From a virus, in IMG/VR virus record IMGVR_UViG_3300048091_000435, positions 1 to 40,454 of that record: a DNA stretch of 40,454 nucleotides, one strand, 5' to 3'. The position numbers were made by a program, and so were the translations under genes. Of this stretch, positions 1 through 40,454 are shown piece by piece. The stretch's first letter is position 1. Each line of letters begins with the position of its first letter. The notes beneath the pieces are model-generated. The model was not told where the DNA came from. It did not search any database and saw only the letters and a list, made by a program, of their open reading frames with translations.

Positions 1-1434
1 ATGGCAAATGGGATGGGTGGAGTTGCGGTCGCGCCGCAGCCATTTAGTGATGACGACGTGCTGGAAGCGAGCTTCCGCCTGGAAACAGCGACTGAGGGAA
101 CAGAGCCTGCACGAAAGCTTTTCCTGCGAACGTACAGGCTTGTCAACGCTCAGGATCGAATTTGGCATGCACTGCCTGAGAAAGACTGGCCGCTGCTGGC
201 GACCATCCTTCCAAACAGAATCATCATGCGGCCGATCCATATAAATCCGCACGCACAGCGCTACCTGAAGCCCAAGAACGGGCGTTTCACCACGGTCATC
301 TACGTCGATGACCGCAGCGACGTGTTGCCGGATCACGCTGAAGCTGCGGCGTCGCGCATTGACTCGCGCTTAGCCTGGGGCCTCTTTGATCCAGCAAACT
401 ATGGCCTCGGTCTGCACAGGGACCTTGACCCGGTGTGGCAAGTCCTATCGCGGACTCAGCACGCTGAAGTACTCGTGATCAGCCAGCATCCGGAAATGCA
501 CGCCAAAGATGGCGTGATTTCGATTAGCGAGCAGGAGGTCGATAAGCTACGCCGCGCCTTCAATCGGGTCACGACGAACGGCCGTAATCTGATTCGTCAA
601 ACGAAGCAACGCATGGTGCATGACGAAGTGCTCACAAGGCTTGATCCCGAACGATTCCGGCGAGTCGTGCAGGAGAACCAGCCCTTGGTCGAGGTTCGAC
701 GCGAGGGTGCGAAGCAGGCTGCAGCCCGGGAGCGTGCCGAGCGTCGATCCAACGTGCAGGCCGTGCGGAAGCAGCTTGGTGCGCTAGTGATGGAGGCCCC
801 CCAGGCGCTGATGGTTCTGCACGCCGAGATTGAGCGGGTGACACTCGCAAAGATGATCGAGGCATTCAAGGTGAAGCTCGCCACTAAACTCATCGAATCG
901 CACTGGCAGAGCTTCTTTGAGCAGAACAAATTCGTTCTGAGCATGGCCTTTGCGCGTCCCGTCGAGCTAATTCATACGCAATTCCATGCAAAGGGGTCTG
1001 CCTTGACCGGTGCAGGTGCTCAGATCGGCGACTTCCTGTTCAAGGAATATGGTCAAGCTCTAGCCATTGTTGAAATCAAAACGCCGGAGACAGCCCTGCT
1101 ACAGGACGCGGCTTACCGCGGGGAGGAAGTATTTGGTCCGCACTCGAAACTTTCTGGTGCTGTGACCCAAGTGCTGTTCCAGCAGAGCGAGCTTCGGAAA
1201 CGCTGGATGACTCATGTACATGACAACCCGACCCTGCGCCTGTCCGATGCAGATGTCATCAAATGCGTGGTCGTTGCAGGCCGCATACCCACAGATCCAG
1301 CCAAACTGCGCAGCTTTGAGGTGTTCCGAAATGCGTGTAAGGACGTGGACATAGTCACCTTTGACGAACTTCTAGCGAAGCTTGAGTTTCTAGAGAAGCA
1401 ACTGACTCCGAAGCCTGAACCAGACCTATTCTGA
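1..1434 (+). CDS. sduA: Shedu anti-phage nuclease SduA (DUF4263)
   Basis: A 477-residue protein whose last 170 residues form a Shedu-type PD-(D/E)XK nuclease domain. The core is visible as IGDFLF with D344, then AIVEIKTPE with E358 and K360, followed by a Q-containing helix (VTQVLFQQ, Q390); this D, ExK and Q spacing is what the DUF4263 family shows. Residues 1 to about 290 are a variable N-terminal region, with a basic, Ala/Arg/Glu-rich helix near 235-260. Shedu is a single-gene defence system, a nuclease thought to act on phage DNA. The reading frame begins with ATG at the first base of the window, so its promoter is not visible. It is plus strand, unlike the neighbouring ATPase and integrase. 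What triggers it cannot be read from the sequence. Confidence 0.88.
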   Translation: MANGMGGVAVAPQPFSDDDVLEASFRLETATEGTEPARKLFLRTYRLVNAQDRIWHALPEKDWPLLATILPNRIIMRPIHINPHAQRYLKPKNGRFTTVIYVDDRSDVLPDHAEAAASRIDSRLAWGLFDPANYGLGLHRDLDPVWQVLSRTQHAEVLVISQHPEMHAKDGVISISEQEVDKLRRAFNRVTTNGRNLIRQTKQRMVHDEVLTRLDPERFRRVVQENQPLVEVRREGAKQAAARERAERRSNVQAVRKQLGALVMEAPQALMVLHAEIERVTLAKMIEAFKVKLATKLIESHWQSFFEQNKFVLSMAFARPVELIHTQFHAKGSALTGAGAQIGDFLFKEYGQALAIVEIKTPETALLQDAAYRGEEVFGPHSKLSGAVTQVLFQQSELRKRWMTHVHDNPTLRLSDADVIKCVVVAGRIPTDPAKLRSFEVFRNACKDVDIVTFDELLAKLEFLEKQLTPKPEPDLF

Positions 1435-1580
1435 TCCAGGATCCCGCCTGGTGATGCCGGAGTCGCTGAGCCGATCGAGCCCCCGGAACTCCTCAACCAG
1501 GCTTTCGACTCTATATAGCAGGTTCCAATTGGGGGCACTGTCACTGCTATGCTTGAGCTTTCTCGAAAGGAATCGACACC

Positions 1581-1796
1581 ATGCCAAGCGATTATTCACT
1601 GTCGGATGTACTGGAAAGGCTGTTCGAAAACCAGCAGGCCCTAGAGGCGGCCATTATGGAGTTGACCCTGCTGATTGAGGAGCAAGGGGCACAGGAAGTG
1701 GGCGGAAATGTCCGTGGCGCACTGTGGACCATGGGTGAAAACGCCGGTCATATCAAACAAGGCCTGGCTCGATTGAAGAAATTGGACATCGGTTAA
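1581..1796 (+). CDS. Hypothetical 71-residue protein
   Basis: A short acidic, mostly helical protein (LERLFENQQALEAAIMELT, then a Gly-rich turn, then AGHIKQGLARLKKLDIG). It starts at ATG 1581 behind an AAAGGA ribosome site 8 bases upstream. It lies 147 bp downstream of the Shedu gene on the same strand, so co-transcription is possible. No signal peptide, membrane segment or known motif is visible. The heptad-like leucines suggest a small helical bundle or dimer. Function unknown. Confidence 0.55.
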   Translation: MPSDYSLSDVLERLFENQQALEAAIMELTLLIEEQGAQEVGGNVRGALWTMGENAGHIKQGLARLKKLDIG

Positions 1797-1832
1797 CCTA
1801 CTGCACACCAAGGCCCGTCGACAGTCATGTCG

Positions 1833-1864
1833 AGGTGAATTCGGTTAACCAGTCCGGTTCACCT
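1833..1864. repeat. Inverted repeat in the 1797-1981 gap
   Basis: AGGTGAA (1833-1839) pairs with TTCACCT (1858-1864) around an 18-base centre, with further partial CGG/CCG pairing inside. There is no T-run on either side, so this is not a clear terminator. It separates the plus-strand small gene from the convergent ATPase gene. The rest of the 185-bp gap shows nothing I can name. Confidence 0.35.
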
Positions 1865-1981
1865 CACAGGCATCTTCAGCCAAAAGCGGATGCTGAACTG
1901 GCGCGGAATCGACTTGACGAGGAGCGAGGCGAAGAAAAGATCACCAGCTAAGAGCTGATGATCTGCTTCGATACGCTCCTG

Positions 1982-3766
1982 CTAATGAGCCGCAGCTGCC
2001 GGTAAGGTCTCGATCATGTGCTTGATTGTGAGGTTGCCGAGCTTCGATCCCAATGCTGAGAAGTTATCTTGATTGTCCCTTAGATGCATTGCGTCGTTGT
2101 ATATAACTGCCAAGAGGAAGTATACCTCTGGAATTATTGCCCCCTTGGACTGAGCGAACTCCAGCTTAGCCACAGTCTTGTGAGTTGATAAGAATTCCTC
2201 GCGGAAAGCTGGATCAATCAGTTCATAGCCAAGCGCCTCAACTCGTCGGCGTACGGCGCTACAAACAGCAAGAGGGTCGAAACTATTATCTTGGATATAC
2301 CGCTCTAATTGCTTTCTGCAGTGCTCAGCAAACTGCGACGACTTTGCCAGAGCCTCAGGCAAGCCAAGAAGTTTAAATTCATTAGATAGGTCTCTGTCTT
2401 CGTGATGAAAATGTAGGAAAAATTTGGCGACCGGATCCTCAATGGATTTGTCACACCTCTTGATTATTATCTTTTCGACACCTCTATCTGCCGCGGCACA
2501 TTTATTTAGATAACAAACTTTTTGATCGCTGAAGGTGAAATTTCTGAAAAGGCCAGGATTCAAATGAGTCATAATCAACGGAAAAATCTGGCGGCCTTCC
2601 GATTTTATTTCTGCGATCATTTGCGTCAGGTAATACTGGCAGGCAACTAGGTTTGCGTCGTCCAGATAATCGAATATTTCATCGATGATGATAATGCATT
2701 TGTTCTTTTTAAGTTTAAGCTTGGCTTTTTTTAATTGAGCCACAAAGCAAATAATGTCGCGCTCACCATTGGAGATTTGATTTGCTTTTGGGAATGTTAC
2801 TACAAGCCCCTCTCCTGTTTCTTTAGGTGTTATGTTCTGCCACGTGCCTTTGAGAGCACTAAAGGTTTGAGCGTATGCGTTTTTTTCGACTAAGTAATTG
2901 GAACGCTCGCCCGCCTTTCTAAAGGTTGGCTTATCTTTGGCGTGAATGTCGGAAATTTGTAGTGCTGCGAGCACATTCTCAATCTCAGTGGGGTAGGCCG
3001 CCCCCGACTCCTTCAAAGCTTTTATGGTGTCGTATACGTAAGCCACAGCCACTACTGCTTCACAATCTTCGGGGGCAATGCTGGCGAGAATACTTGCGGA
3101 GTTACCATTGGCAGAGTTTATTTTATCCTTTAGGGCTTTTATTGTATTGTTGATTCCAACCTGTCCTTGTTTTGAAAAATCAACCTGATTCCAAATCTTG
3201 GCCATCAGGGGGTTATCTGTCAGAAGGTTAGAGATGTTTGGAAGCACCTTTCCATTATTGCCGAAATCCGTTTTGGCTGTGGAATACGAATATGCAAACT
3301 TGGCTGCCGCAGGGATGGTTTTAATGAGAACGACTGGGTGAACTTCGATAGCAGACGTAACAGTAATGGTGCCGCTAATCTTTAGTTTTTTCGCTTTCGA
3401 CACAAGCTGGCTATTAATTACGTGAATGTCGAATATTGCGTCTAGCTCATTTTTTTTGTCGTCCGCTTCCTTTTCAATGGTGGTGCCATCCTGCATTGTG
3501 TAGGTTAACTTCAAGCTTGGCTTAAGGGATTCGTTACCTTTATGGGTGTTATCCTTGTGCAATTCAATTCGCTTCGAATTCAAAGAAGCGAAAGCAGCGG
3601 TAATAGAGCTTTTCCCAAAACCGTTTGGAGCAACAATGAGTGTTGGTTTATTTGGGATGAGTAGGACGTCGAAAGCGGTCTGGTCAATGCCTTTAACATT
3701 GCTTATTGCGATTCTTTCCATTCGCTTGATCATATAGTATCCAATCCTTTCCATTGGTGAAGGCAT
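1982..3766 (-). CDS. SMC/ABC-type AAA ATPase, probable defence protein
   Basis: A 594-residue ATPase of the RecF/SMC/AAA_13 kind. Walker A is APNGFGKSS (residues 46-54), the ABC-like signature is ISNGERD (about 329), and Walker B is IIIIDEIFDYLDD (about 359-371). There is no long coiled coil and no C-terminal TOPRIM motif, so it is neither a Rad50-like protein nor an OLD nuclease. The C-terminal 160 residues are helical, with RRRVEALG near 505 and YNDAMH at 556-561. The gene is much more AT-rich than the phage core and ends 28 bp from the integrase gene, same strand. An internal start (MIKRMERI, ATG at 3733) is possible; the first ATG has GAGG 5 bases upstream. Family relatives often work in abortive-infection systems; here the function is inferred only. 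Confidence 0.7.
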   Translation of the reverse strand: MPSPMERIGYYMIKRMERIAISNVKGIDQTAFDVLLIPNKPTLIVAPNGFGKSSITAAFASLNSKRIELHKDNTHKGNESLKPSLKLTYTMQDGTTIEKEADDKKNELDAIFDIHVINSQLVSKAKKLKISGTITVTSAIEVHPVVLIKTIPAAAKFAYSYSTAKTDFGNNGKVLPNISNLLTDNPLMAKIWNQVDFSKQGQVGINNTIKALKDKINSANGNSASILASIAPEDCEAVVAVAYVYDTIKALKESGAAYPTEIENVLAALQISDIHAKDKPTFRKAGERSNYLVEKNAYAQTFSALKGTWQNITPKETGEGLVVTFPKANQISNGERDIICFVAQLKKAKLKLKKNKCIIIIDEIFDYLDDANLVACQYYLTQMIAEIKSEGRQIFPLIMTHLNPGLFRNFTFSDQKVCYLNKCAAADRGVEKIIIKRCDKSIEDPVAKFFLHFHHEDRDLSNEFKLLGLPEALAKSSQFAEHCRKQLERYIQDNSFDPLAVCSAVRRRVEALGYELIDPAFREEFLSTHKTVAKLEFAQSKGAIIPEVYFLLAVIYNDAMHLRDNQDNFSALGSKLGNLTIKHMIETLPAAAAH

Positions 3767-3794
3767 CTAAGCCTCGCGTTGCTTGTCCGGTTAT

Positions 3795-4961
3795 CTACAG
3801 ATTCAGAGCGTGTTGTAGGATGCTGATGACGTCCGGACCGTCCTCGTTGATCCAGGTGCCATAGTGCTGGCGGATCATGTTCCCATTCGTATGCCCCATC
3901 TGCTCTGCGATCCAGTCAATCGACGCCACCCCCGTCGTCAGCAACTGACTGGCGTAGGTATGCCGGCACTGCCCAGGCCCACGATACCGAACCCCGGCCG
4001 CATTCAAGTGCGCCTTAAAAAACCGATCCCGCACAACAAAGTCGCTCACATGCGGCAATCCGCTTTTGCTGTTCAGAAAAACGAAGTGTAGTTTGTGCTG
4101 CCGCACTGTCTTGTTATCCCGCTCAACAATCTCGACTGTCTCCGTCTTCTTCTTCTGATTAATTGCATTGATCTTGCGCAACGCATCCCATGCCGGCTCC
4201 AGCAGCCGCACCTTCCGCGTCGAACGCCGAGTTTTCGTTACCCGATACGCCCCGCGTACTTTTGAGCGGCGGAAAATTACCGTCCCTCGCTCCAGGTCGA
4301 CATCCTCCCAAGCCAGGGCAATGGTTTCTGAAACCCGTGGCCCAGCCCAAATCATGAACTGCACCATCAACAGCTCCTGTGTGCGGCTGGTTGGCGTTTC
4401 GAGAATTTGTTTGATTTCCGCCCTGGTGAACGGGTCCGGAGCTTCTGGATCAGGCAGGCGAACGAACAATCCTTCAGTCGGATCATGAGCCACCTTTTTA
4501 CGAGTGCGATACAGCCTGAAGACTTGGCGCACGTTGCTGATGATGTCTCGAATGGTCTTGTTCTTGAGCCTCTTCGATAGTGTGTCCTGCACCCACTCCT
4601 GCAAATCCAAATGATCAATCTGGTCTATCTGAACCTTGCCCCAACGCGGCCGGACATGGACCTCTGCTTTGTTGGCGTACCCCCGGTAGGAAGTGGCGGC
4701 AACGCTGTTGCATTTGATCTTCAGCCACAGGTCCAGGTAACAGCCGAAGGTGTTTTCGACCAGTCTGGGCGAGTTGGGAAAATGCCGGCTGTATTCGAAA
4801 GTGCCGGCCTGTATCTCGTACTCGATGATGTTCACCAAGCGCGCGGCATGCTCCCGGTTGGCTGCTGTGTTGCCGCCGGGGACAAGCTCCCGGCACAACT
4901 CGCCATTGAAACGAAAATAGACCCGTACCGAATTGCCACGGGCCTCTACGCCATCTGCCAT
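3795..4961 (-). CDS. int: Phage tyrosine integrase
   Basis: Site-specific recombinase that integrates and excises the prophage. The chosen start (MADGVEARGNSV) gives 388 residues and has GGGGA 5 bases upstream. The frame stays open to 5042, but that extension crosses a hairpin at 5012-5033 and has no protein-like character. An arm-binding domain (about 1-70) and a core-binding domain are followed by the catalytic domain: the Arg in GPRVSETIALAW, a Lys-rich beta turn (KTRRSTRKVRL), the GQCRHTYAS box, and GHTNGNMIRQHYGTWI with the nucleophilic Tyr. The first His of the usual HxxR box is Gly here (GQCR), a change I believe is common in phage integrases of this subgroup. As the last gene of the early leftward operon, its 3' end should face attL. 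Confidence 0.93.
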   Translation of the reverse strand: MADGVEARGNSVRVYFRFNGELCRELVPGGNTAANREHAARLVNIIEYEIQAGTFEYSRHFPNSPRLVENTFGCYLDLWLKIKCNSVAATSYRGYANKAEVHVRPRWGKVQIDQIDHLDLQEWVQDTLSKRLKNKTIRDIISNVRQVFRLYRTRKKVAHDPTEGLFVRLPDPEAPDPFTRAEIKQILETPTSRTQELLMVQFMIWAGPRVSETIALAWEDVDLERGTVIFRRSKVRGAYRVTKTRRSTRKVRLLEPAWDALRKINAINQKKKTETVEIVERDNKTVRQHKLHFVFLNSKSGLPHVSDFVVRDRFFKAHLNAAGVRYRGPGQCRHTYASQLLTTGVASIDWIAEQMGHTNGNMIRQHYGTWINEDGPDVISILQHALNL

Positions 4962-5011
4962 GTGCGTCCCCACGCAATGTATTGAACAACCGACCAGCCT
5001 CCTGGAAGAGG

Positions 5012-5033
5012 AAAGGCCCGTTACCGGGCCTTT
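5012..5033 (-). terminator. Hairpin upstream of int, possible terminator
   Basis: AAAGGCCCG and CGGGCCTTT form a perfect 9-bp stem around a 4-base loop. On the minus strand it follows the 69-residue gene (stop at 5053) and precedes the int start (4961). The downstream tract is only TTTCCTCTTCC, so termination is probably partial, which would lower int expression from the early operon. Confidence 0.5.
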
Positions 5034-5052
5034 CAGGGTCAAGTGTTGCCGA

Positions 5053-5262
5053 TCACTCCTGGCGAAGTAACCAGAACAATCCGGCGCTTTTTCTAGGTCT
5101 TGGCGTTATCCCGGCGTGTTCTTCTTCCGCCCTACGTCGTGCGTTGATCACCTGGCGCGCTTTGCTGCACTTCCTGTGGTTGCCATGGGCGCGGGATTTA
5201 CCGCATTGGTCGCAGATGCCTGTCAGCTCGAGGTTCCAGGGGAAGGATTTCCCGTTGTTCAT
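5053..5262 (-). CDS. Small putative zinc-binding phage protein
   Basis: A 69-residue basic protein with a possible metal site: C17-x2-C20, H26, H29 and C32 (CDQCGKSRAHGNHRKC). Its ATG overlaps the stop of the upstream 88-residue gene by four bases (ATGA, 5259-5262), so the two are translationally coupled. It lies in the early leftward operon just before int. An excisionase/Cox role is conceivable from position but there is no recognisable winged-helix motif. Function unknown. Confidence 0.6.
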   Translation of the reverse strand: MNNGKSFPWNLELTGICDQCGKSRAHGNHRKCSKARQVINARRRAEEEHAGITPRPRKSAGLFWLLRQE

Positions 5263-5525
5263 TCCGCATCCCCCAATAGAGCACGGGTCAGGGCATTGCG
5301 TTGGCCTTTGCGTGTGAGCTTATTCAACGGTTGCACACTGCTGCGACCGTTACGGGATTTGACGGTGGCCACACGGTCATTGATCACGGCGATTTTTCCT
5401 TCGCGAACGCTGAAGCTCACGCTATGCCCGGTACTGCGACCAACGATATAGGTAACGTCATCCCCGACTTTCAAGAGGTTCGTGGTAGCCTCTGTGCCGC
5501 TGCTGCTTGGGTGTTGTGCTTGCAT
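5259..5525 (-). CDS. Hypothetical early phage protein
   Basis: An 88-residue protein. The central part (VGDDVTYIVGRSTGHSVSF to VATVKSRNGRSSVQPLNKLT) reads as alternating strands of a small SH3/KOW-like barrel, and the C-terminal tail is basic. The ATG at 5525 follows AAGGAGCAGCACC, a strong ribosome site shared almost base for base with the next gene upstream (5898). It sits between the P-loop protein and the 69-residue protein in the early operon. No known family is recognised. Confidence 0.6.
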   Translation of the reverse strand: MQAQHPSSSGTEATTNLLKVGDDVTYIVGRSTGHSVSFSVREGKIAVINDRVATVKSRNGRSSVQPLNKLTRKGQRNALTRALLGDAE

Positions 5526-5548
5526 GGTGCTGCTCCTTGGTGGTGGTC

Positions 5549-5578
5549 GGTGTCGGGGAGGTGCAACTCCTCGACACC
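5549..5578 (-). promoter_or_regulatory. Strong mRNA hairpin before the 5525 start
   Basis: GGTGTCGAGGAG and CTCCCCGACACC (minus strand) can form a 12-bp stem with one mismatch around a 6-base loop. It ends only about a dozen bases before the AAGGAG ribosome site of the 88-residue gene and has no T-run. It could be an attenuator, a processing site or a translation-modulating structure in the early transcript. Confidence 0.4.
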
Positions 5579-5601
5579 ACTTTCAATTCCTGCGATTGGT
5601 A

Positions 5602-5898
5602 TCAACTGGCTTTTCGTACCAGGTGAACAATCAAGTCGTCGTATTGCGTGTCCTCTTCGACTGTTGATTGCCATTCCAGAACCGCATCGATCTGTTGGCG
5701 CGTGCAGTCATCAACCAATAGCGTTCGCTGCCCTTTGTGAACCCGGACTTCCATAATTCGAAGCAGTCCGGATGCTGCGTAAGATTCCGCATGGATGATG
5801 CTGGCATCTCTCCCTTCGCTTAAAAGCGCCGCCTCAATCGTTCGCAACTTGGTTGTTTTGCCGGTGGCCATTTCGCCGGTGATGACTTGGATCTGCAT
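5602..5898 (-). CDS. Small P-loop NTPase
   Basis: A 98-residue protein that begins MQIQVITGEMATGKTTKLR, with Walker A GEMATGKT at residues 8-15 and a Walker B-like TLLVDDC near 60. It is shorter than normal kinases or ATPases, so it holds little more than the nucleotide-binding fold. The start at 5898 has AGGAG 7 bases upstream. A start ten codons earlier (5928) would overlap the primase stop but has no ribosome site. It lies directly downstream of the primase-helicase in the early operon, so a replication accessory role is possible, but this is inference from position. Confidence 0.65.
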   Translation of the reverse strand: MQIQVITGEMATGKTTKLRTIEAALLSEGRDASIIHAESYAASGLLRIMEVRVHKGQRTLLVDDCTRQQIDAVLEWQSTVEEDTQYDDLIVHLVRKAS

Positions 5899-5924
5899 GG
5901 TGCTGCTCCTGTGGTTACTGCGGT

Positions 5925-8639
5925 TCATGCGCTCTGAAACACCCAGCAGCGCACGGTTAAGGGTTTGTTGAACATCGCGTTGCCGGCGCTCTGCGAAGCG
6001 CGCACCGCGCTGTACGTGGGCTTGTTGGTTTCCACCAATTTGTGGCTGCGACTCTCCGTCAACAGAGTGCGCAAGGTCTTCAGGTCGGCCAGGTTCTGGC
6101 GGTGCACGCTGGCCAGTTCGGCGAACTCGTTGAGGTTGATGGCGATCAATTTGGGGTCGGTGCTGTGATTTACCTGCGGGCCTTCGCCCAAGCTTTCCAG
6201 GTACTCGTAGACCTCCCAGAATTCAGCCACCAATGGGTGGTCAGCGCTGATTGCGGCCTGACGTTCCAGGGCCATGGCTGTCAGAGCCTGGTGGGTCGTT
6301 ACCACCTGGTTTTCATCGAGCGGACAGACCAGGCACAGGCAGTCGACCAGGGCCATCAACTGGCTGTGGTTTTTAATGATTCGCTCGACGCGGATGTCCT
6401 TGAGCTTGCGCAGACGTTGTTCGTGGACAAGTACACGCTCGGCGAACTTCGCCATGACCTGCGCTTCTGCGCGCACAGCCAGCAGCAGGAAGTGGCTCAG
6501 GTGCTCGACTGGGATCAGGTTCAGATTGTCAGCCGCCGCACGGCTCTCGGTGGTTACTTCCGGTCGCGCAAAATGCGATTTGATAATCCGGGTCAGGATT
6601 GCTTCGGACGCGCTGACATCGGCGTTCTGACTGATCGCAATGGCGCCACGAAACGGCGGCTCGTAGGTTTCGTTACCGCTGGTTTTCATACCCTTGGTAC
6701 CGAGCGTGCCACCGCCGTAGAAGTCTTTCAGCTCGTCCCAGTCGAATCCCTTCGCGTGAGCCTTGTCCGGCTCATTGCGGTCGCCCTCGATCAGCACCAC
6801 CGGCATGTTGGAAACCTGACCCATGGCCCGCTGTCGGCCGGCGCGTGTAGATTTCGACGGGTCAAAACCTTCATGCTCGCGGCCCAGCAGTTTCCAAAGG
6901 AAGGTGAGAAGCGTGGTCTTGCCGGCGCCGGCTTCGCCCGTGACCTCAAGGAACGGAAACGACTTGTACTGCGCGCGGATCTGTTCGGCGAACAGCGAGC
7001 CGAACCAGAACGCCAGGGCAACAATGCCTTTGGCGCCGAAACACAGCCACAGCATCGGCAGCCAATCGCTGTGATACGCCTTGCTGTCGCGCTGAATGTG
7101 CATGGCAATCGACTTCTGCAGCGTCTTGAGCCGCAGTTTGCCGAACTCGAAAAAGTCCTCCTTGTTCACTTCGCTGACGATACCGCTGCGCACAGCGATA
7201 TCGCCGAAAACGTAGCAGCTGTGCTGTTTGCTGTAGCCAATGAAGTCGATGGTCTCCACGGTTTTTAGGCCGAAGAGCTGGTCTTTCATGATCTTGTCGA
7301 GTTGTTGACCACTGCCGGTGAATACGGCACCGGCGGCCATGCTGAGTAGTCGCTTTTTGAATTCGCTGGCGGCGGCAACCTGGCCACCGGTGAAGGTGTT
7401 TTTGACGCTGCCACTGTCGTGTGGGAAATCAACGCGGAAGTAGTACCAGGATTCGTCGGTCACTTCGTTGCGCTGGAAATACAGTGCCTGCGGGTAGCAG
7501 TTGGCGATCTCGACCACACCTCCACATTGACGCAGAGCTTTGTCGCGGCGCTGCTTGTCGTTGAGCAACTGGTCTTCATGGCGCTCGGAGGACTCCAGCG
7601 CTTGCATGGCCTTGTTGAACTTCTCCAGGTCCATCTTGAACCAGTACAACCGACTGTCGAAGCCGAAGTGAAATTCATGGCGCTCGCGCCAGTCGTACAT
7701 CAGTACGCCTTTCTCTGACGCGCTTTCAGCGATCAGAAGGGAGCCGTGGTAGCGAGCCGTGACCAGGTCTTTTTCGACCTGCTCGGTGCGTTGGGTTTCA
7801 TCATCGATGAAGTTCCACCGCTGGTGCAGGTCATTCCAGTCAACCTTGCGGCTATCTGGTTGGGGGATTTGCGCCGCTTCGCATTCGTAGCCCAATGCGC
7901 GGGCCTGACGTACCCAGCGCTTGGTGTATTTATGCGCGCCTGGTTCGTTGTCCAGTGCCCACACCAACTTCGGCAGTTTGCCGCCGCGCTGCCGTGCCAG
8001 CTCTTTCAGCGACTCTTCGGGATAGGCGCCGGATGACATCGCCGATACTGCTGCGATGCCGTTGTGGACCAGAGCAATTGCATCGAAAATGCCCTCGACG
8101 ATCCATAGTTCGGTGACATCCAACAACTCGACGCAGGGCGGGCACCACCAAACACCACGGGGGCTATCGCCGGGTTTGAAGCGGGCTTTCATCTTGCCGA
8201 AACGGTGCGGCCGGTCGATCAGCCGCTCCCAGTAGCCGCCCTTGTCTAAGGCGAAACGCACTGTCGCGCTGCCAGCATTCAATTCGCCAGAGAAATACGT
8301 TTCTTGGGTGAACCAGCCTTGAATCAGATCCAGACGAAAGCCGCGAGCAAACTCCAGGTAGGCACGCGCCGTTGCATTGGGATGCTGTTCGGTCGCCGGA
8401 GCACGTTTGCTCCAGTCGTCGAACAGGTCTTCGTAGATCTCCTTCACGTGCCAGGTCTGGCCGCACTTACCCCGGCCACAACGGATTATCCACGGGTCAT
8501 CGTGGAAGGCGTACAGCTCCTTTTTTTTGCACGCTGGGCATTCGCCTTCGCGCATGTATTTGCCCGCTTTATGCTTGAGGCCGTAATCGGACTGAAGGCG
8601 TTGCAGGATGTCGGCGCGTAGATCGTGTTTCATGTTCAT
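5925..8639 (-). CDS. Bifunctional zinc-finger/toprim primase and helicase
   Basis: A 904-residue replication protein. A DnaG-type zinc ribbon (C34, C37, C54, C59) is followed by a toprim domain (IVEGIFDAIAL near 180 and WALDNE near 226) and a C-terminal ATPase/helicase domain with Walker A GEAGAGKTT near 571. It should synthesise primers and unwind DNA at the phage origin. P2 itself initiates rolling-circle replication with the gpA nickase; this gene occupies that place, and no gpA-like nickase was seen. It begins 7 bp after the stop of the 77-residue gene, and its end nearly abuts the P-loop gene. The first two Met codons (1 and 3) are both possible starts; the ribosome site is weak. Confidence 0.88.
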   Translation of the reverse strand: MNMKHDLRADILQRLQSDYGLKHKAGKYMREGECPACKKKELYAFHDDPWIIRCGRGKCGQTWHVKEIYEDLFDDWSKRAPATEQHPNATARAYLEFARGFRLDLIQGWFTQETYFSGELNAGSATVRFALDKGGYWERLIDRPHRFGKMKARFKPGDSPRGVWWCPPCVELLDVTELWIVEGIFDAIALVHNGIAAVSAMSSGAYPEESLKELARQRGGKLPKLVWALDNEPGAHKYTKRWVRQARALGYECEAAQIPQPDSRKVDWNDLHQRWNFIDDETQRTEQVEKDLVTARYHGSLLIAESASEKGVLMYDWRERHEFHFGFDSRLYWFKMDLEKFNKAMQALESSERHEDQLLNDKQRRDKALRQCGGVVEIANCYPQALYFQRNEVTDESWYYFRVDFPHDSGSVKNTFTGGQVAAASEFKKRLLSMAAGAVFTGSGQQLDKIMKDQLFGLKTVETIDFIGYSKQHSCYVFGDIAVRSGIVSEVNKEDFFEFGKLRLKTLQKSIAMHIQRDSKAYHSDWLPMLWLCFGAKGIVALAFWFGSLFAEQIRAQYKSFPFLEVTGEAGAGKTTLLTFLWKLLGREHEGFDPSKSTRAGRQRAMGQVSNMPVVLIEGDRNEPDKAHAKGFDWDELKDFYGGGTLGTKGMKTSGNETYEPPFRGAIAISQNADVSASEAILTRIIKSHFARPEVTTESRAAADNLNLIPVEHLSHFLLLAVRAEAQVMAKFAERVLVHEQRLRKLKDIRVERIIKNHSQLMALVDCLCLVCPLDENQVVTTHQALTAMALERQAAISADHPLVAEFWEVYEYLESLGEGPQVNHSTDPKLIAINLNEFAELASVHRQNLADLKTLRTLLTESRSHKLVETNKPTYSAVRASQSAGNAMFNKPLTVRCWVFQSA

Positions 8640-8645
8640 CGGGGC

Positions 8646-8879
8646 TTACTTCACTTCGCCGAGACTGTGTTTGAGGGCGCCAATCAGGCGTTTTTGCGCG
8701 GCCATCACGGGGAAGGCGGTCAGCAGCGAGCCGTGCCGTAGACCCTCGGGGATCAAGCGAAATCGATCGTCGTACCAGTGCTCGTTGAACTGCATCGCGT
8801 ACTGGCTGCGCAGCGTTTCGAGCAACGCTTCGGCCTGCGAACGGCTCAGTTTTGCGGTGATGGCAACGTCGATTTCCAT
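8646..8879 (-). CDS. Hypothetical early phage protein
   Basis: A 77-residue protein starting MEIDVAITAKLSRSQAEAL, preceded by GAGG 6 bases upstream. A start ten codons earlier (8909) is open but lacks a ribosome site. Helical N-terminal half, then HWYDDRFRLIPEGLRHGSLLTAFPVM. It sits just upstream of the primase with a 6-bp gap and is probably co-translated with it. No family is recognised. The overlapping longer reading frame at 8569-8919 looks like a shadow. Confidence 0.65.
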   Translation of the reverse strand: MEIDVAITAKLSRSQAEALLETLRSQYAMQFNEHWYDDRFRLIPEGLRHGSLLTAFPVMAAQKRLIGALKHSLGEVK

Positions 8880-8953
8880 GATCCACCTCGGATTTCGGGC
8901 AAAGCTCACCCAAACCCACAGGAAGCGGGGCAGGGCAGGGAGTTAAAAAAGGA

Positions 8954-9325
8954 TTACTGAGGGTGGTGCTTGGGCGCGGAGTCGCGCTGAGCGAGTAATG
9001 TCTGCGGTAGCAGCCTCGCCGGGACGGGATAACGTAGGTCAGCCCGTATATCGATCAAGTGCACGACCGTGCAATCCGGGCTGGTGCCCCAGTCCACACC
9101 AATCCACTTGCGCTGATTGATCACCTGCAACTCGGTCCAAGCGTTGTGCACCAGCTGCTGAGCCATGAACACCGGCACCTCCAGCGATGTGGTCAGGTGC
9201 CGAACGCAGTTGTCGTACAGCAGATCGGAATCCACCAGGTACTGAGCTTCGTGTCGTTGTAGGTAGGCAAACGCCGCCCGTTGCATGCTGCTGCGGTAGT
9301 CGTGGGTCAACTGTTCATGGTTCAT
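8954..9325 (-). CDS. Hypothetical early phage protein
   Basis: A 123-residue protein starting MNHEQLTHDYRSSMQRAAF. The ATG at 9325 overlaps the Ogr-like stop codon by four bases (ATGA) and has GGAG 8 bases upstream; a GTG at 9334 is the alternative. The N-terminal half is helical and the middle carries KWIGVDWGTSPDCTVVHLIDI, which superficially resembles an actin-fold or RNase H phosphate-binding strand but is too short to assign. It is coupled to the late activator in the early operon. Function unknown. Confidence 0.68.
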   Translation of the reverse strand: MNHEQLTHDYRSSMQRAAFAYLQRHEAQYLVDSDLLYDNCVRHLTTSLEVPVFMAQQLVHNAWTELQVINQRKWIGVDWGTSPDCTVVHLIDIRADLRYPVPARLLPQTLLAQRDSAPKHHPQ

Positions 9326-9612
9326 TGCGCACACTCCATTTCCATTTGGTCGAGCAGGTCGGGTTGATCGTTGGCGGTCTTCATCGCGGCTCGGCGCAGA
9401 GCGATGTCAGCAACCGGAAGCCTCACGGATGGGTTGGCCATGCCGCTTGGGCTCATCTCGTGAGTCATTTCGAATTGGGCACGCACTGACCAACCGCAAG
9501 CCTCGTTGGTGCATTGCAGGTAGGCCACGCGCAGGAAAATATGGGTGCCTTCACTGGTGCGTATGCGCATGCGGCCTTGGCAGTGAGGGCAGACCAGTTT
9601 GTAAGTACTCAT
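9322..9612 (-). CDS. ogr: Ogr/Delta-type late gene activator
   Basis: A 96-residue zinc-finger transcription factor. Four cysteines at C8, C11, C34 and C39 (CX2C-X22-CX4C) match the P2 Ogr and P4 Delta pattern, with the typical Q-C-T-N-E-A-C-G-W run. The ATG at 9612 has AAAGGA 6 bases upstream; the frame opens 11 codons earlier without a ribosome site. Ogr proteins bind dyads about 55 bp upstream of late start sites and recruit RNA polymerase. Three matching dyads are present here at 18264, 24577 and 32234. In P2 ogr lies near the att end after D; here it sits in the early leftward operon. The C-terminal tail (about 66-96) is longer than in P2 Ogr. Confidence 0.85.
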   Translation of the reverse strand: MSTYKLVCPHCQGRMRIRTSEGTHIFLRVAYLQCTNEACGWSVRAQFEMTHEMSPSGMANPSVRLPVADIALRRAAMKTANDQPDLLDQMEMECAQ

Positions 9613-9622
9613 GACCGATCCT

Positions 9623-9814
9623 TTAGAACGTTTCTGCCGCTTCATGAGCGATGTTCAGCGGAGTGATTGCATCACCGATGGCAATCCTGATGTCAGTGCC
9701 TGAGAGCGAATCGTTGGTGGTTGCTGCAATTTCTTTTAATGTGTCCAGTCGCTGCTGGGCGATGACCAGTAGATCCAGTAAGTGATTTCTTTCTAAATCG
9801 GAGATGTAGGTCAT
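9623..9814 (-). CDS. Hypothetical small early protein
   Basis: A 63-residue acidic helical protein (MTYISDLERNHLLDLLVIAQQ to AIGDAITPLNIAHEAAETF). Its start codon shares the palindrome CATG with the start of the divergent plus-strand gene at 9813. The ribosome site is weak (GTGAG about 9 bases upstream, inside the other gene). The stop lies 10 bp before the Ogr start, so it belongs to the same operon. The segment DIRIAIGDAITPL resembles DIRFAVDDVATAL of the divergent neighbour, so the two may be distant paralogues. Confidence 0.55.
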   Translation of the reverse strand: MTYISDLERNHLLDLLVIAQQRLDTLKEIAATTNDSLSGTDIRIAIGDAITPLNIAHEAAETF

Positions 9815-10031
9815 GGCGGCTCACTCAAAAAAGGATGTTGAAAGCTTGATGCAGCGCTTGCAGGAGCGGCATGAAGCGCTGGTGGAAATCATGCGTGGTC
9901 GCGAATCCATGAAGCTGACCGCTACCGGGGAGGTGCCAGCACTATTCGTAAAGGCCGAAGACATCCGCTTTGCGGTGGATGACGTCGCAACAGCGCTGAA
10001 AGAGATCAAGGCTCGTCTCGGTAAAGGCTGA
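9813..10031 (+). CDS. Hypothetical small protein, divergent in the early region
   Basis: A 72-residue charged protein (MAAHSKKDVESLMQRLQERHEALVEI, then KAEDIRFAVDDVATALKEIKARLGKG). The ATG at 9813 follows GGAG by 9 bases. Its composition is protein-like and the opposite strand is not, which favours a real gene. It is plus strand inside an otherwise minus-strand early operon and would be antisense to the read-through RNA. Two helices with a basic end are predicted by eye. Function unknown. Confidence 0.55.
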   Translation: MAAHSKKDVESLMQRLQERHEALVEIMRGRESMKLTATGEVPALFVKAEDIRFAVDDVATALKEIKARLGKG

Positions 10032-10047
10032 GTGCGGCTGTGCATGC

Positions 10048-10524
10048 TCACCTTCCTTCCGTCGTCTTACTGTGCAGTTGGATGGTCGCCAGCACCTCTG
10101 CATAGCGGGCAGACATGTAGTGCATCAAGGCTTTGATAATTGCGTCAGCTTCCCCAGCTTCAATAACGCCATCGTCGAGCGCCTTGGAAATGATCTGGTC
10201 GACCAAACCGCGCTTGGCTGCCGCTTTGACTGAGCGGCTGTATAAATCGATATTGTCTAGGGTTCCCGGCATGGTCAGCGGCACAAACATTCCGCCATAC
10301 AGCCCGCTGACGTAGTCAGGAAGGAACGTGGTCCCCGCGACTTGTTCCAAACGATGGATATGGTCATCGGTCAGCGGGCGGCTGCCAGCGTTTTCGTATG
10401 CCTGGTTATCGAACTTCTTGATGGTCATGCCGAGTTCGGCAGCGGCATATAGACGCCCGCCTGGGTAAGCGCAAATGACTGCACTGACTACATCCTTTCT
10501 GTTGGCTAGAACTGAACGTTTCAT
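10048..10524 (-). CDS. CII-like phage regulatory protein (CP76 family)
   Basis: A 158-residue protein starting MKRSVLANRKDVVSAVICAYPGGRLYAAAELGM. The N-terminal part (AAAELGMTIKKFDNQAYENAG, then LTDDHIHRLEQVAGT) matches the layout of the phage CII/CP76 family, helix-turn-helix proteins that control lysogeny. The start at 10524 has GGAGG about 10 bases upstream; the frame opens 33 codons earlier but that stretch is Arg/Ser/Gly-rich and overlaps the Cro-like gene. It is the second gene of the leftward early operon, 29 bp after the Cro-like gene, which is where cII-type genes usually lie. Confidence 0.72.
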   Translation of the reverse strand: MKRSVLANRKDVVSAVICAYPGGRLYAAAELGMTIKKFDNQAYENAGSRPLTDDHIHRLEQVAGTTFLPDYVSGLYGGMFVPLTMPGTLDNIDLYSRSVKAAAKRGLVDQIISKALDDGVIEAGEADAIIKALMHYMSARYAEVLATIQLHSKTTEGR

Positions 10525-10553
10525 CTTCTGGTTTCCTCCCTGAGCCAACGGAC

Positions 10554-10766
10554 CTAGTTTGTGACTACGCCGTCTTTGATGCCGAGAAGCACCGCGGCGC
10601 GGTGAGCTTCGCCCCGCAGACATTTCTTCTGTCCGTTTAGAACCGCGTACACCGTTGACGGATTGAGTTTGTGCTGTTCAGCCCAGTCTTTCGCGGAGAG
10701 CCCTTGGTGCGCCAAGCGACTTCGGGCCTCTTGGCATACTTGCTCGGTGGGGTATGCGTTCGGCAT
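10554..10766 (-). CDS. Cro-like HTH protein (BcepMu gp16 family)
   Basis: A 70-residue DNA-binding protein. LSAKDWAEQHKLNPSTVYAVLNGQKK is a helix-turn-helix, and the end CLRGEAHRAAVLLGIKDG is the hallmark of the BcepMu gp16 family. It is the first gene of the leftward early operon and faces the repressor gene across an operator region, the arrangement of Cro and CI. The ATG at 10766 is chosen because the upstream extension to 10832 would run through the operator repeats. It probably represses the repressor promoter during lytic growth. Confidence 0.8.
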   Translation of the reverse strand: MPNAYPTEQVCQEARSRLAHQGLSAKDWAEQHKLNPSTVYAVLNGQKKCLRGEAHRAAVLLGIKDGVVTN

Positions 10767-10773
10767 AGTCTCG

Positions 10774-10793
10774 TTTCGTGTGATTTCGTGTGA
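10774..10793. promoter_or_regulatory. Two tandem 10-bp repeats in the immunity region
   Basis: TTTCGTGTGA occurs twice with no spacer (10774-10783 and 10784-10793), a perfect one-turn tandem repeat. It lies 8 bp upstream of the Cro-like start. The 10-bp period would put two protein subunits on the same face of the helix, so it is a candidate operator for the Cro-like or CII-like protein. Confidence 0.5.
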
Positions 10794-10808
10794 TGACAAG
10801 CGCAGTAT

Positions 10809-10826
10809 TTCCCATGATTGTGGGAA
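10809..10826. promoter_or_regulatory. Palindromic operator candidate
   Basis: TTCCCA-N6-TGGGAA is a perfect dyad between the divergent Cro-like and repressor genes. A further half site, GTGGGAATTG, overlaps the repressor start codon at 10851-10860. The arrangement suits autoregulation by the XRE repressor. Confidence 0.55.
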
Positions 10827-10850
10827 TGTCAAACCGCTTTGGAGACGTTT

Positions 10851-11180
10851 GTGGGAATTGGTGATCGTCTAAAAGAAGAACGCGAACGGTTGGGATTGAA
10901 TCAGACCGAATTTGCAGCGAAGGCCGGTGCCTCTAAAAACAGTCAGTACAACTATGAAAAAGGCGAGCGAAGCCCTGATGCCAGTTACTTGGCAGCAGTG
11001 GCTGAGCAGGGAGTTGATGTTCTCTATGTGGTGTGTGGAGAGCGAAAGCCGGCAGCAGCTGGCAGCATTACCAGTGACGAGTCGAGCTTGCTGGAGTTTT
11101 ACCGACTGATGGCTGAATCCGATCGTCAGTCATTGGTGCGGATGGCCTTTGCGCTTGCGAAGGCAGCAGGTCTGGCATAG
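10851..11180 (+). CDS. XRE-family prophage repressor
   Basis: A 109-residue repressor. Residues 1-65 are a canonical XRE helix-turn-helix (IGDRLKEERERLGLNQTEFA, then SQYNYEKGERSPDASYL), followed by a short helical tail (SLLEFYRLMAESDRQSLVRM). I chose the GTG at 10851 because GGAGA lies about 5 bases upstream and the HTH begins right after it. It is divergent from the Cro-like gene and should keep early genes silent in the lysogen. There is no LexA-like peptidase domain, so induction would not occur by RecA-stimulated self-cleavage of this protein. Confidence 0.82.
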   Translation: MGIGDRLKEERERLGLNQTEFAAKAGASKNSQYNYEKGERSPDASYLAAVAEQGVDVLYVVCGERKPAAAGSITSDESSLLEFYRLMAESDRQSLVRMAFALAKAAGLA

Positions 11181-11363
11181 CACATGCCACAAGCGGGGTT
11201 AAACCGTATGACAGTCACATTGTGAAATGTAGTCGTACCAGTTTGTAATTGATTAGGACTGGTGGCACGCCTCAACGTGCACAAAATTGGCTGTTCTCCG
11301 GGTGAGCTTTTTGAGGTGCTGTGTTGGCACCGGGCGCCCGTTGCGTGTGAAAGGAGTAATCGC

Positions 11364-11525
11364 ATGTTGGAGAACAGTGTGTCGAAAACCGAAGTTTCAG
11401 TAGTTGATACTGGTTCTCTGAGCGAGCAGGAACAAACGTTGCTGACTAAGTTCCGGCGGATAAGTGAGCAGCGCCAGCAGGACATTCTGCGACTTTTGGA
11501 GGTATTCACTCAGTTCCCTGAGTAG
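11364..11525 (+). CDS. Small protein resembling the repressor tail
   Basis: A 53-residue protein starting MLENSVSKTEVSVVDTGSL behind a strong AAAGGAG site 7 bases upstream. Its second half (TLLTKFRRISEQRQQDILRLL) resembles the C-terminal helices of the upstream repressor (SLLEFYRLMAESDRQSLVRM) but it has no DNA-binding domain. It lies 183 bp downstream of the repressor on the same strand. It could mix with the repressor as an anti-repressor or stabiliser, which is inference. The frame is open from 11262, but the upstream part has no ribosome site. Confidence 0.6.
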   Translation: MLENSVSKTEVSVVDTGSLSEQEQTLLTKFRRISEQRQQDILRLLEVFTQFPE

Positions 11526-11535
11526 GTTGGAGCAG

Positions 11536-11559
11536 ACCCTGGCCAGGTGCTGGGGTTTT
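11536..11559 (+). terminator. Terminator after the repressor operon
   Basis: ACCCTGGC-CAGGT-GCTGGGGT forms an 8-bp stem (two G-T pairs) followed by TTT and A. It lies in the 32-bp gap between two convergent transcripts, the repressor operon and the end of the D operon. Confidence 0.5.
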
Positions 11560-12829
11560 ATGTTGGATCTGCCTCACCAATTTTTTTCCACTCTCGATCC
11601 ACCGCACGCTTTGCTGTCCTTTCACTTGCATACAACCACCGCAGCCGCCTCGGTTTACCCTGATCCCCCGCTGTAATGGTTTTTTCCTTTCCCGTCTTTT
11701 TGTCGCGGTAGTAAGCGATGATCCCGGTGTAATCCCCCGTATTTTCTTCCGCCAGATCCTCGACCGTGTCTTCGGGTAGTTTGCTCTCCAGCTCCAGGCT
11801 TACGGTGTAGCCACTGTCAGCACTGAGGGTGTGCTGCACGTTGCCGCCATACCAAATGATTTCGTCGATTTCCTGCTTCACGCCCTGGAGCGTGTAGGTC
11901 AATTCCGGGATCAGATCCGGCCGGCCCATGGCCAGGGAGTAGCTGAGGGTCGCGCTGCCGCGTTGCAGACGATTGAACTCGGCACGGGCAGCGCGCAGGG
12001 CGGACTGGCGATCGCTGTAGGTGTGACGCAAGTCCTTAAGGTTTTCCCCGCCACCAGCAATGGCTTCCTGTTTCTTGGCGCTGTTCACGTCGTAGAAGTA
12101 GGCCCGTACGCCATCGTAGCTGTCACGGTCGGCTTGCAAGTAGCGGTGCTGGTCGCCATCAGCGCGGGTGAGGGTGATGTGCGGCAGGTCCATGCCGCTG
12201 GCGGTTTTACCGCCGCCGGCGGGGATACATAGCAGGCAGCCAGCCTTGACGGTGATCACCGCGTCGAACTCTTCCCCCACCCGACTGATCAGATTGGCGT
12301 CGGATTCGTTGGCCTGGTCGAGTTGCAGGATGGGCAACCCATCCAGGGCGCCGGCAATGGTCGCGGTCAGGCCGTTGCCTTGAGCGATGTCCCCCAGTAC
12401 GTCGCCCAATGTAGTGTTGCTCCAGCTGCGTTCTCGCTTGGTTTTTAGGCCCTTGCGCAGATCCGCAGACCGAGCGCGAATACTCAGCACATCCGGTGCG
12501 CCGCTGTGTTCAGTTTCGTCGACAGTGTATGTGCCCTTATCGACCAGACCAGTATCGCTCCAGCCAAGCCAAAGGTGGATCACCGCGCCCTTAGGTGGGA
12601 TGGCCAGCAGCCCGTCATGATCGCTGAGGGTGAGGCTGAGTTGGTCCGCTTCGATCCCCCGGTTGTCGGTTAGATTCAGGCTCATCAGCCGCGGGCTGAT
12701 CAGTTTGGCGATGTCGTTGCCGTCGACGGTAATTCGAAACGCTGGCACCGGGTACCCGGCCTCGCGACGGTAACGTTCCACGGCGTCATCCAGAAAGCCT
12801 GTGACCTTGGAGAGGGCGGCATCGATCAC
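11558..12829 (-). CDS. D: Phage tail late-control protein gpD
   Basis: A 423-residue homologue of P2 gpD, the baseplate hub and spike-holding tail protein. It starts with a hydrophilic helix and then PVPAFRITVDGNDIAKLISPRLMSLNLTDNRG, the family opening, followed by a GRKE-type hub region (LSLTLSDHDG). It is the last gene of the FI-FII-E-T-U-D late operon and overlaps U by four bases (ATGA). The final 60 residues form a basic, Lys/Arg/Trp-rich tail typical of the Pseudomonas versions. Length is slightly above P2 gpD (387). Confidence 0.92.
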   Translation of the reverse strand: MIDAALSKVTGFLDDAVERYRREAGYPVPAFRITVDGNDIAKLISPRLMSLNLTDNRGIEADQLSLTLSDHDGLLAIPPKGAVIHLWLGWSDTGLVDKGTYTVDETEHSGAPDVLSIRARSADLRKGLKTKRERSWSNTTLGDVLGDIAQGNGLTATIAGALDGLPILQLDQANESDANLISRVGEEFDAVITVKAGCLLCIPAGGGKTASGMDLPHITLTRADGDQHRYLQADRDSYDGVRAYFYDVNSAKKQEAIAGGGENLKDLRHTYSDRQSALRAARAEFNRLQRGSATLSYSLAMGRPDLIPELTYTLQGVKQEIDEIIWYGGNVQHTLSADSGYTVSLELESKLPEDTVEDLAEENTGDYTGIIAYYRDKKTGKEKTITAGDQGKPRRLRWLYASERTAKRAVDREWKKIGEADPT

Positions 12830-13266
12830 AGCAGCGACCTCATGATGCTGACACCTGCGTTGGTACCGGCACCGAGCAGGTCTATTCGATCATCGTCGAT
12901 GCGTTTGAGGCTGATGGAAAATTCGATACGGCGTGGTGTGCCGTCGCGGAAGAAGATGGTTTTGGTTTCGCTCAGGCTCTCAATGACCCACAGGCCATAG
13001 ATCCGGCCGCTGCCTTCAACCACGGGCCAGGCCTTGCCGGTATTGGCCATCAGGCGCACGGCATCAAGGCTAAGAGCACTACCAGCCAACTCGGGGAGGA
13101 TGACGCCGGGGAGGGTGATCGAGTCGTCACCGCGCCCGACAAACTGCCGTGCTGGCGCTGCGCCGAAGCGGTTGTTGCTGGCGTGGCGCCATTCGGTTTG
13201 ACGTTGCAGCTCCTGGTAGGCGGCAGTGGAGAGGCTGAACACGAACATGCCTAAAGCAAGCATCAT
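12826..13266 (-). CDS. U: Phage tail protein gpU
   Basis: A 146-residue P2 gpU homologue. The opening MLALGMFVFSLSTAAYQELQRQTEWRH is the diagnostic start of the family, and RRIEFSISLKRID near the end is the second conserved stretch. gpU caps or completes the tail in P2. It sits between T (6-bp gap) and D (ATGA overlap) in the canonical order. Confidence 0.92.
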   Translation of the reverse strand: MMLALGMFVFSLSTAAYQELQRQTEWRHASNNRFGAAPARQFVGRGDDSITLPGVILPELAGSALSLDAVRLMANTGKAWPVVEGSGRIYGLWVIESLSETKTIFFRDGTPRRIEFSISLKRIDDDRIDLLGAGTNAGVSIMRSLL

Positions 13267-13271
13267 GGTAT

Positions 13272-15944
13272 TTACTCCAGGTCAGAGAGTTTGCTGCGCT
13301 TACGAGCGCCTTTTTCGCTTTCGATGCGGGCCAGCTCCGCGCGCACGGCACGAGCGATTGCTTGCGGGTCCATGCCAGGCGTTGCCGGGATGTGGATTTC
13401 GTAGGTGTCATGGCTGTCGTAAACAGAGCTGCCCGCGTTGCTGATGGGGGCACGGGTATCGACCGTTAACCCAGGCATTGAGGCTGTGCCCAATGTCATG
13501 GCGCTGGCAGTGGTGAGTTGCTTGCTCATGTTGGCCATTGCACCCAACGGGCCGTTCTGACCGCCTTCCAGGCCTTGGGTGAGGCCGGCCATGGTGAAGC
13601 CGCCCAATTCCGCAAACACGCGCGACGGGCTGTGGATGCCAAGCTTTTCCTTGAACCAGCCAATGGTCGAATCACCGATCGAGGTAATGGCACCTTTGAT
13701 TTGACCCATACCGGCAAACAGACCGTTGACCAAGCCATTGACGATCATGTTGCCGAACTCGGTGAAGCGGCTTGGCAAATCCACACCCAGGTAACTCAGC
13801 ACACCGGCAAACGCCTGGTAGATCAGACCGATCGGGCTGAAGTTGGCCAGGGTGTTGAGGATACTGCCGATACCACCGCTGAAGCCGGCCTTGATCTCGG
13901 TCCAGGCATTGGTGAAATAAAGCTTCACCGCGTCCCAGTTCTTGTAGATCAGGTAAGCCGCACCGGCGAGCGTTGCGACAACCGCAGCGATGGCGAGTGT
14001 CACCGGGTTCGCGGCGAGTCCCCAAAGCGCGATGCTCACAGTGCGCAAAGCGGTCAGCAGAACGCCGCCCAGGGCACTGGCCACCGTCCGAATTCCCTGC
14101 GCAAGCATGGGGAAAGCGTTGCGCGCCAGGCCGGTTAGGGTGGGGGCCAGCTTCTGCATGATTCTCAGCGTGCCACCACCTTGTACACCGAACATGGCCA
14201 TGCCATAACGAACAACGGCGAAGGGACCGAGCAGGCTCGCCAAGGTCAGTGCCAGACCACCGAACACAATCGACAGACCGGCCACCAACGCCACGACTTT
14301 GACCAAGCCGCCGGCCAATTGCGGATTCTCCCGAGCCCAGGCGCCGACCTTGTTGGCGATTTCGCCCAAGGTGTTGATCAGCTCTTTCAGATCGGGCGCA
14401 ACGGCGGCGCCGAATTCGGCCATGGCATTGGTGAAGCTACCTTCGGCGGCTTCCATGACATTGGTGAGGGTGCCGAGCTGTTCGTTGACGCGCTTGCGCA
14501 GGTCGGCCTGGTTCTGAAGCTTCTGCTGAATCTCCCTGTATCCTGCCAGCCCCTTATTCATCATGGTGTTCAGGGTGGTAATCGTTTCAGAGTCATCGCC
14601 GAACAGCGATTTCATGGTCGCGGTCCGGTCTTCATCGTTCAGCGTTTTAAGCTTTTCGACCTGGGCAAACAGGTTTTCCAGGCCGGCAAAGTTGCCCTTG
14701 TCGTCGGTGAACTTGAAGCGGATTTTTTTGCCTTCGATCTCCAGGATTTTGTTGACGTCCTTTACGCCATCCTTATCCAACCCAGCCTGGAAGATTTTCC
14801 GGAAGGCGTTGCCGGCGGCGCCGCCTTCCATACTTGTTTGATCCATCATGACCAGCAGCGGTGCCAGCTCGTTGGCCGCATCGATGCCTGATTTTTTGAT
14901 GGTGTCCAATACCGGCGAAATTTTGCTGAAGCCCTGGAGCATGTTGGTCGGGTCAACGCCCGAGTAAAAACCGCGCTGGATGGTATCCATCAACGCCATC
15001 ATGTCCTTCTCTGAAGTGCGGGTGGCATCTTGCATCTTGGCCGCGAATTCGGCGGCTTCGGCCACTGGCATTTGCAATTGAACGCCCAGGTACGCCGCTG
15101 CTTCGCCGGTACCGCCGAGAATGCTCTGCGCGCTGAGACCTTGGCGCCGGAGCATCGTCATCATTTCCTGAAAATCGGCCGTGGTTCCGGGCAATCGGTC
15201 GCCCAGCTTGGTGGCGAGGTTAGTGATTTTCTGGAAGTCTTCAGCGACCTTTCCCGTGCCGTCCATCATCGACACTTTCAGTTGTGTGGCTGAGTCTTCG
15301 TTCGGCGCAAATGCACCAATGGCTTTGGCAATCGGCCGGCTTGCCGCATAACCCGAACCCAGTCCTGCTGCGCCGTTCATGGCCATATTGCCGGCCAGGC
15401 TCTGGGTCTTCTCCATCTTGTTGCGTTCGATCGCCAGGCGTTTTTGTTGCGCGTTCAGGGCGACCAGGCGTTTGCCCTGTTCGCTGATACTGGCGTTGGT
15501 GGCGCCGATTTGTTCGCGCAGCTGGCGCTCGTGGCTGCTGAGGTCCTTGGTGCTGATGCCGGCGCTGTACAGTTTCGTGCGTAGCGTCTGGAGCTGTTCA
15601 CTCTGCTGTTGGTGCTGCTCTTTAAGTTTCTGTGCTTCACGCACGGCGGTGCGGAAATCCTTGGCCATGGCCTTGGTCGGCACACCGGTGGCAGCGAATT
15701 GCTGGCTGAGTGTCCGAACCTTGTCGCGGGCGGCGCCGAGAGCCTGCTCGGTTTGTTCGGCCGCAGCGCGCTGGGCACGCCAGGCGCTGACATCTTTCTG
15801 CTGTGCGTTGAGCTCCTTGAGGCGGTCACGAGCATCCTTGAGGGCGCGTGCGGCGCCGATGCTGCCGTTGTTGATGGCCTTCAGTGGACCGCTCGCCCGG
15901 TCGATGGCGTTGAGCAATACCTGAAGTTTTAGATCATTCGCCAT
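13272..15944 (-). CDS. T: Tail tape measure protein gpT
   Basis: An 890-residue tape measure, slightly longer than P2 gpT (815), predicting a similar tail length. The first 200 residues are coiled coil rich in Lys, Gln and Ala. Residues of about 210-510 are the TP901-type minor tail region. Several hydrophobic segments around 550-680 (LVKVVALVAGLSIVFGGLAL and others) are presumed to insert in the host membrane during DNA ejection. The start overlaps the E' reading frame by 11 bp, the P2 arrangement. Confidence 0.93.
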   Translation of the reverse strand: MANDLKLQVLLNAIDRASGPLKAINNGSIGAARALKDARDRLKELNAQQKDVSAWRAQRAAAEQTEQALGAARDKVRTLSQQFAATGVPTKAMAKDFRTAVREAQKLKEQHQQQSEQLQTLRTKLYSAGISTKDLSSHERQLREQIGATNASISEQGKRLVALNAQQKRLAIERNKMEKTQSLAGNMAMNGAAGLGSGYAASRPIAKAIGAFAPNEDSATQLKVSMMDGTGKVAEDFQKITNLATKLGDRLPGTTADFQEMMTMLRRQGLSAQSILGGTGEAAAYLGVQLQMPVAEAAEFAAKMQDATRTSEKDMMALMDTIQRGFYSGVDPTNMLQGFSKISPVLDTIKKSGIDAANELAPLLVMMDQTSMEGGAAGNAFRKIFQAGLDKDGVKDVNKILEIEGKKIRFKFTDDKGNFAGLENLFAQVEKLKTLNDEDRTATMKSLFGDDSETITTLNTMMNKGLAGYREIQQKLQNQADLRKRVNEQLGTLTNVMEAAEGSFTNAMAEFGAAVAPDLKELINTLGEIANKVGAWARENPQLAGGLVKVVALVAGLSIVFGGLALTLASLLGPFAVVRYGMAMFGVQGGGTLRIMQKLAPTLTGLARNAFPMLAQGIRTVASALGGVLLTALRTVSIALWGLAANPVTLAIAAVVATLAGAAYLIYKNWDAVKLYFTNAWTEIKAGFSGGIGSILNTLANFSPIGLIYQAFAGVLSYLGVDLPSRFTEFGNMIVNGLVNGLFAGMGQIKGAITSIGDSTIGWFKEKLGIHSPSRVFAELGGFTMAGLTQGLEGGQNGPLGAMANMSKQLTTASAMTLGTASMPGLTVDTRAPISNAGSSVYDSHDTYEIHIPATPGMDPQAIARAVRAELARIESEKGARKRSKLSDLE

Positions 15945-16391
15945 CGGTGGAGCTCCGCACCCTGGCGCGCTCGCGCCAGTCCATCAGTTCTTGCAGGCCC
16001 AACTGATCCATGTCCGTTGGCGCCCAGTGAAAAACCACGGCCAGATCGGCCATGGCGTCCTCTACGCAACGAGGGATGCGTCCGTCTTCACCGACCTCTG
16101 CAACAAAAAACCGGAAATCTTGCTGCCACAGGCGAGCAGGTCGGCCGGGTCCATTCCGGCTGCTTCCGGGGCGGTAATACCTGGGCTGGTGATGCGTGGC
16201 AGGATCTTGATCAGGGTGGCCACGTCCATGTTCAACAGTTCAACAAGTTGGACGCCGCGCAGCTCGCCTGACGCTGGTTTGCGTAGGGTGATGGTGTCGA
16301 TGGTGGTCTTGCCGCGTTTGATCGGCGTATCGAGGGTGACGGTGTTGTCGTCGACAGGTGGTAATGCTTCTACGGTGTCTTCAGGGTTCAT
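15934..16391 (-). CDS. E: gpE+E' tail assembly chaperone (-1 frameshift product)
   Basis: The fusion product made when ribosomes slip back one base at 16104-16110. Residues 1-96 come from the E frame; the -1 frame then continues (V-A-E-V-G-E-D-G-R) with no stop through 56 codons into the E' domain. That domain, MADLAVVFHWAPTDMDQLGL to ELMDWRERARVR, is the P2 GpE family motif. The predicted fusion is 152 residues. Two related products in a set ratio are a general feature of long-tailed phage assembly chaperones, which load onto the tape measure before tube polymerisation. I traced the frame by hand. Confidence 0.85.
16062..16391 (-). CDS. E: Tail assembly protein gpE (unshifted)
   Basis: A 109-residue protein, the zero-frame product of the E/E' pair. 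The region TIDTITLRKPASGELRGVQLVELLNMDVATLIKILPRI is the phage tail assembly chaperone E family signature. It ends GFLLQRSVKTDASLVA, the GF-L codons being the slip site. It lies between FII and T as in P2. Confidence 0.9.
   Translation of the reverse strand: MNPEDTVEALPPVDDNTVTLDTPIKRGKTTIDTITLRKPASGELRGVQLVELLNMDVATLIKILPRITSPGITAPEAAGMDPADLLACGSKISGFLLQRSVKTDASLVA
16104..16110 (-). other. T TTT TTG slippery site for -1 frameshift
   Basis: On the minus strand TTTTTTG is read GGT TTT TTG in the E frame, which fits X XXY YYZ slippage. It is the same heptamer used by P2 for E+E'. The -1 frame after it stays open for 56 codons to the E' stop. Confidence 0.85.
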
Positions 16392-16445
16392 GGAAGGCTC
16401 CAGATTTCAGGGTAGGCCGTCCTCGATCGAGCACGGCATGGTGGA

Positions 16446-16961
16446 TCAAAGGCCGATGGCGGCACGCTGTTTTTCCAGCATGTCGACACCGTTGACCTTC
16501 TCGATGAAATTGAGCAGATCGATCTCGATGATTTCTTCGTTATCGACGATCAGCTTGTAATAGGTGCAGGTGGTGGTGATGCTGTGTTCGGTGTCTTCAC
16601 CGGGCTGGGCATCGCCCATTTCGATGGTTTCGTGGCGGCCGCGTACCACAATCTCCACGGCGCTGACTTCACCGGTGTCGTCCTGCTGAAACGAACCGGC
16701 GAATCGCAGTTGCACACCCGAAGCGTTCACAGTGCCGAACTGACGGAGTGCGATCAGGTCTAGGCCGCCGGTCTTCCATTCGAACTGAATGCCGTCATCG
16801 GAGAAGCCCAGGTCAGCCTTGACCGGGCCATTCATACCACCGCCGCGATAGGCTTCCATCTTGCGGCCGAGTGGTGGCGGGGTAACGCTTTTGGCAACGC
16901 CCTGGTAGCTATTGCCATCGTTGAACAGGTTCATGTTTTTGAGTTTGCGAGGCATGGCCAT
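16446..16961 (-). CDS. FII: Major tail tube protein gpFII
   Basis: A 171-residue P2 FII homologue (P2: 172). The opening MAMPRKLKNMNLFNDGNSYQG is nearly identical in layout to P2 FII. It polymerises as the inner tube of the contractile tail. It sits 56 bp after the sheath gene, with a short inverted repeat (CTCCC/GGGAG) between them that may adjust relative expression. Confidence 0.94.
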   Translation of the reverse strand: MAMPRKLKNMNLFNDGNSYQGVAKSVTPPPLGRKMEAYRGGGMNGPVKADLGFSDDGIQFEWKTGGLDLIALRQFGTVNASGVQLRFAGSFQQDDTGEVSAVEIVVRGRHETIEMGDAQPGEDTEHSITTTCTYYKLIVDNEEIIEIDLLNFIEKVNGVDMLEKQRAAIGL

Positions 16962-17017
16962 GGCGGTGTTCTCCGGTGTACTGACTCGGGTTGACTCCCC
17001 TCAAAGGGAGCCCCGGT

Positions 17018-18187
17018 TTAGCTGTTAACTTTGTTGGCGAACTGGATCAGGTAGCGGTCGGTAATGCGCTGCCGAAGGGTCAGATCTTCCAGTGGCGGTA
17101 CCGGCGTATAGTCGTAATCGAGAACAAGCTTCCCTGCCTTCAGGCTGTCTTTGTCGTTGATGTCATCCGGGTACCAGCAGCTCCCGCCAATCAAGTAGCC
17201 CGCAGTGACCAGTTCGCGGAACTTGGCGTTGATGCTCTCGATCATGTCGCGCACCAGGGAGGCATGCATGGGCCTGTCCACGGCCCACATCTGCGCCTCG
17301 GCCATGGTGTCGGCGAGGATCTGCGCGGTACGGGTGTAGTTCTCGAAAGCGAACAACGGATCGTCGCTGCACGTCCGACTACCCCAGAAGCGAAAGCCGC
17401 CCTCGTTGATCAGGGTGGTGACCTCGTTGCTGTTGAGGTAGTTGGCATCGGTGGCGGGGTTTTGCAGATCCCAGAACACGTCGGCGCTGATGCCGGTCAC
17501 ACCGTTGACCGCAACGTTGGACAACGTTTTGTGCCAGCCCACTTCCTGGTCAATCTTGGCGCGCAGGCCCAGGGCGCGAGCTACGGAGGAAGCCTTCGCG
17601 GTTGCATTGGTGGTGATGTTCCAGTTCTCGAAGTCCGGCCAGATGACCATGACTTCTCGGGCGCCGAAGTTTTCGCGGTAGGCGACGGCTTCTTCTTTGG
17701 TCTTGCAGTTCCAGGCGCTGACGTAGTTGAAGGCGCGCAACTGCTGACCGATAGCGACCAAGGCGCTGGCCACCGGTTGGCTGTCCAGACCGGGCACCCC
17801 GAGAATGCGTGGCACCAGGCCGACCTTGGCCTTGGCGGCGAGCAGCGCTTTCATACCGGTGTACTTGCCGTCGGGTGTGGTGGTACCGATCAGGGCGCTG
17901 GTGGTTGCTGCTTCGGTTGCCCCTTCCTTGACACGCACCACGATCACGTAGGGTTTGGTCTGGTCGGCGATGGCTTGGAGAGAGGCTGCTAGAGTGCCCT
18001 TGGTCCCAGCCTTGGCAATAGCGGATTGCACGTTGGTCAGCAGAACCGGTGTGTCCAGTGGGAAGGCGGTGGCATCAGCGTCTTCGGCCGTGCAAACCAT
18101 GCCGATAACAGCGGTGGGGATGGTGCGAATGGGGCGGGTGCCGTCGTTGAGTTCGATGACCCGCACGCCGTGGAGATAATCGGCCAT
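17018..18187 (-). CDS. FI: Contractile tail sheath protein gpFI
   Basis: A 389-residue sheath protein (P2: 396). The start MADYLHGVRVIELNDGTRPI matches the P2 FI opening, so the ATG at 18187 is preferred over the longer frame from 18256. The C-terminal half carries the conserved sheath subdomain (FWGSRTCSDDPLFAFENYTRTAQI). It is the first gene of the FI-FII-E-T-U-D late operon. The Ogr dyad at 18264-18282 is centred 86 bp upstream of the start codon. Confidence 0.94.
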   Translation of the reverse strand: MADYLHGVRVIELNDGTRPIRTIPTAVIGMVCTAEDADATAFPLDTPVLLTNVQSAIAKAGTKGTLAASLQAIADQTKPYVIVVRVKEGATEAATTSALIGTTTPDGKYTGMKALLAAKAKVGLVPRILGVPGLDSQPVASALVAIGQQLRAFNYVSAWNCKTKEEAVAYRENFGAREVMVIWPDFENWNITTNATAKASSVARALGLRAKIDQEVGWHKTLSNVAVNGVTGISADVFWDLQNPATDANYLNSNEVTTLINEGGFRFWGSRTCSDDPLFAFENYTRTAQILADTMAEAQMWAVDRPMHASLVRDMIESINAKFRELVTAGYLIGGSCWYPDDINDKDSLKAGKLVLDYDYTPVPPLEDLTLRQRITDRYLIQFANKVNS

Positions 18188-18263
18188 GGGTTTGCCTGCG
18201 CAGTGAATGGGATGACAGTGCGCAGGCTGCCGCGTGCGCGCTTGATCGGCGAGCACTGGAGAT

Positions 18264-18282
18264 TGTGAGAGCGGGGATTACA
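18264..18282 (-). promoter_or_regulatory. Ogr-type activator site for the FI operon
   Basis: TGTGAGAGCGGGGATTACA: TGT and ACA half sites 13 bases apart. It shares the G-rich centre and spacing with the sites at 24577 and 32234. With a start site about 55 bp downstream the FI leader would be about 30 bases. Confidence 0.6.
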
Positions 18283-18305
18283 GGGAGAAGTGCTGATCTT
18301 GTCTC

Positions 18306-18327
18306 CTGGACCGCTTTTACGGCCCAG
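18306..18327 (-). terminator. Hairpin after the tail-fibre operon
   Basis: CTGGGCCG-TAAAAG-CGGTCCAG on the minus strand is an 8-bp stem with one G-T pair, 22 bp past the stop of the fibre accessory gene. No T-run follows, so termination strength is uncertain. Confidence 0.35.
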
Positions 18328-18348
18328 GGTTTGGAGCAAGGGCTGGGG

Positions 18349-18816
18349 TTAAATCGCGTCCAGCTCGGCGATCACCAATTCGCCAGCGGCGACAACCGCT
18401 TCGACGGTGGTCAGGTCAGCCAAGGACGCTTTGCCGCCGATGCGGGCTGCCTCGATGCGAGCCGCTACCGCCAGCCAAGAATCACGGGCTTCAATCACCC
18501 GGTTTGCCTGCGCTTGTGGGGTGATCTGCAACGCCTCTGCTTCTGTCTTGAGCAACACGTAGTCGCTGGCATCCGCTGGCGAGCCGGCCGCGATATAGCG
18601 CTCGGCTTCGTTCGCCTTGAGTAAATACATGGAATCCTGGCCATCGATGCGCGTGGCATTGCGTGCGCGGGCCTGTGCCACAGCAGCATCAATCCCTTTC
18701 TGAACCTGCTCAGCCGCAGCCCCCGCCAGCACCAACACCGGGACTCCTACCGTCAACGCATCCTCGACGGTAAATGCCGAATAAAACTGCCCTTCATATG
18801 TGAAATTAAGCCGCAT
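18349..18816 (-). CDS. Tail-fibre accessory protein (gpG position)
   Basis: A 155-residue Ala-rich helical protein at the end of the V-W-J-I-H-G late operon, where P2 has the fibre assembly gene G. It opens with a short beta hairpin (MRLNFTYEGQFYSAF) and carries the motif KANEAERYIAAGSPADASDY, then QANRVIEARDSWLAVAARIE, which recurs in tail-fibre-linked proteins of many Pseudomonas phages. It is not clearly related to P2 gpG, so the chaperone role is inferred from position. It follows the beta-helix gene by 14 bp. Confidence 0.6.
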   Translation of the reverse strand: MRLNFTYEGQFYSAFTVEDALTVGVPVLVLAGAAAEQVQKGIDAAVAQARARNATRIDGQDSMYLLKANEAERYIAAGSPADASDYVLLKTEAEALQITPQAQANRVIEARDSWLAVAARIEAARIGGKASLADLTTVEAVVAAGELVIAELDAI

Positions 18817-18830
18817 CTTTAGTCACCGAG

Positions 18831-19658
18831 TTAAACAAGATTCACGTTAGTAACGACACTTCTGGTCGCGCCATTGGAGTCAAAAACAACGCCCGTCAAA
18901 TAGTCACCCGACCATTTCGCGCCAGCCGGCAAGGTATTGGATTGCGCTGCAAAAATAATCGGACTGCCGGCCGTCTCGATTAATGGCGTGTTTTTAACCA
19001 CCGGACCCACGCGGCTGATCTTGTTCAAGTACAGCGAGACGATGCCGGTTTGCCCGTTGATCGTGTGACGAGTCAGCGCGGTATCGCCCAGCTCGATCTC
19101 ACACCCGGTCACATGAACCATGCCCATCGGGCGGTCATAGCGACGGAAGAAGCCTGTGTAGACGTTGTTCGTCGTTGACTCGGGCTTCGAATAATTGGCC
19201 GTGCGAATGCGGATACTCCCCAAAACAACGGTAGAACTGTCCAGCATAAAACCGGTGGTCGAGTTGTCCTGATTCCCCGCGCCGTCAGCCCCGTTCGCCT
19301 GCACGCAAATGTTGCGCAGGGTGGGCATCACCGTCTCACCCTCGGCGACAGTAATTGTCAGGTTCTTGGATGCGACGAAAATCAAACTCTCGATCACATG
19401 TTCATGACCAAACAACCGGACGTAACCACCACCGCCGTAAGGAATGGTGTTCACGGCCTTCGCCACCGTTTTAAACGGTTTGAGTTTGTCGCCCGTGCCG
19501 GCGGCATCATCGCCAGTAATAGCGTTCACGTAGTAAGTCTTGTTCATCGCCGGGACCGCACTTATCGCAGCGGCCACGGCGTCTTTAATGTTCTTCTCTT
19601 TGTCCTGAAACATTGCAACAAGGCGAGTAGCCTCAGCCAGCAGTGCCGACATGCCCAT
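18831..19658 (-). CDS. Putative beta-helix tail spike/fibre protein
   Basis: A 275-residue protein. After a helical lead (1-38), the stretch KTYYVNAITGDDAAGTGD to KPFKTVAKAVNTIPYGGGGYV is the classic opening of a right-handed parallel beta-helix (pectate-lyase fold) in phage spikes. The rest is Asn/Thr/Ile/Val-rich strand repeats. Such proteins bind or cut host surface polysaccharide. The ATG at 19658 follows AGGGGA. It lies 15 bp after gpH and is probably the distal, receptor-facing part of the fibre; lower GC than the baseplate genes suggests exchange between phages. Confidence 0.65.
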   Translation of the reverse strand: MGMSALLAEATRLVAMFQDKEKNIKDAVAAAISAVPAMNKTYYVNAITGDDAAGTGDKLKPFKTVAKAVNTIPYGGGGYVRLFGHEHVIESLIFVASKNLTITVAEGETVMPTLRNICVQANGADGAGNQDNSTTGFMLDSSTVVLGSIRIRTANYSKPESTTNNVYTGFFRRYDRPMGMVHVTGCEIELGDTALTRHTINGQTGIVSLYLNKISRVGPVVKNTPLIETAGSPIIFAAQSNTLPAGAKWSGDYLTGVVFDSNGATRSVVTNVNLV

Positions 19659-19673
19659 AATGATTCCCCTGCT

Positions 19674-21887
19674 TTACTTCTGTTTAAGTTGCGAAACTTC
19701 GTTTTTAAGCACCTGGATCGACTCACCCATTTCCGCGATCGAGTCTTTTTGCGTCATGTAGCCGCGCATCAAATTCACCAAACTGGTGGTGCAGTCGCCC
19801 GCCAGGGCATCGACCGCTGCCGCCGCCCAACCCCCTTCGTGGTACATCGGATAAACGGGGTAGCGCAGGTACAACCCGCCTGCACCCTCGATTTTCGGCA
19901 GCACCGCGTAGATGCCCGAGGCACGTACAAGCCGAGGCGTTCCGGCGCTGTCCAATACCCAGCGCGGGCTCGCCCCTGTATCCGCCGGATCGGGATCTAG
20001 CACCGTGTCAGAGAACATCTCGGCCGGCGTGAGGTAGTGCCGAGAGCTATCGCTGCGCCCAGTCCAGGCGGTTTGCGCAGAGGCGCCATCGCCGACCGTG
20101 GCATTTACCGTGGCGATGCCGTAAGGGTTCCAGCCCTCCAGCGGCGTGCGCAAAATCAGCTCCAACGGAATCGCATAGCTGTTGCGATAGGTTTGACCAT
20201 CTGCCGCAAATGACGCCACCTCGGGGCGGGTATTGGACGCGACGAACAACGTCGGGTCGTTGTAACTACGCAAGCCCTTGGTGCGGCCGCTAGCGTTGCG
20301 CTCGTGCCCATACCGGCGGTTGTAGTAAGCCGCGTTCAGCAGCTCGGCGCTGTCCCACTTGGTCAGCTTGGTCACCACGCCGCTATCCGTGTACTGCTCG
20401 ACCAGGTTAGCCCCGGCGCCGTTCAGTCCCGGAACCTTGGCCATCAGTTCATCAAGTAGGTCGATGGTTGGGGATTCGTTGTACGCGCCCCAGGTAGGAT
20501 CGGCCGACAGCTCACGGTTGATACGCCACCGCTGACGGCGGCTTGTCGCCACCTGCGGCCCCGTCAGGTTTGCGTGCCAACGCTGCAACGGCAAATCGAG
20601 CGGGGTGATGAGTTTTTCAACGGGGTAATCTCCCACGCTGCCCACGTCCGCGACCGAGATACGGTAGCGCCAGGCTACGTACTGCGGCCGCCCAGTCTTG
20701 GAAACCTGCCGTACGGAGCCGGGGATAAACGATCCATTTTCATTTCGGCCGCTGTAGCCGGTGGCTCCCATCAACAAGGTGCGCGACAACAGATCGCGAT
20801 AGCCGTTGATTTCCTCCAGATGGCGAAAGCTTTCAAAGGTGTCGTTCACCTCGTCGGTCAACAGCTCCGGCCAGATTTCCAGCACGGACAGGTTCCAGCG
20901 AAAATGCGGCCGGTAGTCGCGAATCTCCGTATCACGCGTAGCAAAGGCCCGAAAGTATTCGCGCATTTCTGCGACCTTCGCGGGAATGCCAACCGCCGCA
21001 TTCACAGACGCGGGGGCTGCTGGTGGAGCAATGTCCACCATTGCCAGATAGTTACCCGGCGCAGCGCTGCGCAGGCGGTAGTCGTTGTGCCGCGTTCTGA
21101 CCATGTGGCCGTTGATCATGGCCGCGATTTCACCCAGCCCCGGAGTGGCCAGCAAGTTGGGATGGTTGTGCAGGTTGATAGCCGAATAAGCGCCGTCGAA
21201 CGTGCGGTTGAACGACTCGGTCCCGGCAGAGCCGTATTGACGACTGCCCAAAACCCCCGACTGGCCAAAGGTCCGGAAAATTTCTGCCAGGTATTCCGAC
21301 TGGCTCGACTCGGCGACCCAGTCTGTTTCGATGAAATTGGTCAGCGGGTAGTTGTGGGTTTTGCCTTCTGCATGTTCGGCCGACAGGTCCTTTTTGATAC
21401 TGGCCAGTTCGACTTCGACAAACTCCTTCACCCAGGCACGGGTTGCCTGAATGACCGAGCCGTCGAGCATCAACGTCACGTTGTCGGCATTACTGGTGGT
21501 GAAGATGGTGCGAATGTTGATTTCGCGACCGGCACCGGTGGCAATGAGCGGCTTGAACGACTCAGGATATTTGCCAATGGCGTACAGAACACCGGTGTCC
21601 GTCCAGACAGCAACTTCACGAATCCAGAAACCACCGACGTTTTGAGGAATGATCGCCTCGACCACCAGCCAGGCCGTGTTTGTTTTGTCTTGATACAGGT
21701 TGCTGAAGCTGCCTTCCCAAACCGTACGCTTCAAGGCGACTTGCGTATCGACAGGGTTGTAGGTGGCGCCGTTACCGTCTCCTACGCTCATCTTGACCAG
21801 CTTGATCGGCTTGCCAGTGGCCTTGCAGTCGGCTTCATATTGAATGCCGGCCTTGGTCAAAATCGTATAAAACTCTTGCGCTGCCAT
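19674..21887 (-). CDS. H: Tail fibre protein gpH
   Basis: A 737-residue fibre. Residues 1 to about 160 (EFYTILTKAGIQYEADCKA, VGDGNGATYNPVDTQVALKR, WEGSFSNLYQD) are the conserved baseplate-attachment domain of P2-like fibres. The remaining part is not the P2 collar/shaft type; it contains HNHPNLLATPG, many Tyr/Trp/Asn residues, GLYLRYPVYPMYHEGGW near 670, and a short C-terminal coiled coil (SIAEMGESIQVLKNEVSQLK). The ATG at 21887 overlaps the gpI stop (TGATG) and has GGAGG upstream. The fibre determines host range, and this distal region is likely strain-variable. Confidence 0.82.
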   Translation of the reverse strand: MAAQEFYTILTKAGIQYEADCKATGKPIKLVKMSVGDGNGATYNPVDTQVALKRTVWEGSFSNLYQDKTNTAWLVVEAIIPQNVGGFWIREVAVWTDTGVLYAIGKYPESFKPLIATGAGREINIRTIFTTSNADNVTLMLDGSVIQATRAWVKEFVEVELASIKKDLSAEHAEGKTHNYPLTNFIETDWVAESSQSEYLAEIFRTFGQSGVLGSRQYGSAGTESFNRTFDGAYSAINLHNHPNLLATPGLGEIAAMINGHMVRTRHNDYRLRSAAPGNYLAMVDIAPPAAPASVNAAVGIPAKVAEMREYFRAFATRDTEIRDYRPHFRWNLSVLEIWPELLTDEVNDTFESFRHLEEINGYRDLLSRTLLMGATGYSGRNENGSFIPGSVRQVSKTGRPQYVAWRYRISVADVGSVGDYPVEKLITPLDLPLQRWHANLTGPQVATSRRQRWRINRELSADPTWGAYNESPTIDLLDELMAKVPGLNGAGANLVEQYTDSGVVTKLTKWDSAELLNAAYYNRRYGHERNASGRTKGLRSYNDPTLFVASNTRPEVASFAADGQTYRNSYAIPLELILRTPLEGWNPYGIATVNATVGDGASAQTAWTGRSDSSRHYLTPAEMFSDTVLDPDPADTGASPRWVLDSAGTPRLVRASGIYAVLPKIEGAGGLYLRYPVYPMYHEGGWAAAAVDALAGDCTTSLVNLMRGYMTQKDSIAEMGESIQVLKNEVSQLKQK

Positions 21888-22693
21888 CACGCCTCCAACG
21901 GGTAGATAGTGGTCAATTCACCCGCGTCCGCAGCGATGGACTGACAGGCCGGTTCGGCCTGTTGTTCCAGGGCTGTGACGTGCAGGGGGTGGATAGTCGT
22001 TTGCTCGCCAGAATCACCGCCAACCGCCTCTCTGGCGGGATAGGCATGCTGTTCCAGCAACGTGGGTTGAAGCGGATAAAGCGTGGTCATTTCGACGGTG
22101 ACCGCGACACTCGCCGCGTCCCGAGCCGTGCAGGTGAGCTCCAGCAACGTGACGTGCAACGGGTATATCGTGGTGACCTCGCCCTCGAGAACGCAGGCAC
22201 CGAACCAGAGGGCGGCGGTGGTTTCCAAGCCAAAGGCGAGGCGGGTCATGTGCCGGCTGACCGGCTTGGCGTCATCAATGAGCCGGGTCAGCTCCTGGTA
22301 CATTTCTTCGGTGATACCGGTATCCAGAACCTCGACCTTCAGCGCAAAGGTGCCCGGCTCGCGCTCGGGCACGGTCTGCCACCATTCCTCCACCTCGATC
22401 AGGTAGCCCAGAGGCTCGACCACGCGGCGCAGTGCACCGAGGGTGCCTTTGCGCGCATGGATGTAGAACGACGCGCGGATAGCAGTGCGCTTGGCTGCGT
22501 CGGACCATCGAGGGTCCCAGCGATCAACCGAGAAAGCCCATGCCAGGTAGGGCAGCAGGTGCGGCGGGCACAAGTCCGGGTTGTACAGCTGGCGCAAAGG
22601 TATCGGCACGCGCTGGATGTCTGCCAAGGCTTGGGCGGCCTGGCGTTCAAGCGGGGTAACGTTGCGCGGGAGCAGGGCTTGAGCGGTCATCAT
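21887..22693 (-). CDS. I: Baseplate protein gpI with repeat-bearing C-terminal extension
   Basis: A 268-residue gpI. Residues 1 to about 160 are the P2 gpI domain (LERQAAQALADIQRVPIPLR, PHLLPYLAWAFSVDRWDPRW, LGALRRVVEPLGY). P2 gpI is about 176 residues. The extra part, 174-268, is three full 29-residue repeats plus a partial fourth. Its start overlaps the J stop. gpI joins the baseplate to the fibre, so the extension probably lies at that interface. Confidence 0.9.
   Translation of the reverse strand: MMTAQALLPRNVTPLERQAAQALADIQRVPIPLRQLYNPDLCPPHLLPYLAWAFSVDRWDPRWSDAAKRTAIRASFYIHARKGTLGALRRVVEPLGYLIEVEEWWQTVPEREPGTFALKVEVLDTGITEEMYQELTRLIDDAKPVSRHMTRLAFGLETTAALWFGACVLEGEVTTIYPLHVTLLELTCTARDAASVAVTVEMTTLYPLQPTLLEQHAYPAREAVGGDSGEQTTIHPLHVTALEQQAEPACQSIAADAGELTTIYPLEA
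21890..22174 (-). repeat. 29-codon tandem repeat in gpI
   Basis: Residues 174-202, 203-231 and 232-260 each open with TT-(I/L)-(Y/H)-PL-x2-T-x-LE and are exactly 29 long. A fourth copy, TTIYPLEA, ends the protein. The DNA period is 87 bp. The copies are diverged in sequence but have no insertions or deletions. Confidence 0.8.
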
Positions 22694-23601
22694 TCAACCC
22701 CCAGGGACAAATCAATGTCTGTGCAAAAGGGGGCTTGGTAGGGGCTGGCGACGATGTCTTGCCAGTTTTGCAGCACGACCTTGCGCACGCCTTCAACGTG
22801 CAGTGAGGCGTGCACGATGGATTCGGATACTTCTAGCCCAAGGCGACGACGCTGGTTCACGAACTTCAGCAGGCTGTTTTTCGCCGCGGCAAGAGCGAGC
22901 TCGCTCTCGGGACCATTGCTCAGCATGTAGAGCTTGGCTTTCACCTGGTAGTTGATGATGTCGGCGCCCTGCACGGTCAGTCGATCAGCGACCGGGCGGC
23001 GATCATCGTCACTCAGGTAGGTCTTGACCGTGGCCAGCAGCGCAGGGGAGGCGGTACCGTCGCTGAGAAGCGATTGCACAATCACCACCACTGTGGCGGG
23101 CGAAGGGCTTTCTGCGGTTGCGTCCGCCACTTGGCCATCTGCCGAGCGAGCATGAAAGATGTAACTGTTGCGAGAACCTGCGGTGCTCAGACCTTCCCAG
23201 GCCATTTGCGCACGCTCGCGCAGGCTGTCGTCACTCTCCATCACTAGGGGAATTGGCGGTGTTGCGGAGGGCTTGGCTTCCTGAACGACCAGGCGTGCGA
23301 TGTTGTAATTCGCCGCGATGTTTTCGAGGTCGGTGCCTTTGGCGAGGGCCAGCATGTTGGCAACGGACGCTTCATTCACACGCTGACGCCAGACAGTCTC
23401 GCGATAGGCGTTCTCTTGAAGCAGCTTGGTCAGCGGCTCCGACTCCAGCGCAAGGCGTGCAGTAATTTCAGCCTGTTCTTCGACTGGCCAGAGGCTGATA
23501 GCGTAGGCCTTGCGCTCGGCAAGGATCTGTTCGAAATCGATTTGTTCGACGATCTGCGGGGCCGGCAGCTGAGCCAGGTCGATGGCGGTAAAGGTACTCA
23601 T
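22690..23601 (-). CDS. J: Baseplate wedge protein gpJ
   Basis: A 303-residue P2 gpJ homologue (P2: 302). Characteristic stretches are LAQLPAPQIVEQIDFEQILAE, LLQENAYRETVWRQRVNEA and SDDSLRERAQMAWEGLSTAG, with RSADGQVADATAESPSPATV in the Mu gp47/J core. It forms the wedge of the contractile baseplate. ATGA-type overlaps on both sides (W and I) indicate coupled translation. Confidence 0.94.
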   Translation of the reverse strand: MSTFTAIDLAQLPAPQIVEQIDFEQILAERKAYAISLWPVEEQAEITARLALESEPLTKLLQENAYRETVWRQRVNEASVANMLALAKGTDLENIAANYNIARLVVQEAKPSATPPIPLVMESDDSLRERAQMAWEGLSTAGSRNSYIFHARSADGQVADATAESPSPATVVVIVQSLLSDGTASPALLATVKTYLSDDDRRPVADRLTVQGADIINYQVKAKLYMLSNGPESELALAAAKNSLLKFVNQRRRLGLEVSESIVHASLHVEGVRKVVLQNWQDIVASPYQAPFCTDIDLSLGVE

Positions 23602-23942
23602 ACGCTGGCCCCCAGCTGCAACGGGACGCTAAGACTCAAGGGCTCGTTGGTGTCGACACGGCTGCATTCGATGTCCATCACCGTCTGGCCTTGCAACGTG
23701 GCCCCCATGAACTGCACGCGGCTGAGGGAAATCCGGGGTTCCCAGCGCATTAGAGCCATGACGGTGGCGGCATAGACACGCAGTCGAGTGACTTCATTGA
23801 ACGGATGGTCGACCAGCTCTGGCAGAAAGCTGCCGTACTCCCGGCGCATCACGCGGGTGCCTAGGCGAGTGGTCAGGATGTCGGTGGTCGACTGGACAAT
23901 ATGTTCAACCGTGTCGATCGCGGCGCCGGTTTCTCGGTTCAT
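23598..23942 (-). CDS. W: Baseplate protein gpW (gp25-like)
   Basis: A 114-residue member of the gpW/T4 gp25 family (P2: 115). IVQSTTDILTTRLGTRVMRREYGS is the family core with the conserved RxxRREYGS-type EPR loop. It nucleates sheath assembly at the baseplate. It overlaps both V and J by four bases. Confidence 0.94.
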   Translation of the reverse strand: MNRETGAAIDTVEHIVQSTTDILTTRLGTRVMRREYGSFLPELVDHPFNEVTRLRVYAATVMALMRWEPRISLSRVQFMGATLQGQTVMDIECSRVDTNEPLSLSVPLQLGASV

Positions 23943-24529
23943 TCCGGTTTCCCCGTCTTGCCGCTGCCTGACATCACGGCGCCGTGCGGATGGTTGACCA
24001 AGCTGATCTCGGCGGCGACCACATCTTCCGAGGCGATGACTTTCCCAGTGATGGCTTGATTGCCTTCCTGGGTGTAATTGCCGGTCTGCGTGTAGTCACC
24101 TTCATGGGTGATCGATCCGACGATGTGAATACCGCCGGTACTAATCAAGTCCGTGGTACCGCCTTCCACCAGCACGGCGCTGAGGTGGTGAGCAACGCTG
24201 TCGTACTCGATGACGGTGCCGTCGTGATAGGTGCGCCGGTGCAGCCCAGGGCGATCGCCATTGGCCGGATTGAGGTCGCTGAAAATGCCGGTCAGGGCAA
24301 TGCCGTTACCCAGTTGCCCGGATGGGCTGAACAGAATGACTTGCTCATCGACCGTAGGCGGGTCCCATTCCTTGCCCGCACCGGCGCGCAAAGTGATCCA
24401 CGGCAGCCAGGCAGTGGTCAGCGTTCCAGTATTTACACGCACACGGGGGGGCTTCATCTGTACTTCGGCGATGGTGCCGAAGCGGATGAGGTTTTCGATC
24501 AGGCGGGCGAGGGTGGCTAAATCGTTCAT
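23939..24529 (-). CDS. V: Baseplate spike protein gpV
   Basis: A 196-residue tail spike (P2: 211). The N-terminal OB-fold region (LIENLIRFGTIAEVQ, then VRVNTGTLTTAWLPW) and the central PPTVDEQVILFSPSGQLGNG match P2 gpV. The C-terminal Gly/Thr/His-rich repeats (GDYTQTGNYTQEGNQAITGK) form the triple beta-helix of the membrane-piercing tip. It is the first gene of the V-W-J-I-H late operon. No good ribosome site precedes the ATG, and the Ogr dyad is centred only 57 bp upstream, so its mRNA leader may be very short. Confidence 0.93.
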   Translation of the reverse strand: MNDLATLARLIENLIRFGTIAEVQMKPPRVRVNTGTLTTAWLPWITLRAGAGKEWDPPTVDEQVILFSPSGQLGNGIALTGIFSDLNPANGDRPGLHRRTYHDGTVIEYDSVAHHLSAVLVEGGTTDLISTGGIHIVGSITHEGDYTQTGNYTQEGNQAITGKVIASEDVVAAEISLVNHPHGAVMSGSGKTGKPE

Positions 24530-24576
24530 GGCGCCGATGGTGGTGCCATGCGTGCGTGAGCGCAGTAATCTCGATT

Positions 24577-24595
24577 TGTAGGCGAGTAGGCTACA
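24577..24595. promoter_or_regulatory. Ogr-type activator site between V and the cargo gene
   Basis: TGTAGGCGAGTAGGCTACA, the most symmetric of the three TGT-N13-ACA dyads (TGTAG and CTACA). It lies between gpV (minus) and the plus-strand cargo gene. Measuring about 55 bp from its centre puts a start site right at the V start codon on one side and 32 bp before the cargo start codon on the other. Confidence 0.6.
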
Positions 24596-24672
24596 GGTGG
24601 TCGGTCTAAGCTATGGTGTCGAAACGCCCAAACGGCAGAAGTATCTCGATTGATTTCAAAGGAGTGAACTAG

Positions 24673-25893
24673 ATGTTGTCAATTATGCATCCAAGCGTTA
24701 TGCGAAAGGTTCATGAGTTATCTGTCGGGCTTCTGCCTGTAATAATTAAGGCTGATTCGATTCCTAAGTTGATAGTTAAAGTATCTAAGGAGGCCATCTT
24801 AACGGCTAAGGTTAGGAAGGGGTTCCTGATTTATTTGATTCCGTATGAGGTTTTGGGGGTTAAGTCTGTTGGTTTTTTGGCGGCTTTTTTTGATGATCAA
24901 CACCATCCTTATACGGCGAGCGGCGCGCTGATTAGGGAGTTGTCAGGAAGGGAGCTTTCTAAGTTGTTCGTCGCTCCCGTAGTTGATGTGCATTTTTTCG
25001 ACGAGCTTGGGAGGGAAATGTTGGCCTATCGGGCAGATTTTAAATCTACCAAGAAACATCGAGATGTGTTACGTGGGGCAGTTATTCCGAGCATTCATGG
25101 ATTGAATCAAGGTGCAGTTCTTGATCAGATCAATGATTGGTACAAGCTCAGTAGTTTGGAAGATGATGCTTCGGCAATAAAAGTAACCTTTGTAGAACCG
25201 ATCATGCCAGAGGATATTGTTTATTTTGATTTGCGTCATGATGTCAACAGCTATCACGGGAGTCCAGGTTTTAGTGAGGCTCCCCTTGAGCGTGAGATTC
25301 CCGGGCCACCTCAAGAGAAAGAGATAATCGCTTTGCTTCAACGTACTTTCGATTCTAATGAAATCTATTTGGCACCAAAAAGGACAGACGATAAAAGGGA
25401 GGTGGTCGATATTCTCGTTGTCACAGATCAGAGTGTCATTTTGATCCAGGCTAAGGATAATCAGAATCTTGAAAGCATCCTAAATAAGACGATTGAAAAA
25501 AAACGAACGGCGACAAATAAAGCGTTGAAGAAGGGGCTTGATCAAGTTGGGGGTGGAATAACTTACCTTAAAAAGTCGTCACTTTTAGTGTTTTTGATGG
25601 ATGGGGATGAGGTCGAAATAGATTTGACCGGTAAGAGAATTTATTCGATTGTCATTGTCAAAGAATTATTTATTGATGATTATGATGTTTATACGCCGCC
25701 TATGCTTGAGCTGTATGAGAGGACTGGAGTCCCATGCATCCCATTGTCGTATAGTGAGTTGCATCAATACACGCGCTTTATTCAGGGGGATCAACCATTC
25801 TTCGAGGCTTTTATAAAGGTTTTTAATCATGGGTTAGAAACAGGAATGTTCCCCCGTCTGCGAGTGTTGCCCCCTGGTTCTATTGTTAACTAA
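24673..25893 (+). CDS. Cargo gene with PD-(D/E)XK-like motif, function unknown
   Basis: A 406-residue protein in AT-rich DNA, inserted on the plus strand between the end of the S operon and the V start. Residues 243-261 read EVVDILVVTDQSVILIQAK: D246 followed by Q259-x-K261, the pattern of restriction-like nucleases with Q in place of E, and E217 is a candidate for the upstream acidic residue. The first 200 residues show alternating strands and helices without a motif I know; residues about 290-406 are mixed. No signal peptide or membrane segment. The ATG has AAAGGAG 8 bases upstream. It ends with a 4-bp convergent overlap with gpS. The position fits a phage moron, possibly for superinfection defence; this is inference. 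Confidence 0.8.
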   Translation: MLSIMHPSVMRKVHELSVGLLPVIIKADSIPKLIVKVSKEAILTAKVRKGFLIYLIPYEVLGVKSVGFLAAFFDDQHHPYTASGALIRELSGRELSKLFVAPVVDVHFFDELGREMLAYRADFKSTKKHRDVLRGAVIPSIHGLNQGAVLDQINDWYKLSSLEDDASAIKVTFVEPIMPEDIVYFDLRHDVNSYHGSPGFSEAPLEREIPGPPQEKEIIALLQRTFDSNEIYLAPKRTDDKREVVDILVVTDQSVILIQAKDNQNLESILNKTIEKKRTATNKALKKGLDQVGGGITYLKKSSLLVFLMDGDEVEIDLTGKRIYSIVIVKELFIDDYDVYTPPMLELYERTGVPCIPLSYSELHQYTRFIQGDQPFFEAFIKVFNHGLETGMFPRLRVLPPGSIVN

Positions 25894-26354
25894 TCACGAA
25901 TAGTGAGGTGCGATAGTAAGCCGTCGCGGATCAAATCGAGATCCGCTTCGGTGAAACCGAGAATTTCTCGCTGTTCGTACTTTATATCAGGAGCGTCGCG
26001 CTCCGCACGATCCTTCAATCCGTACTGATGCACTCTGGCTATGCGAGCGATGCGACCCGTGAAGCCAACGCTGATGGCGTTGCCGTCACCCTGAACCTTG
26101 AGAAAGCTAGCGGTGCGCAGCTTCTGGAACATCTGAACTTTCCGCTTCACCCGTCCCTGTTTATCGCGCAGGTTACGCTGCTTGCGCGGGGCATACTTGC
26201 TTCCATCCGGATTGCGCTGGGTGATCACTCTTTGCTGTTGGCTGCGGCGTAAAGCCTGACCGAGGCTTCGAGCCAGTCTGTTGCGTGATGCGGGCTCCAG
26301 TTGCCCGAGCAGACCGGCCGCCCAATCTTCCAGCGCCTCCAGTCTGTTAGTCAT
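25890..26354 (-). CDS. S: Tail completion protein gpS
   Basis: A 154-residue gpS homologue (P2: 150). Typical features are LEALEDWAAGLLGQLEPASR at the start, SLGQALRRSQQQRVITQRNPDG and the basic KYAPRKQRNLRDKQGRVKR, then RIARVHQYGLKDRAERD. It helps complete tail tube assembly and joining. It is the last gene of the O-N-M-L late operon and overlaps R by 8 bp. Confidence 0.92.
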   Translation of the reverse strand: MTNRLEALEDWAAGLLGQLEPASRNRLARSLGQALRRSQQQRVITQRNPDGSKYAPRKQRNLRDKQGRVKRKVQMFQKLRTASFLKVQGDGNAISVGFTGRIARIARVHQYGLKDRAERDAPDIKYEQREILGFTEADLDLIRDGLLSHLTIRD

Positions 26355-26826
26355 TCGGGACTACCCACTCACTACCTGTGGCCTGGGTACCCGGAATCCA
26401 TGCGGGGTCTAGAAACGCCGCGACACGCTGAGGTTCACCAGGATGCCTGATGGTGGTATTGCCTTCGGCGTCCTTGCCTACGACCACGCGCTCGGTCAGC
26501 GGCAAGGTCAGGCTGAGGTCCACTTTGCTGTTGTCGAGAATGTCAGCTTCGAACTGGATGCCGGCGGCGGACTTGTTCAGGTTTTCCAGCAGCTCGGATT
26601 GATGGACGCTCAGCCAGCCGAGCAGTGGCAACATGACGTTGTCGGGATGGCCGGCGAAGTCGGTGAGGATGACTTGCAGGTCGAAGCTGTATTCAAACGA
26701 GAGGCTGGCCGCAGCAGTGCAACGGACTTTGCCGTTATCGATAAAGATCAGCAGCCGCTCGGGGTTGTGTTTGAGTTCGGCAACGGTGGCCAACAGATGA
26801 GCGCGCAGGCTCTCGGGTTTGTTCAT
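26347..26826 (-). CDS. R: Tail completion protein gpR
   Basis: A 159-residue gpR homologue (P2: 155). It starts MNKPESLRAHLLATVAELKHN, the usual opening, and contains DLQVILTDFAGHPDNVMLPLLGWL, which aligns with the family core. The ATG at 26826 overlaps the LysC stop by four bases, so the longer frame to 26883 is rejected. Works with gpS in tail completion. Confidence 0.92.
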   Translation of the reverse strand: MNKPESLRAHLLATVAELKHNPERLLIFIDNGKVRCTAAASLSFEYSFDLQVILTDFAGHPDNVMLPLLGWLSVHQSELLENLNKSAAGIQFEADILDNSKVDLSLTLPLTERVVVGKDAEGNTTIRHPGEPQRVAAFLDPAWIPGTQATGSEWVVPND

Positions 26827-27080
26827 GGGGTGGCCTGTTGATGCTGATAAACCATATCGACCTGACCTGCGCATTCTGCCCAAGCAGCCTCGACGCGGTC
26901 CTGGTCGCTGAGTTGGTCGCCGTTACTGTGTGGACTGGTCGCCGGCAGAGTGCAGGGCACCACGGCCGGACAACCACTGACGATAAGCGTCGGCGCCGGT
27001 GAGAGTGGGGCGCTCGCGCAGCCGGCGAGCAGCATCAGGCAAAGGCTGACCAGCCCAGTCGCGTAGTTCGGCATTTTCAC
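26823..27080 (-). CDS. lysC: Outer-membrane spanin LysC (Rz1-like lipoprotein)
   Basis: An 85-residue lipoprotein nested out of frame in the 3' part of lysB. The signal peptide ends in a lipobox LLAGC (Cys21), so the mature protein is a short Pro-rich outer-membrane lipoprotein. With LysB it forms the spanin that fuses the inner and outer membranes at lysis. The start is GTG at 27080 (GAGG 9 bases upstream) or ATG two codons later. The nesting of Rz1 in Rz is the standard arrangement. Confidence 0.88.
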   Translation of the reverse strand: MKMPNYATGLVSLCLMLLAGCASAPLSPAPTLIVSGCPAVVPCTLPATSPHSNGDQLSDQDRVEAAWAECAGQVDMVYQHQQATP

Positions 27081-27366
27081 GTTTCAGAGCCTCAATGGTG
27101 AGTTCGCGTTTTGCCAGACCTTGGCGCATATGATCCTGCTGCGTGCGCAGGCGGGCTTGGGCATCGCGTTCCTGTTGCAGGGTGGTTCGGAGGGTATTGG
27201 CGGTGGTCAGGTTGCGGCCGGATTCTTCACGGGCGGCGTCCGCATCCTTGGTTGCCAGCTCTGTGTTTTTGTCGGCGACGGTGATGCGTTGCTCCTGGCC
27301 CCAGATCAGCAACGCCAGGGCACCGAACAGGGCAATGCCGTACAGGACCTGGCGCAGGGTGCTCAT
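26923..27366 (-). CDS. lysB: Inner-membrane spanin LysB (Rz-like)
   Basis: A 147-residue protein with one N-terminal membrane segment (residues 6-22, VLYGIALFGALALLIWG) and a long periplasmic coiled coil (about 30-110, rich in Glu, Arg, Gln and Ala). It spans the periplasm together with LysC. Its ATG overlaps the 68-residue gene by four bases. Confidence 0.88.
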   Translation of the reverse strand: MSTLRQVLYGIALFGALALLIWGQEQRITVADKNTELATKDADAAREESGRNLTTANTLRTTLQQERDAQARLRTQQDHMRQGLAKRELTIEALKRENAELRDWAGQPLPDAARRLRERPTLTGADAYRQWLSGRGALHSAGDQSTQ

Positions 27367-27569
27367 GCGCGGTACCAGCCCAGTTTGTTCATGGCACCGA
27401 CGTCCATCTTTTCCAGTGGGCCGCGCACGATGATGACTTTGCAGCCTGGTGTCAGGAAGTGCAGAGCCTCGGCCAGTTGCTCCATGCCTTCCTGTTCGGT
27501 GTTTTCCGGCACCACCAGCAGTTCGCCGTCCTTCACCTTCAACCGTTGTACCGCGTCGAGATCAATCAT
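27363..27569 (-). CDS. Hypothetical protein in the lysis cassette
   Basis: A 68-residue soluble protein (LDAVQRLKVKDGELLVVPEN, then TPGCKVIIVRGPLEKMDVGAM). It has four-base overlaps with both the endolysin gene upstream and lysB downstream, so it is a true member of the cassette. P2 has LysA, a membrane antiholin-like protein, at this place, but this protein has no membrane segment. Role in lysis timing is possible but unproven. Confidence 0.72.
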   Translation of the reverse strand: MIDLDAVQRLKVKDGELLVVPENTEQEGMEQLAEALHFLTPGCKVIIVRGPLEKMDVGAMNKLGWYRA

Positions 27570-28408
27570 GCCGCCACCGCTTGGCCACAGTCGCAGTCGG
27601 CGTGCCGTTCAAAAGCGCGCTGAAGCTTGATGTCGTACAGATTTCGCTGGTAGTCGGGGCCGTTGTAGAGCTTGGCAAATTCAGCCCATTTGCGAGCCTT
27701 CAGAGCCTTGTACAGAACTGGGTCGGTTTCGATGAAGCGCACGAAGGCTTCGAATTGTTGTGATTCGCTCGTGCTCATGGCCGTGACAAAGTCCTGCACG
27801 CTGGCATAGCCGAGGCGCTGCCAGTGGAAACCCATGATCTGGAACGCGCCCCAGGAAGCGGACTCCAGTGCGGCGGTGTCATCCATCAGGCGAGCAGTAG
27901 CCAGGCGTTGATGTTCGGCGGTGCCGCCGGCATAACCACCGGCTTTCGGGTTGACGATGGCCGGGTTGGTAGCGGCGAGTTGATCCGCGTGATGCTTGAG
28001 TTCGGCGGGGTCATCATCTTCCTGTCGAACCTTCGACAGCTGGCGATACATGATGTGCCGCTCGAAGAGAATCACCGGCTTGCCATTGTCGAGAAAGCCT
28101 TTGCCCTTCGATTCAACCTCGTTGACTGCATAGACGCTGGCCAGCGGCACATCGAGACGTTGCGCGGCGTTGACCAGATCAGCGTTCCTCAGCAACTGCT
28201 GACAATCATTGCCGGCCAGCATTGCCTGCGTCTTACTGCCGGCGATGCCATCGGCGACCAGGCCGACTTTCAACTGATAAGCGCGTACAGCGGCCTCGGT
28301 GACGTCACCGTAATCACCATCGATGATCAACTTGGCGCCGTGATTGATCAGATCTTTTTGCAGGACGCGCACCGCATGCGAACGGTCGCCGTGACGAAGT
28401 GTGGTCAT
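27566..28408 (-). CDS. Endolysin: peptidoglycan-binding plus muramidase domain
   Basis: A 280-residue cell-wall hydrolase in the gpK position. Residues 1-65 form a PG_binding_1 domain (LRHGDRSHAVRVLQKDL, IDGDYGDVTEAAVRAYQ). Residues about 90-270 form an N-acetylmuramidase domain (DUF3380 type), with NEVESKGKGF at 96-105 carrying the likely catalytic Glu, and WGAFQIMGFHWQ. No signal peptide, so release depends on the holin. The ATG at 28408 overlaps the holin stop; the open frame up to 28699 crosses the holin gene and is not used. Confidence 0.9.
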   Translation of the reverse strand: MTTLRHGDRSHAVRVLQKDLINHGAKLIIDGDYGDVTEAAVRAYQLKVGLVADGIAGSKTQAMLAGNDCQQLLRNADLVNAAQRLDVPLASVYAVNEVESKGKGFLDNGKPVILFERHIMYRQLSKVRQEDDDPAELKHHADQLAATNPAIVNPKAGGYAGGTAEHQRLATARLMDDTAALESASWGAFQIMGFHWQRLGYASVQDFVTAMSTSESQQFEAFVRFIETDPVLYKALKARKWAEFAKLYNGPDYQRNLYDIKLQRAFERHADCDCGQAVAA

Positions 28409-28728
28409 AGTTGCTCTACCTTGCGGGTGAAAAACTTCCTTGCTGCGGCGCGGGTACCTTCGACGCCCAGCAAGCCGATGACACCGCCAAAAAAGGGCGC
28501 TGTGGATGCTGGAATTCCCAACAACGACAAGCCGTGACTGGCAGCGAGTGCCAAGGCGCCGCACAGCGGGGCCTCGATCGCCATACGCCGCAACGTGCCA
28601 CCGCCGTACATGATCCGAAGGGCGGCAATGATCAGGGCCAGGATGCCGGCGTACAGCGTTGGCCAGTTCTGTTCGAGCCAGGCGGCGAGCCAGGCCCAAG
28701 TATCGGGACGGTCAGGCATGCGTTTCAT
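28405..28728 (-). CDS. Phage holin
   Basis: A 107-residue protein with three hydrophobic segments (about 21-40, 52-72, 76-95) and a basic tail (ARKFFTRKVEQL), the topology of class I holins. It permeabilises the inner membrane at the end of the lytic cycle and lets the endolysin out. It lies in the position of P2 gene Y and overlaps the endolysin start. The start could also be ATG 28719 or a TTG at 28755; ribosome sites are weak. Confidence 0.85.
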   Translation of the reverse strand: MKRMPDRPDTWAWLAAWLEQNWPTLYAGILALIIAALRIMYGGGTLRRMAIEAPLCGALALAASHGLSLLGIPASTAPFFGGVIGLLGVEGTRAAARKFFTRKVEQL

Positions 28729-28773
28729 TCCATGGTCCAGAGTGAGTGGTTTCAAGAACGCGTGGTGGGTGGG

Positions 28774-28986
28774 TCAGTCCCATAGGTTCACCATTTGCCG
28801 TTGAGGGGCGGGCGTTTGGGCTTCGGGCATTTGCACGGCCAGGCCTTGGGGCAATATCGGGCCGTGATCGGCCAGACCAGGGTTGGCCTCAAATACCGCC
28901 TCGGTCACCCCCGCCGTGCGACCGTAGTGACGCCAGCACAGCGCATCGACGGTATCGTTTTGATGGGCGCGGACAATGACGGTCAT
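28774..28986 (-). CDS. X: Tail protein gpX
   Basis: A 70-residue gpX homologue (P2: 67). RAHQNDTVDALCWRHYGRT with the LysM-like LPQGLAVQMPE is diagnostic. It shares one base with the L stop (28986). Essential tail protein in P2, probably at the spike/hub. Confidence 0.93.
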   Translation of the reverse strand: MTVIVRAHQNDTVDALCWRHYGRTAGVTEAVFEANPGLADHGPILPQGLAVQMPEAQTPAPQRQMVNLWD

Positions 28987-29447
28987 CAGATCAACTCCAC
29001 GGTGGTGCGACCGAGGCCGAGGAAGTCACGCACCGCCCAACGCTGGTCGCGGCGCAACTCGTCGATGCTTGGTGTGAGTTCATCGGCGTTCTGGTTGCCG
29101 CTGTTGGTGCTGTCGTAGGAGCGGTAGCGCTCGCAGATTTCCGCACCGGTCGCCGCGTAAATGGCTCGCTGGTACAGGTGGACGTATTGCGACACGTCTT
29201 TGATTTTGTCGGCCGGGACGTCGGCGAGGGTGGCGTAGCCGGCAGCCTGCTTGGCCTGGCGCCAGTTGCCGAACTCCCGGTTGATGCTGATGGCGGCGGC
29301 GATGGTCGCGGTTTCCAGTCTGATCGGGGTGACGCTGGCATCGAGACGCAGGGTGCCGCGCACGCTGTCCAGGTCGATTGATGGCCAGAATGGATCGGTG
29401 TTGATGTGTTCGGTCGGCGCAGTGCCGCCCGCTACGAATCCGCTCAT
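28986..29447 (-). CDS. L: Head completion protein gpL
   Basis: A 153-residue gpL homologue (P2: 169). FWPSIDLDSVRGTLRLDASVT, INREFGNWR and the C-terminal DELRRDQRWAVRDFLGLGRTTVELI match the family. It plugs or completes the filled head before tail joining. It follows M by a 104-bp gap with an AGGAGGAG stretch and no other gene. Confidence 0.93.
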   Translation of the reverse strand: MSGFVAGGTAPTEHINTDPFWPSIDLDSVRGTLRLDASVTPIRLETATIAAAISINREFGNWRQAKQAAGYATLADVPADKIKDVSQYVHLYQRAIYAATGAEICERYRSYDSTNSGNQNADELTPSIDELRRDQRWAVRDFLGLGRTTVELI

Positions 29448-29551
29448 GGAACTGCGCTCTGCAATAGGTCGCCGGTGGTCGGGGCTTCACGTTCAGGAGG
29501 AGCGGCCTGGCCGATCCGCCCCGAGCCGGCGGGGTGCGTGGGGACGCTCGG

Positions 29552-30250
29552 TTAGCTGCCGGGGGCAGCGAGTTTGTTGTGGAGGCGCTCGGCGCGTTCC
29601 AGATCCTTTTTGCCACCGCAGGCGTCGTGCAGGTCGATGGCTTTCTTCAGCAAATCGATGCCGGCTTGTACCTGTCCGGGTTGCCCTGGCAGCTCTTCGG
29701 TGATGCCTTCCAGGGTGGCGCGGCCAGTGGCGAGGAACAGCTTGGCGCGGGCCTGATCGGGCATGTCTTCGGCTTCGGTCAGTTCTGCGGTGCGGTGAAG
29801 GATGGCCAGGTCGAACGGCTCGTTGATCTTTTGGGCCTTGAACGCGGCCGTCGCGACTTCTTCCGCGACCAGGCAACCCAAAGTGCGGGCGAAACGGTCG
29901 GGCATGACCATTTTGTGTTTCAGCACGTACTCAGCGATGTTCAGGCCACCGGTGAAGTCACCGGCATCGATGCGCCACACCATCACGGTGGTTAGCACTT
30001 CATCCTGCGCACCTTGGCCGGCCTCCAGCACGCCCTGCACATAGGGCACGTAGTCGGGCAGCAACTGACGTTTGAGTTCGGCCTTACCCTGGTTCGACTG
30101 GACCTGTTTCAGGCGCAGGCGATCTTGTAGCAACTGGTTCAGCTGATGCTCGTATGCGGTAGCACCGGCCATGGTTTGGGTCGGCTCGGTCGCTGCCGCC
30201 TCAATGGCGGCAGTGACGCGCTGGAAGTGACGACGGCAGGGGTTAGTCAT
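29552..30250 (-). CDS. M: Terminase small subunit gpM (endonuclease)
   Basis: A 232-residue gpM homologue (P2: 247). HQLNQLLQDRLRLKQVQSN and LKRQLLPDYVPYVQGVLEAG are typical, as is VMVWRIDAGDFTGGLNIAEYVLKH. In P2 gpM supplies the cos-cutting nuclease of the terminase and acts with gpP. The candidate cos is at 38649-38677. Confidence 0.93.
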   Translation of the reverse strand: MTNPCRRHFQRVTAAIEAAATEPTQTMAGATAYEHQLNQLLQDRLRLKQVQSNQGKAELKRQLLPDYVPYVQGVLEAGQGAQDEVLTTVMVWRIDAGDFTGGLNIAEYVLKHKMVMPDRFARTLGCLVAEEVATAAFKAQKINEPFDLAILHRTAELTEAEDMPDQARAKLFLATGRATLEGITEELPGQPGQVQAGIDLLKKAIDLHDACGGKKDLERAERLHNKLAAPGS

Positions 30251-30261
30251 GGTCGTCTGCC

Positions 30262-31269
30262 TTACGCGATTTCGATGTTTTCAGCGAGGGACGCACATTC
30301 CAGGTCTTCGATAACGTAAGCGTCGTTGACCGATTCGTAGTTCTCGACGCGGTCGCGTTTGGCGTTGTCGAGGACGGTGCGGCGACGGCTGCCTTCTTGC
30401 CAGTAAATCGATAGGTTTTCGAGCTTGGTTACCAGCAAACCGCGGGCCGGGAAGTAGGGCACACGCACCGCCGGCAGGTTGCCCAGGCGCTTCTGGCTGG
30501 TGACGATATCGGCGGCCAGCATTTCAGTCGGCGCGTTGTCCTTGTTGATGATCGGGAAATACTTGTCGGCCAGCAGCTGACGACCGCAGATCACCACCAG
30601 ATCCGGGTCTTCCTGGTACCACGGAGCGATGAATTCCTCGACCATGCTGAAGACCAGAGCGTCGAGATTGGCGAAGTTCTTGCCGGCGCCGATGGTGATC
30701 TTGCCGGAGCCTTCGGTCACTTCATCCATGACCCGCGCGGCGTTTTCGGTACGCATCTTTTGCAGCCAGCCGACGTTGACGTCCTGGCGCAGTGGATTGG
30801 TTGCCGGGTTGGAGGTGGCCGCACGGCTGGTACCGTTCCAGCCGATCAGGATGCGGTCCAGCGCCTGGCGTTTCAGGATTGCGTCACGAATACGTGCCTG
30901 GAAGTCGGGGAACTTGGCCCAGGCATCCAGCTTGCTGTAGCGCAGGTGGGTGTCAAAGTTGGTTTGCGAACAGAAGTAGCCGCGATCATCCAGAGTGGTG
31001 ATGTCGGTCGTTTCGCGATCCTTCTGGGTGGTGTCAGTGGTCCCGGCATTCGGTCCGCCGATACCCATGCCAATTTTTTCGCCCATCTGCTCGGTGACGC
31101 CGTAGATGTTGATCGCGCTGAGGAACTGACTGGATTCCTGCATGCGGGTTTCCAGCGTCTGGGTGACGCTCGGCGCGGTGGCAAATTTGGTGGTGACGTC
31201 GGGCACGCCGTGCAGCTTGGCCAACTGGCCCAGGTAAGCGTTGAACAGGTTACGGGTATCGTTACGCAT
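30262..31269 (-). CDS. N: Major capsid protein gpN
   Basis: A 335-residue capsid precursor (P2: 357). It starts MRNDTRNLFNAYLGQLAKLHG, near-identical in layout to P2 gpN, and has KDRETTDITTLDDRGYFCSQTNFDTH in the middle. The N-terminal 30 residues are presumably removed by gpO during maturation. HK97-fold by family. Confidence 0.95.
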   Translation of the reverse strand: MRNDTRNLFNAYLGQLAKLHGVPDVTTKFATAPSVTQTLETRMQESSQFLSAINIYGVTEQMGEKIGMGIGGPNAGTTDTTQKDRETTDITTLDDRGYFCSQTNFDTHLRYSKLDAWAKFPDFQARIRDAILKRQALDRILIGWNGTSRAATSNPATNPLRQDVNVGWLQKMRTENAARVMDEVTEGSGKITIGAGKNFANLDALVFSMVEEFIAPWYQEDPDLVVICGRQLLADKYFPIINKDNAPTEMLAADIVTSQKRLGNLPAVRVPYFPARGLLVTKLENLSIYWQEGSRRRTVLDNAKRDRVENYESVNDAYVIEDLECASLAENIEIA

Positions 31270-31313
31270 GGTGATTGTCCTTCGTTATTCGGGGGCTGTG
31301 GTGGGGCTGACTG

Positions 31314-32144
31314 TCAGCAGTCGGTCACGACCTGGTTATCGCCGCCGGATACCGGAGGGCGCGTCTTCTGGTTATGGTCCTGGGTGTTCGAGAGGTTGGT
31401 CTTCAGCTCTTTCAGTTCAGTGCTGATCTGGTCGAGCTGAGTCTTCAGTCCCGCTGAAAATTGTTTCTCGGCGGCCAACTGGTCGGGCAAGTCTTTAACG
31501 TGTTCGGCAAGGGTCTGGACCGCTTCGCCGATCTGGGAAAACTCAGCGTCATCCTTGGTCTGCTTGCCGGTCAGCAGGCTTTTCACGGTGCTGAGCAATT
31601 GGGCGCCGATGCCAGGCTTTTCCTCGAACTCTTCGAACTTCAGTTCGGTCTCGACGGCCTCGGTGAACATCGAGGTTGCGGAGTAGTGGCGATCCTTGAA
31701 CGGGCTGACGTCCGGTTTCTGCGCCGAGAACGCCAGTACGTCGGTGCCCAGGCTGGCCGGCGAGTCGGTCACGGCCAGGCCGACGATGTAGGCCTCTCCG
31801 GTATCCGCGAAACTGTCGTCGATTTCGATCGAGGTGTAGATCTTCTGTTTCGCCTTGTTCATGGCGATCAGTTCAGCGGTGGGCTCGACCTGAGCGAATA
31901 GCGCGAGCTTTTTCTGACCGTTGATATCGATCTCCTCGGTCTTCACCGCCAGCACATCGCCGTAGGCCTTGAACGGACTGTCCGGCAGCAGACTGCGGAA
32001 GTGCTCCAGCCAGATGCGGGCGCCATAGGTGGACGGATTGAAGTTTTTGGCAGCCTGTTCCAGCCAGGCACGTTTGATGGTTCGCTTATCCGAGGTAGCG
32101 CCCTCGACGGCGACGCGGAACCAGTTACTGCGGAATTTCTTCAT
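31314..32144 (-). CDS. O: Capsid scaffold and maturation protease gpO
   Basis: A 276-residue scaffold-protease (P2: 284). The start MKKFRSNWFRVAVEGATSD places Asp19 and His48 (GARIWLEH) at the positions of the P2 protease triad, with Ser105 in YTSIE close to the P2 serine. The C-terminal third is a Gln/Lys/Leu coiled scaffold. The ATG at 32144 has GAGGA 8 bases upstream, so the longer frame to 32222 is rejected. First gene of the large O-to-S late operon. Confidence 0.93.
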   Translation of the reverse strand: MKKFRSNWFRVAVEGATSDKRTIKRAWLEQAAKNFNPSTYGARIWLEHFRSLLPDSPFKAYGDVLAVKTEEIDINGQKKLALFAQVEPTAELIAMNKAKQKIYTSIEIDDSFADTGEAYIVGLAVTDSPASLGTDVLAFSAQKPDVSPFKDRHYSATSMFTEAVETELKFEEFEEKPGIGAQLLSTVKSLLTGKQTKDDAEFSQIGEAVQTLAEHVKDLPDQLAAEKQFSAGLKTQLDQISTELKELKTNLSNTQDHNQKTRPPVSGGDNQVVTDC

Positions 32145-32233
32145 GCCGGGAATCCTCAATGCGTTGGGCGCTAAGTGCGTTGCAATGAGGGGCATGGTCG
32201 TGACGCGCGCGAGTTGCGGCAACGAGGCGGGAC

Positions 32234-32252
32234 TGTAGAGGAGGGGGGTACA
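32234..32252. promoter_or_regulatory. Ogr-type activator site between O and P
   Basis: TGTAGAGGAGGGGGGTACA: TGT and ACA half sites with 13 bases between. It lies in the divergent O/P region, so one dyad may serve both late promoters. Centre to the O start is 99 bp; centre to the P start (32300) is 57 bp. Confidence 0.6.
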
Positions 32253-32299
32253 AGGGGCGGTGCTATTGAGTCGCAGGCATGGGCGGCAGCATCGCGGCC

Positions 32300-34057
32300 A
32301 TGACTACGACCGAACTGCTGCCCATCGATCCCCGCCGCCAATCCAAGTTTCTCTATTGGATGGGGTGGCGCATCTGTGAGATCGCCGAGGCTACGGGCGA
32401 AAAGGAAAAAACGCTACACAGCTGGAAGGCCCGCGACGAATGGGACAGGGCTGACAACATTGAGCGCATCGGTGGAGCGCTGGAAGCCCGATTGGTGCAG
32501 TTGATCCTCAAGGACAACAAAAGCGGTGGCGACTTCAAGGAAATCGACCTGTTGCACCGTCAGTTGGAGCGGCAGGCCCGAATTCAACGCTTCCAGAGCG
32601 GTGGTACCGAAACCGAACTCAACCCGAACCTGGCCAAACGCAACGAGGGACCGAAGAAGAAAACCCCGAAAAACGACATCAGCGAAGACCAGATCGAGCT
32701 GTTGCGTGAAGCGTTCATCGATGGCTGTTTCGACTACCAAAAAGACTGGTACCGGGCCGGCAATCAACGGACCCGCGTCATCCTCAAAAGCCGGCAGATT
32801 GGTGCAACCTACTACTTCGCTCGCGAGGCGTTTATCGATGCCCTGGACACCGGGCGCAATCAGATTTTTCTCTCTGCATCGAAGAACCAGGCCTACCTAT
32901 TTCGCGGATACATCCAAGCCTTTGCCCGCGAGGTGATCGGCGTTGAGCTGACCGGCGATCCCATTGTGTTGCCCAATGGCGCCGAGCTGTTTTTCCTCGG
33001 CACCAACGCCCGTACTGCCCAGGGCTATCACGGCAATTTCTACTTCGACGAATTCTTCTGGACGTTCAAGTTTGAAGAGCTGAACAAGGTCGCCTCGGGC
33101 ATGGCGATGCACAAGAAGTGGCGCAAAACCTACTTCTCGACGCCATCGAGCATGGCACACGAGGCCTACACCTTCTGGACGGGCGAGCGCTTCAACAAGG
33201 GCAAGCCCGCCGCGCAGCACACGAAGGTCGACGTGTCCCATGGCGCACTCCAGCAAGGGCGGTTCTGCGAGGACCGGTTGTGGCGGCAGATCGTCACAAT
33301 CCTCGACGCGGAGCAGGGCGGTTGTGATCTGTTTGACATCGAAGAGCTGCGCCGCGAGTACAGCCCCGAGGCGTTCGCCAACTTGCTGATGTGCGAATTC
33401 GTGGACGACGGTGCAAGCATCTTCCCACTGACCGTATTGCAGCCGTGCATGGTGGACAGCTGGGTCGAATGGGCTGAGGACTACAAGCCCTTTGCTATGC
33501 GGCCGTTCGGAGACCGTCAGGTGTGGGTCGGCTATGACCCGGCAGAAACGGGGGACTGTTCTGGCTTGGTGGTATGCGCGCCGCCGTTGGTACCTGGCGG
33601 CAAATTCCGTGTGCTCGAGCGCCACCAATTTCGTGGTATGGACTTCGCCGCCCAGGCCGCCGCGATCAAAGGAGTCTGCGATCGCTACTGGGTGACTTAC
33701 ATCGGCATCGACGTCACCGGTCTGGGTAGTGGCGTGGCCCAGTTGGTGCGCCAGTTCTTCCCTGCGGTCACCACCTTCAGCTATTCGCCCGAAGTCAAAA
33801 CGCGCCTGGTGCTCAAAGCATATGACGTTATCCACAAGGGGCGGCTGGAGTTCGACGCCGGCTGGACCGATATGGCCCAGTCACTGATGGCCATCCGCAA
33901 AACCATCACCGCCGGCGGCCGCCAGTTCACCTACACCGCCGGCCGCAACGACAACACGGGCCACGCCGACTTGGCGTGGGCGCTCTTTCACGCATTGCAC
34001 AACGAACCGCTTGAGGGGCAGACCGCTGCCAATACCGGGCGGATGGAGATTTATTGA
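32300..34057 (+). CDS. P: Terminase large subunit gpP (packaging ATPase)
   Basis: A 585-residue ATPase (P2: 590). The N-terminal HTH (GWRICEIAEATGEKEKTLHSW) is followed by a Walker A-like VILKSRQIGAT (about 160-170), Walker B YFDEFF (about 248-253) and a C-terminal nuclease-fold region starting VGYDPAETGD (about 411). It pumps DNA into the prohead. Start: ATG 32300 (MTTTELLPIDPRR); the earlier ATG at 32279 is also open but lies nearer the Ogr site. Divergent from O and overlapping Q, as in P2. Confidence 0.94.
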   Translation: MTTTELLPIDPRRQSKFLYWMGWRICEIAEATGEKEKTLHSWKARDEWDRADNIERIGGALEARLVQLILKDNKSGGDFKEIDLLHRQLERQARIQRFQSGGTETELNPNLAKRNEGPKKKTPKNDISEDQIELLREAFIDGCFDYQKDWYRAGNQRTRVILKSRQIGATYYFAREAFIDALDTGRNQIFLSASKNQAYLFRGYIQAFAREVIGVELTGDPIVLPNGAELFFLGTNARTAQGYHGNFYFDEFFWTFKFEELNKVASGMAMHKKWRKTYFSTPSSMAHEAYTFWTGERFNKGKPAAQHTKVDVSHGALQQGRFCEDRLWRQIVTILDAEQGGCDLFDIEELRREYSPEAFANLLMCEFVDDGASIFPLTVLQPCMVDSWVEWAEDYKPFAMRPFGDRQVWVGYDPAETGDCSGLVVCAPPLVPGGKFRVLERHQFRGMDFAAQAAAIKGVCDRYWVTYIGIDVTGLGSGVAQLVRQFFPAVTTFSYSPEVKTRLVLKAYDVIHKGRLEFDAGWTDMAQSLMAIRKTITAGGRQFTYTAGRNDNTGHADLAWALFHALHNEPLEGQTAANTGRMEIY

Positions 34058-35064
34058 TGACCGAACAACTCGCCAGCCAGACACTGATGCCCGCCATCCC
34101 CGCGTCACCTGCCAGCCAGGGCACGCAGGTGTTCAGCTTTGGCGAGCCGTCGCCGGTATTGGGTGGTAGGGAAGTATTCGACTACCTGGAGTGCTGGTTT
34201 AACGGTCGCTGGTACGAGCCGCCGCTGTCCCTCGATGGCCTGGCCCGGTCGGTGGGGGCGAGCGTGCATTTGCATTCGGGCTTGATGTTCAAGCGCAATC
34301 TGTTGAGTAAGACCTTTATCCCACATCCGCTGTTTTCTCGGGCCGCGTTCGAACAATTCGCCCTGGACTTTTTGTGCCTGGGCAATGGTTATCTTGAAGC
34401 TCGGCGCTCAGTACTTGGCAACACCCGGCAACTGGCGCCGCCGCTCGCGAAATACATGCGGGCTGGACTCGATGGGCAGTACTACCAAGTGCGAGGTTGG
34501 AAGGATGAGCATGCATTCGAACCAGGCAGCATTTTCCATCTCCGTGAGGCGGACCTACACCAGGAGATTTATGGACTGCCGGAGTGGATCAGTGCCTTGC
34601 AGTCAGCCTTACTGAACGAGTCAGCCACCTTGTTCCGTCGCAAGTACTACGAGAACGGCAGTCATGCCGGGTTCATCCTGTACATGACGGACGCGGCGCA
34701 GACTGAGACCGACATCGACGCACTGCGCAAGGCGCTCAAGGAATCGAAGGGACCAGGAAATTTTCGAAATCTTTTTGTGTACTCACCGACCGGCAAGAAA
34801 GACGGGATTCAGTTGATCCCTGTCAGCGAGGTGGCGGCAAAGGATGAGTTCAACTCGATCAAGAATCAGACACGGGATGATGTGTTGGCCAGCCTGCGCA
34901 TTCCACCGCAGCTTATGGGTATCGTGCCTCAGAACGCTGGGGGATTTGGGTCGATTAAGGAGGCAATCGATGTTTGGATGGCTAATGAGCTAGAACCGAT
35001 TCAAGAAAGAATGACTCAGCTGAATGATTGGGTAGGGGAGGAAGTTGTAAAGTTCAAAATATAG
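34057..35064 (+). CDS. Q: Portal protein gpQ
   Basis: A 335-residue portal (P2: 344). VFSFGEPSPVLGGREVFDYLECW is the family opening and DDVLASLRIPPQLMGIVPQNAGGFGS the conserved C-terminal portal motif. It forms the dodecameric DNA gate of the head. The ATG at 34057 shares one base with the P stop, and GGAG lies 8 bases upstream; a TTG three bases earlier is less likely. It is followed by the Hachiman-type operon on the opposite strand. Confidence 0.95.
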   Translation: MTEQLASQTLMPAIPASPASQGTQVFSFGEPSPVLGGREVFDYLECWFNGRWYEPPLSLDGLARSVGASVHLHSGLMFKRNLLSKTFIPHPLFSRAAFEQFALDFLCLGNGYLEARRSVLGNTRQLAPPLAKYMRAGLDGQYYQVRGWKDEHAFEPGSIFHLREADLHQEIYGLPEWISALQSALLNESATLFRRKYYENGSHAGFILYMTDAAQTETDIDALRKALKESKGPGNFRNLFVYSPTGKKDGIQLIPVSEVAAKDEFNSIKNQTRDDVLASLRIPPQLMGIVPQNAGGFGSIKEAIDVWMANELEPIQERMTQLNDWVGEEVVKFKI

Positions 35065-35111
35065 TCCGGCTCTTTTGATGTTGAAATGCCATGTTAGTGC
35101 TGAAACATTCT

Positions 35112-35130
35112 GCGGGGAAAAGCTCCCCGC
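35112..35130. terminator. Hairpin between portal and helicase genes
   Basis: GCGGGGA-AAAGC-TCCCCGC, a perfect 7-bp GC-rich stem, sits in the 81-bp gap between two convergent genes. Neither side has a good T-run, but the position suits a two-way terminator. Confidence 0.45.
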
Positions 35131-35145
35131 GATAGTAGTTGTTGG

Positions 35146-37263
35146 CTAGTTGTCCCGTTTTGAGCGAGATGTTGGAGTTGTTTTATTTATCCCCTCAAAA
35201 AAATATTCGAGAATATAGACGTCAAAAAAAGTCAGGCTGTTCGTGCGTCGTCTTATTTGCGTTAATCCTATGCTGTTGAATTTATCTATTGCTTGATGAA
35301 TTGTGAAGTCTTGGGTTTCAAAATTTATTACCTTGCTTTCATGAAGTTTTTTGGAAATCATTCTTGGGAGGCCATATTCTTCTAGTTGGTAAACTATAGA
35401 TGGCAAAAAAGCGTGAGCAACTTTCGCGGCGAATGGGGAAATGTCTAAGTTGGTTTTTTTGAGAATGACTTTTTGTAGGGTGTTCACATCTTTTAGTAAG
35501 GACGAAAGTTTGAATGTTGCATTTTTTTCTAGCTTAAAAAATAGATTAACATCTATGTTGTGTTTTTTTAACTCTGTTAGAAGTTCTGGTATGCTCTTGC
35601 TCCAGTTTTGCGAAAGTATTTTTACGAACGCAACAAATCTACTATGCTCAATTTCCCAAATACCCGGTTGGAATTTTATTATTTTATACAGGTAAGCATC
35701 CCAATGTTGGGTTTCACTTGAGTTTAAATAAGAGAGGCCGCGCCAATATTCGGGGTTGTTCTGTAATTCGGCTGCTATTGTTTTTACTACCGCGCCGCCA
35801 CATTGGAGGGAGTTATCATTTTGGAATTTTTCAAAGTTGCTGGTTCCGATTATTTCAGATAACTCCTCTCTGTAGGCAATGATTTTTCCTATCTGCTCTC
35901 TCGATAGGTCACCTTTATAATCCTGTTCGTTAATGTCACTGAGTAGGGCGTCTGGGAGAACTAAGTCTAACGATGTGTCTATGGGTTCAGGCGGTTTCTC
36001 AAGAATAAAAACATGCCCTATGAAGTGCTTGAACATTCTTCCACTTCGGCCAATGATATTTTTGTAGGTGAAGTCGTTAAGCTTTGAGCTGCCGTTTTTG
36101 TTTCTCCAAATTACGACGTTTTCAGCGGACGTGTTAACTCCCTCGATAATTGATGAAGTGGAGATAATGTTTTTCAGTCCGAATGGTTCTTCGAATAATT
36201 TTATTTGAATTTGACTTAAGGAGCGGTGTAGTTGGCCGTTATGGATGCCTGTTGATTTTTTAATTAATTTTACGAGTGGCCAAGTGCTTGAGTAGTTCTT
36301 TGATATCCATTTTGAAAATTGGTCAAGTAAGTGGCTTTCTGTACTTGCTAAGTTGCTTATTGCGAGAGCGGAGACTCTGTCAATATCTGCATATGTTCCT
36401 GCATATACAAGAGTTTTTCCGCTGTTTTCTCTTAATATTTTAGTGAGTGCTAGGTTTTTCTGTTCTTCATTGCTGATCTTTTTATATAAATCATGCTTCG
36501 CTAGAAATACAGTGTTGAAATCCAGGGAGATGAAGCGCATTCCTTTGGTAAAAGGGTTTTCATTTAATTTTGATATGTTTGGTGCTAAGAAGTACCGCTG
36601 CTTGGAAATGGCTCCCAGCTTAATGATTGATTTGATCAGTGCACTCGATCTTTCCTTGTCGAAAGCTGCACTCGCTTTATAAAATTCATCCACAACGAGT
36701 ATGTCAATATCTTTGAGTTTTGGGATATAGGTGATTGCTCGCTCTTGCGGAAAGATGAATATATTCTTTTTGCCTGGGGCGGCTTCTGTTGTCGTTATGA
36801 TCTTGTATGTGTCGGAGAATTTTGGGTAAAGACGGCGGCGAGTTTCGTCAGTTAGAGCGATTGTTGGTACGATTATAACTACATTGTTAGGTTTTTTTAT
36901 TGAAATAAATGAATCGATGACGAAGCTCTTTCCGAAGCTGGTTGGAGCGCTAATAGCTAGGCTTTCTCCGCTCAATAGGGCTTTAAGAAGGTTCGATTGT
37001 TCTCTATGTAAAGTGAGCGGTTCCGTAGCGCCAGTATCAACCTTAAATGCTTCGTAGACAAAACGATCCTGCCAATCCGCGGTATCCTTCTGTATGTATG
37101 GATACAGGCCGGCAGATCTTATTAAATGATTAACTAAAGGAGTGTAGTTGATGTTGTTGGATTCATGGTGTGCTAAAAGTTTTATCAGCGCGTTTCTTGC
37201 TTCGTCTTCGAGATTAGAGTTTATTAGATCATTGATTTCAGAACAGCTAGCAAAGATATCCAT
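35146..37263 (-). CDS. hamB: Hachiman-type helicase HamB (AbpB-like)
   Basis: A 705-residue superfamily 2 helicase in AT-rich DNA. LHREQSNLL (Q89) precedes Walker A SAPTSFGKS (105-113); motif Ia is IIVPTIALTDE; motif II is LVVDEFYK (about 189-196); the second RecA domain carries STSSIIEGVN and motif VI IIGRSGRMF near 406, which places it near the Ski2-like group. It starts 2 bp after the HamA stop. Helicase plus DUF1837 nuclease is the Hachiman defence pair; in known systems HamB senses DNA damage or phage DNA intermediates and releases HamA. Its length is close to that of E. coli AbpB, so an AbpAB-type label is the alternative. Confidence 0.85.
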   Translation of the reverse strand: MDIFASCSEINDLINSNLEDEARNALIKLLAHHESNNINYTPLVNHLIRSAGLYPYIQKDTADWQDRFVYEAFKVDTGATEPLTLHREQSNLLKALLSGESLAISAPTSFGKSFVIDSFISIKKPNNVVIIVPTIALTDETRRRLYPKFSDTYKIITTTEAAPGKKNIFIFPQERAITYIPKLKDIDILVVDEFYKASAAFDKERSSALIKSIIKLGAISKQRYFLAPNISKLNENPFTKGMRFISLDFNTVFLAKHDLYKKISNEEQKNLALTKILRENSGKTLVYAGTYADIDRVSALAISNLASTESHLLDQFSKWISKNYSSTWPLVKLIKKSTGIHNGQLHRSLSQIQIKLFEEPFGLKNIISTSSIIEGVNTSAENVVIWRNKNGSSKLNDFTYKNIIGRSGRMFKHFIGHVFILEKPPEPIDTSLDLVLPDALLSDINEQDYKGDLSREQIGKIIAYREELSEIIGTSNFEKFQNDNSLQCGGAVVKTIAAELQNNPEYWRGLSYLNSSETQHWDAYLYKIIKFQPGIWEIEHSRFVAFVKILSQNWSKSIPELLTELKKHNIDVNLFFKLEKNATFKLSSLLKDVNTLQKVILKKTNLDISPFAAKVAHAFLPSIVYQLEEYGLPRMISKKLHESKVINFETQDFTIHQAIDKFNSIGLTQIRRRTNSLTFFDVYILEYFFEGINKTTPTSRSKRDN

Positions 37264-37265
37264 TT

Positions 37266-38195
37266 CTATTGCTCCTTGTAGTGTTTTACATTTGATAGAA
37301 ACTTGTCAACGATGATTTTCTTGGAGGGGACGGGGAAAAGAATTATGTGGAAATTAATTTCGCTGTATTTGTGAAGGGTGTTTATTTTCTTTATTTGTTT
37401 TTTGAAATAGGCGGTGGCTCTATCTGTATGGTGTGTTGCTATATTTTCTTTGTAACTGCTAGTCATTTCTTTTTGTGCTTTAGTAATATCGCACTCGTGT
37501 ATCAGTAAGATGGGTATATTGATTTTATGTTTGAGGGTGTCAATGGATTCCTGAGGTGATAATGTTTCTTTTATGTTGCGTCGCATGTCTTCGTCATCGA
37601 TTATTAGGTCGATGTCATTGACGTTTATTATTATTGCGTTTTCTTTTTTAAGCTTGTCTGTTTTTATAGAATTGGCTACTGATTCAACTATTCTTCCGAG
37701 GTTTACATCTTCTATGCTGGTATAAAATTTTGCCTCGCCAAACCATATTGTAAAGTCATTCCCCGAAACTACGATGTGTACGCTGTCTGCCCCTTTCGCG
37801 TTATCTTGTGGATTTTGTTTGTAAAATATTTTTGGCACGACAGGTAGAGCGTGGAAATGATGTTTCATTATTCCGTATAAAACGATTTCTGCGAGCTCAC
37901 TTCCCGCGCCTATTTTGTCTTGTTTGTCAGTAAGCCTGAGGTTTTTTGCTGCCGAAGTAAGAAGTGAATGATTTACTAGGCTGTCTCGCTCTCTTTTGGA
38001 AAGCGCAGTTTCTGCGATGTTATCCCATATGAAGTTTTGAAATTGAGAGTAGCGCCATCTCCCGTCTTCAAAGTCATTTACTAGGCTAAGTATCCTTTTG
38101 TTGCTAATAGGGGTAAGGCCTTCTTCCAGGTTGAATTTCTCGAACAGATCATCAATGAGTATCTCGAAACCTAGTTTTTTTTGTATTTTTTTCAT
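37266..38195 (-). CDS. hamA: Hachiman-type nuclease HamA (DUF1837, AbpA-like)
   Basis: A 309-residue DUF1837 protein. The nuclease core is E100 in GAGSELAEIVLYG, D137 in KGADSVHIVV, then WFGEAK with E154 and K156, a PD-(D/E)XK arrangement. Residues 161-309 are a Lys-rich helical tail. It is followed after 2 bp by the helicase gene and overlaps an upstream small gene by four bases (ATGA), so all three are probably one transcript. In described Hachiman systems HamA degrades DNA when released by HamB and stops phage spread by killing or arresting the cell. Confidence 0.85.
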   Translation of the reverse strand: MKKIQKKLGFEILIDDLFEKFNLEEGLTPISNKRILSLVNDFEDGRWRYSQFQNFIWDNIAETALSKRERDSLVNHSLLTSAAKNLRLTDKQDKIGAGSELAEIVLYGIMKHHFHALPVVPKIFYKQNPQDNAKGADSVHIVVSGNDFTIWFGEAKFYTSIEDVNLGRIVESVANSIKTDKLKKENAIIINVNDIDLIIDDEDMRRNIKETLSPQESIDTLKHKINIPILLIHECDITKAQKEMTSSYKENIATHHTDRATAYFKKQIKKINTLHKYSEINFHIILFPVPSKKIIVDKFLSNVKHYKEQ

Positions 38196-38563
38196 TTCAT
38201 GCTCATTCTTGGCGCAATTTGGAGGAAGCTATTCCGTGTGCCAATACTAGTATGGTCGATCTTTGACTTGTAGGAAGCGCTGCTTTTAATATTTTCGATT
38301 GGCTTTGATGGTAGTTGAGTGCTTTTTAGGGAGGCGCTATTGGACGGCAGCCGTTTTATATTTCCGTTGCGTATACAGCTGGCAGTGGATGTACCAATTT
38401 TTTTCGGTAGAGAGGGCAACTCTGGGCGGGAATTAGCAACTCGACAACTCTTGTGACTTGTTTCTGAATGCGAACTTCCGTTTTCCAGTTCTTTGAGCTT
38501 ATTCACAAGCGAATCCCTTTGACCTATCCATGATGTCGTACTGCCACGAAGCTTACTCATCAT
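38192..38563 (-). CDS. Small basic protein coupled to hamA
   Basis: A 123-residue Ser/Lys/Asn-rich basic protein (MMSKLRGSTTSWIGQRDSLVNKLKELENG, then low-complexity SKPIENIKSSASYKSK). Only the first 27 residues look folded. Its stop overlaps the HamA start codon (AAATGAAAA), typical of translational coupling. There is no clear ribosome site before the two possible ATGs. It could be a third component, a regulator, or a decayed fragment; Hachiman normally has only two genes. Confidence 0.45.
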   Translation of the reverse strand: MMSKLRGSTTSWIGQRDSLVNKLKELENGSSHSETSHKSCRVANSRPELPSLPKKIGTSTASCIRNGNIKRLPSNSASLKSTQLPSKPIENIKSSASYKSKIDHTSIGTRNSFLQIAPRMSMK

Positions 38564-38648
38564 AGCGTCGTGGCACTCTCATATCACTAGACAAATCGTC
38601 GTACGGGCCGACTTTGGTGGGCAATCATTTCCCCTTTCGTTCAGCGCT

Positions 38649-38677
38649 GGCGCGCGCCGTCGTCCCCCCACCTCGCC
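38649..38677 (-). other. Candidate cos site (packaging end)
   Basis: On the minus strand from 38677 the sequence reads GGCGAGGTGGGGGGACGACG and runs on to GGCGCGCGCC. The P2 cohesive end, as I recall it, starts GGCGAGGCGGGG, so 11 of the first 12 bases agree. It lies on the far side of the portal gene and in the same orientation relative to Q as in P2, in a non-coding GC-rich stretch. Confidence 0.65.
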
Positions 38678-38854
38678 TGCGGGCTAAATGGGTCTTTTTT
38701 TCCGCACTTCTGCGCTCTGATCAGCGCCAGTCATGCTGGGCGCTTAATTGGCATTTTGGTGAGACTGAAACCCTGCGAAACCCTGCAAAGGTGGGGGAGT
38801 GACTTAAGAGCCGGGGAGCGCACCGTAGGCTTTTTCAGGAACGGTGTCGGAAAA

Positions 38855-39056
38855 AGGTAATTTAGTATTTCGGTAGGGGTGATACGGCTGAAAGCCCCGT
38901 GCTCACTGGGTTTTACGGATTACTTGATTAGGTTATTTTTAGTAATGTTTTAGGTAATTTGTTCGTAACTCATTGATTTATAAGTGGTTGATCATAATGA
39001 AAGATTACCTATAAGAAGAGTAATTCCATTACCTTAAAATTACTTGGATATTACCT
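38855..39056. repeat. Cluster of AGGTAAT repeats next to attR
   Basis: AGGTAAT occurs at 38855-38861 and 38952-38958, and its complement ATTACCT at 39004-39010, 39028-39034 and 39050-39056, with near copies (ATTACTT) at 38919-38925 and 39039-39045. The copies lie in AT-rich DNA 240-440 bp from the attR core. They look like integrase arm-type binding sites. No gene is seen in 38564-39635. Confidence 0.55.
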
Positions 39057-39297
39057 TTCCGTTTTCGTATCAAAGCCTTGAAAACAAAGGCCTCTAGCCC
39101 ACAATCAGGCCTGCGTTACCAACATTACTCTTTTCCGATGGCTCACCCGAAAAACGTTTCCTCCCCCCTGTGCACGGTTACTACTTCAGTCGCCGTACAA
39201 ATCCATGGGAACGCCATGGGAATGCTTGCGCGCTAACTATCGCCGCGAAACCCTTATAAACCGGGGCCTCATTCGACGAAAAACGCGATCGGGTGCT

Positions 39298-39320
39298 TTC
39301 GAATCTCTCCTTCACCGCCA
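39298..39320 (+). other. attR: 3' end of a tRNA-Ser gene
   Basis: The 23 bases TTCGAATCTCTCC plus TTCACCGCCA are the T-loop, 3' T-stem, acceptor strand and CCA of a serine tRNA. The upstream bases do not pair to complete the T-arm, and no 5' tRNA half is present, so this is a remnant left by integration. I recall phiCTX using the same tRNA-Ser 3' end. The intact tRNA should lie at attL. Confidence 0.85.
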
Positions 39321-39332
39321 AATTCGATATAC

Positions 39333-39370
39333 ACAAAACCCCTGATTTCGAGAGAAGTCAGGGGTTTTGT
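39333..39370 (+). terminator. Terminator of the original tRNA-Ser gene
   Basis: ACAAAACCCCTGA and TCAGGGGTTTTGT form a perfect 13-bp stem around a 12-base loop, starting 12 bp after the tRNA CCA end. The T-run is part of the stem. It is host DNA stranded beyond attR. From here to 39635 I see no gene. Confidence 0.85.
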
Positions 39371-39635
39371 GGTTTCTGGCGTCTGGATTTTATGCATGGC
39401 GGTATCAGCGAAGGCGCTTCCGAAATTGATGTAGGACGATGGATAGGCGTGTGGGAAGCAATGCTGGAAAGCCATATGGTTTGGGGGCTTTCATAGGTTT
39501 TGGCACCTCGCATGAGCTGCATCGGGAGGGGGTATTCGTTTTGCGCCTTTAAGGTACAAAATGACCCAAAGGGCAGTGCACACGACGCGCCCCATTATCC
39601 GGAACGGACGCACGCAGGTTATGCAGGAATTCACC

Positions 39636-39818
39636 ATGAAGCAGGCGGAGTTGGAGAAGGTTCACGTGGAAATCGTCAAGCTGATGGCTGAGCAGCGCAA
39701 GCTGAATGCCGAAGCGGGCAAGATGACCCGTGAAACTTTTTGGTACCCGGTAGCTGTTGCGACTGGCTTGATCGGTACGGTGGCGACTGTTACTGCGGTG
39801 TTGATCAAGCTGCTCTGA
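39636..39818 (+). CDS. Small coiled-coil membrane protein (host)
   Basis: A 60-residue protein: a charged helix (MKQAELEKVHVEIVKLMAEQ, then RKLNAEAGKMTRE) and a C-terminal membrane segment (about 37-57, YPVAVATGLIGTVATVTAVL). The ATG at 39636 has AGGA 7 bases upstream; an in-frame ATG at 39621 lacks one. It is the first host gene beyond attR. Function unknown; the tail-anchored coiled-coil layout suggests a small oligomeric inner-membrane protein. Confidence 0.65.
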   Translation: MKQAELEKVHVEIVKLMAEQRKLNAEAGKMTRETFWYPVAVATGLIGTVATVTAVLIKLL

Positions 39819-39856
39819 CCCCCTGATTCTTTCGATGCCGTGAAAGGCTGATTCAC

Positions 39857-39889
39857 CTCGCCTAGCGATCCGTTCGGTGCGAGTTTTTT
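39857..39889 (+). terminator. Rho-independent terminator
   Basis: CTCGC and GCGAG form the base of a hairpin (with CC/GG pairing inside across a T bulge), followed by TTTTTT. It lies 38 bp after the coiled-coil membrane gene. The rest of 39819-40133 shows no convincing gene. Confidence 0.6.
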
Positions 39890-40133
39890 GTGTATGAAGG
39901 GATTCATGAGCGATTTACTCGATTTCATCAGTGCGCTGTGCCAGGTATCCGATTGGACGCCATCACGCCCCAGGCGGGTATTTTCACGAAGGTTCGTGTT
40001 CTTTATGGTGCTTGTAGCGGCATTCGAGTTGGTATTACTCAACCATTACTGGGGGTAATCCAGTTCCGGGCTTTTTGTTTTCATCACCTGGCTACCGAGG
40101 AATAATGCGCGCTTCTATGAAGAAGGACATCTC

Positions 40134-40454
40134 ATGATCACCACCACAACCCACACCATCGAAGGTCGGCAAATCACCGCCTACCTGGACATCGTCAGCG
40201 CCGAGTCGGTGCAGGGCGTTAACGTGATTCGCGATATGTTCGCCGGGATGCGGGATTTTTTTGGTGGGCGTTCTCAGACGTTGGAGCGGGCATTGAAGGA
40301 GGCGCGGGTTCAGGCGACCGAGGAGATCAAGGAGCGGGCGCGGGTGCTTCAGGCGGATGCGGTGGTGGGGCTCGATTATGAGATCAGTATGCCTGCCGGC
40401 AAGGGTGGGATGGTGGTGGTGTTTGTGACCGGGACGGCGGTCAAGCTGAGGTAG
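40134..40454 (+). CDS. YbjQ/UPF0145 family protein (host)
   Basis: A 106-residue member of the YbjQ family (UPF0145), small proteins that form pentamers and are often labelled heavy-metal-binding without firm proof. Features are TTTHTIEGRQITAYLDIVSAE, the GVNVIRDMFAGMRDFFGGRS stretch, and the end ADAVVGLDYEISMPAGKGGMVVVFVTGTAV. The ATG has AAGGA 6 bases upstream. It is chromosomal and unrelated to the prophage. Confidence 0.92.
   Translation: MITTTTHTIEGRQITAYLDIVSAESVQGVNVIRDMFAGMRDFFGGRSQTLERALKEARVQATEEIKERARVLQADAVVGLDYEISMPAGKGGMVVVFVTGTAVKLR

Follow-up and report, generated by a model that had tools for sequence, protein, structure and literature searches.

A candidate anti-phage nuclease gene in the S/V (orf30) slot of a P2-like Pseudomonas prophage

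Introduction

In a P2-like Pseudomonas prophage, an AT-rich gene that lies between S and V, on the strand opposite to the late genes, raises the questions of what its product does and what kind of site it occupies. The gene is contained in a viral contig of 40,454 nucleotides (IMG/VR record IMGVR_UViG_3300048091_000435, positions 1 to 40,454), the whole of which is referred to here as the window. The original prediction, made from the sequence alone, was that of a protein with a D-QxK nuclease-like motif, perhaps an anti-phage moron in a new cargo slot. Of this, the predicted nuclease and the variable cargo were upheld, and the new slot was not borne out: the literature gives three moron regions for P2-like phages, including ORF30 between V and S (PMC6823313), or the TO region, Z/fun and orf30 (PMC3091744). 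The V-S locus is thus listed as a moron region since at least 2010 (PMC3091744, PMC6823313), which rules out a new slot. P2 orf30 (261 bp) and ORF16 of R18C (741 bp) are likewise cargo between S and V, neither having an assigned function; the occupant described here is a protein of 406 residues with a predicted nuclease fold.

The hotspots of P2-like phages which are dealt with in the other reports consulted are the A-Q region in E. coli (PMC9122126) and the fun locus, which was added as a P2 hotspot (PMC9519451). The defence character of the S/V slot is apparently undescribed in the open-access literature searched, in which no description of the orf30 locus as a defence hotspot was found, although this is not proof of absence.

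Results and Discussion

The cargo gene

The gene is an intact open frame of 406 codons with an ATG start (Table 1), and the GGAG of the Shine-Dalgarno-like site is retained in an alignment of 8 copies from S/V slots. It lies tail to tail with the gpS-like ORF, the sequence CTAA (25890–25893) being common to both. The GC content is 0.42–0.43, versus about 0.60 on both flanks. The frame opposite to the late genes, the 4-bp overlap with gpS and the sharp contrast in base composition, all noticed originally, were therefore confirmed. Comparison with the copy at locus L002 yielded 10 non-synonymous and 21 synonymous differences; with a dN/dS of 0.13, the gene is under purifying selection. A scan for sigma-70-like promoters returned 3 sites, with 2.6 expected and none upstream of the cargo gene, and for this reason no promoter is claimed for it. 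Terminator-like sites were absent from 24500–26000.

Table 1. Features of the S/V locus in the window, and neighbours of relatives of the cargo gene outside P2-like phages.
Feature	Position or locus	Strand	Basis
gpV-like baseplate gene, opens next late operon	23939–24529	−	DNA match to annotated GpV/GpW (D14A, others)
TGTA-N11-TACA dyad upstream of V, V-side slot border	24577–24595		Copy in window and comparison of intervals
Shine-Dalgarno-like AAAGGAG, 8 nt before ATG	24658–24664	+	Read from sequence
Cargo gene, two-domain protein, 406 aa, predicted PD-(D/E)XK nuclease	24673–25893	+	ORF, translation, AlphaFold2 model
N-terminal alpha/beta domain, residues 1–200	24673–25272	+	Model, alignment
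Predicted C-terminal PD-(D/E)XK nuclease domain, residues 201–406	25273–25890	+	VIA structural matches
E215, start of first core helix (residues 212–222)	25315–25317	+	Invariant; helix in model
D246, motif Asp	25408–25410	+	Invariant
Q259-A260-K261, (D/E/Q)xK motif; E-T-K in L040/L041	25447–25455	+	Alignment
Q291, on helix 274–299 with G294	25543–25545	+	Invariant
gpS-like tail completion gene, S-side slot border	25890–26354	−	Homologous to gpS of Citexvirus D14A
Septu neighbours (PtuA/PtuB)	L130, L159		PADLOC
CBASS neighbours (phospholipase, cyclases)	L142 (CBASS), L158 (cyclase)		PADLOC
Gabija (GajA/GajB) and cyclase neighbours	L134		PADLOC
Candidate-family neighbours	L144 (PDC-S28), L143 (PDC-M38)		PADLOC
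DUF262-like protein neighbour	L145		PADLOC
Weak capP/RmrA and PDC-S31 neighbours	L149, L150		PADLOC
bSEFIR neighbour	L007		PADLOC
Type I restriction neighbour	L010		PADLOC
NucC-like neighbour	L009		PADLOC

Borders and occupancy of the S/V slot

V and S were assigned by way of annotated relatives, e.g., Citexvirus D14A, Dobby and Sirocco. With a gpS query 80 viral contigs were fetched, and the S-V interval was measured where both genes were found. The S-V loci, 87 including duplicates, were reduced to 76 distinct intervals, which are not a random set, since L001–L006, L017, L018, L127 and L128 came from the cargo search or from cargo-bearing genomes.

The late activator Ogr of P2 binds dyads of the type TGT-N12/13-ACA. 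Of the 76 distinct intervals, 75 have such a dyad within the final 100 nt ahead of V; among the 76 matches found, 75 begin 65–67 nt before V. We take the dyad upstream of V to be a probable late-activator (Ogr-type) site. Given its position, cargo is flanked by the stop codon of S on one side and by the V promoter region on the other, and an empty interval consists of little more than this promoter region; the description of the gene as lying exactly between two late operons therefore holds. The sole other TGTA-N11-TACA dyad in the window, at 32234–32252 between the divergent frames 31314–32222 (−) and 32279–34057 (+), is probably another late-activator site.

Nearly empty intervals were found only in D14A (66 bp) and L072 (58 bp); the other 74 are filled, with lengths of 502 to 2696 bp (median 976) and GC contents of 0.37–0.53. 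Their fillings fall into 27 nucleotide clusters, and cargo genes occur on either strand. Four of the 80 loci obtained with the gpS query (L043, L044, L052, L073) have the gene of the window, while the remaining measurable intervals contain different cargo or next to nothing, which rules out a conserved phage structural gene. The occupant is accessory and variable, as are morons of P2-like phages at the orf30 locus. The comparison of S-V intervals across P2-like phages, which had been proposed together with the prediction of variable cargo, thus bore out that prediction and revealed a hypervariable slot.

From 31 listed clusters of other cargo proteins (≥100 aa), 17 were scanned against PADLOC (E ≤ 1e-5). 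Seven matched, namely PD-T7-4, Septu PtuA, AbiV and four candidate families (PDC-S45, PDC-S15, PDC-M36A, PDC-S31); 10 of the 17 had no PADLOC match. Others have identified Septu and AbiV as defence systems. PD-T7-4 is a published defence system as well (PMC9519451). Recurrent S/V cargo families which were negative with PADLOC include those in the intervals of L066, L076, L094, L103, L113, L083 and L107, besides others; all of them, the commonest family (L107 type, 10 intervals) among them, are defence candidates. If this reading is true, P2-like Pseudomonas phages would offer, in their S/V slot, a compact and easily cloned set of candidate defence genes, collected between S and the V promoter, mostly 0.5–2.7 kb in size, with 27 unrelated cargos in the 74 occupied intervals.

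The C-terminal domain

In an alignment of 19 proteins (A1), with identities to the window protein down to 17%, the residues E215, P235, E243, D246, K261, Q291 and G294 are invariant; position 259 is Q in most members and E in L040 and L041. The motif residues D246, Q259 and K261 had thus been placed correctly, and their conservation across 19 relatives indicates that the motif is not due to chance. In the model, E215 is likely to be the active-site Glu.

The AlphaFold2 model of the window protein, for which 18 relatives from viral contigs were added to the input (A4), had a mean pLDDT of 87.9 and a pTM of 0.84. The top row of a Foldseek search was the nickase N.BspD6I, with a probability of 1.00 but an E value of 3e-3, no row being below 1e-3; lower rows included Card1/Cdn1, NucC, HincII and Mus81. 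Using VIA-align, the C-terminal domain matched N.BspD6I with Z 12.6 (169 residues, 3.4 Å), FokI with 11.9 and R.BspD6I2 with 11.7, and further rows were Can2 (8.6), Cdn1 (8.5), Card1 (8.1), McrBC (7.2) and NucC (6.4). All rows with Z >8 are DNA-cutting or CRISPR-ancillary nucleases of the PD-(D/E)XK superfamily. The core fold of this superfamily, with D...(D/E/Q)xK and the helix Glu, is present in the predicted model, and a PD-(D/E)XK nuclease fold for residues ~200–400 is well supported. A predicted fold without a nuclease core would have spoken against the nuclease reading; such a fold was not obtained, and the reading is supported by the predicted core together with the conserved motif.

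Position 259, being Q and not D or E in most members, could suggest a protein which has retained the fold only and acts without cutting, as a DNA-binding or sensor protein. We consider this quite improbable, since E, D and K are invariant and Q is replaced by E in L040 and L041; moreover, Mrr-type enzymes possess a D...QxK motif, and QxK is the active form in them.

The N-terminal domain

When folded alone, residues 1–200 gave a pLDDT of 87. G19, K36, D74, D75, P79, F109, E115 and D165 are invariant in 17 aligned sequences of this domain, and positions 19, 36, 74 and 79 are the invariant ones in the N-terminal half of the alignment of 19 proteins. Comparison with the PDB (Foldseek, VIA) gave no match above Z 4.3, which is not proof of a new fold. 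The weak rows, mainly for YTH/ASCH-like proteins (readers of modified bases) and for MPN domains, were set aside, because they were within chance and the alignment shows conservation neither of an aromatic cage nor of an HxH metal motif.

Comparison with known families

The window protein was not recognised by Pfam or PADLOC at E values up to 10, and nothing usable came from searches by sequence in Pfam, PADLOC, NCBIfam and the PDB, whether the query was the protein alone or a profile; tblastn against annotated phage records gave no match. PHROG 30399 (unknown function) matches residues 211–336, and a viral structure library gave weak matches only, a few of them named restriction endonuclease. 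The HMM search which had been suggested for the gene was thus successful as to a PHROG in the nuclease region and not as to a family of Pfam, PADLOC or NCBIfam.

Structurally, the C-terminal domain matches the type IIS cleavage domains of FokI and N.BspD6I best (Z 11.7–12.6). However, identities are about 10–18%, the recognition domains of these enzymes are unmatched by the N-terminal domain, and the S/V slot, flanked by V and S, contains no further gene, neither an adjacent methyltransferase nor a second subunit.

Shedu (SduA) is similar in layout, in that a single gene encodes a variable N-terminal domain and, after it, a C-terminal PD-(D/E)XK domain. SduA of E. coli matched with Z 7.9 (150 residues), in a range which the tool calls common by chance, and Shedu of B. 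cereus with Z 6.1. A profile comparison of the C-terminal half with 12 SduA_C segments from Pseudomonas genomes gave 115 collinear columns and a score of 25.1, but an HHalign probability of 8%; D, (E/Q)xK, Q and the last strand (and loop) were in register. The score was not reached by any of 200 column shuffles (maximum 20.0), by the reversed profile (10.4) or by the N-terminal half (14.6). SduA_C (PF14082) and the SduA model of PADLOC did not match the window protein at E up to 10. Further differences are the motif, which is mostly QxK and not ExK, the N-terminal domain with its lack of matches beyond the Z value given above, and a fold which is closer to FokI/BspD6I. We take the relation to Shedu as kinship at the level of the superfamily with a similar layout, and not as membership.

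With Mrr the protein shares the motif type. The relatives L132 and L040 had sub-threshold NERD matches at the motif, but relatives remained below the Pfam cut-off and the window protein itself has no Pfam match; a NERD profile comparison, uninformative because the alignment was of low diversity, scored 15.6 over 29 columns. Two distant relatives matched NERD and one matched Hjc (Holliday-junction resolvase) in the right place, at sub-threshold E values of 0.10–0.15, which would be in line with a nuclease that processes or repairs DNA in the life cycle of the phage itself. Such a role is most improbable, however, for a gene which most P2-like phages sharing these S and V genes lack (it is present at 4/80 gpS loci), and which is AT-rich, lies on the opposite strand and occurs outside phages too.

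Card1, Can2, Cdn1 and NucC are PD-(D/E)XK defence effectors with Z values of 6.4–8.6; they differ in that the window protein gives no evidence of a CARF or ring-nucleotide domain, and the slot contains no cyclase partner.

Relatives and their neighbourhoods

Wherever the contig also contains V or S, copies with 63–98% identity all lie in P2-like S/V slots; copies with 54–58% identity and below are outside such slots. Matches were found in 27 of 398 genomes in a scan of the genus Pseudomonas and in 2 of 398 in a phylum-wide scan (G001 and G137, both also in the genus scan), so the family is patchy. Plasmids carry four full-length relatives (31–33% identity) and a partial one. On a P. putida plasmid (L008) a relative of the 32–34% group is preceded by genes for three tyrosine recombinases and by one resembling thymidylate synthase, and twelve Pseudomonas genome loci (L028–L039) contain near-identical relatives of the same group. 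The near-identical relatives at L135, L136, L146 and L148 adjoin apparent mobilisation genes, for a MobC-like small protein and a relaxase-like protein, as judged by eye.

Neighbours were read at 23 loci outside P2-like phages, L147, L151–L157 and L173–L179 being left out. At 13 of the 23 loci, PADLOC models recognised a neighbour with E ≤ 1e-5 (Table 1); of these loci, L149/L150 and L158/L159 are pairs of similar, not independent, ones. None of the matches among the proteins tested came from the other 10 loci (L008, L011, L131, L132, L133, L135, L136, L137, L146, L148); L133 is a near copy of L134. From the neighbours, 20 proteins were sent to PADLOC and 18 matched (10/10 and 8/10 in two batches), which is not a rate, because they had been picked by eye as defence-like; 10 random Pseudomonas ORFs, used as a control, gave 1 weak partial match. 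At L142, a gene for 360 aa (9692–10774) starts at the end of the relative and is absent in the other contexts read; it is possibly a partner of the relative.

The nuclease might serve mainly the competition or stability of its own element and not broad defence, e.g., by exclusion of related P2-like phages, in a response to host DNA damage, or as a toxin-like means of prophage retention. It is a single gene with no partner, and some relatives (L008, L135, L136, L146, L148), located on plasmids and on elements that are mobilisable or rich in recombinases, have no defence neighbour among the proteins tested, which would be in line with such roles. They appear unlikely all the same, as there is no antitoxin-like partner in the slot and neighbours of the PADLOC type were found in 13 of 23 contexts.

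Proposed function

A putative anti-phage role of the gene is supported by its genomic context, and a defence function is likely. On balance we favour, with some reservation, the explanation that it is cargo of a P2-like Pseudomonas prophage in the S/V (P2 orf30) slot and encodes a single-protein anti-phage nuclease. In the lysogen, the cargo gene would be expressed from its own strand. Some feature of phage replication, or of the DNA of an invading phage, might be sensed by the N-terminal domain, whereupon the C-terminal domain would cut or nick DNA in a metal-dependent manner, so that the rival phage would be blocked or the cell killed. Before the N-terminal domain encounters such a phage-specific feature, the nuclease would be kept inactive or blind to host DNA. 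This mode of action would be most like that of Shedu, or of a type II/IV restriction enzyme without a methylase. Since S and the cargo gene converge with no terminator-like site between them, late transcripts from S would be antisense to the cargo; following induction of the own prophage, late transcription from S could perhaps switch the nuclease off.

More tentatively, it is conceivable that the protein represents a new family of immune nucleases consisting of one protein each, in which an N-terminal sensor of new fold recognises a phage-specific state of DNA or replication, and that S/V is a third P2 defence hotspot, almost always filled in Pseudomonas P2-like phages and silenced by antisense transcription on induction of the carrier. 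If the favoured explanation is right, the nuclease would form a small system of one gene, whose sensor domain lacks any relative of solved structure, and which is directly testable with one clone and two point mutants.

Other cargo of the carrier phage

The phage is already a defence carrier, since a Hachiman pair (GC 0.38) is located at 35146–38195 (−), with HamB at 35146–37263 (PADLOC, E 2.6e-250) and HamA at 37266–38195 (E 3.8e-154). It adjoins the frame 34054–35064, taken by eye and from its position to be the portal gene Q; by the same judgement, the pair would be at the classic P2 hotspot. An ATP-binding protein of 594 aa is encoded at 1982–3766 (−; GC 0.44), beside a likely integrase gene at 3795–5042. 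It has a weak PtuA-like match (E 4.5e-6), and its gene possibly marks a third cargo site of the carrier phage.

Follow-up and report, generated by a model that had tools for sequence, protein, structure and literature searches.

A two-gene Hachiman system carried as cos-proximal cargo by a P2-like phage, with an open frame ahead of it that is probably leader DNA

Does a short open frame ahead of the Hachiman genes of a P2-like phage encode a third component of this defence system, or is it leader DNA that happens to be open? The locus lies in a virus record of 40,454 bases (IMGVR_UViG_3300048091_000435; the whole stretch is called the window here), which carries P2-family capsid, tail, baseplate, terminase and portal genes. 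The frame (orf123), hamA and hamB all lie on the minus strand, flanked by the portal gene on one side and a cos-like site on the other (Table 1). All three frames were found at the coordinates and on the strand given by the original prediction, which had read them as a Hachiman operon with a third, translationally coupled gene. As described below, our results suggest that this is probably an ordinary two-gene HamAB system, carried as cos-proximal cargo of a P2-like Pseudomonas-type prophage and preceded by a leader or spacer region that is open by chance.

Table 1. Features of the Hachiman locus and its borders, in coordinates of the window.
Feature	Coordinates	Strand	Description
Portal gene (gpQ)	34054..35064	+	PHROG portal match (2.4e-146); left edge of the cargo slot
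hamB	35146..37263	-	705-aa Ski2-like SF2 helicase, Hachiman sensor subunit; own strong ribosome-binding site
hamA	37266..38195	-	309-aa DUF1837 nuclease, D137 ... G153-E154-A155-K156
orf123	38192..38563	-	123-codon orphan candidate frame; TGA overlaps the hamA ATG (ATGA)
Weak sigma-70-like pair GTGATA-17-TATGAT	38559..38587	-	9/12 matches; -10 overlaps the first orf123 ATG codons
cos-like site GGCGAGGTGGGGGGACGACGG	38657..38677	-	21-nt motif, exact in 31 related loci

The products of hamA and hamB are genuine Hachiman proteins. HamA matches the Pfam HamA profile above its cutoff (6.7e-55), and its best PADLOC model is HamA2 (3.8e-154). The residues named beforehand (E100/D137/E154-x-K156) held up, since the catalytic positions E100, D137, G153, E154 and K156 do not vary among 29 aligned sequences, made of the window HamA and 28 relatives with 53-71% identity; the D - G-E-x-K motif of HamA has been described in two earlier studies (PMC12799240, PMC12278908). 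In a fold search with the AlphaFold model of HamA (pTM 0.84), three PDB chains and no others matched at E<=0.001, each of them a Hachiman HamA chain (8zue, 8vx9, 8vxy), with 13-14% identity in the fold alignment. By sequence alone HamA had no match in the PDB, which makes the fold match independent support. HamB matches the PADLOC models HamB2 (2.6e-250) and HamB1 (6e-226) over its full length and the solved HamB chain 8zue_B by phmmer (2.7e-59). The SF2 motifs claimed for it are present, with a Walker A (SAPTSFGKS), DEFY and IGRSGRM, and its ribosome-binding site forms an anti-SD duplex of -7.7 kcal/mol.

The original prediction had also placed these genes in a cargo slot of P2-like phages, after gpQ and before cos, and this is supported by conserved flanks and swapped contents among relatives. 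When DNA homology was tallied against 80 portal relatives from viral contigs, it ended for most of them at 35045-35063, that is, at the end of the portal gene. On the other side, the conserved DNA of relatives resumes abruptly at about 38644-38650, and beyond this edge lies the 21-nt motif, which we take to resemble the P2-type cos sequence. Both edges were located for 48 related P2-like phages; these keep portal and cos, but have exchanged the DNA in between. One relative (L099) shares 97% identity with the window immediately outside the slot, yet has different cargo inside. The cargo of the 48 loci, 0.7-5.3 kb long, is unrelated, often AT-rich and mostly on the minus strand, and includes reverse transcriptases, an XhoI restriction enzyme, an Eco57I-type methylase, a KAP NTPase, and TIR, SEFIR and Abi_C proteins. 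This agrees with the hotspot described in P2-like phages of E. coli, which adjoins cos between gpA and gpQ (PMC9122126). A hairpin without a T run (GCGGGGA-AAAGC-TCCCCGC, 35112-35130) was seen between the convergent portal and hamB genes, and is possibly a terminator shared by both.

The original prediction took known Hachiman systems to consist of two genes. This premise is outdated, since versions with hamC and with hamM have been published. Type II systems, described by PADLOC, carry hamC (DUF3223) and make up about 3.8% of the total (PMC8565338), while in HamMAB systems the additional gene encodes a nuclease (PMC12799240). In the manner of hamC or hamM, orf123 might be a functional third subunit, acting as a regulator, a DNA-binding adaptor or a decoy: its position and orientation match those of hamC, which is found directly, or a short distance, upstream of hamA in 11/84 loci, and a protein of this kind, basic and disordered, might be able to bind nucleic acid. 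However, a six-frame profile search of the whole window, positive in 11 relatives, detected no hamC/DUF3223. Further, the HamA tree groups the window (100/99) with a hamC-less sister, Pseudomonas sp. KUIN-1, outside both hamC-bearing branches, and orf123 co-occurs with none of the 84 other hamA genes. We therefore regard a third subunit as highly improbable. The idea that orf123 is a degraded or diverged hamC was rejected on the lack of similarity in any frame and on the hamC-less tree position. Because hamC is absent and HamA falls outside the hamC-bearing branches, the window is type I by gene content. Features of HamMAB were not found either, HamA being a plain DUF1837 protein of 309 aa with its motif intact.

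As for hamC itself, a DUF3223-like gene lies directly upstream of hamA in loci L057, L059, L060, L065, L073, L077, L078, L080, L081, L082 and L014. The first ten form one HamA branch (100/100), and L014, whose hamC is longer and diverged, stands apart from them, so that the association of hamC with hamA occurs on two separate branches of the tree.

Homologues of the 123-residue protein, and its co-occurrence upstream of DUF1837 genes, had been proposed as checks of the third gene, with a lack of homologues to count against it. None was detected in Pfam, NCBIfam, PADLOC, PHROGs, the PDB, phages, plasmids or viral contigs, and 0 of 84 other hamA loci have a homologue upstream of hamA. A search of 399 Pseudomonas genomes returned six weak, partial sub-0.01 matches (30-40%), five of which contain internal stops. 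At the DNA level, region 38100-38660 has no homologue in phages or plasmids, and the nearest Pseudomonas hamA genes resemble the window only from 27 bases into hamA onwards, in no case across the leader; no near-identical phages with the same operon were found. The frame was likewise missing from the cargo of all 48 slots of related phages, and was rejected as a conserved phage cargo gene for this reason. A known RNA was considered and rejected too, as the region has no Rfam match and the sole match was a sub-threshold snoRNA elsewhere.

These searches bear also on another reading, in which orf123 would be a real orphan gene, unrelated or weakly related, whose short Ser/Lys-rich disordered product is translated from the operon. 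It would act mainly through ATGA coupling, by which ribosomes are brought to the weak hamA start and the level of HamA is set. Its lack of homologues counts against this, although orphan genes are common in such cargo slots. The ATGA overlap, together with the weak Shine-Dalgarno sequence of hamA (-1.9 kcal/mol), would suit coupling. Nevertheless, the overlap arises automatically when the second codon of hamA begins with A, which accounts for an ATGA stop in 38/84 hamA loci, and in the sister locus L005 it ends an unrelated frame of 71 codons. The ribosome-binding site of hamA is equally weak in L005 (-2.1), and is weaker than -3 in 22/78 relatives. The claim of translational coupling is unsupported. 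As a general caution, when the second codon of a gene starts with A, an ATGA overlap at its start is poor evidence of operon membership.

Does the frame at least look coding? With 20% Ser and 11% Lys, its product is predicted by AlphaFold (single sequence) to form one helix at residues 12-29 and to be disordered elsewhere (pLDDT 61.8, pTM 0.21). The probability of 123 open codons in that one frame is about 0.001 under base composition and 0.003 under an order-2 Markov model, and 0.003-0.01 over any of the three frames, a length that is somewhat unusual, which favours an orphan gene, but not decisive. Serine codons are also in frame-specific excess, 25 of them against 10 and 7 in the other two frames, and the excess holds for both serine families (AGY 13/5/1 and TCN 12/5/6 in frames 0/1/2). 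Markov models conditioned on the open frame give P(Ser>=25) of 0.005, and since serine was chosen after seeing the sequence, this is weak support. On the other hand, the codon score of orf123 (-0.112) is indistinguishable from non-coding DNA: 27% of random sequences score as high. Real cargo windows have a median of +0.06, and set against 126 windows of real cargo genes that are AT-rich, orf123 ranks in the bottom 5%. Windows of hamA and hamB score +0.01 to +0.16. The 3-base periodicity is not significant (P 0.09), the ribosome-binding site of orf123 itself is weak (-3.1), and the nearest promoter-like -10, a match no better than chance, overlaps its first ATGs; sigma-70-like hexamer pairs are no more numerous than in shuffled sequences and are not evidence of function. 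What stands of the predicted 123-residue gene is therefore an open frame whose stop overlaps the hamA ATG, while its codon usage is random-like and it has no homologues in the collections searched. We consider an orphan gene possible but unlikely.

Taken together, the comparisons made here indicate that orf123 is not a conserved Hachiman component. Most likely, the region is leader or spacer DNA that arrived together with this cargo and is open by accident. It seems to us improbable that a disordered leader protein particular to this lineage is translated and either sets the level of HamA through coupling or binds HamAB, which would make this a private three-gene Hachiman. As for the two-gene system that we favour, a mechanism can be proposed from the E. 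coli system that has been characterised, where a damage-sensing helicase frees a DNA-degrading nuclease (PMC12278908). HamB would patrol DNA and keep the HamA nuclease inactive. A free 3' single-stranded end made by the replication of a rival phage would then be loaded by HamB, which on hydrolysing ATP would release or activate HamA; the degradation of phage and host DNA that might follow would kill the infected lysogen without release of the competitor. The locus adds a new example of Hachiman in the cos-proximal slot of a P2-like phage, and points to varied defence cargo in this slot among Pseudomonas-type P2 phages, as in those of E. coli.

Other genes of the record and of its relatives deserve mention. 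At the other end of the record, beyond the integrase (3795-5042), a Shedu SduA gene occupies positions 1-1434 (+; PADLOC 3.9e-196, Pfam SduA_C 3.3e-21). Between SduA and the integrase lies a gene for a 594-aa SMC/AAA-like ATPase (1982-3766, -), which matches PtuA and further ATPases of defence systems only weakly (E about 5e-6) and may be a defence gene not yet described. A plus-strand gene of 406 aa (24673-25893), whose sole match is a PHROG of unknown function (2.2e-11), stands among minus-strand tail genes and looks like a second cargo (moron) position. The window closes with a gene similar to the heavy-metal-binding YbjQ (40134-40454, +; Pfam 6.3e-32). In Olivibacter (L047), too, the gene ahead of hamA looks by eye like YbjQ, which is probably a coincidence. 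Finally, two other viral contigs have hamA: one (L002/L085) carries hamAB beside tail genes, and the other (L086) has hamA downstream of an integrase-like gene; Hachiman on phages is recurrent.

Several known systems can be compared with the one described here. HamMAB of Pseudomonas fluorescens (PMC12799240) shows that a three-gene Hachiman exists in this genus, but there the HamA motif is lost and a protease is joined to the protein, whereas the HamA of the window is unfused and keeps D-GEXK. The hamM of that system encodes a 42-kDa nuclease, whereas orf123 has 123 aa and no family match. Type II Hachiman (hamC plus hamAB; PMC8565338) is closer in that HamA2 and HamB2 are the best PADLOC models for both proteins and that a small frame lies upstream of hamA; the window differs in lacking hamC, in a HamA that falls outside the hamC branches and in an orf123 unrelated to DUF3223. 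With the cos-proximal defence hotspot of P2-like phages (gpA-cos-gpQ; PMC9122126) it shares variable defence cargo beside gpQ and cos, although the relatives of the window are Pseudomonas-type P2 phages and those of that study are from E. coli; a text search of that paper returned no mention of Hachiman. Type I HamAB of E. coli (8zue, 8vx9, 8vxy; PMC12278908) has, like the window, adjacent genes for a DUF1837 nuclease and an SF2 helicase, and the two share the catalytic D...G-E-x-K, the HamA fold and complete helicase motifs. In contrast to the E. coli system, the HamA of the window has low identity to the solved chains, resides in a P2-like phage and has an orphan open frame ahead of it.
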